Shown: piece by piece, positions 1 to 39,875 of the stretch
Position numbering within the stretch: position 1 is the stretch's first letter
Layout: every line of letters starts with the position of its first letter
Assembly: GCA_028687715.1 (NCBI GenBank)
Contig: JAQTZP010000001.1
Coordinates: 1-39,875, forward strand
Length of the DNA stretch: 39,875 nucleotides
From: Minisyncoccota bacterium
Lineage (GTDB): Bacteria; Patescibacteriota; Minisyncoccia; Minisyncoccales; GWA2-38-27
Reading direction: 5' to 3'
Notes under the pieces: model-generated
Told to the model about the DNA's origin: nothing
The model's input: the letters and a program-made list of their open reading frames with translations, nothing else
Databases searched by the model: none
Made by a program: the position numbers and the translations under genes

Positions 1-127
1 AACCAATTATACCCAAAGACAGCTTCAAGAATTAGGTTATGACTTAAAATCAGAGAACTATCTTACTAAAACAGAATATACTCCTACTCTATTGGTTAAG
101 ATAATTAAAGAGAGGTTAAAAGAATAA
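1..127 (+). CDS. C-terminal end of an unknown protein (5' end outside window)
   Basis: An open frame runs from the left edge (first full codon at base 2) to a TAA at 125-127 and gives about 41 residues ending in LVKIIKERLKE. The visible part is charged and probably helical, with no recognisable motif. It stops 5 bases before the pilin-like gene, so it is probably the upstream member of the same transcription unit. The function cannot be inferred from this fragment. Confidence 0.55.
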   Translation, partial: TNYTQRQLQELGYDLKSENYLTKTEYTPTLLVKIIKERLKE

Positions 128-132
128 CAATT

Positions 133-489
133 ATGCCAAACAAAACACTCCTATTCTCTCTTTCCTTAATAATCCTATTAATCAACCCTTTAACAGCTGA
201 AGGGATTGATTTATTAAGTCCGCTTGAAAATCCCACAAATCCTTTGGAATGCGATAATATCTTTTGCGTAATAGACAGGCTTATTAATTTCCTGATTATT
301 CTCGCTTTCGGGATTGCCCCGATAATAATAATTACAGCGGGTTATTGCTTTATTACTTCTATGGGCGACCCGGAAAAGATTATAACTGCTAAAAAGCTTA
401 TTCTCTACACATTAATCGGCTTAATCATTATTATCTGCGCTAAGAGCTTGGTTTTTCTCTTTCAGGAGAGTTTAGACGTAAAGCGGTAA
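133..489 (+). CDS. VirB2/TrbC-like pilin subunit, small membrane protein
   Basis: A 118-residue protein with an N-terminal signal-type hydrophobic stretch (about 5-22), a short extracytoplasmic segment with two cysteines (C40, C45), and two further hydrophobic helices (about 51-73 and 89-108). A polar turn with the sequence SMGDPEKI lies between the helices. Small size, signal peptide, two helices and a short polar loop fit the TrbC/VirB2 pilin family. Many Patescibacteria carry such proteins next to type IV secretion or pilus genes, but none is visible here. C40 and C45 could form a disulfide. The ATG has no Shine-Dalgarno site. It is followed by a gene with its own promoter. A generic two-helix membrane protein remains possible. 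Confidence 0.6.
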   Translation: MPNKTLLFSLSLIILLINPLTAEGIDLLSPLENPTNPLECDNIFCVIDRLINFLIILAFGIAPIIIITAGYCFITSMGDPEKIITAKKLILYTLIGLIIIICAKSLVFLFQESLDVKR

Positions 490-494
490 AACTC

Positions 495-523
495 TTGCAA
501 TTATTTAACATTTATTGTATTAT
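495..523 (+). promoter_or_regulatory. Sigma70-type promoter placed for a leaderless transcript
   Basis: TTGCAA (495-500), a 17-base spacer and TATTAT (518-523) match bacterial -35/-10 elements. Only six bases separate the -10 box from the ATG at 530, so transcription would start at or next to the A of that ATG. This favours 530 over the in-frame TTG at 515, which lies upstream of the -10 box. Confidence 0.6.
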
Positions 524-529
524 ATAGCT

Positions 530-3500
530 ATGATAAGCCATAGCAGTTTTATCAGTATTAAAAGGTTATTATTCCTTTCCCTTCTAATTATAGGGATTTT
601 GATTGTTTTTCTCTACGGCATAACTGCATTAAAAGCAATAAAAGAGCAAAGGATTGAACAAGTTGTGGCAGAGAAAAAGAACAACGGTATAAATATATCT
701 CAGAACTTTAAAGAATTAGAGATATTAGTTAAAGAAAAGAACCTAGATAAGCTTAAATTAAAATCAAAAGAGTTAAAAGATAATTACGAGAAAATAATAC
801 AAGACTTATTAGATACAAAAGAGTATTTAGAAAACAATAATATCAATCCCATTATCATAGCCAGGTTAGACAACTATCTAAATAAATACCAGTCAGATAT
901 AGGGGAGATAGTGGATAATTTAGATAAAGCTAAAGATTTAAAAGACTATGAAGGAGAAATGTCTTCTATTATAGGCATTAATCAGGATTTAATCTCTGAG
1001 ATACCTTTAAATCCTTATCCTTTTAAAGCGAACAATGACGAAAAAGTAATTAAAAGACAGATTTCTGATTTAAAGATTCTAAGCAATAGTTTAAAGATAG
1101 GGGATATCAAGCTAAATGAAACTCAATCAGGCGAGTTGGAGAATATCTTATCGCCTTTTTTTGTATCCCAAAACATAGAAACCATACCTTCTGAATATCT
1201 ATCAGAAACAGAAGAGATACAATTTACTCAAAGCATTAAGGATTTGGCAGATTCTTTGGATAAAGACCCTTTAACTATCCTAAACTATGTAAGAAGCAAC
1301 ATAGATTATGTCCCTTATTACGGTCTGAAGAAAGGTTCAGATTCAACATTGATAGAGAAAGCTGGGAATGACTTTGACCAGGCATCTCTCTTAATAGCCT
1401 TATTAAGATACTCTGGCTATCCAGCTAAATACAAATATACTCGAGTTAAATTAAGCCTAAATGATACAATGAATCTATTAGGTATAGATGACCCAATATC
1501 AGCTGCTAAAATACTATCTAACACCCATATCCCTTATACCCTATATACAGACTTAAACGGAAATCCTTTATTCTTTGTTTTAGACCATATCTACATAGAA
1601 GCATACCTAACCTATGATTACTCAAGAGGAATAAATCAGACTGATAAAGATAAAACCTGGGTTTCGATGGATCCAAGTCTAAAAACAACTTATCACTCTC
1701 AATTAATAGATATAATTGATGAGATGAATTTCAATGAGAGTGTATTCTATGAGAAATACCTTAAAGGTGATTACAACAATTTAAAACCAATAGGGGCATA
1801 CAAACAAGAGATAACATTCTATTTAACAGCTAACCATCCTGATTTAACTTATGAGGATATTTTAACCAAATCATACAAGAATAAGGAGAATCTGGAGTTT
1901 ATCCCAAATACCCTGCCTTACGAGATAATAGAAAATATCTCAGAATATTCTCAAATACCAGATAATTTAAAGCATAAGATAGAATTTAAATTAATAAATA
2001 ACAATCAAGAATTATTAAGCTATACAACTAATGTAGATAATATTGCCAATAAGCAGATAATCATTGATTATCCAGCAGCCACCCAGCAAGACCAAGATGT
2101 AATAGACCTTTATGATTCTATCTATGATATTATTCCCTTATCAATAGTTAACGTTAAGCCGTCGGTTAAGATAAATGGAGAGATTAAAGCAGTAGGAAAC
2201 CCAATAAGTTTAGGAGAAAAAGAGACGTTATCAATGAGATTTCTGATGCCTAAAAAAGAAAATAATGTAATAATAGATTATGAAGAGGATAAAATAGAAA
2301 AAGAAGCTGTCTCAGGAAATACTGAAGCTATAGCTATTAACACCGATAGAATAATTCTGCCAGAGACAAGGCCAAGTCAAGATACTCAAACCAATGAATT
2401 TATTTCGTCTCAAAAGCTGTACAGAACAGCCTTAGATTATTTATACAGGTTAGAAAGCTCTCATAATGAATTATCTCAAACATTGGGGGCTGGATTTGTA
2501 AATTCAGCTGTAAGGGCCATAGTCTTTAATGGAATAGAGATAAATTACCAGAATAATGAGCCTTACAGCTTTAACTGGAAAGGATTAAGGATAGATTCTT
2601 CAGCCAAGATTAACTACTATTCTCATTTTACAGAGATAAACAAGAACAAGAAAAGATTCCTATGCTTATTTGGCTTAGAATCCTCTTTAAATGAATCATC
2701 TATCTTTGAAGATGATTATGATATTGAATCTATATCTACTGTTAAAGGATTAAGATTGATTAATCAAGGGAATATACCTGATACAAATGTAGTAAAGATT
2801 ACCAAAGACAACAGATATATCATAGATACCTTAGATATATCTCAAGAATTAAAGAACAAGTTTAAGACATCCATAGATAAAGGAAACGTCATCTATACCC
2901 CTGATAAAAAGATAACCTATCATAGCTTTCAAGGAATGGTATATATAGATATTAACCCCAATACATCAGAAGGAGGATACATCATAGGAGAAGGGTTAAA
3001 TGGTGGGTATACGGTAGAGAACTTTGCTACAGTTATGATGAAATTCTTTGCAGAACGTTTATCTAATCTAACAGCAGAAATTATCTCTCCAACTCAAGGA
3101 CAAGTCTTTACCCAAGGAGATAAGATATATTTTAATATTCATTATGAAGGAAATGACAATGAGGCTTGTTATAACTGGTACGAACAAGGTGTTCTTGATA
3201 CCTCATTATATGCAATAGGGGAGCTTGGTTTAAAGACAGGTTATGGGACGGATAAGGTGGTGGAGGTGGTGATTATTGAACGTATTCCCGATGATGGTGG
3301 TGATGATCCAATAAAAATATCTGAAGATTTTAATCCAAAATTCATCATTAAAAATACGGCTTTCAATAATAATTCCATGACTGAACAAGAAATTCAATCA
3401 TTTTTAGATGAAAAAGGAGGGAATAATCCCAATCATATTTCAAAAAGAGTATTTGATGGTCATAAAGTAGCTTATTGGATTAAAAAAGGGGCGGATTTAG

Positions 3501-3907
3501 GAGGAATTAATCCCAAGATTTTATTAGCTAAGATGCAAACCGAGCAAGGATTAATAATAGGGCCTCGTTCTATAAGTCCTGAACAGGAATGGATAGATTG
3601 GGCTATTAACGCCGGTTATACAGAAGATATAGTTTATGCAAGATATAAAGGATTTATTACGCAAATGGTTTTGGGTTCTCAAGAATTTTTAAGGAGGTGG
3701 TATGATAAAGCTAGTGACTTTGATTACCTGCTTAAAATTGATATCAATGAAACTACTACAGATAATTGGCAACCTATAAAAGTATTAAACGCCGCTACTT
3801 TCTCCTTGTATAAATTTACGCCTCATATTTATGAAGGAGGAAGACTCGTATATACTATTTATAATAATTTTTTTGGAATAAACGATCTCGGAGGAATAAT
3901 AGAATAA
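530..3907 (+). CDS. Large membrane-anchored surface protein: degenerate transglutaminase-like domain plus C-terminal lysozyme-like domain
   Basis: A protein of 1125 residues counted from the ATG at 530. One N-terminal membrane helix (about 8-30) is followed by a Lys/Glu-rich, probably coiled-coil region (about 35-130). A transglutaminase-like domain follows (about 225-385). The usual catalytic Cys position, in a GxCxxxA-type motif, reads GNDFDQA with Asp281 at that site, while the family His (H353) and Asp (D381) are kept, so classical cysteine chemistry is unlikely. A long beta-rich middle of unknown type follows. After a Gly/Asp-rich linker (about residue 925) the last 190 residues resemble lysozyme-like domains of large actinobacterial and CPR surface proteins. 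Matching motifs are SMTEQEIQSFLD, INPKILLAKMQTEQG with candidate catalytic Glu1005, and SLYKFTPHIYEGG. It is probably outside the membrane and involved in wall remodelling or host contact; the substrate is unknown. Confidence 0.65.
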   Translation: MISHSSFISIKRLLFLSLLIIGILIVFLYGITALKAIKEQRIEQVVAEKKNNGINISQNFKELEILVKEKNLDKLKLKSKELKDNYEKIIQDLLDTKEYLENNNINPIIIARLDNYLNKYQSDIGEIVDNLDKAKDLKDYEGEMSSIIGINQDLISEIPLNPYPFKANNDEKVIKRQISDLKILSNSLKIGDIKLNETQSGELENILSPFFVSQNIETIPSEYLSETEEIQFTQSIKDLADSLDKDPLTILNYVRSNIDYVPYYGLKKGSDSTLIEKAGNDFDQASLLIALLRYSGYPAKYKYTRVKLSLNDTMNLLGIDDPISAAKILSNTHIPYTLYTDLNGNPLFFVLDHIYIEAYLTYDYSRGINQTDKDKTWVSMDPSLKTTYHSQLIDIIDEMNFNESVFYEKYLKGDYNNLKPIGAYKQEITFYLTANHPDLTYEDILTKSYKNKENLEFIPNTLPYEIIENISEYSQIPDNLKHKIEFKLINNNQELLSYTTNVDNIANKQIIIDYPAATQQDQDVIDLYDSIYDIIPLSIVNVKPSVKINGEIKAVGNPISLGEKETLSMRFLMPKKENNVIIDYEEDKIEKEAVSGNTEAIAINTDRIILPETRPSQDTQTNEFISSQKLYRTALDYLYRLESSHNELSQTLGAGFVNSAVRAIVFNGIEINYQNNEPYSFNWKGLRIDSSAKINYYSHFTEINKNKKRFLCLFGLESSLNESSIFEDDYDIESISTVKGLRLINQGNIPDTNVVKITKDNRYIIDTLDISQELKNKFKTSIDKGNVIYTPDKKITYHSFQGMVYIDINPNTSEGGYIIGEGLNGGYTVENFATVMMKFFAERLSNLTAEIISPTQGQVFTQGDKIYFNIHYEGNDNEACYNWYEQGVLDTSLYAIGELGLKTGYGTDKVVEVVIIERIPDDGGDDPIKISEDFNPKFIIKNTAFNNNSMTEQEIQSFLDEKGGNNPNHISKRVFDGHKVAYWIKKGADLGGINPKILLAKMQTEQGLIIGPRSISPEQEWIDWAINAGYTEDIVYARYKGFITQMVLGSQEFLRRWYDKASDFDYLLKIDINETTTDNWQPIKVLNAATFSLYKFTPHIYEGGRLVYTIYNNFFGINDLGGIIE

Positions 3908-3942
3908 TCTATTAGTTAAAATAATTAATTAACAATAAAAAT

Positions 3943-4830
3943 ATGATAAATATTAAACCTAAAATTTCAATTTTATTTTTAGTTCTAGTCGGAATAATTA
4001 TGATATTTATTAGTTTGTATTTTCTTAGAAAGATACAAGAAGAATCAATAATTCCTGGATGGCCGATAGAACAAGAAGAGAATAGGCAAAGGGAGATAGC
4101 TGTTTTAAAACAGGTTTTTAGAGATAATAGTAATATTAATTATATACAAAAAAATCAGTATAAGATATATAGTAACGATAAAATAGAGTATAGTATAATA
4201 GATAATTCTCCAATTAAAGAAAAAAGAGTAGATATTAAATTACTAAATATGGATTTATATGAAAACGGGGAGAATGAAATTATAGCCTTAACATCACTTA
4301 TATTTAATGGAGACACTTGTACTGCTTGTCGATCTAGATTTTATATTAATATTTTAAAGAAAGAAAAGGAAAAATATATTATTCTAAACGAACAAGAATT
4401 TAAATCATTAGAAAGTAATTTATTTCTATCGGATATAAAAATAAAAAATGCTGACCTATTAGATATTAATAATGACAATGTAAAAGAAATTAAAATCACT
4501 TTTCGAGTAGACGATTTTCTTGGGTTAGATAAAATAAAACATGTTATTTTACAATGGCAAGAAAATAAATTTAAAGTAATTTGGCAACAAGTTATTCATA
4601 TTAATATGGATAACTATGGCAGATTACTTGAAGAAGATAAGGAAAACCAAGATACAACTTATGCTTTTGAAAAATCGGATGGAGATTACCCTAATATTAT
4701 TGTAGAAAAATATATATATAAAAAATCAGGTATAGAATTAAATCCTCCTGGAAAAGAAAAACTAATCTACAAGTGGAATTCAGAAAAAAAAGAATATTAC
4801 CTTTTTAAAGAAGAAAAAATAACAGAATAA
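3943..4830 (+). CDS. Membrane-anchored protein of unknown function
   Basis: A 295-residue protein with one N-terminal membrane helix (about 9-29) and a hydrophilic, Lys/Glu/Asn-rich remainder predicted to be extracytoplasmic. Two features stand out: a CTAC pair (C126, C129), and a calcium-loop-like DINNDNVKE (D174-E182) in a LLD-x-N-x-D context of the kind seen in FG-GAP/VCBS-type repeats. The order (beta strand, then LLDINNDN) suggests one repeat blade, but a full propeller is not evident. It lies between two giant surface proteins on the same strand, 35 and 32 bases away, so it probably belongs to the same surface locus. No Shine-Dalgarno site precedes the ATG. Confidence 0.5.
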   Translation: MINIKPKISILFLVLVGIIMIFISLYFLRKIQEESIIPGWPIEQEENRQREIAVLKQVFRDNSNINYIQKNQYKIYSNDKIEYSIIDNSPIKEKRVDIKLLNMDLYENGENEIIALTSLIFNGDTCTACRSRFYINILKKEKEKYIILNEQEFKSLESNLFLSDIKIKNADLLDINNDNVKEIKITFRVDDFLGLDKIKHVILQWQENKFKVIWQQVIHINMDNYGRLLEEDKENQDTTYAFEKSDGDYPNIIVEKYIYKKSGIELNPPGKEKLIYKWNSEKKEYYLFKEEKITE

Positions 4831-4862
4831 AAATCAGAAAAGATTGAGTTTTAGTTAAAACA

Positions 4863-7800
4863 ATGAATAATCATTTAATAAAACCCATAGCATCCATTAT
4901 AGTGGTTAGTTCTATGCTCACCGGTTTTGGAGTTAGGATTTTAGCAGAAGAAACTACCCCTTTTATGCCTGAAGAAAACCCTTCCGAGATAATATATCTA
5001 GATTTCAAAGACATAAAAGATATTAAGGATTTGCCATCTGGCTTGGAAATAGTTCCTTATCCTTTTAACAAAGAACAAAAAGATAATATCAAAGTAAAGA
5101 TTAAATCTGTCAAAACAGACTCAAAATTAGATAAAGAAGCAGGATTAGAAGATAGTCCTGAATTTAGAATTTTAAATACAGGGCCGTCAGATCCAGTATA
5201 TACAGGAACTAATTGGCTTAAAAGAAGCCAAGATGTCTCAGGTTCTTGGAATAAAGGAGCAAAGACAGAGACAATAGATACATTATCTGTTTTAACTTAT
5301 CTTAAAAAGATAGAAGGAGAAGGTAGCTCCACTGAATATGTAAAAGGAATAGACTGGTTAAATTTAACCTATCCTGAAAACAATGATTATTTAGCTGAAA
5401 AAACAACTATTTTATCCCAAGCAGGTCAGGATACAAGCTTTTTATCAAGCTTTTTAGCAAGCCAAATCAATGAAAGTGATAATGGCTTCGGCTTTAAAAA
5501 AGATTATCATAGCGATATCATAACTACTTCAAAGGTATTAAAGATGATAAGTTCGACCAATTACGTTGATCCAGGAAACGACCCAATATATACCTTAAAA
5601 TCAGTTTTAATCTATATTTTAACATCCCAGAATCCCGACGGAGGCTGGCCCAAGATAAGAGGAGGCTTAAGCGATATTAAAACCACAGCTTTGGTGTTAG
5701 ACGCTTTAAAGCCATACAAGAACTATTCTGTATCAGGAATATCAGGAGGGGATATAATAATTAAGACAAAGATAGATTTAGGCATAAATTATCTTAAAAA
5801 CACCCAAAGCCCTGATGGAACTTGGTTTGACCTTGAAACTACGTCAATTGCCTATGATGTATTGATAGATTACAATCAACCTCCCGCATACAATCAAGAA
5901 ACCTTAAATTATATTCTTTCAAATCAGACGATTGACGGATACTTCATAAATCAGGATATTTATCTTACTGCCAAAGCTCTTCAATCCTTGGCAAAACCAG
6001 ATATTAGTGTCAGTGAGATTGCAAATATTTCTCAATTAAATCCCAATGAGCCGGCAACTATTAGAGTTGTATTTTCTAATATCGGATATTACAATTCAGA
6101 GCCTATTAATTTTAATACAGAGCCTCATCATCTGCATTTAATTATTGATTCAAAGGAAGTCGCTCTCGAATATGGAGAATATCTGCCGGAGCAGATTATT
6201 CTTTCTCATGATTCTGAAATAGAACTAGAGATTGAGATTTTAAATATGTCATACGGCTCCCATAGGATAGAGTTTGTTGTAGATTATAGCGGTGTTGAGT
6301 TTGAGAAAGACAATAACCAAAAGAGCGTAGAATTATTTTTTGACAACCAAGACTTTAACGGACCAGAACCTCCAACTTTTTTAGGCAGTCAGACGCATCA
6401 GAATCCCAATTCAATCATGGTTTACTGGAATTACAGCAAAAATCCGTCAGTAAAGTATTATCGTTTATTCGTAGGAACGTCTTCTGGAATTTATTCTGGA
6501 TATTATGATCTTGTCAGTCCTTCCAATACAATCGTAATATCCAACTTTAGTCCCGATACTACCTATTACTTTTCTGTAGCCGCTCTTTATGAGGATGGTC
6601 AAAGAGGAGATTATTCAATGGAGACATATGCTAAGGCATATAATAATCCCGACGAATATAAAGGAACTATTAATTTTTCCCCAAAAGACAATAATGGGGA
6701 ACTTCTCTATGACGTATCGCTCCTTTTCTTTGTAGGAGATGATCTAAACACTGGAAATTCTAATCCAGTATCAATTACAAGATATCCGGGCCATTATTGG
6801 CTTAATGCGTATAAATCAATGTACAGCGATGTTTCTCAAAAGATAGAATTTAAAGCAGACCAGATATTTGACAAAGACCTCATCTTAAAAATCGTTGATT
6901 ATTATCCGCCTGACCAAATTACTTCTTTAAGAGCTTATGGAGGAGATGGGGAAATAACCTTAAAGTGGTTTAGAGCTGGCAACTCTGATGATTTTAAGAA
7001 CTTTAATATCTACCGCTCAAATTCTGAAATAACCAATGTTTCGCAGATGATTCCAATAGACACCTCTATTGTAGAAAACAATATAATAAATCAATTTATT
7101 GACAATGATATCATCAATGGATTAGATTACTATTACGCTGTGACAATGGTTGATAAGGCAGGCAATGAAGATAAAGAGGTAATTGACGCAGGTCCAGTAA
7201 GAGCGAATTCAGCTCCCATAATCTCAAATATCACTGCATTTCAAGACAGCTTTGGCAGAGTTCAAGTTCAATATGATTCAAAAGACAATGAACAGACTAA
7301 TATCTTGGTAGAATTAGAATACTTTACTGGAATCATTTGGCAAAAAACTAATAATACACAAGGCACAGGACTTCAAAATACAGGCTCTAAAAAACTCATA
7401 ACTTGGGATGTAAAATCAGATTACCCTGACTATGAAGGAAATCTAAAGATAAGGATAAAAGCTGATGATAAAGAACCGGTAAACAATACATGCAATTTAG
7501 AGAGCAATGAGTTTTCAATTGATACTTTGGGTCCAAGTAATTTATCTGTAAAAGTTAATTCCAGAAGAGATTTAGTTGTTGATTTGGATTTATACGCTGA
7601 TAGCGGAGTTTCAGAGATGTCCCAGATGCGTTTTTCAAATGACTCTGATTTCAACTACGAGCCAGATAACTGGAGCGCTTGGGAGCCTTATTCGGATTTA
7701 AAACAGAATTTTGTTTTGCCAGAGAATACAAAAGAAGGAAAGGCAAGAATAATAGTTGAATTTAAAGACTCTAAAAGCAATACAGTTTTAATATCAAAAG

Positions 7801-9017
7801 ACATAAGCGGCTTAATAGCTTATTATTCCTTTGAATTAAATGCAGACGATCTAAGCGGCAATCAAAATAACGGAATTATCTACGGAAGCCCTGTATTTAC
7901 AGAAGGCAAAAGCGGAGAGGCTATTCAATTAGACGGAACAGACGATTATGTAAAAGTAAACAGCTTATTTTCAAATCCAATAGACGGAATGACCTGGAGT
8001 GCTTGGGTAAAGTCTCCTAAATCTGGCAGTAAAGGCATGTTTATCTTAGATCAAAGAGAAAACAATGAAGGGTTCCAGCCAATATACATAGGTTCATCAG
8101 GAGACCTTCAGTTTTATTCAAGCGATACCAAAGATAATAGTTATTTTGATACTAATATTAAAACAGATACCTGGCATCATATTGTAATGGTTTTGAAACA
8201 GAACAATGTTTACTGTTATGTCAACGGCAACCTTATTGCTGTTAAGTCAGACACTCAAAAGGACTTTACAGCTAAGAACCTATTCATTGGAACAAGGCAC
8301 AACCTCAATTATTATTACGAAGGCATTATTGATGAATTAAAAGTATGGGGTTATGCTTTAGAGGAAGATAAAATTAAACAGGAATATGAAGAATCCGGCC
8401 TTATCTCTTATTATGCTTTCGAAGATAATGTCAGAGATTCAAAAGGAGAAAATAACGGAATATTGTTCGGCAGTCCCCAGTTTATTGAAGGCAAATCAGG
8501 CAAAGCAATAAGATTAGACGGAATAGATGATTATGTAAAAATCCCATACAACCCTTCATTATATTCAGATATAATGACTATCAGCTTCTGGGCCAAATCA
8601 AACAAGAGTGATTATGCCATTAACTCCTATCCTATATCTATGTGGGACTATGCCGCTAATAAAAGAATGTGGGCATTATATATCCCTGCTTTAACTGATA
8701 AATGGAGCATATTTACAAGCTCTGATGGAGGATACAAGCTTACCTCTACCAGAAGCACCGATACTGCTATAGACACTAACTGGCATAAATATGATATAGT
8801 TAGTGATAATCTCAATAAAACCTGGCATATCTATATAGATGGAGCATATTCTCAAACATTAACCCAATATTACTCATATACTGATAAAAACTCTTCCTTA
8901 ACCGTAGGAGGACTCATAGGAAACAATTACTTTGATGGGTTAATAGATGAGGTTAAGATTTACAATTACTGCTTAGATAAAGAAAAGATTAAAAGGGATT
9001 ATGAGGGTTTAGAATAA
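4863..9017 (+). CDS. Giant secreted multidomain surface protein (cyclase-like repeats, CARDB, FN3, two LamG)
   Basis: A 1384-residue protein with a cleavable-looking signal peptide (about 1-28, ending VRILAEE). Reading on: alpha-helical repeats of the squalene-cyclase/prenyltransferase type (about 115-385; NWLKRSQ, SQNPDGGWP and TQSPDGTWF, the Q-x-x-DGxW signature). Next come a CARDB-like adhesion domain (about 385-500), a fibronectin type III domain (about 505-600), a beta domain (about 600-680), a second FN3-like domain (about 685-780), more beta sandwich, and two consecutive LamG/concanavalin-like domains (about 983-1177 and 1178-1384). No sortase motif or C-terminal membrane helix is visible, so how it stays on the cell is unclear. 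The repeat domain lacks the surroundings of a terpene cyclase and is better read as a scaffold. The composition suggests adhesion, possibly to glycans. Confidence 0.7.
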   Translation: MNNHLIKPIASIIVVSSMLTGFGVRILAEETTPFMPEENPSEIIYLDFKDIKDIKDLPSGLEIVPYPFNKEQKDNIKVKIKSVKTDSKLDKEAGLEDSPEFRILNTGPSDPVYTGTNWLKRSQDVSGSWNKGAKTETIDTLSVLTYLKKIEGEGSSTEYVKGIDWLNLTYPENNDYLAEKTTILSQAGQDTSFLSSFLASQINESDNGFGFKKDYHSDIITTSKVLKMISSTNYVDPGNDPIYTLKSVLIYILTSQNPDGGWPKIRGGLSDIKTTALVLDALKPYKNYSVSGISGGDIIIKTKIDLGINYLKNTQSPDGTWFDLETTSIAYDVLIDYNQPPAYNQETLNYILSNQTIDGYFINQDIYLTAKALQSLAKPDISVSEIANISQLNPNEPATIRVVFSNIGYYNSEPINFNTEPHHLHLIIDSKEVALEYGEYLPEQIILSHDSEIELEIEILNMSYGSHRIEFVVDYSGVEFEKDNNQKSVELFFDNQDFNGPEPPTFLGSQTHQNPNSIMVYWNYSKNPSVKYYRLFVGTSSGIYSGYYDLVSPSNTIVISNFSPDTTYYFSVAALYEDGQRGDYSMETYAKAYNNPDEYKGTINFSPKDNNGELLYDVSLLFFVGDDLNTGNSNPVSITRYPGHYWLNAYKSMYSDVSQKIEFKADQIFDKDLILKIVDYYPPDQITSLRAYGGDGEITLKWFRAGNSDDFKNFNIYRSNSEITNVSQMIPIDTSIVENNIINQFIDNDIINGLDYYYAVTMVDKAGNEDKEVIDAGPVRANSAPIISNITAFQDSFGRVQVQYDSKDNEQTNILVELEYFTGIIWQKTNNTQGTGLQNTGSKKLITWDVKSDYPDYEGNLKIRIKADDKEPVNNTCNLESNEFSIDTLGPSNLSVKVNSRRDLVVDLDLYADSGVSEMSQMRFSNDSDFNYEPDNWSAWEPYSDLKQNFVLPENTKEGKARIIVEFKDSKSNTVLISKDISGLIAYYSFELNADDLSGNQNNGIIYGSPVFTEGKSGEAIQLDGTDDYVKVNSLFSNPIDGMTWSAWVKSPKSGSKGMFILDQRENNEGFQPIYIGSSGDLQFYSSDTKDNSYFDTNIKTDTWHHIVMVLKQNNVYCYVNGNLIAVKSDTQKDFTAKNLFIGTRHNLNYYYEGIIDELKVWGYALEEDKIKQEYEESGLISYYAFEDNVRDSKGENNGILFGSPQFIEGKSGKAIRLDGIDDYVKIPYNPSLYSDIMTISFWAKSNKSDYAINSYPISMWDYAANKRMWALYIPALTDKWSIFTSSDGGYKLTSTRSTDTAIDTNWHKYDIVSDNLNKTWHIYIDGAYSQTLTQYYSYTDKNSSLTVGGLIGNNYFDGLIDEVKIYNYCLDKEKIKRDYEGLE
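7809..9017 (+). repeat. Tandem duplication encoding two LamG domains
   Basis: The two copies are 7809-8393 and 8394-9017. Both open with GLI(A/S)YY(S/A)F, both contain EGKSG(E/K)AI and LDG(T/I)DDYVK, and both close with a (G/D)LIDE-(L/V)K(V/I) strand followed by a short KIK-YE helix. The DNA is recognisably related but diverged, so this is an old intragenic duplication rather than a recent repeat. Confidence 0.75.
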
Positions 9018-9053
9018 ATAGTTGCTGAAATTACTGATCAGTTATGTTATGAC

Positions 9054-10484
9054 TTAAGGGACTAATTTCTCAGAACTATACAAGTTCCCTTCGCTTAAGA
9101 TATATATCTTTTTATCTAATTTATTCCAGAATATCTCAGGAGCTTTAAAATTAGAAAAATCAACAATATTTATTTTATCTCTATCATCAATTTCAGTTAT
9201 TTTTATCTTATCACCGGTATTAAAAATTAAATAATGATTGTTATACCAGAAGACTTTATCTATTTTTTCTGAAAACCTGGTCAGAAATGATTTATCGCCA
9301 ACTTCCTTTAAGGGCTGGTCGTATTTTTTTTCAAGGAAAAGAATTGAAATCTCATAATCATTGAAATAGGCTAATTTCTTATGGTCGGATGAGATTATAA
9401 AGTCTTTAATCGGCTGAGCTATTTTTTCTAAGGAATTCTTATCTTGGTTGAATAGGTAAAGGATATCGTCTATTTTTATCAGAAAATAGGGATGAGAAAA
9501 ATAAACCTTAGCTGTACTATTTTCAGTTATCGGCAAATAGTCATTGGTAATTTTTTCTCTGCCGCTGAAGCCTAAATCGCTTCTGAAAAAAGCTCCAGAA
9601 GAATCAATGTAATAGAAATTATTTTGGTCTATGAAATAAGCGAGAATATTTTCTAATGTATTAGAAGAGATTGTCTTTGTATTAAGGTCTATTTCCCTTA
9701 GAAGCTTATCTTTGAGCGAGAATATCTTTTGATTGTTTTTGGGATTAAAGATTATATCTCCTAAATCAGAGGTTATATAATCCAAATAGGTTAAGCTTGG
9801 AGGATTTCTATCTATTTCTAATAAGTAGTAGAACTTTGAATCTTTAAGCTCGTTTGAGGATATCTCTATTAGAACCTTTTTAGAGTCTTGAGAAAAAGAG
9901 AGATAGGATATTTGGATATCTGATGCCTTTTTAGATTTTAAAACAGGAGTCTTTTGCATGATTTCATAATCTGAAATTAAATGGCTTCTGATATCCTTAT
10001 TTAAATCCAAGAACTTTAACGCCCAGTTTTCGTTTTCAGACAGAGATTTTTCTTTCAAAATGACGCAGTTTTTCTCCGGACAGAAGAAAAAATCAGTAGC
10101 TTTATCCGTTATAATCTTAAAGTTCGGATTCTTAGGTATTAAGACAATGTTTTTCAATTCAGTGACTTCTCCTGATTTTACTTCCAATATTTTCTTCCAA
10201 TCATAAAAACCTTCTTTTTTTATTTCAATTTCGTATTTTTGGGGAGGAATGTTTTCTATATACCCCGCTCCGAAAAAGAAATCAGTTTTCTTCTTGAGCT
10301 GTCCGTTAAAATAAATCTCAGCGCTTTTGGGCCAGGCTTTTAAATAAAAAACTCCTGGTTTAATTATCCGCCAGTTTTCAAAGTCAATCCGCCATCCCAA
10401 AGAGTAAGAGATAACTATCGGTGTTGTGAGAATAAATAGAACAGCTAAAATTAAAAAAAGAACGGCTCTTTTTCTATGAATCAT
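9054..10484 (-). CDS. PEGA-domain membrane protein with propeller-like C-terminal region
   Basis: A 476-residue protein. An N-terminal membrane helix (about 7-27) is followed by a PEGA-type beta domain (about 48-115: FYLKAWPKSAEIYFNG, then PPQKYEIEIKKEGFYDW), a module found in surface-layer and envelope proteins. The remaining 340 residues are strand-rich with recurring hydrophobic-aromatic blades (for example KIFSLKDKLLREIDLN and YFIDQNNFYYIDSSG), which suggests a degenerate beta-propeller. This architecture is common in Parcubacteria, but no function has been assigned. It converges on the giant surface gene, with 36 bases between the stops and no clear terminator there. It diverges from murA, with which it shares an overlapping promoter region. 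The predicted 5' leader is only about 10 bases and has no Shine-Dalgarno site. Confidence 0.65.
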   Translation of the reverse strand: MIHRKRAVLFLILAVLFILTTPIVISYSLGWRIDFENWRIIKPGVFYLKAWPKSAEIYFNGQLKKKTDFFFGAGYIENIPPQKYEIEIKKEGFYDWKKILEVKSGEVTELKNIVLIPKNPNFKIITDKATDFFFCPEKNCVILKEKSLSENENWALKFLDLNKDIRSHLISDYEIMQKTPVLKSKKASDIQISYLSFSQDSKKVLIEISSNELKDSKFYYLLEIDRNPPSLTYLDYITSDLGDIIFNPKNNQKIFSLKDKLLREIDLNTKTISSNTLENILAYFIDQNNFYYIDSSGAFFRSDLGFSGREKITNDYLPITENSTAKVYFSHPYFLIKIDDILYLFNQDKNSLEKIAQPIKDFIISSDHKKLAYFNDYEISILFLEKKYDQPLKEVGDKSFLTRFSEKIDKVFWYNNHYLIFNTGDKIKITEIDDRDKINIVDFSNFKAPEIFWNKLDKKIYILSEGNLYSSEKLVP

Positions 10485-10501
10485 ATATTTGGATTTACTT
10501 T

Positions 10502-10530
10502 ATTTTAACAGAAAAACGCTTGCTTGCCAA
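10502..10530 (-). promoter_or_regulatory. Promoter of the PEGA-domain gene, overlapping the murA -35 box
   Basis: On the minus strand TTGGCA (10530-10525), a 17-base spacer and TAAAAT (10507-10502). The predicted start is near 10495, about 10 bases before the ATG at 10484. Its -35 box shares five bases with the -35 box of the plus-strand murA promoter. Confidence 0.6.
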
Positions 10531-10552
10531 TCTGAAAGATATAGGCTATTAT
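10524..10552 (+). promoter_or_regulatory. Promoter of the murA operon
   Basis: TTGCCA (10524-10529), a 17-base spacer and TATTAT (10547-10552) form a near-consensus sigma70 promoter. The start would be near 10559, giving a leader of about 26 bases before the ATG at 10585. This excludes the more upstream in-frame codon at 10489 as the real start of murA. Confidence 0.7.
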
Positions 10553-10584
10553 TAAAAAGTAAACTAGATTATAGAAGAAAAATT

Positions 10585-11901
10585 ATGGCAGATAAATTTG
10601 TAATTGAAGGAGGCAGAATTCCAAAGGGCGCTATTGAAGTAATGGGGGCTAAAAATTCCAGCCTCGGCATTTTATCAGCTGCTCTTTTAACTGAAAAACC
10701 CTGCGTTATTGACAATCTTCCATTGATTGAAGATGTTTTAAAAATGATAAAAACAATAGAGTCATTGGGCGCTGAAATTGAATGGCTTGACAAAAGGAAG
10801 ATTAAAATAACTTCCAAAGACATTAATCCAGAGAACCTGCCTAATGAGATTATCGGCCGTTTCCGCGGCTCTATACTTACTTTGGGGCCGCTTTTAGCCA
10901 GGTTTAAAAAGGTAAAGACTATCCCTCCAGGCGGATGCCTTATCGGAGCCAGGCCGATTGATACCCACTTGGACGCTTTTTCTCAAGCAGGGGTAAGCAT
11001 ATCCTCTGATAAGAAATTCTATTTCTTAGAAGAAACTCCTGATTTTAAATCATTCTATCAAAACCCTTTTATTATTGATAAAAAGGACTTAAAAGATAAA
11101 GCAAAAGAGATAATCCTAAAAGAATTCAGCGTTACTGCCACCGAGAACATTCTTTTGTACTCCTCCTTAAAAGACAGAAAAACGATTATAAGAATTGCAG
11201 ATTCAGATTATGAAATCCAGGAGTTATCATCTGTCTTAGAGCAAATGGGAGCAGAAATAAAAGGAACTGGCACTCATACAATTAAAATCAAGGGCAGAAA
11301 GAAACTAAAAGGATTTACTCATAAGATAATGCCTGACCCGATTGAAACGGGAACTTTTATCGTTCTTGCGCTTGCTTCAGGCGGAGAGATAAAAATAGAT
11401 AATGCCCAGCTTTCATTCTTAGAGCTTTTTCTAAAAAGAATAAGGGATTTCGGAGCAAAGTTTGAAGTTTTATCCCCGAATTCAATTAAGGTTTTCTCTT
11501 CCAAGAAGCTTAAAATGGACAAAGTCCAGAGCCTTCCTTATCCCGGGATTCAAACAGATCTTCAGCCTGAACTGGGTGTTTTAGCTACTCAATCCCAAGG
11601 TCCTACCTTGATTCACGACCCGCTTTATGAAGGCCGGCTCAAGTATTTGGAAGAATTGAATAAAATGGGAGCTGATATCATATTCTGCGATCCTCATCGG
11701 GCGATTATAAACGGTCCAACTCCTCTTTTTGGGGTAGAGATTCCAAGCCCAGATTTAAGAGCTGGAGCCGCTTTGGTTATTGCCGGAGTTATTGCTTCCG
11801 ACATAACAGTGATTGAAAATGTATATCAGATTGATCGAGGCTATGAAAGGTTAGAAGAACGGCTTAGCTTATTGGGGATAGATATCAAGCGTATTAAATA
11901 A
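10585..11901 (+). CDS. murA: UDP-N-acetylglucosamine 1-carboxyvinyltransferase
   Basis: The first committed step of peptidoglycan synthesis: transfer of enolpyruvate from PEP to UDP-GlcNAc in the cytoplasm. The protein has 438 residues from the ATG at 10585, close to the family norm of about 420. It begins with the usual strand plus GGRIPKGAIEVMGAKNSSLG. The catalytic-loop cysteine is present (C118 in PGGCLIGARPID), the residue attacked by fosfomycin. The frame is open upstream to 10489, but those residues are not MurA-like and lie before the promoter. It is the first gene of a long same-strand operon and is followed after 10 bases by mreB, linking wall precursor supply with shape control. 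Confidence 0.93.
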   Translation: MADKFVIEGGRIPKGAIEVMGAKNSSLGILSAALLTEKPCVIDNLPLIEDVLKMIKTIESLGAEIEWLDKRKIKITSKDINPENLPNEIIGRFRGSILTLGPLLARFKKVKTIPPGGCLIGARPIDTHLDAFSQAGVSISSDKKFYFLEETPDFKSFYQNPFIIDKKDLKDKAKEIILKEFSVTATENILLYSSLKDRKTIIRIADSDYEIQELSSVLEQMGAEIKGTGTHTIKIKGRKKLKGFTHKIMPDPIETGTFIVLALASGGEIKIDNAQLSFLELFLKRIRDFGAKFEVLSPNSIKVFSSKKLKMDKVQSLPYPGIQTDLQPELGVLATQSQGPTLIHDPLYEGRLKYLEELNKMGADIIFCDPHRAIINGPTPLFGVEIPSPDLRAGAALVIAGVIASDITVIENVYQIDRGYERLEERLSLLGIDIKRIK

Positions 11902-11911
11902 TAATTAAAAT

Positions 11912-12919
11912 ATGTTTGTAAGAAAAATAGGCATTGATTTAGGAACCTGCAATTCTATTGTTTTTATCCCAAGAAAAGGATTGGTTTTAAACGAGCCTTC
12001 GGTTGTCGCAGTTGTTCTTTCAGAAAATAAAATTCTTGCAGTGGGCCAGGAAGCAAAAGAAATGACAGGAAGAACACCTGATACTATAAAGGTCTACAGG
12101 CCGCTCAAAGACGGCGTTATTGCTGATTACAGGGTGACTGAGGCAATGCTTAGGTATTTTGTTAAAAAATCAATAAAAAGATTTAGTTTTTTAAAGCCTG
12201 AATTGGCTATCGGCGTGCCAGCAGGCATTACCTCAACCGAGAGAAGGGCTGTAATTGAAGCAGGGATGGCAGCCGGCGCTAAAGCTGTCTATATTGCCAA
12301 AGAACCTATTTTAGCTGCAATAGGGGCTGGAATTCCCATTAATTCATGCTCCGGCCATATGATAGTTGATATCGGCGGAGGCACTTCCGAGGTCGCTGTT
12401 ATTTCTTTGGGCGGAATAGTTAATTACCAATCAGTAAGGGTTGCAGGAGACAAAATCAACCAGGCAATCGCTGATTATATCAAAAGAAAATATAATTTGG
12501 CAGTAGGAGAACAAACAGCTGAAGAGATTAAGGTTAAAATTGGAACCGCTCTGCCTGAAAAAAAAGAATTAGAGATGGAGATAAGGGGAAGGAACCTAAT
12601 TTCAGGCCTTCCTCAAAATATTCATATTTCTTCCAATGAAGTCTGCGAAGGAATATCAGAGCGTTTGGTTGAGATTGTTCAGGCAATTAAAATGGTTTTA
12701 AGAGAAACTCCGCCAGAGCTTTCAGCCGATATTATGGATAAAGGAATGGTCGTCTCTGGAGGAGGAGCTCTGCTTAGGAATATTGATGAGTTAATAGCTC
12801 AGTCAACCGGCGTTCCTTGCTTTTTAGCCGAAGACCCCTTGCTTTGCGTTGCCAAAGGAACTGGAGTTGTCTTGGATAATTTAGAAACTTATAAAAAGAG
12901 CCTGATGTCTAAGAAATAA
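11912..12919 (+). CDS. mreB: Rod-shape actin homologue MreB, first copy
   Basis: A 335-residue actin-fold ATPase that in bacteria forms membrane filaments guiding wall synthesis. Nucleotide-binding motifs are clear: phosphate loop 1 GIDLGTCNS near the N terminus, IVDIGGGTSEVAVISLGGI in the middle, and GMVVSGGGALLRNIDELI near the end. The N terminus (MFVRKIGIDLG) is short and lacks the amphipathic helix present in the second MreB of this operon. This copy may therefore depend on the other for membrane contact. It sits 10 bases after murA and 3 bases before holB. There is no Shine-Dalgarno site. Confidence 0.92.
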   Translation: MFVRKIGIDLGTCNSIVFIPRKGLVLNEPSVVAVVLSENKILAVGQEAKEMTGRTPDTIKVYRPLKDGVIADYRVTEAMLRYFVKKSIKRFSFLKPELAIGVPAGITSTERRAVIEAGMAAGAKAVYIAKEPILAAIGAGIPINSCSGHMIVDIGGGTSEVAVISLGGIVNYQSVRVAGDKINQAIADYIKRKYNLAVGEQTAEEIKVKIGTALPEKKELEMEIRGRNLISGLPQNIHISSNEVCEGISERLVEIVQAIKMVLRETPPELSADIMDKGMVVSGGGALLRNIDELIAQSTGVPCFLAEDPLLCVAKGTGVVLDNLETYKKSLMSKK

Positions 12920-12922
12920 ATT

Positions 12923-13903
12923 ATGATTGTCGGTCATAAAAGACAATGGGAATTTCTTAAAAACGCAGCTGATTCAAACAGACTGCCTCACGCTGTCTTA
13001 TTCTCAGGCGAACAAGGCTTGGGAAAAAAGAAATTAGCTGTTGAATTTGTTAAATTCTTAAACTGCGAAAATGGAGCTGGATTAAAGCCCTGCGGAGTCT
13101 GCAGGAGTTGTATGGATATAGAGAGAAACTCTTATCCTGATTTTACGCTGTATGAACCGATAGATGGCAAAGAAATCCAGATTTCTAAAATCAGAGACCT
13201 TATTTTAAAATTATCCCTTCATTCATATTCCAATTCTTTCAAAGCTGTAATAATCGATCAGGCCCACTTGATGACAAAAGAGGCTCAAAACTGCTTTCTA
13301 AAAACGCTTGAAGAGCCTAAAGGAAATGCTGTTTTAATCTTAATTACCGAATATCCCCAAAGCCTTATTTCAACAATTCTTTCAAGAGTTCAGAAAATTA
13401 AATTCTTTTCAGTAAATAAAGGTGAGATAAGGGATTATTTAGTTAAGAAAGGAGCTAATTCATCTTCAGCTGATTCCCTGTCCAGCCTTTCGTGCGGCAG
13501 GCCCGGTTTAGCTTTAAGTTTTTTAAAAGACAAAAATAAATTAAATAATTATGAGAAATTCATTTCAGACATTATACAGATTTCAAGATCTGATTTTTCT
13601 TTTCGTTTCCAATATGCTAAAAATCTAATAAAGGACAAAGATGATAATCAGAAAGAGAATTTAAAGGAGGTTTTGGAAGTTTGGCTTAGATTCTTCAGGG
13701 AGCTTCTTTTTTTAAATGTCTCTAGCTCTGAAAATGATAAGATATCTTTTTTGCCTGATAATCAAAAATTAGATATGATGAAAAATTATCCGCTGAAAAA
13801 AATAAAGAGGCTGATTTCTTTGATTCAGTCTACTGATTATCTAACAACTGCTACCAATGCCAACCCCAGATTAGCTTTTGAACTGCTGCTTATGGAAATA
13901 TAA
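12923..13903 (+). CDS. holB: DNA polymerase III clamp-loader subunit (delta'-like)
   Basis: A 326-residue AAA+ protein, expected to be the delta' subunit that opens the sliding clamp. It has a phosphate-binding loop (SGEQGLGKKK, about 28-37) and a four-cysteine zinc module (C48, C57, C60, C63). It also has a Walker B-like strand (VIIDQAHLM), the TLEEP segment and the LSRVQ sensor-type segment. A gamma/tau subunit would be longer, so delta' is preferred. It is embedded between mreB and frr with 3-base and 1-base gaps, so the three genes should be cotranscribed and may be translationally coupled. Confidence 0.85.
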   Translation: MIVGHKRQWEFLKNAADSNRLPHAVLFSGEQGLGKKKLAVEFVKFLNCENGAGLKPCGVCRSCMDIERNSYPDFTLYEPIDGKEIQISKIRDLILKLSLHSYSNSFKAVIIDQAHLMTKEAQNCFLKTLEEPKGNAVLILITEYPQSLISTILSRVQKIKFFSVNKGEIRDYLVKKGANSSSADSLSSLSCGRPGLALSFLKDKNKLNNYEKFISDIIQISRSDFSFRFQYAKNLIKDKDDNQKENLKEVLEVWLRFFRELLFLNVSSSENDKISFLPDNQKLDMMKNYPLKKIKRLISLIQSTDYLTTATNANPRLAFELLLMEI

Positions 13904-13904
13904 T

Positions 13905-14459
13905 ATGTATCAAGAAATAATAAATAAAATTAAACCAGAGATTGAAAAAGCGCTAAGTTTTTTAGAAAGAGAAGTGTCTAAGATAAGAACCGGCAGGGCT
14001 TCCCCTTCGCTTATTGAAGATATGCCGGTTGATTGTTTCGGCCAGAAATTCCCGTTAAAACAGTTAGCAGCAATCTCGGTTCCAGAACCAAAGACTATTA
14101 TTATTCATCCTTGGGACAAATCGTACATTGAAGGCATTGAAAAAGCTCTTTCAGATTCAAGCTTGGGCGTTTCCCCAATAGTGGATAAAGATATAATTAG
14201 GATTTCTTTGCCTCCTTTAACAGAAGAATACCGGAAGAATCTTCTGCATATTTTAGCTGAAAAGCAGGAGGATGTCAGAAAAACAATAAGGCACTGGCGC
14301 GAGAAAGCTTGGAACGAGATTCAAGAAGGATTTAGGACAGGGACTATAAGGGAGGATGATAAGTTTAAAGCCAAAGACAAGCTTCAGGAATTAATTGACC
14401 AGTACAATGAAAAGATTGAAGAGATAGGGGACAGGAAAGAGAAAGAAATAACAGAGTAA
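13905..14459 (+). CDS. frr: Ribosome recycling factor
   Basis: Splits post-termination ribosomes together with EF-G. The protein has 184 residues from the ATG at 13905, the usual RRF length of about 185. The frame is open from 13878, but those codons overlap holB and add non-family residues. Typical segments are EVSKIRTGRASPSLIEDM in the first helix, a proline-rich hinge region, and RHWREKAWNEIQ plus EDDKFKAKDKLQELID in the last helices. It starts 1 base after the holB stop and is followed after 10 bases by rseP. In many bacteria frr is followed by uppS-cdsA-dxr before rseP and proS; here those three genes are absent. Confidence 0.93.
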   Translation: MYQEIINKIKPEIEKALSFLEREVSKIRTGRASPSLIEDMPVDCFGQKFPLKQLAAISVPEPKTIIIHPWDKSYIEGIEKALSDSSLGVSPIVDKDIIRISLPPLTEEYRKNLLHILAEKQEDVRKTIRHWREKAWNEIQEGFRTGTIREDDKFKAKDKLQELIDQYNEKIEEIGDRKEKEITE

Positions 14460-14469
14460 TATAATAAAT

Positions 14470-15558
14470 ATGATTTTAACTGTAATTATTTCCTTTTTTA
14501 TTTTAATAGGACTGATAATTCTTCATGAATTCGGCCATTTTATCTTAGCTAAGAAGTTCGGAGTAAAAGTTGAAGAATTCGGCATAGGCTATCCGCCCAG
14601 AATCTGGGGCAAAAAGATAGGAGAGACTCTTTATTCTTTGAATTTTCTTCCGTTCGGCGCTTTTGTTAAAATCTACGGCCATGAAGAAAGAATCCAAGAC
14701 GCCAGAAGCTATGCCTCAAAGCCAATCTGGCAGAGATTCCTTATAATCTTAGGAGGAGTGATCTCTTTTTGGATAGTTGCCTTTGTTCTTTTAACTGCTG
14801 TTATAATCTTAGGAATGCCGACAGTAATAGAAGACAGCCAGAATCAAAACATTATTGACCCAAAAGTCCAAATCCTTTATATCTCCCAAGATTCGCCTGC
14901 ATTTGAAGCAGGGCTTGAGATTGGCGATATTGTAACAAAAATCAAGCCTCAAGGCTTAGAACCGATTGGTATAGACAAGGTAAAAGAAATTCAGGATATT
15001 ACTGAAGATAATAAAGGGAAAGAAATAGTATTAACGATTAAAAGAGGAAAAGAGATTTTAGATATACCGGTAGTCCCCAGAGTTTCTCCGCCTGATAAAG
15101 AAGGACCGATGGGTGTCGGGCTTGTCAGAACTGCTTTAGTGTCTTCTCCTTTATATCAAGCTCCTTTTAAGGGCCTTGCTGCAACAGGAGATCTTACTTT
15201 GACTATTTTAAAAGGATGGTGGTTTACTTTATCAAGCTTATTGGGGGGGGAAGGCATGCCGGAGGGGGTTGAAGTAAGGGGAGTGGTCGGAATCTTTGAA
15301 TTGTTTGTTCAGGCAGAAGGGCTTGGATTGATTTATTTTCTGCAGTTTATAGCAATCATATCTATTTCTTTGGCTATTTTAAATATTATGCCCATTCCTG
15401 CGCTTGACGGCGGTTGGGCCGTTCTTCTTATTCTTGAAAAGATAAAAGGAAGGCCTATAAGCCAGAAAATAGAGCAGAATATAAATTCCTTTTTCTTTAT
15501 TTTGCTTATTAGCTTAATGGTTTGGATAACAATAAAAGATATAGCAAGATTATTTTAA
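14470..15558 (+). CDS. rseP: Site-2 intramembrane zinc metalloprotease (RseP family)
   Basis: A 362-residue M50 protease that cuts membrane-spanning helices, typically in anti-sigma-factor or signal-peptide processing. The zinc site HEFGH (H19, E20, H23) lies in the first membrane helix. A PDZ domain (about 130-205, SPAFEAGLEIGDIV) follows the second helix, and the third metal ligand motif NIMPIPALDGG (D313) is in a later helix. Hydrophobic segments at about 2-22, 95-118, 290-312 and 340-355 match the family topology. The neighbouring order frr-rseP-proS is a reduced form of a widely conserved cluster. Its substrate here cannot be inferred; no anti-sigma factor is nearby. Confidence 0.9.
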   Translation: MILTVIISFFILIGLIILHEFGHFILAKKFGVKVEEFGIGYPPRIWGKKIGETLYSLNFLPFGAFVKIYGHEERIQDARSYASKPIWQRFLIILGGVISFWIVAFVLLTAVIILGMPTVIEDSQNQNIIDPKVQILYISQDSPAFEAGLEIGDIVTKIKPQGLEPIGIDKVKEIQDITEDNKGKEIVLTIKRGKEILDIPVVPRVSPPDKEGPMGVGLVRTALVSSPLYQAPFKGLAATGDLTLTILKGWWFTLSSLLGGEGMPEGVEVRGVVGIFELFVQAEGLGLIYFLQFIAIISISLAILNIMPIPALDGGWAVLLILEKIKGRPISQKIEQNINSFFFILLISLMVWITIKDIARLF

Positions 15559-15562
15559 CAAT

Positions 15563-16816
15563 ATGAAACAATCCCAACTTTTATATAAAAGCTTAAAAGA
15601 TGCTCCCAAAGAAGCAGATATTGTTTCTCATAAACTGCTTTTAAGAGGAGATTTCGTTTCCCAGCTGGCTTCGGGCATTTACAGTTTTCTTCCTTTGGGC
15701 TTTATGGTCTTAAAGAAAATAGAAGGAATCATTCGTTATGAGATGACTAAAATAGGAGCCCAGGAGGTTTTTCTTCCAGCTCTTCAGCCCAAATCAATCT
15801 GGGAAAAAACAAACAGATGGGATAAGATGGACCCTCCGCTTTTTAAATTAAAAGACAGACATCAGAAGGAATTTGCTTTGGGTTCAACTCACGAAGAGGT
15901 TGTAACTAGTTTAGTTTTATCTAGGATTCAGTCGTATAAAGATCTTCCTTTAGCTCTTTTTCAAATCCAGGATAAGTTCAGAAACGAGATGCGTTTTACC
16001 GGAGGTCTATTAAGAACTCGGGAGTTTTTAATGAAAGACCTTTATAGTTTTCATAAAGATAAAGATGAATTTGATAGTTTTTTTGACAGAGTTATTAAGT
16101 CTTACGAGAATATTTTTAAGAGATGCGGCATCAATGCTTTAAAGAGCGAAGCTTCAGGAGGAGTTTTTACTTCAGAGACAACCTATGAGTTTCAAGCGGT
16201 TTCAGAAGTAGGCGAAGACAGGATAATTTATTGTCCTAAATGCAATTGGGCGGCTAATTTAGAGGTTGTTAAAGTTAAGACGGACAATAAGTGTCAAAAA
16301 TGCGGCAGTAGATTAGTTCCAGCAAATTCTATTGAGCTGGGCCATACTTTTAGACTGGGCACAAAATATTCCAAGTTCTTTGATTTGACTTTTATAGATA
16401 AGGACGGAACCAAGAAGAATCCTATAATGGGCTGCTATGGTATTGGTTTAGGGAGATTGATGGCTGCGATAGTTGAGTTTAATAATGACAAAAAAGGAAT
16501 TATTTGGCCCAAAGAAACAGCGCCTTTTATGATTCATTTCATTCAGCTGGAAAATGACAGAAAAGTTAAGGCTTATGCTGAAAAGATTTATAACGGCCTT
16601 ATAAAAGGAAAAATAGAGGTTCTTTACGATGACCGGGATGATAAAACAATAGGCGAGAAGTTTGCTGAAGCTGATTTAATAGGCATTCCTTACAGGGTAT
16701 TGATAAGCAAAAAGACATTAGCCAAAGACAGCGTTGAGGTTAAAAAAAGGGATAAAGACAATGTCAAATTGATAAAGATTAAAGATATCTATAAAGAGTT
16801 TGAGAAATCATTATGA
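15563..16816 (+). CDS. proS: Prolyl-tRNA synthetase lacking the INS editing domain
   Basis: Class II synthetase charging tRNA-Pro. At 417 residues it is far shorter than the usual bacterial enzyme (about 570). The catalytic core is complete: the start QSQLLYKSLKDAPKEAD, motif 2 region RNEMRFTGGLLRTREF, and motif 3 IGLGRLMAAIVE, followed by the anticodon-binding domain with YDDRDDKTIGEKFAEAD. The stretch between motifs 2 and 3 lacks the roughly 180-residue INS domain that removes Ala-tRNA-Pro. It carries instead a compact four-cysteine ribbon (C224, C227, C244, C247). Its last codons overlap mreB2 by four bases (ATGA). Trans-editing by another protein would be needed if mischarging is to be corrected. 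Confidence 0.92.
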   Translation: MKQSQLLYKSLKDAPKEADIVSHKLLLRGDFVSQLASGIYSFLPLGFMVLKKIEGIIRYEMTKIGAQEVFLPALQPKSIWEKTNRWDKMDPPLFKLKDRHQKEFALGSTHEEVVTSLVLSRIQSYKDLPLALFQIQDKFRNEMRFTGGLLRTREFLMKDLYSFHKDKDEFDSFFDRVIKSYENIFKRCGINALKSEASGGVFTSETTYEFQAVSEVGEDRIIYCPKCNWAANLEVVKVKTDNKCQKCGSRLVPANSIELGHTFRLGTKYSKFFDLTFIDKDGTKKNPIMGCYGIGLGRLMAAIVEFNNDKKGIIWPKETAPFMIHFIQLENDRKVKAYAEKIYNGLIKGKIEVLYDDRDDKTIGEKFAEADLIGIPYRVLISKKTLAKDSVEVKKRDKDNVKLIKIKDIYKEFEKSL

Positions 16817-17877
16817 TAAATAGACTGGTAAATAAGTTTCTATCTCATATTTCAGAAGACATAGCGATTGATTTGGGGACTGCTACTTCCTTGGTATATA
16901 TACGAGGCAGAGGAATAGTCATTAATGAGCCTTCGGTTGTTGCTATAAACCAAAAAACTGGTCAGATTTTAGCAATTGGAGAGGAAGCAAAGAAGATGGT
17001 TGGTAGAACTCCGGCTCATATCACCGCAGTGAGGCCTTTGGTTGAGGGCGTTGTTTCTGACTTTGAAGTTACCGAACAGATGCTTAAATACTTTATAGAA
17101 AAAGTCCATAAAAAAAGATTTATTCTGACTCCCCGGCCCAGAGTTATAGTCGGTGTTCCATACGGAGTTACCGAGGTTGAAAAAAAAGCAGTCTGCGATG
17201 CGGCTAAAAACGCAGGCGCCAGAGAAGTTTTCTTAATAGAAGAGCCAATGGCCGCAGCTATTGGAGCCAGACTATCGGTCCAGGATGCAACCGGTAATTT
17301 CATCATTGATATCGGCGGAGGAACAACTGAAGTTGCTGTTATTTCTTTGGGCGGGATAGTAATTGCCAAAAGCTTAAGGATTGCCGGAGACAGGCTTAAT
17401 GAAGACATAATCCGTTTTGCCCAAGAAGAATACAAGCTTCTTATCGGCGAGAGAGCGGCTGAGGATATGAAGATAAAGATAGGCTCTGTTTATCCTCTAA
17501 GAGACAAAATAGAGCTTCCTTTAAGGGGCAGGAATTTAATCACCGGGCTTCCTGAAGAGATACTGATTTCTGATGAAGAAGTCAGAAGAGCCTTGTCAAA
17601 ATCAGTAAAGCAGATTATATCCGCTGTCAAAACTACTGTTGAAGAGACTCCGCCCGAGCTTTTAGCTGACATTATGTCCCGGGGAATTCATATTGCCGGA
17701 GGAGGAGGGCTGTTAAAAGGACTTGATGTTTTAGTTCAGGAAGAGGTTAAAATGCCTACTAAAATCATTGAGGACCCAATTACAGCCGTAGTCAGAGGAG
17801 CTGGAATGGTTTTAGAGAATTTAGATGAGCTTTACGATGTTTTGGCTGAAACAGAAAACATTAAACCTCCTAAATAA
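16813..17877 (+). CDS. mreB2: Rod-shape actin homologue MreB, second copy
   Basis: A 354-residue MreB paralogue in the same operon as the first copy, about 3.9 kb downstream. The N terminus (INRLVNKFLSHI) looks like the amphipathic membrane-targeting helix typical of MreB. It is followed by IAIDLGTATSLVYI, NFIIDIGGGTTEVAVISLGGI and GIHIAGGGGLLKGLDVL. This copy is closer to the canonical family form than the first. The two share segments such as GRTPxxI, EVAVISLGGIV and RGRNLI(S/T)GLP, so they are clear paralogues. The start overlaps the proS stop (ATGA), suggesting coupled translation. MreC, MreD and RodA are not in the window. Confidence 0.93.
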   Translation: MINRLVNKFLSHISEDIAIDLGTATSLVYIRGRGIVINEPSVVAINQKTGQILAIGEEAKKMVGRTPAHITAVRPLVEGVVSDFEVTEQMLKYFIEKVHKKRFILTPRPRVIVGVPYGVTEVEKKAVCDAAKNAGAREVFLIEEPMAAAIGARLSVQDATGNFIIDIGGGTTEVAVISLGGIVIAKSLRIAGDRLNEDIIRFAQEEYKLLIGERAAEDMKIKIGSVYPLRDKIELPLRGRNLITGLPEEILISDEEVRRALSKSVKQIISAVKTTVEETPPELLADIMSRGIHIAGGGGLLKGLDVLVQEEVKMPTKIIEDPITAVVRGAGMVLENLDELYDVLAETENIKPPK

Positions 17878-17879
17878 TT

Positions 17880-18173
17880 ATGATATCTCATCAAGAAGTA
17901 AAACATATTGCTAAATTAGCCAGGCTGGGACTTAATGAGGATGATTTTGATGCATTCCAAAAAGATATTACAGATATTTTGAATTATTTTGATTTATTGA
18001 AAGAAGTTGATGCTTCAAGGATAGATCCTTCTTTCAGCGTGATTGAAAAATATCCTAATGTCTTAAGAAAAGATGAGGAAAAGCCCCAGCTCATAGAAAC
18101 AACGAACAAGTTAGTCGAGGCAGCACCTGAGGAAAAAGACAGGTATATTAAAGTTAAGACTATTTTAAAATAA
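17880..18173 (+). CDS. gatC: Asp-tRNA(Asn)/Glu-tRNA(Gln) amidotransferase subunit C
   Basis: A 97-residue subunit that clamps GatA to GatB. The family pattern is visible: VKHIAKLARLGLNEDDFDAF at the start, ILNYFDLLKEVD in the middle and VEAAPEEKDRYIKVKTIL at the end. It is 2 bases after mreB2 and 3 bases before gatA. A GatCAB enzyme implies that Gln-tRNA and/or Asn-tRNA is made by the indirect route. GatB is encoded separately at 31608-33071. Confidence 0.93.
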   Translation: MISHQEVKHIAKLARLGLNEDDFDAFQKDITDILNYFDLLKEVDASRIDPSFSVIEKYPNVLRKDEEKPQLIETTNKLVEAAPEEKDRYIKVKTILK

Positions 18174-18176
18174 GCT

Positions 18177-19592
18177 ATGGAGCTTTATGAATTAACCATA
18201 TCTCAAGCTCACAAGGGACTGATAAATAGAGAGTTTTCTTGTTTGGATTTAACTAAAGCATACTTGGAAAGGATAGAAAGAGAAGATAAAAGAATTTCAG
18301 CGTATATAACAATTACTGAAGATTTGGCTGTCAGTCAGGCAAAAAAGGCGGATGAACTTATCTCAAGCGGCAGAGAAGTTGATGTTTTAACCGGAATTCC
18401 TCTGGCTGTAAAAGATAATATTTTAGTTTCCGGGGTTAAAAATACCTGCGCCTCAAAGATACTTGAAAACTATCTTGCTCCTTATGATGCGGCTGTGATT
18501 AAAAAGCTGAAGAATAAAGGAGCTGTAATTTTAGGAAAAACTAATATGGATGAGTTTGCCATGGGCGCTTCATGCGAGAATTCAGCATTCTTTCCGACTA
18601 AAAATCCTCATAACATTGATTATGTTCCAGGGGGGTCTTCCGGCGGTTCAGCAGCTTCTGTGGCAGCTAATCTTTCCTGCTATGCTTTGGGTTCTGATAC
18701 CGGAGGCTCTATCAGGCAGCCTGCTTCCTTTTGCGGAATAGTAGGCTTAAAACCGACTTACGGAGCTGTTTCCAGGTATGGGCTTGTTGCCTTCGCTTCA
18801 TCGCTTGATCAAATCGGACCCCTGACAAAAACAGCCGAAGATGCTAAAATTGTCTTTAAGGCGATAAAAGGGAAGGATGAGATGGATTCAACAAGCCTGG
18901 ATTGCTCAGACGATTATCGTTTCAATGTCTTAGATTTTAAAATAGGCATTCCTAAAGAATATTTTATCAAAGGCATTGAGCCTGATGTTGAAAAGATTGT
19001 AAAAGATGCGATAGGCAGGTTTGAAAGTTTGGGGTTTAAAATAGAAGAAGTAAGCCTGCCTCATACAAAATATGTTATCCCGACCTATTATCTGATTAAT
19101 ACTTCTGAAGCATCGGCTAATTTAGCGAGATATGACGGTATAAAGTACGGTCTTTCAAGAAACGACAGAGATGATTTAATAGACGTTTATCTTAGAACAA
19201 GAGGAGAAGGTTTTGGAAGAGAGGTTAAAAGAAGGATAATGCTTGGAACTTTTGCTTTATCCAGCGGTTATTACGATGCTTATTATTTAAAGGCTCAGAA
19301 AGTCAGGACATTGATAAAACAGGATTTTGAAAGAGCTTTTGAAAAAGTGGATTTTATCTTGAGTCCCACCAGTCCGACTCCTGCTTTTAAGATAAAAGAA
19401 AAGGTTACTGACCCTTTGTCAATGTATCTTTGCGATGTCTTCACAGCGCCTGTTAATTTAGCAGGCCTGCCCTCAATTTCAATTCCAATAGGATTCTCCA
19501 ATGAACTTCCAGTGGGTCTTCAGCTTACAGCCAAGCCTTTTAAAGAAGATATAATATTAGAAGCCGCTCAATTCTATCAAAAAAATGAATGA
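18177..19592 (+). CDS. gatA: Asp-tRNA(Asn)/Glu-tRNA(Gln) amidotransferase subunit A (glutaminase)
   Basis: Amidase-signature enzyme that releases ammonia from glutamine for GatB. It has 471 residues, close to the family length. The catalytic triad is intact: Lys79 in PLAVKDN, Ser154 in PGGSSGGSAA, and nucleophile Ser178 in SDTGGSIRQPA. The C-terminal part includes FTAPVNLAGLPSISIPIGF, typical of GatA. It follows gatC by 3 bases and overlaps the start of the next membrane-protein gene by 8 bases. Confidence 0.95.
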   Translation: MELYELTISQAHKGLINREFSCLDLTKAYLERIEREDKRISAYITITEDLAVSQAKKADELISSGREVDVLTGIPLAVKDNILVSGVKNTCASKILENYLAPYDAAVIKKLKNKGAVILGKTNMDEFAMGASCENSAFFPTKNPHNIDYVPGGSSGGSAASVAANLSCYALGSDTGGSIRQPASFCGIVGLKPTYGAVSRYGLVAFASSLDQIGPLTKTAEDAKIVFKAIKGKDEMDSTSLDCSDDYRFNVLDFKIGIPKEYFIKGIEPDVEKIVKDAIGRFESLGFKIEEVSLPHTKYVIPTYYLINTSEASANLARYDGIKYGLSRNDRDDLIDVYLRTRGEGFGREVKRRIMLGTFALSSGYYDAYYLKAQKVRTLIKQDFERAFEKVDFILSPTSPTPAFKIKEKVTDPLSMYLCDVFTAPVNLAGLPSISIPIGFSNELPVGLQLTAKPFKEDIILEAAQFYQKNE

Positions 19593-20136
19593 CATAATTT
19601 CATTTTTAACAAGGATTTCCTTAAAAGATATAATTGATTTTATCGTTAATCCAAAGCTTGAAGGGCCGTTTTTCTATATTAAAATAATCTTTATAATAAT
19701 CTCTTTTGTTTTTTCAGCCTTAATTATTGTCTTTTTATTTCTAACCAGCTGGTTCAAATACAGGTACTCTTATGATTTTAAAGATTTTCTTTCTTTTAAA
19801 CCCATAGGCCAGGATACAGAGAAGATAGCAGCTTCTAAGAAATGGGCTAAAATAACTCAAAGATTAAGCTCAAAGAAAGAAGCTGATTTAAAGCTTGCAG
19901 TGATTGAAGCTGATGAATTGCTTGATAAAACTACCAAACAGATTGGATATCAGGGCGATACTTTTGAAGAAAGAGTCAAAGGGGCTTCTGTTTTAATAGA
20001 CTTAAAAAAGGTTTTAGAGGCTCATAGCCTTAGAAACGATATTGTTTTTAACAAGGATTATACTATAAACCAGGATGAAGCTGTAAGGATTGTAAAGATA
20101 TTTGAAGAAGCTTTAAAGGGACTGGGAGCTATTTAA
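19585..20136 (+). CDS. Small membrane protein of unknown function, last gene of the murA operon
   Basis: A 183-residue protein with a first amphipathic segment (about 1-20), one strong membrane helix (about 30-55), and a cytoplasmic alpha-helical domain (about 75-183). The latter contains KLAVIEADELLDKTTKQIGYQG and FEERVKGA. The helix-plus-soluble-domain form recurs among hypothetical CPR proteins, but I know of no assigned role. The ATG lies inside gatA (8-base overlap), so translation is probably coupled. A strong terminator follows 18 bases after the stop. Confidence 0.6.
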   Translation: MNDIISFLTRISLKDIIDFIVNPKLEGPFFYIKIIFIIISFVFSALIIVFLFLTSWFKYRYSYDFKDFLSFKPIGQDTEKIAASKKWAKITQRLSSKKEADLKLAVIEADELLDKTTKQIGYQGDTFEERVKGASVLIDLKKVLEAHSLRNDIVFNKDYTINQDEAVRIVKIFEEALKGLGAI

Positions 20137-20154
20137 TCAGGAAGACGATAACTT

Positions 20155-20182
20155 AAAACCCCATCATCTTTGATGGGGTTTT
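20155..20182. terminator. Bidirectional intrinsic terminator between the murA operon and the tRNA genes
   Basis: A perfect 12-base-pair stem (AAAACCCCATCA / TGATGGGGTTTT) with a TCTT loop. The arm ends give a U-tract on each strand, so it can stop the murA operon on plus and the convergent tRNA transcript on minus. Confidence 0.9.
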
Positions 20183-20196
20183 AGTTGGGTTTTAAG

Positions 20197-20271
20197 CGCA
20201 GCCGATGGGATTCGAACCCACGTTCTCTGCCGTGACAGGGCAGCGCTTTGAGCCAGCTAAGCTACGGCTGC
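20197..20271 (-). tRNA. tRNA-Asp (anticodon GTC)
   Basis: Folds into a full cloverleaf on the minus strand. The acceptor is GCAGCCG/CGGCTGC and the D-stem GCTT/AAGC. The anticodon stem CTGCC/GGCAG closes the loop CTGTCAC, and the T-arm is GTGGG-TTCGAAT-CCCAT. The discriminator is G73, an Asp identity element. The 3' CCA is not encoded, so a CCA-adding enzyme is needed. It is the last of three same-strand tRNA genes. Confidence 0.95.
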
Positions 20272-20313
20272 ATTTAAAAATACTTTACTTCTTTAACTTT
20301 ATAAATAGGCATA

Positions 20314-20385
20314 TGCCGGAGGTGGGAGTTGAACCCACGACTTTCGCCTTATGAGTGCGACGTTCTGCCGCTGAACTACCCCGGC
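20314..20385 (-). tRNA. tRNA with CAT anticodon, elongator Met (or lysidine-modified Ile)
   Basis: Cloverleaf on the minus strand. The acceptor is GCCGGGG/CTCCGGC with one G-U pair, and the D-stem GTTC/GAAC has a 7-base loop. The anticodon stem TCGCA/GGCGA surrounds CTCATAA, and the T-arm is GTGGG-TTCAACT-CCCAC with A73. The 31-39 position is an A-G mismatch. It lacks initiator features, so it is elongator Met or tRNA-Ile2 (C34 to lysidine); these cannot be separated by sequence inspection alone. No encoded CCA. Confidence 0.85.
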
Positions 20386-20394
20386 AAAATTGTG

Positions 20395-20465
20395 TTGCGG
20401 GGCTGGGAATTGCACCCAGGTCTCGAGGTTATGGGCCTCGCAAGATACTCCTTCTCCACCCCGCA
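20395..20465 (-). tRNA. Initiator tRNA-fMet with atypical loops
   Basis: Cloverleaf of 71 bases on the minus strand. The acceptor is TGCGGGG/CCCCGCA (weak U1-A72 pair instead of the usual C1-A72 mismatch). The D-stem GAGA/TCTT contains the initiator-type A11-U24 pair, the anticodon stem is CGAGG/CCTCG, and the T-stem is CTGGG/CCCAG. The anticodon loop is CCCATAA, giving C33 where U33 is near universal. The T-loop is TGCAATT, giving G55 where U55 (pseudouridine) is expected. The three G-C pairs of the initiator anticodon stem are reduced to A-U, G-C, G-C. The stems are intact, which argues against a pseudogene. No encoded CCA. Confidence 0.85.
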
Positions 20466-20470
20466 CCTTA

Positions 20471-20499
20471 ACTTTAATTTATTTTTCAAAATAAATCAA
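20471..20499 (-). promoter_or_regulatory. Promoter of the tRNA cluster
   Basis: On the minus strand TTGATT (20499-20494), a 17-base spacer and TAAAGT (20476-20471). The predicted start is within a few bases of the mature 5' end of the initiator tRNA at 20465, so the primary transcript would have almost no 5' leader. The hexamers are imperfect. Confidence 0.45.
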
Positions 20500-20555
20500 G
20501 ATGAACCTCTTTTATTTTTCTTAATAAGGTATAGAATAAAATAAAGATAAAATTT

Positions 20556-21305
20556 ATGTCTAAGTATTACAACTCCAAGAGGAAGAACAATATATTTGAA
20601 CCAGAATCTAAAGAACCTTTTAAATTGAGTCGTTCTCGGTTAGAGCTTTTCTTAGAATGCCCAAGATGCTTTTATCTTGACAGGAGGCTTGGCATAGAGC
20701 GGCCTGGAGGATTCCCTTTCTCTTTAAATAACGCTGTTGACCTTCTTTTAAAGAAGGAATTTGATGCTCATAGGGTAAAAGGGTTAAGGCATCCTCTTAT
20801 GGAAAAATACAATATAGAGGCTGTTCCTTTTGAGCATGAAGATTTAAAGAAATGGCAGAATACCAAAGTTGGAATTCAGTTTCTTTATAAACCAGCTAAT
20901 TTCATTGTTTTCGGAGGAATAGACGATATCTGGATAAATTCAAATAAAGAGCTTCATATCGTTGATTACAAGGCAACTTCCAAGACCAGCGAGGTTACAA
21001 TTGATGAGGATTGGCAGATAAGCTACAAAAGACAGATGGAGATTTATCAATGGCTTTTTAAGATGAATAATTTTAAAGTTTCTGATATTGGTTATTTTGT
21101 TTACTGCAACGGCAGGACCGATAGAGAGGCTTTTGACAAGAAGATTGAATTTGATATAAAGGTTATTCCTTATAAAGGAAACAGCAGCTGGATAGAGAAA
21201 GCTTTAAAAGATGCGTACCTCTGTCTTAAAAACAATGTTCTGCCTGAGCCTTCAGATGATTGTGATTTCTGCAGCTACAGGGAGGAAGCTGCCAAGATGG
21301 AATAA
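20556..21305 (+). CDS. PD-(D/E)XK nuclease-like protein with paired CxxC motifs
   Basis: A 249-residue protein of the RecB/Cas4-like nuclease superfamily. The start LSRSRLELFLECPRCFYLDRR is the family entry motif and carries C35 and C38. Acidic residues in GGIDDIW (D123, D124) and HIVDYKATS (D137, K139) form the metal-binding D...DYK core. QISYKRQMEIYQWLF is the conserved QxxxY-type helix, and the C terminus holds CDFCSYREEA (C236, C239). Four cysteines, two at each end, recall the Fe-S or zinc clasp of Cas4 and AddB. No cas genes are near, so a DNA repair or recombination role is more likely than CRISPR adaptation. It stands alone, divergent from the tRNA cluster. A weak TATAGAAT box lies just upstream. 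No Shine-Dalgarno site. Confidence 0.75.
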   Translation: MSKYYNSKRKNNIFEPESKEPFKLSRSRLELFLECPRCFYLDRRLGIERPGGFPFSLNNAVDLLLKKEFDAHRVKGLRHPLMEKYNIEAVPFEHEDLKKWQNTKVGIQFLYKPANFIVFGGIDDIWINSNKELHIVDYKATSKTSEVTIDEDWQISYKRQMEIYQWLFKMNNFKVSDIGYFVYCNGRTDREAFDKKIEFDIKVIPYKGNSSWIEKALKDAYLCLKNNVLPEPSDDCDFCSYREEAAKME

Positions 21306-21309
21306 ACGA

Positions 21310-21344
21310 TTGACTAAAGGCTGATTTTCCTCTATTGTTATAAT
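21310..21344 (+). promoter_or_regulatory. Extended -10 promoter of the SD-bearing cassette, leader 1
   Basis: TGTTATAAT (21336-21344) is a perfect extended -10 element. TTGACT (21310-21315) lies upstream, at 17 bases from an alternative -10 (TATTGT, 21333-21338). The predicted start is near 21350. The following inverted repeat AATAGCA-TAC-TGCTATT (21347-21363) would put a hairpin at the 5' end of the RNA. Confidence 0.65.
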
Positions 21345-21377
21345 CAAATAGCATACTGCTATTGGTTAGTTCTTTTT

Positions 21378-21385
21378 AAGGAGGG
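21378..21385 (+). promoter_or_regulatory. Strong Shine-Dalgarno site
   Basis: AAGGAGGG four bases before the ATG at 21390. It is notable because genes outside this cassette have no such site. Confidence 0.85.
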
Positions 21386-21389
21386 AATC

Positions 21390-21725
21390 ATGAAAGCAGG
21401 GACCCAGACAAGATTAACCTTAGATAAGTTGATTGAAGAGATTAAAAAATCAGCCAGCATCTGGCCTGTTTGTCTGCTTCTAAATGAAATTGGACAGATT
21501 TGCTTTAGCGGCAGCGATGAAGACGAAGAAGGAGAGAGAACTTTAATCAGTTTTCTCGAAAGTTTCAGCAGACAGTACAGAGCCATTGCTTTTTCATGGC
21601 TTTTCATTATCAATAAGAAGAATCAAAAATATTCTCAGCTTCTTGAAAGGTTTAGAAGTAATCCTGATAACAAAGAAGTCATAGCAATGGTTTCTTCAAG
21701 AATGGCAGAGCTTGAGATGATATAG
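21390..21725 (+). CDS. Small protein of unknown function, first gene of the pyrF/pyrE-like cassette
   Basis: A 111-residue soluble protein, probably mostly alpha-helical, with an acidic patch (SGSDEDEEGE, about 50-59) between a strand-like hydrophobic segment (WPVCLLLNEIGQICF) and a long helix. I do not recognise a family. A strong Shine-Dalgarno site, its own promoter and its own terminator show it is a real, separately expressed gene. The arrangement next to pyrF and a pyrE-like gene could mean a regulatory role, but nothing in the sequence proves this. Confidence 0.6.
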   Translation: MKAGTQTRLTLDKLIEEIKKSASIWPVCLLLNEIGQICFSGSDEDEEGERTLISFLESFSRQYRAIAFSWLFIINKKNQKYSQLLERFRSNPDNKEVIAMVSSRMAELEMI

Positions 21726-21735
21726 ATGATTTCTT

Positions 21736-21760
21736 AAAGGCCCTTTAACGGGTCTTTTTT
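21736..21760 (+). terminator. Intrinsic terminator after the small unknown gene
   Basis: Stem AAAGGCCC/GGGTCTTT (one G-U pair), loop TTTAAC, then a run of T to 21760. Confidence 0.8.
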
Positions 21761-21762
21761 AA

Positions 21763-21813
21763 TTGACTTTTATTTCCTCTATGATAAAAAACAATAAAAG
21801 GCAGATGCCTTTT
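21763..21813 (+). promoter_or_regulatory. Promoter and 5' hairpin of pyrF, leader 2
   Basis: TTGACT (21763-21768), then after 16 bases TAAAAA (21785-21790) preceded by TG, an extended -10 form. The -10 is weak. The segment shares TTTCCTCTAT with leader 1. An inverted repeat AAAAGGC-AGAT-GCCTTTT (21797-21813 core) falls at the predicted RNA start. An AGGAG Shine-Dalgarno site (21830-21834) lies 8 bases before the ATG. Confidence 0.5.
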
Positions 21814-21842
21814 CTGTTCTTTGTCAATCAGGAGATTGGAAG

Positions 21843-22613
21843 ATGCCAGAGACAGAGCCAAAAAAAAGAATCATTGTAGCGCTTGATGTAGATACAATTG
21901 ATAAAGCTTTGTTTTTAGTCAGAAATCTAAGCCCCAAAGTAGGGCTTTTCAAGATTGGACTTCAGTTTATCCATTCAATGTTAAGTTCTGTTATTTCACC
22001 TGAAAGCGAGCAAGAAGCTTTCTTTAACCTTAGAAAAATCAGGGAGCTTTTCGAACTTCTCTGCGGCAATATCTTCTGGGACGGCAAGTTTAAGGATATT
22101 CCAAACACCATAGCTGGAGCTTCTCAAGCAGTCAATCTTATTAGAGGCGGAATAGCAATGTTTAATGTTCATGCTTCTGGCGGGATTCAAATGATAAAAG
22201 AAGCAGTAGCCAATAAAGGAAAAAGCAAGGTCTTGGCTGTTACTGTTCTTACCTCTTTTTCAGCTGAAGAATGTCATTTTGTCTACGGTGCTTCACCGAA
22301 GGCTAAGGTCTTTGAGTTTGCTTCTTACGCTAAGACAGCAGGAGCTGATGGATTAATCTGTTCGCCCCAAGAACTTGAAGCATTAGCATTAATAAATGAA
22401 TACAAGGGGCTTTTAAAGGTTACTCCTGGAGTTAGGCCTGATTGGGCGTCAAAAGGAGACCAGAAAAGGGTTATGACTCCTTATGAAGCAGTTCAGCTTG
22501 GCGCTGATTACGTGGTTGTTGGAAGGCCGATTACCAACCCGCCCAAAGAAATAGGCACTCCGATAGATGCAGCTGTAAAGATTGCTGAAGAAATATCAGC
22601 TGCAGACAGATGA
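21843..22613 (+). CDS. pyrF: Orotidine 5'-phosphate decarboxylase
   Basis: Converts OMP to UMP, the last step of pyrimidine synthesis. It has 256 residues with a TIM-barrel pattern. The N-terminal strand is IIVALDVDTIDKAL, and the catalytic cluster is DGKFKDIPNTI (D80, K82, D85). NVHASGG, VLAVTVLTSF, KVTPGVRP and ADYVVVGRPI form the phosphate-binding end. The start is fixed by an AGGAG site. It is followed closely by the pyrE-like gene, whose frame begins inside its 3' end. No other de novo pyrimidine genes are in the window, so orotate may come from uptake or from genes elsewhere. Confidence 0.93.
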   Translation: MPETEPKKRIIVALDVDTIDKALFLVRNLSPKVGLFKIGLQFIHSMLSSVISPESEQEAFFNLRKIRELFELLCGNIFWDGKFKDIPNTIAGASQAVNLIRGGIAMFNVHASGGIQMIKEAVANKGKSKVLAVTVLTSFSAEECHFVYGASPKAKVFEFASYAKTAGADGLICSPQELEALALINEYKGLLKVTPGVRPDWASKGDQKRVMTPYEAVQLGADYVVVGRPITNPPKEIGTPIDAAVKIAEEISAADR

Positions 22614-22628
22614 TTTCCTTTTCAAGAG

Positions 22629-22636
22629 AAAGGAGG
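22629..22636 (+). promoter_or_regulatory. Strong Shine-Dalgarno site fixing the pyrE-like start
   Basis: AAAGGAGG nine bases before the ATG at 22646. It selects that ATG over the in-frame ATG at 22610, which overlaps the pyrF stop. Confidence 0.8.
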
Positions 22637-22645
22637 ATCAAGAGC

Positions 22646-23332
22646 ATGCAAATCACGCTTAAAAACGTTGGTCTTTTAAAAGGTAAAGATCTAACAGAAG
22701 AAGAAATTCTTCATTTGTTTGACCTCTGCGATGCTGTTTGGCTTCATGATGGGGATCCAAAAAAGCCTCATGCTGAATTGACTTCAGGTCTTTGCAGCAA
22801 TGGATTCTTTGACTGTCTGAGGGTTTTGGAGATTCCTGATATCAATGAAATTCTTGCCCAGCAGCTGGCTAGAAAAATTAAAATAAGATGTAAGGTTGAT
22901 TGGATTATTGGTTCGCCTTATGCGGCAATAACCTTTTCCTATGAAGTGGCAAAAGCTTTAAAAGCAAGGCATGGGTTTGTTGAAAAAGACCCAAGCGGCA
23001 AAGGAATGATCTGGCGGAGAAGAGTTCTGCCTAAGGGGTCTGTTATTCTTCAGATTGAAGAGCTTATTACAACCAGCAAAACCTTTAAGGAAGTCCGCAG
23101 GGCTGTTGGAGAAGGCAATCCAGAAGAGGTTAAGTTTATGAATGTTGTAGGAACTTTAGTTCACAGGCCCCCTGAACTGCCTGTTAATTACGATGATGGC
23201 GTGGAAGTAGTAAGCCTAATTGAGAGAAAGATATGGGCTGTTGAGCAGAAGGATTGTTCTTTGTGCAAAGCCGGTTCTTACAGATTAAGACCTAAGACTA
23301 ACTGGGCAGAGCTTACCCGAAAGAATTCATAG
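22646..23332 (+). CDS. Orotate phosphoribosyltransferase-like protein
   Basis: A 228-residue phosphoribosyltransferase-fold protein next to pyrF, most likely making OMP from orotate and PRPP. Visible segments are PHAELTSGLCSNGFF (compare the orotate-site LTSGxxS of PyrE), DWIIGSPYAAITFSYEVAKAL, and a PRPP-loop-like VILQIEELITTSKT. The PRPP loop is atypical: Glu-Glu instead of the common acidic pair ED/DD, and TTS instead of TTG. A C-terminal extension with CSLC and a basic tail is not part of ordinary PyrE. The pairing with pyrF supports the role, but substrate specificity is inferred. It ends the cassette and is followed by a short leader-like segment and a terminator. Confidence 0.7.
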   Translation: MQITLKNVGLLKGKDLTEEEILHLFDLCDAVWLHDGDPKKPHAELTSGLCSNGFFDCLRVLEIPDINEILAQQLARKIKIRCKVDWIIGSPYAAITFSYEVAKALKARHGFVEKDPSGKGMIWRRRVLPKGSVILQIEELITTSKTFKEVRRAVGEGNPEEVKFMNVVGTLVHRPPELPVNYDDGVEVVSLIERKIWAVEQKDCSLCKAGSYRLRPKTNWAELTRKNS

Positions 23333-23355
23333 CAGGAATAACCCTTTTCATCTTC

Positions 23356-23419
23356 TATAATCTTAATCAAAGTCCATAAAATATATGGAGATATCCTGCA
23401 GAAAATGCAGGTTTTTTTT
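23356..23419 (+). ncRNA. Candidate small RNA or orphan leader: -10 box, hairpin, terminator, no ORF
   Basis: TATAAT at 23356-23361 lacks a good -35 but follows a CATCTTC stretch similar to leaders 1 and 2. An inverted repeat TCCATA-AAATA-TATGGA (23373-23389) begins near the predicted start at about 23368. It is followed directly by the terminator at 23395-23419. The RNA would be about 50 bases and codes for nothing. It could equally be only the 3' end of the pyrE-like transcript. Confidence 0.35.
23395..23419 (+). terminator. Intrinsic terminator closing the pyrF/pyrE-like cassette
   Basis: Stem CCTGCA/TGCAGG with a GAAAA loop, followed by eight T. Confidence 0.88.
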
Positions 23420-23434
23420 ATCCACAATCAAGTC

Positions 23435-23463
23435 TTGCTTTTAACTTAATTTTAAGCTAAAAT
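23435..23463 (+). promoter_or_regulatory. Promoter of the pheS-pheT-gyrB unit
   Basis: TTGCTT (23435-23440), a 17-base spacer and TAAAAT (23458-23463). The start is near 23470, 16 bases before the pheS ATG. The leader has no Shine-Dalgarno site. Confidence 0.6.
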
Positions 23464-23485
23464 AAACTATTACAACCAATAACTT

Positions 23486-24490
23486 ATGGATATAAAGTTG
23501 CTGAAAACTGAAGCAGAAAAAGACCTTACCTTATCAAAGGATTTAAAGGACTTGGATGATATTTTTAGGAAATATTTAGGCAAAAAAGGAAGTATTGCTG
23601 AGATTTTCAATTCATTGGCAGAGATGTCTAAAAAAGACAGAATAAAAGCAGGGAAAGAAGCAAACGAGCTTAAATCATTTTTAATTGATAAAATCAATCA
23701 GAAAAGACTGGATTTGGCAGAGACTATAAAAGGTAAAGAGCAGTGGATTGATATAAGCCTGCCTGCCAAGGGTCCTAAGACCGGGCATCTTCATCCTTTA
23801 ACTTTAATAAAAAGAAAGGTATCAGAGATATTTGAATCAATGGGCTTTTCTTACATAGAGGGTCCGGAGATAGAGAACGAATTCTATAACTTCGATGCTT
23901 TAAATATACCAAAAGATCATCCTGCCAGAGACGCTTGGGATACTTTTTATTTAGATAAAGGATTACTTTTGAGAACCCATACCTCTCCGGTTCAAGTAAG
24001 GTTTATGGAAAAGAATAATCCTCCCTTAAGAATCTTTGTACCGGGCAGAGTATTCAGGCATGAGGCAACAGATGCCAGCCATGAGGTTAACTTTTATCAA
24101 ATAGAGGGGTTGATGGTAGGCAAAGATGTTTCTACAGCCAACTTCAAGGCAGTAATCAAAGAGTTTTTCTCAAGGTTTTTCGGCAAAAAGATTGAGATAA
24201 GATTAAGGCCGAGCTTTTTTCCATTTGTAGAGCCCGGCTTTGAAGTTGATATAAGCTGCGTGGTTTGTAAGGGGAAAGGGTGCAGCGTTTGTTCTAAAAC
24301 AGGCTGGGTTGAGATAATGGGAGCAGGAATGGTTCATCCTAATGTATTAAAAGCAAGCGGCATAAATCCTAAATTCTGGCAGGGTTTTGCTTTTGGGATA
24401 GGAATAGACAGACTGGCAATGATGAAATACAAAATCAATGACATTAGATTATTTTATTCAAGCGATTTAAGGTTTTTAGAACAGTTTTAA
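23486..24490 (+). CDS. pheS: Phenylalanyl-tRNA synthetase alpha subunit
   Basis: Catalytic alpha chain of the (alpha-beta)2 enzyme. It has 334 residues, the usual length. The N-terminal coiled-coil part (about 1-85) includes FRKYLGKKGSIAEIF. The class II core includes HLHPLTLIKRKVSEIFESMGF, RTHTSPVQVRFM (motif 2 region), FRHEATDASHEVNFYQIEG, PSFFPFVEPGFEVD, and motif 3 FAFGIGIDRLAMMKY. CVVCKGKGCSVC adds a small cysteine cluster. It is 8 bases upstream of pheT. Confidence 0.95.
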   Translation: MDIKLLKTEAEKDLTLSKDLKDLDDIFRKYLGKKGSIAEIFNSLAEMSKKDRIKAGKEANELKSFLIDKINQKRLDLAETIKGKEQWIDISLPAKGPKTGHLHPLTLIKRKVSEIFESMGFSYIEGPEIENEFYNFDALNIPKDHPARDAWDTFYLDKGLLLRTHTSPVQVRFMEKNNPPLRIFVPGRVFRHEATDASHEVNFYQIEGLMVGKDVSTANFKAVIKEFFSRFFGKKIEIRLRPSFFPFVEPGFEVDISCVVCKGKGCSVCSKTGWVEIMGAGMVHPNVLKASGINPKFWQGFAFGIGIDRLAMMKYKINDIRLFYSSDLRFLEQF

Positions 24491-24498
24491 ATCAGATT

Positions 24499-26577
24499 AT
24501 GCTTTTTTCATACAATTGGCTTAAAGATTATACAAAGCTTCCAAAGCCGGCTAAATTAGTCGAACTTTTAGTTATGCATAGTTTTGAAGTTGAGGAAGTT
24601 TTAAAAATATCAGGCGATTATCTTTTTGAAGTAGACGTATTGTCAAACAGGGCGCCTGACTGTTTTTCTCATATCGGTCTTGCAAGAGAGATAGCGGCAG
24701 TTTCCTCAAAGAGATTTAAGGCTCCTAAGTTTAATTTAAAAGAAAAAAACAAGTTAAAAATTGAGGATTTTATCAATATTAATGTAAGCGATAAAAATGA
24801 CTGTTTGCGCTACAGCGGCAGGGTGCTTTTGAATGTTAAGGTAGGTCCTTCCCCTAAATGGGTTCAGAAGAGATTAAAGATCTGCGGACTAAGGCCTATT
24901 AATAATATCGTAGATATTGTAAATTATGTAATGCTTGAAACAGGACAGCCTCTTCATGCTTTTGATTTTGATAAAATATCGGGTCCCAAATCAGGTCCTA
25001 AAAAGATAATTGTAAGAAGAGCTGAAAAAGGAGAAAAGATAATCAGTTTAGATGATGAAAAGTACGGCTTAAATGAAAATATCTTGGTTATTTCTGATTT
25101 AGAAGGGCCTTTGGCTATAGCTGGGATAAAAGGAGGGAAAAAAGCGGAAATAGATAAAAAAACTAAAAATATTGTCTTAGAAGCTGCTAATTTTAATTAT
25201 CAGGTTGTAAGAAGAGCTTCAAGAATTCTTAAACTTAAAACCGATGCTTCCTGGAGGTTTGAAAATAGAATTAGTCCTAATTTGACTGAATCATCAATTA
25301 ACAGAGCCGCTTACTTAATCAAAAGTATTGCCAAAGGAGATGTGTCTTGGGGCATTATTGATTCTTATCCTAAAAAAGCTCTGCCTGTTAAAGTTAAATT
25401 CGCAACAGATTATCTTGAAAGGCTTTTAGGCATAGAGGTGCCTGTAAGAGATATAAAAGATATTTTGTCGAGGCTTGAGTTTGAAGTTATAGACGAGAGG
25501 GCAATAGGCGATAATAACTCCTCTATTCAGCTTACCGTTAAGGTCCCTGATTTCAGATTAGACATATCAATACCAGAGGATTTAATTGAAGAGATTGGGA
25601 GGATTTACGGATATTATAAGATTCAGCCTGTTTTTCCGGTAAGTTCTTTAATCCCTGCTAAAAAGAATATAGATGTTTTCTGGGAGCAGATGATAAAAGA
25701 TATCTTAAAAGAATCAGGCTTTTCTGAAGTATATAATTATTCTTTTACAGGGGAGGAAGCAAAGAAATTCGGCTATAATAAAGAAGAGATTATTAGGATA
25801 TTAAATCCAATAAGCGATGAACATAATTATTTAAGGCCGAGCTTGATTGTTAATTTATTGAAAAATGTTTCGTTAAACTTTAGGTATTTTAATGAAGTTA
25901 AGATATTTGAACTAGGAAAGATATTTAAAAAGACAAACAGCGGTCTGATTGAGAAGAAAATGATTTGCTCTCTTATTGCCTCAAAAGAAGATAATAATGA
26001 TTTGTTTTATCAAATAAAAGGAGTATTGGACCAGTTTTTAAACAAGCTTGGAATCAGTGATATATATTATGACGAGCATCAACCGACCCCAGACGACAGC
26101 AAGATTTCGGTCTGGGATATTAAAAGATGCGCTGAAGTTAAATCAGGTTCAGAAGAGTTAGGGTTTTTAGGCGCAGTATCTTCAAGTATCTTAGATTCAA
26201 TGAAAATCAAAGGCAGCGTATTTTTATTTGATATTGATTTTGAAAAGCTGTTAAATTTATGTTCTGAAGAGCATGAATTTAGACCTATATCCCAATATCC
26301 GGCTGCAGTAAGAGATTTGTCCGTTCTAATTCCCCTTAAAGTAAAAGTAGAGGAGGTTTTAAATAATATTGAGACAGCGGGCGGAGCTTTAATAAGAGAT
26401 GTTGATATTTTTGATATCTATGAAGGAGAGGGGATAAAAGAAGGGAAAAAGAGTCTGGCTTTTCATATAGTTTTTCAAGCTGAAGATAGAACTTTAAAAT
26501 CACAGGAAATAGACCAAATTTTAAATAGAATAATTAAATCACTGCAAGAGAATCCCCAGTGGGAGGTTAGAAAATAA
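24499..26577 (+). CDS. pheT: Phenylalanyl-tRNA synthetase beta subunit, short form
   Basis: Editing and tRNA-binding beta chain, 692 residues against about 790-800 in most bacteria. The protein goes straight from the first helix (NWLKDYTKLPKPAKLVELLVMHSF) to DYLFEVDVLSNRAPDCFSHIGLAREIAA. It therefore lacks the roughly 100-residue OB-fold (EMAP-like) domain near the N terminus. The B3/B4 editing region (NNIVDIVNYVMLETGQPLHAFD, AIAGIKGG), the B5 domain and the C-terminal anticodon-binding ferredoxin-like domain (QYPAAVRDLSVLIP to the end) are present. It sits between pheS and gyrB with 8-base and 4-base gaps. Confidence 0.93.
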   Translation: MLFSYNWLKDYTKLPKPAKLVELLVMHSFEVEEVLKISGDYLFEVDVLSNRAPDCFSHIGLAREIAAVSSKRFKAPKFNLKEKNKLKIEDFININVSDKNDCLRYSGRVLLNVKVGPSPKWVQKRLKICGLRPINNIVDIVNYVMLETGQPLHAFDFDKISGPKSGPKKIIVRRAEKGEKIISLDDEKYGLNENILVISDLEGPLAIAGIKGGKKAEIDKKTKNIVLEAANFNYQVVRRASRILKLKTDASWRFENRISPNLTESSINRAAYLIKSIAKGDVSWGIIDSYPKKALPVKVKFATDYLERLLGIEVPVRDIKDILSRLEFEVIDERAIGDNNSSIQLTVKVPDFRLDISIPEDLIEEIGRIYGYYKIQPVFPVSSLIPAKKNIDVFWEQMIKDILKESGFSEVYNYSFTGEEAKKFGYNKEEIIRILNPISDEHNYLRPSLIVNLLKNVSLNFRYFNEVKIFELGKIFKKTNSGLIEKKMICSLIASKEDNNDLFYQIKGVLDQFLNKLGISDIYYDEHQPTPDDSKISVWDIKRCAEVKSGSEELGFLGAVSSSILDSMKIKGSVFLFDIDFEKLLNLCSEEHEFRPISQYPAAVRDLSVLIPLKVKVEEVLNNIETAGGALIRDVDIFDIYEGEGIKEGKKSLAFHIVFQAEDRTLKSQEIDQILNRIIKSLQENPQWEVRK

Positions 26578-26581
26578 AATT

Positions 26582-28507
26582 ATGGCACCAAAAAAAACAG
26601 AAAACAGCTATTCAGCAAAAGATATCTACGTTTTAGAAGGATTGGAGCCGGTTAGAAAAAGACCGGCTATGTATATTGGTTCAACCGGACCAGACGGACT
26701 CCACCATCTTATTTGGGAGTGCGTTGACAATTTTATTGATGAATTTATGGGCGGTTACGGAAATTACGGCGAAGTTGTTCTGTTGCCGGGAAACAAAGTT
26801 AAAGTGAGCGATAACGGACGAGGAATTCCTGTTGATATTCATCCCCAGACTAAAAAGTCAGCTCTCGAGACAGTAATGACAACGCTTCATGCAGGAGGAA
26901 AGTTCGGAGGAGAAGCCTATAAAGTGGCTGGAGGCCTTCATGGGGTTGGAATTTCCGTAGTCTGCGCCCTATCTACTTTTATGGAAGCAGAAGTCTGCAG
27001 AGACGGCCACAGGCATTATCAATCTTATTCTCGGGGCAAGCCAAAGGCTAAAGTTAAAAAAACAGGAACCTGCAAAACAACAGGCACAACTGTAACTTTT
27101 GAACCAGACGTAGAAATATTCAAAGAAATAAAGTTTGACATCAAGCGTATATTAAATCATCTGCGCCAGCAGGCTTATCTGACAAAAGGAATAAGGATAA
27201 CATTTAGAGATGAGAGGGAAAAGGATAAAAAAAGCTACAGCTTTTACTTTGAAGGCGGTCTTGCCTCTTATATCAAATACTTAATCAGCGGCAGCAGCCC
27301 CCGCCATCAAAACATATTTTATTGTTCGGGCGAGAAAAACGGAATAATGGTTGAAACTGCTCTTCAGTATACAGAGGAGTATGAATTCTATGAGGAAAGC
27401 TTTGCAAACAACATCTTTACTCAAGAAGGCGGAACCCATCTTACTGGTTTTAGGACAGCTCTAACCAGAGTTTTAAATGATTATGCCAGAAAGAATGAAT
27501 TCCTAAAAGAATCCGATGATAACTTATCAGGAGATGACGTGAGAGAAGGGTTGACAGCCGTGGTTTCTGTAAAGATAAAAGAGCCCCAGTTTGAAGGACA
27601 GACAAAAGCAAAACTCGGCAACACCGAAGCTAAAACAATAGTAGACCAGGTTGTTTCAGAAAACCTCACTGATTTTTTAGAAAGGAATCCCCAAGACGCA
27701 AGAGCAATTATTGAAAAGTGCATTTTATCATCAAGGGCTAGAAAGGCTGCAAAAGCTGCCAAGGAGACGGTTCTAAGAAAAGGCGCTTTAGAAGGACTTG
27801 CCTTGCCTGGAAAATTAGCAGATTGTTCTTCAAGAAAACCAGAAGAGTCGGAATTATTCATAGTTGAAGGCGAGTCTGCAGGAGGAAGTTGTAAGTCAGC
27901 AAGAGACAGGCGTTTTCAGGCTATTCTGCCTTTGAGAGGAAAGATTCTGAATGTTGAAAAAGCAAGAATTGATAAAATGCTTTCTTCAAAAGAGATTAAG
28001 GCTTTAATTATTGCTTTAGGCACTGCCATAGGAGAGGATTTTAACAGCGATAAAGCCCGCTATCACAGGATTATTTTAACCCTTGATGCAGATGTAGACG
28101 GATCTCATATAAGGACCCTGCTGTTAACGCTTTTTTACCGCTATTTCAGGCCCTTAATTGAAAAAGGCTACCTTTATATCGCTCAGCCTCCTTTGTATAA
28201 GATTCAGGGAGGAAAGAGAATAGAATATGTATATACCGAAGGCGCAAAAGAAGAAGCTCTTAATAAATTCAAAAAAGATAAGATTTTAAACCCTATGATT
28301 CAAAGGTATAAGGGTTTGGGAGAGATGAATCCAGATCAGCTCTGGGAGACAACAATGAATCCAGAGAACAGAGTTTTATTGAAAGTTAACATTGAAGATG
28401 CCAAAGAAGCAGACAGGATATTTGATACCTTAATGGGGGAGGAGGTTCTGCCGAGAAAGAAGTTTATTCAAACCTACGCCAAGAAGGTGAAGAACTTAGA
28501 TATCTAA
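26582..28507 (+). CDS. gyrB: DNA gyrase subunit B (type IIA topoisomerase ATPase subunit)
   Basis: ATP-driven subunit of the enzyme that supercoils or relaxes DNA. At 641 residues it is within the Gram-positive-type GyrB/ParE length range. It shows YVLEGLEPVRKRPAMYIGST at the start, the GHKL ATP site (ECVDNFIDEF, VKVSDNGRGIPVD, VAGGLHGVGISVVCAL), and the transducer lysine segment QTKAKLGN. The TOPRIM motifs are IVEGESAGGSCKSARDR and TLDADVDGSHI, and the tail has QRYKGLGEMNPDQLWETTM. The TOPRIM loop SCKSARD differs from the more common SAKQGRD. GyrB and ParE cannot be told apart reliably here; gyrB is favoured because no second copy or parC is adjacent. Confidence 0.88.
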   Translation: MAPKKTENSYSAKDIYVLEGLEPVRKRPAMYIGSTGPDGLHHLIWECVDNFIDEFMGGYGNYGEVVLLPGNKVKVSDNGRGIPVDIHPQTKKSALETVMTTLHAGGKFGGEAYKVAGGLHGVGISVVCALSTFMEAEVCRDGHRHYQSYSRGKPKAKVKKTGTCKTTGTTVTFEPDVEIFKEIKFDIKRILNHLRQQAYLTKGIRITFRDEREKDKKSYSFYFEGGLASYIKYLISGSSPRHQNIFYCSGEKNGIMVETALQYTEEYEFYEESFANNIFTQEGGTHLTGFRTALTRVLNDYARKNEFLKESDDNLSGDDVREGLTAVVSVKIKEPQFEGQTKAKLGNTEAKTIVDQVVSENLTDFLERNPQDARAIIEKCILSSRARKAAKAAKETVLRKGALEGLALPGKLADCSSRKPEESELFIVEGESAGGSCKSARDRRFQAILPLRGKILNVEKARIDKMLSSKEIKALIIALGTAIGEDFNSDKARYHRIILTLDADVDGSHIRTLLLTLFYRYFRPLIEKGYLYIAQPPLYKIQGGKRIEYVYTEGAKEEALNKFKKDKILNPMIQRYKGLGEMNPDQLWETTMNPENRVLLKVNIEDAKEADRIFDTLMGEEVLPRKKFIQTYAKKVKNLDI

Positions 28508-28514
28508 AAAAGCA

Positions 28515-28552
28515 TTGACATTTTGACGCATTCGGCTATTGTAGAGTATACG
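28515..28552 (+). promoter_or_regulatory. Promoter region of secE-nusG-rplK
   Basis: Two overlapping readings are possible: TTGACA (28515-28520), 16 bases, TATTGT (28537-28542); or TTGACG (28523-28528), 18 bases, TATACG (28547-28552). A short hairpin GGCC-GGAAA-GGCC with five T (28553-28570) lies between the promoter and the secE ATG and could act as a weak attenuator. Confidence 0.5.
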
Positions 28553-28577
28553 GGCCGGAAAGGCCTTTTTAAAAACA

Positions 28578-28775
28578 ATGAAAACTAATATCTTCCAAAA
28601 AATCATCAATTTCTTAAAAGAAGTGCGTTTGGAGATGAAAAAAGTTAACTGGCCCACAAGAAAAGAAACGATAAAATACACTCTAATAGTGGTTGGGGTT
28701 TCTTTGGCTGTGGCAGTTTTCTTGGGTGGTCTAGATTACATATTCTCCCTCTTATTAAATAAATTCATATTCTAA
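28578..28775 (+). CDS. secE: Preprotein translocase subunit SecE
   Basis: A 65-residue minimal SecE, the single-helix form found in most bacteria. The amphipathic cytoplasmic segment NFLKEVRLEMKKVNWPTRKE contains the conserved KKVxWP motif and is followed by one membrane helix (about 35-60). It stabilises SecY in the inner-membrane channel. It is 1 base from nusG, the classical order. Confidence 0.92.
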   Translation: MKTNIFQKIINFLKEVRLEMKKVNWPTRKETIKYTLIVVGVSLAVAVFLGGLDYIFSLLLNKFIF

Positions 28776-28776
28776 T

Positions 28777-29322
28777 ATGCCAAAGCAGCGTTTGCCTCAG
28801 GAAAAAAACTGGTATGTAATCCATACTTATTCAGGATATGAAGATGCCGTAGCTAAAAACCTTAAACAAAGGGTTGAGTCTTTGTCTATGGAGGATAAAA
28901 TCTTTAATGTTTTAGTGCCTAAAGAAAAAAAGATTAAGATTAAAGACGGAAAGAGAAAGGTTGTTGAAGAAAAGATCTATCCTGGATATGTTTTAGTTGA
29001 GATGATTGTTACTGATGATTCCTGGTATGTTGTTAGAAATACGCCTAACGTTACCGGTTTTGTCGGAGTCGGCACCACGCCTGTGCCTATTTCTTTAAAG
29101 GAAACAGAAACATTAAAGGAAAGAATGGATTTTGAAGAGCCGCAGTATAAAATTGAGGTTAAGGCAGGGGACTTGGTCAAGATAGTTGACGGTCCCTTTA
29201 AGGAATTTGAAGGCAAAGTTTCAGAGATTGACGAAGCCAAAGGAAAGGTAAAAGTTTTAGTTAACATGTTCGGCAGAGACACTCCGGTAGAGCTTGATTC
29301 TCTGCAGATTAAAAAACTATAA
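28777..29322 (+). CDS. nusG: Transcription termination/antitermination factor NusG
   Basis: A 181-residue protein. The NGN domain begins KNWYVIHTYSGYEDAVAKNLKQR and includes KIYPGYVLVEM and WYVVRNTPNVTGFVG. The C-terminal KOW domain includes AGDLVKIVDGPFKEFEGKV. It binds RNA polymerase and couples transcription to Rho or to ribosomes. The position secE-nusG-rplK is the conserved order. Confidence 0.95.
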   Translation: MPKQRLPQEKNWYVIHTYSGYEDAVAKNLKQRVESLSMEDKIFNVLVPKEKKIKIKDGKRKVVEEKIYPGYVLVEMIVTDDSWYVVRNTPNVTGFVGVGTTPVPISLKETETLKERMDFEEPQYKIEVKAGDLVKIVDGPFKEFEGKVSEIDEAKGKVKVLVNMFGRDTPVELDSLQIKKL

Positions 29323-29326
29323 TAAA

Positions 29327-29749
29327 ATGTCTAAGAAAATAAAATCTATTATAAAGCTTCAGATTAAAGCTGGTCAGGCAACTCCTGCTCCTCCGGTAGG
29401 ACCTGCTTTGGCTCCTCATGGAATTAATATCGGAGAATTCTGTCAGAGATTCAATGATATGACAAAAGAGCAGATGGGCGCTAAAATCCCTATAAAGATT
29501 ATAGTCTATGAGGATAGAACCTACGAGCTTGAAATAAAGCAACCTCTTGCTTCAGAGCTTTTAAAGCAGATTGCGGGAATTGAGAAAGGTTCTGGCAAGC
29601 CTGATAAAGTGAAGGTGGCTAAAATCACCAGAGCTCAGCTTAAAGAAGTGGCTCAAAGGAAAATGGCTGACTTAAATGCCAATGATATTGACCAGGCAAT
29701 GAAAATAATTGAAGGCACAGCCAAGAATATGGGCATAGAAATTGAATAA
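29327..29749 (+). CDS. rplK: Ribosomal protein uL11
   Basis: A 140-residue protein from the ATG at 29327; the frame is open from 29294, but those codons overlap nusG. Typical segments are IKLQIKAGQATPAPPVGPAL, HGINIGEFCQRFND, and KVAKITRAQLKEVAQRKMADLNA with the GTPase-centre rRNA-binding C-terminal domain. In most bacteria rplA (uL1) follows at once. Here a dCMP deaminase gene begins 5 bases after the stop, so rplA is missing from its usual place. Confidence 0.95.
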   Translation: MSKKIKSIIKLQIKAGQATPAPPVGPALAPHGINIGEFCQRFNDMTKEQMGAKIPIKIIVYEDRTYELEIKQPLASELLKQIAGIEKGSGKPDKVKVAKITRAQLKEVAQRKMADLNANDIDQAMKIIEGTAKNMGIEIE

Positions 29750-29754
29750 TTATA

Positions 29755-30282
29755 ATGAGACCGTCAAAAGATCAATATTATTTAAATATAGCAAAGGAGG
29801 TTGCCCAAAGAGGGACCTGTTTTAGGCTAAGAGCCGGAGCCATTATCGTAAAAGACGATCAGATTATTGCTACTGGTTACGTTGGAGCGCCGAGAAAAAC
29901 AAAGGATTGTTTTGAAAGAGGATACTGCTTAAGAGATGAGCTTAAAATTCCTCACGGCACCCAATACGAGATTTGCAGGAGCGTTCATGCTGAAATGAAT
30001 GCGATAATTAATTCAGCCAGAGCCGCAGTAAGCTTGTTAGGCGGGAGGTTGTACATCTACGCCGAAAACGGAAAAACAAATGAAAGAGTTGACGGATTTC
30101 CCTGCTATTTGTGCAAAAAGAACATAATCAACGCAGGAATAAATGAAGTAATTTGTTCCACCAAAGAGGGTGATTTTAAAATATTTAAAGTAGAGGATTG
30201 GGTAAATGAATGGGCTCAAAAGGATATTTTAGACGATAAGTATAAATACGGCACAGACCAGAATTCAAAAGAAAACCTATGA
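29755..30282 (+). CDS. dCMP deaminase
   Basis: A 175-residue zinc deaminase turning dCMP into dUMP. Active-site motifs are HAEMNAI (zinc ligand H78, proton shuttle E80) and PCYLCKK (zinc ligands C117, C120). Further conserved segments are RAGAIIVKDDQIIATGYVGAP and CVHAE-type SVHAE. C52 and C58 in DCFERGYC are common in the ComEB/dCMP deaminase group. It overlaps tmk by four bases (ATGA) and shares the operon with thyX, which uses its product. A riboflavin or cytidine deaminase is unlikely because the nearby genes belong to dTTP synthesis. Confidence 0.88.
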   Translation: MRPSKDQYYLNIAKEVAQRGTCFRLRAGAIIVKDDQIIATGYVGAPRKTKDCFERGYCLRDELKIPHGTQYEICRSVHAEMNAIINSARAAVSLLGGRLYIYAENGKTNERVDGFPCYLCKKNIINAGINEVICSTKEGDFKIFKVEDWVNEWAQKDILDDKYKYGTDQNSKENL

Positions 30283-30923
30283 TAAAAAACCCTTATAAAG
30301 GAAAATTCATGGCAGTAGAAGGTCTTGACGGTTCAGGCCAGACTACTCAAGTGGTCCTTATTAAGGACTTTTTAATTGAGAACGGGTTCAGGGTTATTAC
30401 CACCAAGGAGCCCACTCTGAATTCAGAATCAGGTCTAAGAATCAGAAAGGTTTTAGATGAAAAGATGAAAATATCTCCGGATGAGCTTCAAAGGCTGTTT
30501 GCCCAAGACAGAAAAGAGCACTTGGAAAAATTGATTATTCCTAATTTAGAAAAAGGATCTTTTGTTGTGTCTGACAGGTATTTCTTTTCTTCTTTTGCTT
30601 ATGGGTCGTCAGAGGATATTAGTTTAGATTCGCTTATTGAATTAAATAATGATTTCTTAATTCCTGATTTAACAATTATTCTTAAAGTCAGGCCCGAAGT
30701 TTGCATTTCCCGGATAGAAAAAAGGGGAACAGCTAAAACCCTTTTTGAAAAGACTTCCAAGCTTGCTAAGGTTTGGAAAACTTATGAAATAATGCCTAAA
30801 AGATTTGAAAATGTTATAATTATTGACGGCGAGAGGCCAATATCCGAGGTTTTTAACGAGATAAAAAACATTATTTTTTCTAAATTATTTCAAGATAAAT
30901 ATGGCAGAGATTTTACAAAATAA
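30279..30923 (+). CDS. tmk: Thymidylate kinase with Gln in place of the P-loop lysine
   Basis: A 214-residue kinase making dTDP from dTMP. Family segments are FMAVEGLDGSGQTTQ, TTKEPT, RLFAQDRKEHLEKLIIPNL, and VSDRYFFSSFAYG (the DRY motif). The P-loop reads GLDGSGQTT: Gln21 stands where nearly all P-loop kinases have Lys. The rest looks functional. The start overlaps the dCMP deaminase stop, and the end overlaps the thyX start by 23 bases, so the three proteins are probably made together. Confidence 0.88.
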   Translation: MIKNPYKGKFMAVEGLDGSGQTTQVVLIKDFLIENGFRVITTKEPTLNSESGLRIRKVLDEKMKISPDELQRLFAQDRKEHLEKLIIPNLEKGSFVVSDRYFFSSFAYGSSEDISLDSLIELNNDFLIPDLTIILKVRPEVCISRIEKRGTAKTLFEKTSKLAKVWKTYEIMPKRFENVIIIDGERPISEVFNEIKNIIFSKLFQDKYGRDFTK

Positions 30924-31596
30924 AGGCAGTCATCGGATCTTAGCTGTTATGACAGGAATAGAGGGAGAAACGCCTTTAGAGCTTATTGAAACAGCCGGCA
31001 GAACTGCTTATCAAAGCAGGGATAAAATAACAGATGATTCAGCAGTTAAATTTACAGAAATGATAAGAAAAAGAGGGCATGAATCAGTAATAGAGCATTC
31101 AGCCATGATTGTTGAATTCAATGATGTTTCTAGAGGATTTACTCATGAACTGGTAAGACATCGTCTTGTTGCCTATACCCAGGAATCAACAAGATATGTT
31201 GATGAGAGCAACTTCAAGGTTGTTATTCCGCCCGATAAGAATCCAGATGAGAAATTAGTGACATTAAGTTTAACTAATGGGAATTTAATAGAAGTATCTT
31301 TTGGCGATTGGATGAATTTAAATGAACAAATGTATAGAGGATTAAGAAAAGCAGGCTGGGTGGCTCAAGATGCCAGACAGGTTCTGCCTATTGCCACAAA
31401 GTCTCAGATAGTAGCCACTGCTAACTTTAGGGAATGGCGCCATATTTTTAGATTAAGATGCGCTTTAAACGCTCATTGGGAGATAAGGCGGGTAATGGTA
31501 AATCTTTTAAGAGATGTTAAAAAAAGAGTGCCTGTTATCTTTGATGATTTTGAAATAGATGATGAGACTATCTCTGCTAAGATTAAGACATCTTAA
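30901..31596 (+). CDS. thyX: FAD-dependent thymidylate synthase
   Basis: A 231-residue flavoenzyme making dTMP from dUMP with methylene-tetrahydrofolate. The signature RHRx7S is present (R86, H87, R88, S96 in RHRLVAYTQES), together with HESVIEHSAMIVEF and ARQVLPIATKSQIVATANFREWRHIFRLR. A ThyX route needs no dihydrofolate reductase turnover in the reaction itself, which suits a reduced genome. The gene overlaps tmk by 23 bases and is followed after 11 bases by gatB. Confidence 0.95.
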   Translation: MAEILQNKGSHRILAVMTGIEGETPLELIETAGRTAYQSRDKITDDSAVKFTEMIRKRGHESVIEHSAMIVEFNDVSRGFTHELVRHRLVAYTQESTRYVDESNFKVVIPPDKNPDEKLVTLSLTNGNLIEVSFGDWMNLNEQMYRGLRKAGWVAQDARQVLPIATKSQIVATANFREWRHIFRLRCALNAHWEIRRVMVNLLRDVKKRVPVIFDDFEIDDETISAKIKTS

Positions 31597-31607
31597 AATT
31601 ATTAATT

Positions 31608-33071
31608 ATGTATAAATCTACTATTGGACTAGAAATTCATATAGAGCTTAACACCAAGTCAAAGATGTTTTGCTCGTGCGCCAATGATTCAACTAAAAGA
31701 TATCCTAATGTTAACATCTGTCCGATTTGCATGGGCCATCCCGGGACTCTGCCGTCTATAAATGAAGAAGCGGTTAGAAAGGTGATTAAAACAGGACTTG
31801 CCTTAAAGTGCAGAATTCCTTCTTTTTCAAAGTTTGATAGGAAGAATTATTTCTATCCCGATTTGCCGAAAGGCTATCAGATTTCTCAATATGACAAGCC
31901 CTTGTGCGAAGGAGGCTGTTTAAACATTGGCGGAAAAGACATCAGGATAAAAAGAATTCATTTAGAAGAGGATACCGGCAAACTCATTCATTCTGAAAAT
32001 AAGGATTATTCTTTGGTTGATTTTAACCGAGCGGGCATTCCTCTGATGGAGCTGGTGACAGAGCCTGATTTAAATACGGCCAAGCAGACGAGGAAATTCG
32101 CCGAAGAGCTTCATATTATTTTAAAATACCTCGGGGTTTCTGAAGCAGATATGGAGAAAGGACAGATGAGGGTGGAAGTAAACATCAGTTTATCTAAAAA
32201 CGAGTTATTGGGCACTAAAGTTGAAATTAAAAACCTTAATTCTTTTAGGGCGGTGGAAAAAGCTGTTGATTATGAAATTAACAGGCAGAAAGAGGTTTTG
32301 GAATCAAACAGAAAAGTTATTCAAGAAACGCGGGGCTGGGATGATAAAAAAGAGATTACCTTAAGCCAAAGAGAAAAAGAAGAAGCTCATGATTACAGGT
32401 ATTTTCCAGAACCTGATTTGCCCCCTTTAAATTTATCCGCAGATTTTATTGCAGGCGTTAAAACAGAAATCCCGGAACTGCCTCAGAGAAGAAGAGAAAG
32501 GTTTTTAAAAGAATACAGCCTGGATAAAGAAAGCATTGATATTTTTGTGTCAAACAAGGATTTGGGCGAGTATTTTGAAAAAGTTATTTCAGAGCTTAAA
32601 AACTGGATTAAGGAAAATAAGGAATTATCTGAAGATGAAGAAAAAAGACTAATAAAGCTTGCTTCAAATTATACAACCTCTGATTTATTGGGTCTTTTAA
32701 AAAATGCTTCAATTGAGGGTGAAGATTTTAAGATTACTGCTGAGAATTTCGCTGAATTTATTGCCTTGATTTATGAGGATAAGATATCTTCTAAAATCGC
32801 TAAAGCTGTTTTGGAAGAAATGTTTGAAACCGGAAGAGACCCGTCTCATATCATTGAAGAAAAAGGATTGGTTCAGCTTACCGATGAATCAGAGATTAAA
32901 AGAATTATCAGGGAGATAATCTCCAATAATTTAAAGGCGGTTGAGGATTACAGAAGAGGGAAGGAAAATGCCGTTCAATTTCTGATAGGCCAGGTAATGG
33001 CAGCCACCCGCGGTACGGCAAGTCCAGAAAAGGTGAATCAGATATTAAAAGATATATTGTCAGGAAAATAA
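31608..33071 (+). CDS. gatB: Asp-tRNA(Asn)/Glu-tRNA(Gln) amidotransferase subunit B
   Basis: Kinase/transamidase subunit that activates misacylated tRNA, 487 residues, full length. Family segments are IGLEIHIELNTKSKMFCSC, NICPICMGHPGTLP, FDRKNYFYPDLPKGYQISQYDKP, HLEEDTGK and EAHDYRYFPEPDLPPL. A C-terminal helical YqeY-like tail follows, including GKENAVQFLIGQVMAATRGTASP. The Cys pairs CSC and CPIC can bind zinc. It is about 12 kb from gatC-gatA, so the amidotransferase is assembled from two operons. Confidence 0.95.
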   Translation: MYKSTIGLEIHIELNTKSKMFCSCANDSTKRYPNVNICPICMGHPGTLPSINEEAVRKVIKTGLALKCRIPSFSKFDRKNYFYPDLPKGYQISQYDKPLCEGGCLNIGGKDIRIKRIHLEEDTGKLIHSENKDYSLVDFNRAGIPLMELVTEPDLNTAKQTRKFAEELHIILKYLGVSEADMEKGQMRVEVNISLSKNELLGTKVEIKNLNSFRAVEKAVDYEINRQKEVLESNRKVIQETRGWDDKKEITLSQREKEEAHDYRYFPEPDLPPLNLSADFIAGVKTEIPELPQRRRERFLKEYSLDKESIDIFVSNKDLGEYFEKVISELKNWIKENKELSEDEEKRLIKLASNYTTSDLLGLLKNASIEGEDFKITAENFAEFIALIYEDKISSKIAKAVLEEMFETGRDPSHIIEEKGLVQLTDESEIKRIIREIISNNLKAVEDYRRGKENAVQFLIGQVMAATRGTASPEKVNQILKDILSGK

Positions 33072-33078
33072 TTGAGAT

Positions 33079-33110
33079 AAAAAGCCGCAGATTCAATTCC
33101 GCGGTTTTTT
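33079..33110. terminator. Bidirectional terminator between gatB and miaA, overlapping the miaA 3' end
   Basis: Arms AAAAAGCCGC (33079-33088) and GCGGTTTTTT (33101-33110) pair with one G-U, around a 12-base loop. U-tracts exist on both strands. The right arm lies inside the last miaA codons. Confidence 0.8.
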
Positions 33111-34001
33111 ATTTGATAAGAATCTCTTGATGAGATTTTCCGCTTCTTTATAATCTTTTATCCAAATCACTCGGCTGTCTTTTCTAAACCAAGTCATCTG
33201 CCTTTTGGCGTAGTGCTCTATTTCTTTTTTAAGTTTTTCAACCATTTCATTGTAACTGATCTGGCCCTGAAGATAATATGCCATATATCGGTATTCCAGA
33301 CCTAATTCTTTCATTCTTTTATACGAGAGGCCCTTTTCTCTTAGTTTTTTTGCTTCTTTTAACATTCCTTTTTTCAATCTTTTTAAAAGCCTTTTTTCAA
33401 TTAGTCTATAAAGCTCGTTTTTCGGTTTTTTAATTCCTAAAACAAGGACTTCAAATTCCGGTTTCTTTTTTCTGATTTTAGGCACAGGCTTTTTAGTTTT
33501 AATCACAATCTCAAGAGCTCTTATTATGCGCCTCTTATTCTTTTCATCAATTGATTTCGCTCTTTTTGGGTCTATTTTTTCTAATCTTTTAAAGAGACTT
33601 TGCGTGTTTTCTTCCCCTAATTTTCTTCTCAGTTTCCAGTCTGGCTTAACTTCTGGAATAGCGGTTTTATCAATCAAAGCCCGGATATAGAAGCCGGTTC
33701 CTCCAACGATAAAAGGAACTTTCCCTTTTTTAAATATCTTTTTAAGAGATTTTTCAGCCAGTTTCTTATAATCTATCACCGTAAATATCTTTTTAAAAGA
33801 GACAACGTCTAAAAGATGATGGGGAACGCCCCTTGTTTCTTTTTTCGTTATCTTTCCAGTGCCGATATCCATTCCTTTGTATACTTGGCGGGAATCAGCG
33901 GATATAATCTCGGCATTAAACTTCTTGGTAAGCTTAATTGATAAGCCTGTTTTGCCCGAAGACGTTGGTCCGACAATGGCTATGATTTTTTTTAAACTCA
34001 T
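33093..34001 (-). CDS. miaA: tRNA dimethylallyltransferase
   Basis: Adds an isopentenyl group to A37 of tRNAs that read U-starting codons. It has 302 residues. The P-loop is GPTSSGKT (11-18), followed by ISADSRQVYKGMDIGTGK and GVPHHLLDVV. The DMAPP/tRNA site region is FIVGGTGFYIRALI, and the C-terminal helix has YAKRQMTWFRKDSRVIWI. It sits 1 base downstream of miaB on the same strand. It needs DMAPP, so an isoprenoid source must exist although no such gene is in this window. The stop codon TGA lies in the loop of the shared terminator. Confidence 0.95.
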   Translation of the reverse strand: MSLKKIIAIVGPTSSGKTGLSIKLTKKFNAEIISADSRQVYKGMDIGTGKITKKETRGVPHHLLDVVSFKKIFTVIDYKKLAEKSLKKIFKKGKVPFIVGGTGFYIRALIDKTAIPEVKPDWKLRRKLGEENTQSLFKRLEKIDPKRAKSIDEKNKRRIIRALEIVIKTKKPVPKIRKKKPEFEVLVLGIKKPKNELYRLIEKRLLKRLKKGMLKEAKKLREKGLSYKRMKELGLEYRYMAYYLQGQISYNEMVEKLKKEIEHYAKRQMTWFRKDSRVIWIKDYKEAENLIKRFLSNKKPRN

Positions 34002-34002
34002 T

Positions 34003-35259
34003 TTAAACTAATTCTCCTTTTAATCCCCAAAGAGATGCTTTGGTAATTTTTACTTTTACTAATTCTCCCATTAACTTTTCATTCTTAATTTTTTGACTTA
34101 TCTTTACCGTTTTATACTCTTTAGTTTTCCCAAGCCAGCTGTTGTTTTTAGTTTCAGAATCAATCAAAACATCTGTTATTTCTCCGATATATTTCCTGTT
34201 GTTTTCAAACGCTGTTTTGGCTACTATTTTGTTTAAAATCCTTTCTCTTTTGATTTTTTCCTTAATTGAAACATCGTCTTTCAGCTTGAATGCCTCTGTT
34301 TGGGCTCTTCTGGAATACTTTGAGATATAGGCCATATCGTATTTAATCTCTTTAAACAGATTAACAGTGTTTTGGAATTGTTTTTTTGTTTCAGTTGGAA
34401 AGCCGACGATTACATCGGTTGACAGGGCTATGTTCGGAATCTCTTTTTTTAATTTCTCAACTATCTCTTTATAATCCTCAATAGTATAGATTCTATTCAT
34501 TTTCTTAAGGATTTCATTGTCTCCTGATTGAACTGGTAGATTAAGATAAGGGGCAGTCTTTTTGCAGGTTTTCATGGTTTTAATCAAGCTGTCTTTAAAG
34601 TCTTTAGGGTGAGATGAGGTAAATCTAATCCAGAAATCACCGGGAATCTTATTTATCTTTTCCAGTAGTTTTGGAAAAGTTGTTTTGCCGTCCTTGTAGC
34701 TGTTTACGTTCTGTCCCAAAAGCCATATTTCTTTTGCCCCTTTTTCAACTGCATTTTCAACTTCTTTGACTATATCATTAGAAGGTCTGGATATTTCTTT
34801 ATTTCGGGTGTAGGGGACAACGCAGTAGGCGCAGAAATTATTGCATCCGGTCATAATCGGGATATTTACGGAAAAGCTGTTTGAGTATCTGGGAGTAATT
34901 TTCAGATAATCTCTTTTTATCTCTTTTTTAAAATTCAAAGCTTTCGACCAGCAGGATAAATCCTTTATATCCAAGACATAATTGAAAAAAGAAGACATTT
35001 TCTTTTTATCTTTTTTTAATATGCAGCCTGTCAAAATTGTTTGAGATTTTAAATTTAAAGATTGAAGCTTTATGATAAGTCCGTAAACTCTGTCTACGGC
35101 TGACTGCCTTACCGAACACATATTTATCACTATTAAATCAGCCTCTTTCATTTTCTGGGACTTTTTTAATCCTAAATTCTCTAAAACAGAAGTTATTCTT
35201 TCGCTGTCAGAGATATTCATTTGACAGCCGTAGGTTATAATATGATATGTTTTAAGCAT
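34003..35259 (-). CDS. miaB: tRNA-2-methylthio-N6-dimethylallyladenosine synthase
   Basis: Radical-SAM methylthiotransferase that converts i6A37, made by MiaA, to ms2i6A37. It has 418 residues. The auxiliary Fe-S cluster ligands are C12 (YGCQMN), C48 (MCSVRQ) and C79 (TGCIL). The radical-SAM cluster is C139, C143, C146 in GCNNFCAYC. A TRAM-like RNA-binding domain (about 350-418) ends the protein. Family segments such as LGQNVNSY, RFTSSHPKDF and LPVQSGDNEILKKMNR are present. The promoter lies only six bases before the ATG, within the previous gene's terminator, pointing to a leaderless mRNA. MiaB is preferred over MtaB or RimO because of the adjacent miaA. Confidence 0.93.
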   Translation of the reverse strand: MLKTYHIITYGCQMNISDSERITSVLENLGLKKSQKMKEADLIVINMCSVRQSAVDRVYGLIIKLQSLNLKSQTILTGCILKKDKKKMSSFFNYVLDIKDLSCWSKALNFKKEIKRDYLKITPRYSNSFSVNIPIMTGCNNFCAYCVVPYTRNKEISRPSNDIVKEVENAVEKGAKEIWLLGQNVNSYKDGKTTFPKLLEKINKIPGDFWIRFTSSHPKDFKDSLIKTMKTCKKTAPYLNLPVQSGDNEILKKMNRIYTIEDYKEIVEKLKKEIPNIALSTDVIVGFPTETKKQFQNTVNLFKEIKYDMAYISKYSRRAQTEAFKLKDDVSIKEKIKRERILNKIVAKTAFENNRKYIGEITDVLIDSETKNNSWLGKTKEYKTVKISQKIKNEKLMGELVKVKITKASLWGLKGELV

Positions 35260-35265
35260 GAGATT

Positions 35266-35294
35266 ATTTTACAATAAAAAAGCCGCCCAGACAA
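35266..35294 (-). promoter_or_regulatory. Promoter of miaB-miaA, placed for a leaderless transcript
   Basis: On the minus strand TTGTCT (35294-35289), a 17-base spacer and TAAAAT (35271-35266), then six bases to the ATG at 35259. The -35 and spacer coincide with the loop, right arm and U-tract of the upstream terminator. Confidence 0.6.
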
Positions 35295-35308
35295 GTTTTA
35301 CTGAGCGG
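35275..35308 (-). terminator. Intrinsic terminator after the Kazal-domain gene
   Basis: On the minus strand the stem CCGCTCAG/CTGGGCGG (one G-U pair) encloses a 10-base loop and is followed by CTTTTTT. Confidence 0.85.
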
Positions 35309-35325
35309 TTCTTTTTAAGATATTT

Positions 35326-36723
35326 TTAGTAACCAGCTCCTTCCTGAGTCTGGACTTTGATTTCGTTTTGAATCTGATTTTTTAATGGGAAATGAACCTC
35401 GATGCATTTTCCGTTTTCACATTTATCCCCAGTTTTACAGTCATCGTTGGTTTTGCATTCCTGATTTTGGTTTGAGCATTCTCCTTTATTGGCAATCTCT
35501 ACATTGGCTAATTTGGCAAAACATTCATTGGAATAAGTCTTTCCGTCAGTTCCGCAGACCGGAGCCCAAATCATAATGCAGGTTTGGACTTGGTCTTGGT
35601 CGGGAATCGGCTTTATTGAATTTTCGGGAGTTTCTTGAATTTCAGCCGGGATAATGCATTTAAATTCAATAGCGCATCCTGATTCGTCTTTTACCAGAAG
35701 TACTCTTCCGTTTTTGCAGTAGTTCGGATCTTCAGGCAGAATGTTTATCAAGCAGCTTTTTTGTTCATTTATCTCTTGAACTTTTTCCATCAGCGTTTCT
35801 CTTGCTTTTTCAAGAGTTCCGTTGATTTCTTTGTTTTCTTTAAGCTCCAGCCTTAAGGTTTCAAGGATTTCAAGCTGTTTTTCCTTATCTCCCAAGATGG
35901 TGTTGATATAGTTCTTAAAGATTTCCTGTTTTTCTTCGGGAAGATTTTCTATTTTAGATTTTAATTTATTTAAAGCGTTTTCTTCTGCCTTGAGAATCTT
36001 TTCCTTTACCTCCTCAGGCATATTTTCTTTTACCTTTTCAAGGATTTCTAAATCTTTAACTTCTTTGAATTCGCTCCCTTTGATATTTTCCAAGGCATTT
36101 TCTAAAGTTTCTCCTATTTTATCTTTTTCTTCCAATTTCAGCATTACCTGCTTGAAATTCTCTAAATGTTTTTCTCTGGTTTCTTTTATCTTATCATAAG
36201 CTTGTTCGGGGACTTGGTTTTCCAGCTTTTCAAGTATTCTTTGATGAAGAACCTGCTGATGAGTGTATTTTTCCATGAATTTTTCTACTTCAGGATTTTC
36301 CTCGGTTGTTTGGTCTATCTTTTCGCTTCTGTTTTTTATTTTCTCCATTACTTTTTCATACTTGGCAATCGCTTTATCTAAAGCCTCAGGATTTTTATTC
36401 TCTTCAATCATTTTTTTGATTTCAAGGAGTTTTTCATTGGCATAATCTGATTCAAGATTTATTTTCTTAACCTGACCGAAAGTAAAGAATAGTTTTAATG
36501 AACGGCCCCATTCTTTTAAGAAATAAAAAGGGCTGTCAGGCAGAAGCTTTGGTTCTTTTGCGTTTAAATCTTCATTAGTTATATTTTCGTCAATGTCTGC
36601 TTCTTGGGAGATTTCTTCTATATCTTGAGTTTGGTCTTCATCCTGGGCCAAGGCGAAAGAGGCAAGGCCTATGCCAAAGACAATGATAAAAATAACAAAG
36701 GATAATTTAAATATGTTATTCAT
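35326..36723 (-). CDS. Secreted DUF5667-like/coiled-coil protein with a Kazal-type protease-inhibitor domain
   Basis: A 465-residue protein. A signal peptide (about 1-26, ending ASFALA-QDE) precedes an acidic linker. A DUF5667-like segment (about 60-105, LLPDSPFYFLKEWGRSLKLFF) and a long Glu/Lys-rich coiled coil (about 105-325) follow. After a small cysteine segment comes a Kazal domain (about 382-416). It has CIMIWAPVCGTDGKTYSNEC and a third-cysteine block ending KGEC, with the reactive-site P1 residue predicted as Met384. A short disulfide module (CKTNDDCKTGDKCENGKC, about 423-440) follows. Kazal domains block serine proteases, so a shield against host or community proteases is plausible but unproven. 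It is 31 bases downstream of thrS on the same strand and is followed by a terminator. Confidence 0.75.
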   Translation of the reverse strand: MNNIFKLSFVIFIIVFGIGLASFALAQDEDQTQDIEEISQEADIDENITNEDLNAKEPKLLPDSPFYFLKEWGRSLKLFFTFGQVKKINLESDYANEKLLEIKKMIEENKNPEALDKAIAKYEKVMEKIKNRSEKIDQTTEENPEVEKFMEKYTHQQVLHQRILEKLENQVPEQAYDKIKETREKHLENFKQVMLKLEEKDKIGETLENALENIKGSEFKEVKDLEILEKVKENMPEEVKEKILKAEENALNKLKSKIENLPEEKQEIFKNYINTILGDKEKQLEILETLRLELKENKEINGTLEKARETLMEKVQEINEQKSCLINILPEDPNYCKNGRVLLVKDESGCAIEFKCIIPAEIQETPENSIKPIPDQDQVQTCIMIWAPVCGTDGKTYSNECFAKLANVEIANKGECSNQNQECKTNDDCKTGDKCENGKCIEVHFPLKNQIQNEIKVQTQEGAGY

Positions 36724-36754
36724 ATTTTTAATTATTAATTATTATTTAAGAGAC

Positions 36755-38503
36755 TTATTCCATTTTAATTCTTTTTATAAAGTCGTGCAATTCAGTTATC
36801 CCCATATCTCCTTTCTCTCTTTCTCTTATTCTTATTGAGCCTTCTTTTATCTCTTTATCTCCAACCACAATCATATAAGGGATTTTCTGAATTTCAGCCT
36901 CTCTTATTTTTTTAGATACAGTTTCTTTTTTATCGTTTAATTCAGATCGGATGCCTGATTTGATAAATTCTTCATGAATGGACTCAGCGTATTTTATATG
37001 GTCAGCCCCGACAGGTATTACTTCTATTTGAACAGGAGAAAGCCAGAAGGGAAGCGCGCCGGCATAGCTTTCAATAAGCACTCCGAAGAATCTTTCCATT
37101 GAACCCAAAAGAGCGCGGTGAATCATATACGGCTCTTCTTTTTTGCCCCTTTCATTTACATAGCTCATTTTGAATTTTTCAGGTAGGTTGAAATCAAACT
37201 GAATTGTAGTGCACTGCCATTCTCTTGATAAAGAATCTTTTATTTTAATGTCAATCTTGGGGCCGTAAAATACTCCTCCTCCGGCATCAGTTTCATATTT
37301 TAGCTTCAGTTTTCTTAAAACATACTTTAAGGTATCAGTTGCCTTTTCCCATTTTTTAAGGGTTCCAGCATACTTTTTTGGTCTTGTAGAAAGATAGATA
37401 TTATATTCCTCAAAGCCGAAGTCTTTCAGCATAGAAAGGGCGTGTCTGACAAGCTTCTCTATTTCTTCCGGCATCTGTTTTGGAGTGCATATAAGGTGGG
37501 CGTCATCTTGAGTAAATCCCCGCACTCTTGTCAAGCCGTGCAGTGTTCCTGATTTTTCATATCTGTAGACTGTTCCCAATTCCGCAAACTTAATCGGCAA
37601 ATCTTTATAGCTTCTTATCTTGCTGTTATAGACATAGGCGTGAAAGGGGCAGTTCATCGGCTTCAATAAATATTCTTCTTTTATCTCTGACACCTTTCCT
37701 TTTTGGGATTCTTCAAGGTTTTGTCCTATTTCTAAGGGGGGATACATATTTTCATTGTAAAAATTCCAGTGGCCTGAAGTCTCCCAGAGCTTTCTGCTTC
37801 CAATATGAGGAGTATAGAGCCATTGATAGTCTTCTTTGGTTAATTCCTTATAGAGATAATCTTCTATTGCCTTTCTCACAACAGCGCCCTTGGGAAGCCA
37901 GAGAGGAAGTCCCAGCCCTATTTCCTCGTTTATTAAAAAGAGCTCCATTTTCTGGCCGAGCATTCTGTGGTCTCTTTTTTCCGCTTCTATCTGCGCCAAA
38001 AGATAATCATCAAGCTCTTTTTTGCTGTTAAAGGCTGTTCCGTAGATTCTAGTAAGCATTGTATTTTCTTCATCGCCTTTCCAATAAGCTCCAGCCAGTT
38101 TCGTAAGTTTAAAGCCGTCTGGACTTATTTCTTTTGTATTCTTTATATGAGGTCCTTTGCAGAGGTCAATAAATCCATCTGAGATATAGATGGAAACGTT
38201 TTTATCGGTCAGCTCTTTTATGAGCTCCAATTTATACGGCTGGTCTTTAAATAGTTTTTTTGCCTCGTTTTTAGATATTGTTTTTTTAACAAACTTTATA
38301 TCTCTTTTTATCAATTCTTTCATCTTTTCTTCTACCCTTGAGAGATCTTCCGGCTTCAAGCTCTTCTTTTTTGAAAACTCAAAATCATAATAGAACCCGT
38401 TTTCAATATCCGGGCCCATTCCCAACTTTACCTCAGGGTAGAGTTCTTTTACTGCATATGCCAATATATGGGCTAATGAGTGGCGTATAGTTTCTATTTT
38501 CAT
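36755..38503 (-). CDS. thrS: Threonyl-tRNA synthetase without TGS domain
   Basis: Class II synthetase for threonine. At 582 residues it is about 60 shorter than the usual enzyme because it starts directly at the N2 editing domain (ETIRHSLAHILAYAVKELYP, with the HxxxH site H8/H12) and has no TGS domain. The editing domain (about 1-190), the catalytic core (MNCPFHAYVYNSKIRSYKDLP, HGLTRVRGFTQDDAHLIC, HRALLGSMERFFGVLIE) and the anticodon domain (VEVIPVGADHIKYAE to the end) are complete. The zinc ligands Cys and His of MNCPFH and DDAH are present. It is 8 bases downstream of dnaE. No Shine-Dalgarno site. Confidence 0.95.
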   Translation of the reverse strand: MKIETIRHSLAHILAYAVKELYPEVKLGMGPDIENGFYYDFEFSKKKSLKPEDLSRVEEKMKELIKRDIKFVKKTISKNEAKKLFKDQPYKLELIKELTDKNVSIYISDGFIDLCKGPHIKNTKEISPDGFKLTKLAGAYWKGDEENTMLTRIYGTAFNSKKELDDYLLAQIEAEKRDHRMLGQKMELFLINEEIGLGLPLWLPKGAVVRKAIEDYLYKELTKEDYQWLYTPHIGSRKLWETSGHWNFYNENMYPPLEIGQNLEESQKGKVSEIKEEYLLKPMNCPFHAYVYNSKIRSYKDLPIKFAELGTVYRYEKSGTLHGLTRVRGFTQDDAHLICTPKQMPEEIEKLVRHALSMLKDFGFEEYNIYLSTRPKKYAGTLKKWEKATDTLKYVLRKLKLKYETDAGGGVFYGPKIDIKIKDSLSREWQCTTIQFDFNLPEKFKMSYVNERGKKEEPYMIHRALLGSMERFFGVLIESYAGALPFWLSPVQIEVIPVGADHIKYAESIHEEFIKSGIRSELNDKKETVSKKIREAEIQKIPYMIVVGDKEIKEGSIRIREREKGDMGITELHDFIKRIKME

Positions 38504-38511
38504 AAATTTGT

Positions 38512-39875
38512 TTAGTTAGTTATAATTTCTTCAATCTCCTCCGCTATTATTTTCGGCTCATTATTTCTATTATCCACCCTTCCTTTTATAAATACAATCT
38601 TATTCTCGCAAAAAGCGCTTGGATTCTTCTCAATTACAGGCGGAAAGACAACAACCTCTGCTTTATCTGTTAAATCCTCTATTTTTAGAAAAAGCATTGG
38701 TCTGCCGCTTTTAGTAATAATCTTTTTAATTGATGAAATTATGCCTCCGATTTTTACTTTCTTATTTAAAAAAGCGCCAGTTATTTTAGAAAGTGAAAAT
38801 GTTTTATCCTCTAAAACGCTTCTATAATCTTCTAAAGGATGAGAAGTGACATAAAGCCCAAGCAGTTCTTTTTCCCAGCCGAGCTTTTCTAAGTTTCCGG
38901 CCGATGCTGCCGGAGACAAGCTTAATTCATAGTTCGAAGAGGTGTTTTCAAAGAGGCCTTTCTGGCCGTTTATTTTCACCTTATGATTTTCTCTGGCATA
39001 TTCTAAAAGCTTTTCAAGATTTTGCAGCAATTGGTTTCTCTCTCCCAGCTTGTCAAAAGCTCCAGCTTTTATCAAGCTTTCCATAGATTTCTTGTTTAGG
39101 TCTTTGCAGTTGATTCTTGTTATAAAGTCAGTAATGGATTTAAAAGGTCCGTTTGCCTTTCTTTCCGCTGTAATCACATCAATTATGTTTTCTCCCACAT
39201 TTTTTACTGCCAGGAGCCCGAACCTTATTTTATTCTCTTTGGGAACAACAGTAAAGTTTTTCAAGCTTTCATTGATATCAGGAGCCAAAACTTCAATTCT
39301 CATCTTTCTGGCTTCTTCTATTAAAACAGCAATTCTTTCAACATCGGTTTTTTCAGATGTTAGAAGAGATGCCATAAATTCAACGGGGTAGTGAGCTTTA
39401 AGATAAGCGGTTTGGTAAGCGATCATGGCATAGGCTGATGAGTGGGAATTATGAACGAAAATATCGTTAGCTATAAAGTTATGGGTTTTGTCAATCGTTA
39501 AGTCGAAAGTTTCCTCGTTTTTGATGTAGGAGATAGAAGAGATTTTATCCCAGAAGATGTCTGAATTAGAGAGCGTTTCTAAATCCTTTATATTCAAAGA
39601 TTGAGAGATATGCTGGACGGTTTCTCTAAGATATCCTATTTTATAGTTATTATAGAATAATCGTTCTGAAAAGCTATTCTCTTTTGCTCCTTCCTTAAAT
39701 GATAAGCATTTTTGACTAACTGCGGATCTGATAAAAGGCGTGACAATTTCTACGGGTATAATGTCTATACTTCCTCGGGCTGACCAGCTTTTTATCCTTC
39801 CATTTAAAACAGGATGATTTTGTCTTATTTCTTCTAAAACCTTTCTTTTGCCTGCTAAAAGATAAGAACTGAAGC
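38512..39875 (-). CDS. dnaE: DNA polymerase III alpha subunit, C-terminal part carrying an intein (5' end outside window)
   Basis: An open frame runs from the right edge (first full codon at 39873) to the stop at 38512. The last 311 residues are the C-extein: SHSSAYAMIAYQTAYLKAHYP and the following helix-hairpin-helix and OB-fold tRNA-anti type domains (KKVKIGGIISSIKKIITKSGRPMLFL) are typical of DnaE. Upstream of that Ser the sequence is an intein (see separate entry). The polymerase domains proper and the N-extein lie outside the window. Reading the ORF as starting at the TTG at 39597 would be wrong, because the frame stays open to the edge. The catalytic replicase of the cell is thus made by protein splicing. 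Confidence 0.88.
   Translation of the reverse strand, partial: FSSYLLAGKRKVLEEIRQNHPVLNGRIKSWSARGSIDIIPVEIVTPFIRSAVSQKCLSFKEGAKENSFSERLFYNNYKIGYLRETVQHISQSLNIKDLETLSNSDIFWDKISSISYIKNEETFDLTIDKTHNFIANDIFVHNSHSSAYAMIAYQTAYLKAHYPVEFMASLLTSEKTDVERIAVLIEEARKMRIEVLAPDINESLKNFTVVPKENKIRFGLLAVKNVGENIIDVITAERKANGPFKSITDFITRINCKDLNKKSMESLIKAGAFDKLGERNQLLQNLEKLLEYARENHKVKINGQKGLFENTSSNYELSLSPAASAGNLEKLGWEKELLGLYVTSHPLEDYRSVLEDKTFSLSKITGAFLNKKVKIGGIISSIKKIITKSGRPMLFLKIEDLTDKAEVVVFPPVIEKNPSAFCENKIVFIKGRVDNRNNEPKIIAEEIEEIITN
39448..39875 (-). other. C-terminal part of an intein in DnaE
   Basis: About 142 residues before the predicted splice junction at 39447/39448. The end shows the Hint C-terminal blocks: ETFDLTIDKTHNFIANDIFVHN, with the block F His/Asp pattern and the block G His-Asn pair, followed by Ser as the +1 nucleophile. 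SDIFWDKISSI before it is also intein-like. The part further upstream (GRIKSWSARGSIDIIP, YKIGYLRETVQHI) has no LAGLIDADG motif that I can see; a homing endonuclease could lie beyond the edge. The junction falls in the conserved DnaE motif that normally reads FNKSHS. Confidence 0.88.

What the first reader, a model, noticed from the sequence alone, without database searches (positions are those of the whole stretch)
20395..20465. Initiator tRNA with C33 and G55
All stems pair, and A11-U24 plus a weak 1-72 pair mark it as initiator. The anticodon loop is CCCATAA (C33 instead of U33) and the T-loop is TGCAATT (G55 instead of U55). The D-loop AGGAGTA lacks a clear G18-G19 arrangement. U33 makes the anticodon U-turn, and U55 pairs with G18 in the elbow. 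Eukaryotic initiators can have C33, but this is unusual in bacteria. It may go with the near absence of Shine-Dalgarno sites.
Basis: partly seen in the sequence, partly recalled or inferred. Interest (0 to 1): 0.7.

Follow-up and report, generated by a model that had tools for sequence, protein, structure and literature searches.

The report
Initiator tRNA with a swapped elbow
The only tRNA that starts proteins in this tiny Patescibacterium has replaced the textbook G18–U55 contact that locks the tRNA elbow by A18–G55, a paired swap that recurs across the phylum and in phage tRNAs and contradicts reviews that call this contact universal.

Summary
A tRNA(CAU) on the minus strand at 20395–20465 has C33 and G55. 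It is the only initiator gene found in a 94%-complete 700-kb genome. It is not an error or a pseudogene: all 29 full-length sequences read from the family and order have G55.

The D-loop AGGAGUA reads A18-G19, so the elbow pair G18–U55 has become A18–G55 while G19–C56 is kept. In 136 initiators from the phylum, 54 have A18+G55, 82 have G18+U55 and none is mixed. Pattern scans of 380 genomes found 29 A18+G55 and no mixed form. The swap occurred at least four times, three of them inside single families. Phage initiators show the same rule, as do rare elongators, including this genome's tRNA-Leu(CAG).

Best explanation: the T-loop UGCAA is a UGNRA-type loop, in which an intruding A completes a GNRA-like fold (known from FMN and TPP riboswitches). 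The elbow is rebuilt without pseudouridine-55.

C33 is a separate, weaker trait (35 of 136), shared with mammalian initiators. The genome's 16S lacks an anti-Shine-Dalgarno, but any link to C33 or G55 was not tested.

The parts
20395..20465 (-). Initiator tRNA(CAU) gene, 71 nt, no encoded CCA; U1-A72 (20465/20396), A11-U24, discriminator A73 (20395)
   Evidence: read base by base
20446..20452 (-). 7-nt D-loop A14 G15 G A18 G19 U20 A21; A18 at 20449, G19 at 20448
20408..20414 (-). T-loop UGCAAUU: U54 (20414), G55 (20413), C56 (20412), A57, A58; fits the UGNRA T-loop consensus
   Evidence: consensus from PMC2258182
20429..20435 (-). Anticodon loop CCCAUAA: C33 at 20434, anticodon CAU at 20433-20431
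   Evidence: C33 in 35 of 136 phylum initiators
20314..20385 (-). Neighbouring tRNA(CAU), elongator Met (or Ile2), canonical T-loop TTCAACT and U33: internal control
20197..20271 (-). tRNA-Asp(GUC), canonical elbow, same tRNA cluster

Best explanation
This is the cell's sole initiator tRNA, and its D-loop/T-loop elbow has been rebuilt. In ordinary tRNA, G18 slides between bases 57 and 58 of the T-loop and pairs with (pseudo)U55. Here A18 takes that place and pairs with G55, so that G55-C56-A57 plus the intruding A18 form a composite GNRA-like fold. U54-A58 and G19-C56, the pair whose flat face is read by ribosome and RNase P, are kept. The two states are interchangeable solutions between which lineages have switched repeatedly, both bases changing together. 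Shown: the bases, their conservation, the near-strict 18-55 covariation, the repeated switching and the occurrence in phages. Inferred: the exact pair geometry, that the tRNA folds as a normal L, and that it needs no pseudouridine at 55. Why initiators above all adopted it is not shown; my best guess is that the initiator, which does not enter through the normal EF-Tu route, is freer to drift, and that lineages without the pseudouridine-55 enzyme TruB gain from a modification-free elbow.
For: 136 initiators read from the phylum: 54 A18+G55, 82 G18+U55, 0 mixed. Exact-pattern tallies in 380 evenly drawn genomes: A18+G55 29, A18+U55 0, G18+G55 0. Both states occur within families f94, f96 and f101 and in the window's own order (G022 is G18+U55). 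Within-family pairs differ, apart from T-stem changes, almost only at 18, 20, 55, 57, 59 and base 1. IMG/VR: A18+G55 85 stretches, G18+U55 at least 120, G18+G55 none, A18+U55 11 of which 4 are intact tRNAs. In 1511 distinct ARAGORN tRNAs, G55 goes with A18 in 228 of 229, the exception being a parsing artefact; this includes about 20 non-initiators that no pattern selected, among them this genome's tRNA-Leu(CAG). Structural precedent: in UGNRA loops an outside A joins the loop G to make a composite GNRA tetraloop (PMC2258182), and FMN-riboswitch UGAAA T-loops take an intercalated A (PMC3764141). TruB is absent from this genome, and in its class is found in 2 of 23 G55 and 5 of 7 U55 genomes.
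Against: No structure, tRNA sequencing or modification data were found for any such tRNA. Outside the class TruB does not follow the state (11 of 17 against 20 of 33), so TruB loss is neither needed nor sufficient. Four phage tRNAs have A18 with U55. The MFE of the bare sequence is a non-cloverleaf fold, 4.7 kcal/mol below the cloverleaf. Part of the viral and named-genome sample was selected by the pattern itself and is no independent evidence of covariation. Lower-scoring genomes of the phylum sample were not read.
Confidence: 0.82

Rival explanations
1. The elbow is simply decaying: the initiator needs no strong elbow, U55 drifted to G and the D-loop shortened without any compensating contact.
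For: Genomes are reduced; the D-loop is at a 7-nt length; the three-G-C anticodon stem is also relaxed (22 of 136 have all three).
Against: Under decay all four 18/55 combinations should occur; none of 136 initiators is mixed and mixed patterns are absent in 380 genomes. Seven-nt D-loops with G18+U55 are common, so short length does not force the change. C56, A58 and G19 stay fixed.
Confidence: 0.06
2. Loss of the pseudouridine-55 synthase TruB drives the change: without Psi55 the G18-U55 contact is weak, and A18-G55 restores a modification-free elbow in the tRNA that matters most.
For: TruB is absent in G000 and in 27 of 40 A18+G55 genomes against 15 of 40 G18+U55; within the class 2 of 23 against 5 of 7 have TruB; the only U55 genome read in the order (G022) has TruB.
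Against: Genomes are not independent; outside the class there is no association (11 of 17 against 20 of 33); G033 and family f94 have TruB with G55; family f101 lacks TruB in both states; nearly all elongators of TruB-less G000 keep U55.
Confidence: 0.2
3. The change marks initiators as an identity element, read by the P-site elbow contact (uL5), the E-site L1 stalk, IF2 or formyltransferase, and goes with altered initiation (no formylation, no Shine-Dalgarno).
For: Concentrated in initiators. Formyltransferase hits are missing in 15 of 40 G55 genomes against 1 of 40 U55. Own 16S lacks the anti-Shine-Dalgarno.
Against: This genome has formyltransferase. The losses sit in a few clades. uL1 is missing from the whole class in both states. 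The same pair occurs in elongators and phage tRNAs. The anti-SD was read in one genome only.
Confidence: 0.15
4. Assembly error, pseudogene or chimeric contig.
For: None found.
Against: Same bases in 29 of 29 sequences of the family and order and in independent named assemblies; all stems intact; only initiator found in the genome.
Confidence: 0.01

Closest known systems
Canonical bacterial initiator tRNA (tRNA-fMet)
   Same: CAU anticodon, A11-U24, weak or mismatched 1-72, GCGGG acceptor stem, G19, C56, U54, A58; fmt gene present in the genome
   Different: A18-G55 instead of G18-Psi55; C33; 7-nt D-loop; A29-U41 in place of the third G-C pair
UGNRA T-loops / lonepair triloops of TPP and FMN riboswitches
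   Same: U-G-N-R-A loop sequence with an A (or the TPP pyrimidine) entering between the fourth and fifth bases (PMC2258182, PMC3764141)
   Different: Not described for tRNA in the papers read; here the entering A comes from the D-loop next to G19, which also pairs with C56
Eukaryotic (mammalian) initiator tRNA
   Same: C33 instead of U33 (PMC9023262, PMC8080527); the mammalian loop CCCAUAA, identical to this one, is from memory; initiator-specific T-loop oddity
   Different: Its oddity is A54-A58, with G18, G19, Psi55 and C56 kept; no relationship implied
Phage-encoded initiator-like tRNAs
   Same: Same A18-G55 pair in 85 IMG/VR stretches, a prophage-like region of Euryhalocaulis caribicus and EBPR siphovirus 2
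   Different: Carried beside a canonical host initiator (shown for E. caribicus); some have Y11-R24; hosts mostly unknown

Membership tests
Bacterial initiator tRNA | CAU anticodon and cloverleaf with intact stems | tested here: met
Bacterial initiator tRNA | No strong Watson-Crick pair at 1-72 | tested here: inconclusive
   U1-A72 is a pair but a weak one; relatives mostly have C-A, A-A or C-U; 17 of 136 have U-A
Bacterial initiator tRNA | Purine 11-pyrimidine 24 (A11-U24) | tested here: met
   122 of 136 initiators A-U
Bacterial initiator tRNA | Three consecutive G-C pairs 29-41, 30-40, 31-39 (typical; not defining in this phylum) | tested here: not met
   A29-U41, G30-C40, G31-C39; only 22 of 136 phylum initiators have all three, including those with a canonical elbow, so it does not define initiators here
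Bacterial initiator tRNA | Formylation enzyme present in the genome | tested here: met
   TIGR00460 in G000, 2.7e-88
Canonical tRNA elbow | G18 pairing with U/Psi55 | tested here: not met
   A18 and G55
Canonical tRNA elbow | G19-C56 and U54-A58 | tested here: met
   Bases present here; C56 and A58 present in all G55 T-loops read, two of which have C54
UGNRA T-loop with intercalated A | U-G-N-R-A sequence | tested here: met
   UGCAA
UGNRA T-loop with intercalated A | An outside A covaries with the loop G | tested here: met
   A18 in 54 of 54 G55 initiators and in 228 of 229 G55 tRNAs
UGNRA T-loop with intercalated A | A inserted between loop bases 4 and 5, paired with G | not testable with these tools
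   needs a crystal, cryo-EM or probing structure

The most novel reading that the evidence does not exclude
The D-loop/T-loop contact of tRNA is a two-state switch (G18-U55 or A18-G55), not a universal constant. A large group of bacteria uses the second state mainly in its initiator, as a modification-free elbow co-adapted with a ribosome that starts without Shine-Dalgarno pairing, and phages carry it to make initiators that host modification or tRNA-cutting systems treat differently.
Probability: 0.15. Interest if true: 0.88.

Novelty: new variant of a known kind. Interest (0 to 1): 0.7.

Why it matters
Reviews call Psi55 universally conserved (PMC4810234, PMC7912444), and modification studies and structure models build on it. 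A paired replacement in an essential single-copy tRNA, made several times over, is a natural double-mutant experiment on the elbow. It predicts initiators that TruB (Psi55) and Gm18 methylases cannot modify at these positions, and it gives a clean test of what the 18-55 contact does in initiation. It also makes phage initiators with this elbow worth testing against host tRNA-targeting defences.

Tried and rejected
uL1 loss as cause: absent in the whole class in both states. Formyltransferase loss as cause: present in this genome; losses sit in a few clades. TruB loss as sole cause: no association outside the class. Linking C33 to G55: the two assort separately. Second canonical initiator: none found; of the two low-scoring extra hits one is a tmRNA and the other gives no tRNA. 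Literature with tRNA, A18, G55 and T-loop: no paper in the held library. Named phages: of eight blast hits read, one (EBPR siphovirus 2) has A18-G55 and seven are canonical.

Full report
WHAT IS THERE. ARAGORN places a tRNA-Met(CAU) at 20394-20465 on the minus strand, in a cluster with an elongator-type tRNA(CAU) and tRNA-Asp. Read by hand it is a full cloverleaf with U1-A72, A11-U24, loop CCCAUAA (C33), T-loop UGCAAUU (G55) and a seven-base D-loop AGGAGUA. A whole-genome tRNA search finds 32 tRNAs over the cut-off; only two have CAU, and the other has a normal T-loop. There is no second initiator in what is assembled.

IS IT REAL. A search of 60 relatives gives 29 full-length genes that were read, including the gene itself, and all have G55 with a short A18-G19 D-loop. 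C33 is present in every sequence read from the window's own family but alternates with U33 elsewhere in the order. Independent named assemblies, nearly all Patescibacteria, carry the same form: Nealson-, Portnoy-, Zambryski-, Kaiser-, Giovannoni- and Taylorbacteria and one WWE3. Sequencing error and pseudogene are excluded.

COVARIATION. From a phylum-wide search of 286 genomes plus the relatives I read 136 initiator entries with an intact parse, a few of them the same gene fetched twice: 54 A18+G55, 82 G18+U55, none mixed. The model that found them was trained mainly on G55 sequences, so the share of G55 is inflated, but that does not produce covariation. As an independent check, exact patterns were run on 380 evenly drawn genomes: A18+G55 29, A18+U55 0, G18+G55 0. 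Families f94, f96 and f101 contain both states, and one genome of the window's order (G022) is canonical while the others read are not; this needs at least four separate switches. Within-family pairs differ, apart from T-stem changes, almost only at 18, 20, 55, 57, 59 and base 1. A Fisher value (3e-39) ignores relatedness and should not be taken at face value; the repeated switches are the real argument.

BEYOND THIS PHYLUM. The same pattern in IMG/VR gives 85 stretches with A18+G55, at least 120 with G18+U55, none with G18+G55, and 11 with A18+U55, of which four are intact tRNAs. Most of the A18+G55 hits have a mismatched or weak 1-72 pair, as initiators do. Outside IMG/VR, one lies in a prophage-like stretch of Euryhalocaulis caribicus, whose chromosome also has a canonical initiator, and one in EBPR siphovirus 2. 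Among 1511 distinct tRNAs on all loci, G55 goes with A18 in 228 of 229, and the exception is a misparse. About twenty of these are elongators that no pattern selected, including this genome's own tRNA-Leu(CAG). So the rule is general and not strictly confined to initiators, though initiators carry it far more often.

HOW IT MOST LIKELY WORKS. In the standard elbow, residue 18 intercalates between T-loop bases 57 and 58 and touches base 55, while G19-C56 forms the outer pair (PMC4810234; PMC7912444). T-loops outside tRNA can read UGNRA; there an A from elsewhere joins the loop G to complete a composite GNRA tetraloop, and in the TPP riboswitch the ligand's pyrimidine takes that place (PMC2258182). 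FMN-riboswitch UGAAA loops take an intercalated A (PMC3764141). UGCAA with A18 fits this scheme: G55-C56-A57 plus A18. I infer that the elbow is intact, with a different internal pair and no substrate for pseudouridine-55 synthase. The geometry is inferred; the covariation is shown.

POSSIBLE CAUSES TESTED. TruB is absent from this genome. In its class TruB is found in 2 of 23 G55 and 5 of 7 U55 genomes, but outside the class there is no association. uL1 is missing from the entire class whatever the state. Formyltransferase is present here but missing from 15 of 40 G55 genomes against 1 of 40 U55; these losses are clustered by clade. All these are leads, not demonstrated causes.

C33 AND SHINE-DALGARNO. 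C33 is found in 23 of 54 G55 and 12 of 82 U55 initiators and is thus a separate trait; mammalian initiators also have C33 (PMC9023262; PMC8080527). Three of 33 candidate starts in the window have an SD-like site, no more than shuffles. The genome's 16S gene ends GTGGATCATTTCATT, without the CCTCC anti-Shine-Dalgarno.

JUDGEMENT. A real, conserved and recurrent variant of a contact described as universal, with a good structural precedent and an unknown selective reason. No paper in the held library combines tRNA, A18, G55 and T-loop; subscription literature and tRNA databases could not be searched. C33 alone would rate low; the A18-G55 swap raises the interest.

Noticed in passing
G000:C2 (L536 about 1668-1725): The 16S rRNA 3' end reads GGATCATTTCATT: the anti-Shine-Dalgarno CCTCC is absent. 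SD-like sites before genes in the window are at chance level.
   Followed up: partly
L536 1155-1630: The 16S gene seems to contain an insertion of several hundred bases near its 3' end (the Rfam match stops at 1155; the conserved GTCGTAACAAGG end is at 1668).
   Followed up: no
L058 1526-1712 and L538 143-370: In relatives G011 and G031 the initiator tRNA is interrupted by a group I intron (Rfam RF00028); in G011 it appears to sit after U36 in the anticodon loop.
   Followed up: partly
L032 816-899 (G000:C6): This genome's tRNA-Leu(CAG) also has G55 with an A18-G19 D-loop.
   Followed up: yes
L228 4124-4198 (Euryhalocaulis caribicus): A prophage-like region (integrase- and repressor-like ORFs, judged by eye) carries an extra Met tRNA with A1-A72 mismatch and A18-G55 beside the canonical host initiator.
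   Followed up: partly
L202 7286-7361 (Acidobacteria MAG): Extra Met tRNA with C1-U72 mismatch, elongator-like D-stem and A18-G55, beside a canonical initiator.
   Followed up: no
80 phylum genomes: Methionyl-tRNA formyltransferase hits are missing in 15 of 40 A18-G55 genomes but 1 of 40 G18-U55 genomes; clustered by clade.
   Followed up: partly
window 20556-21305 +: Gene beside the tRNA cluster encodes a PD-(D/E)XK nuclease domain with weak Cas4 similarity.
   Followed up: no
window 20395-20465: The Rfam scan at gathering threshold misses this tRNA in the window, although the whole-genome search scores it 50.9 bits against a cut-off of 29; probably the fast filters lose it.
   Followed up: no
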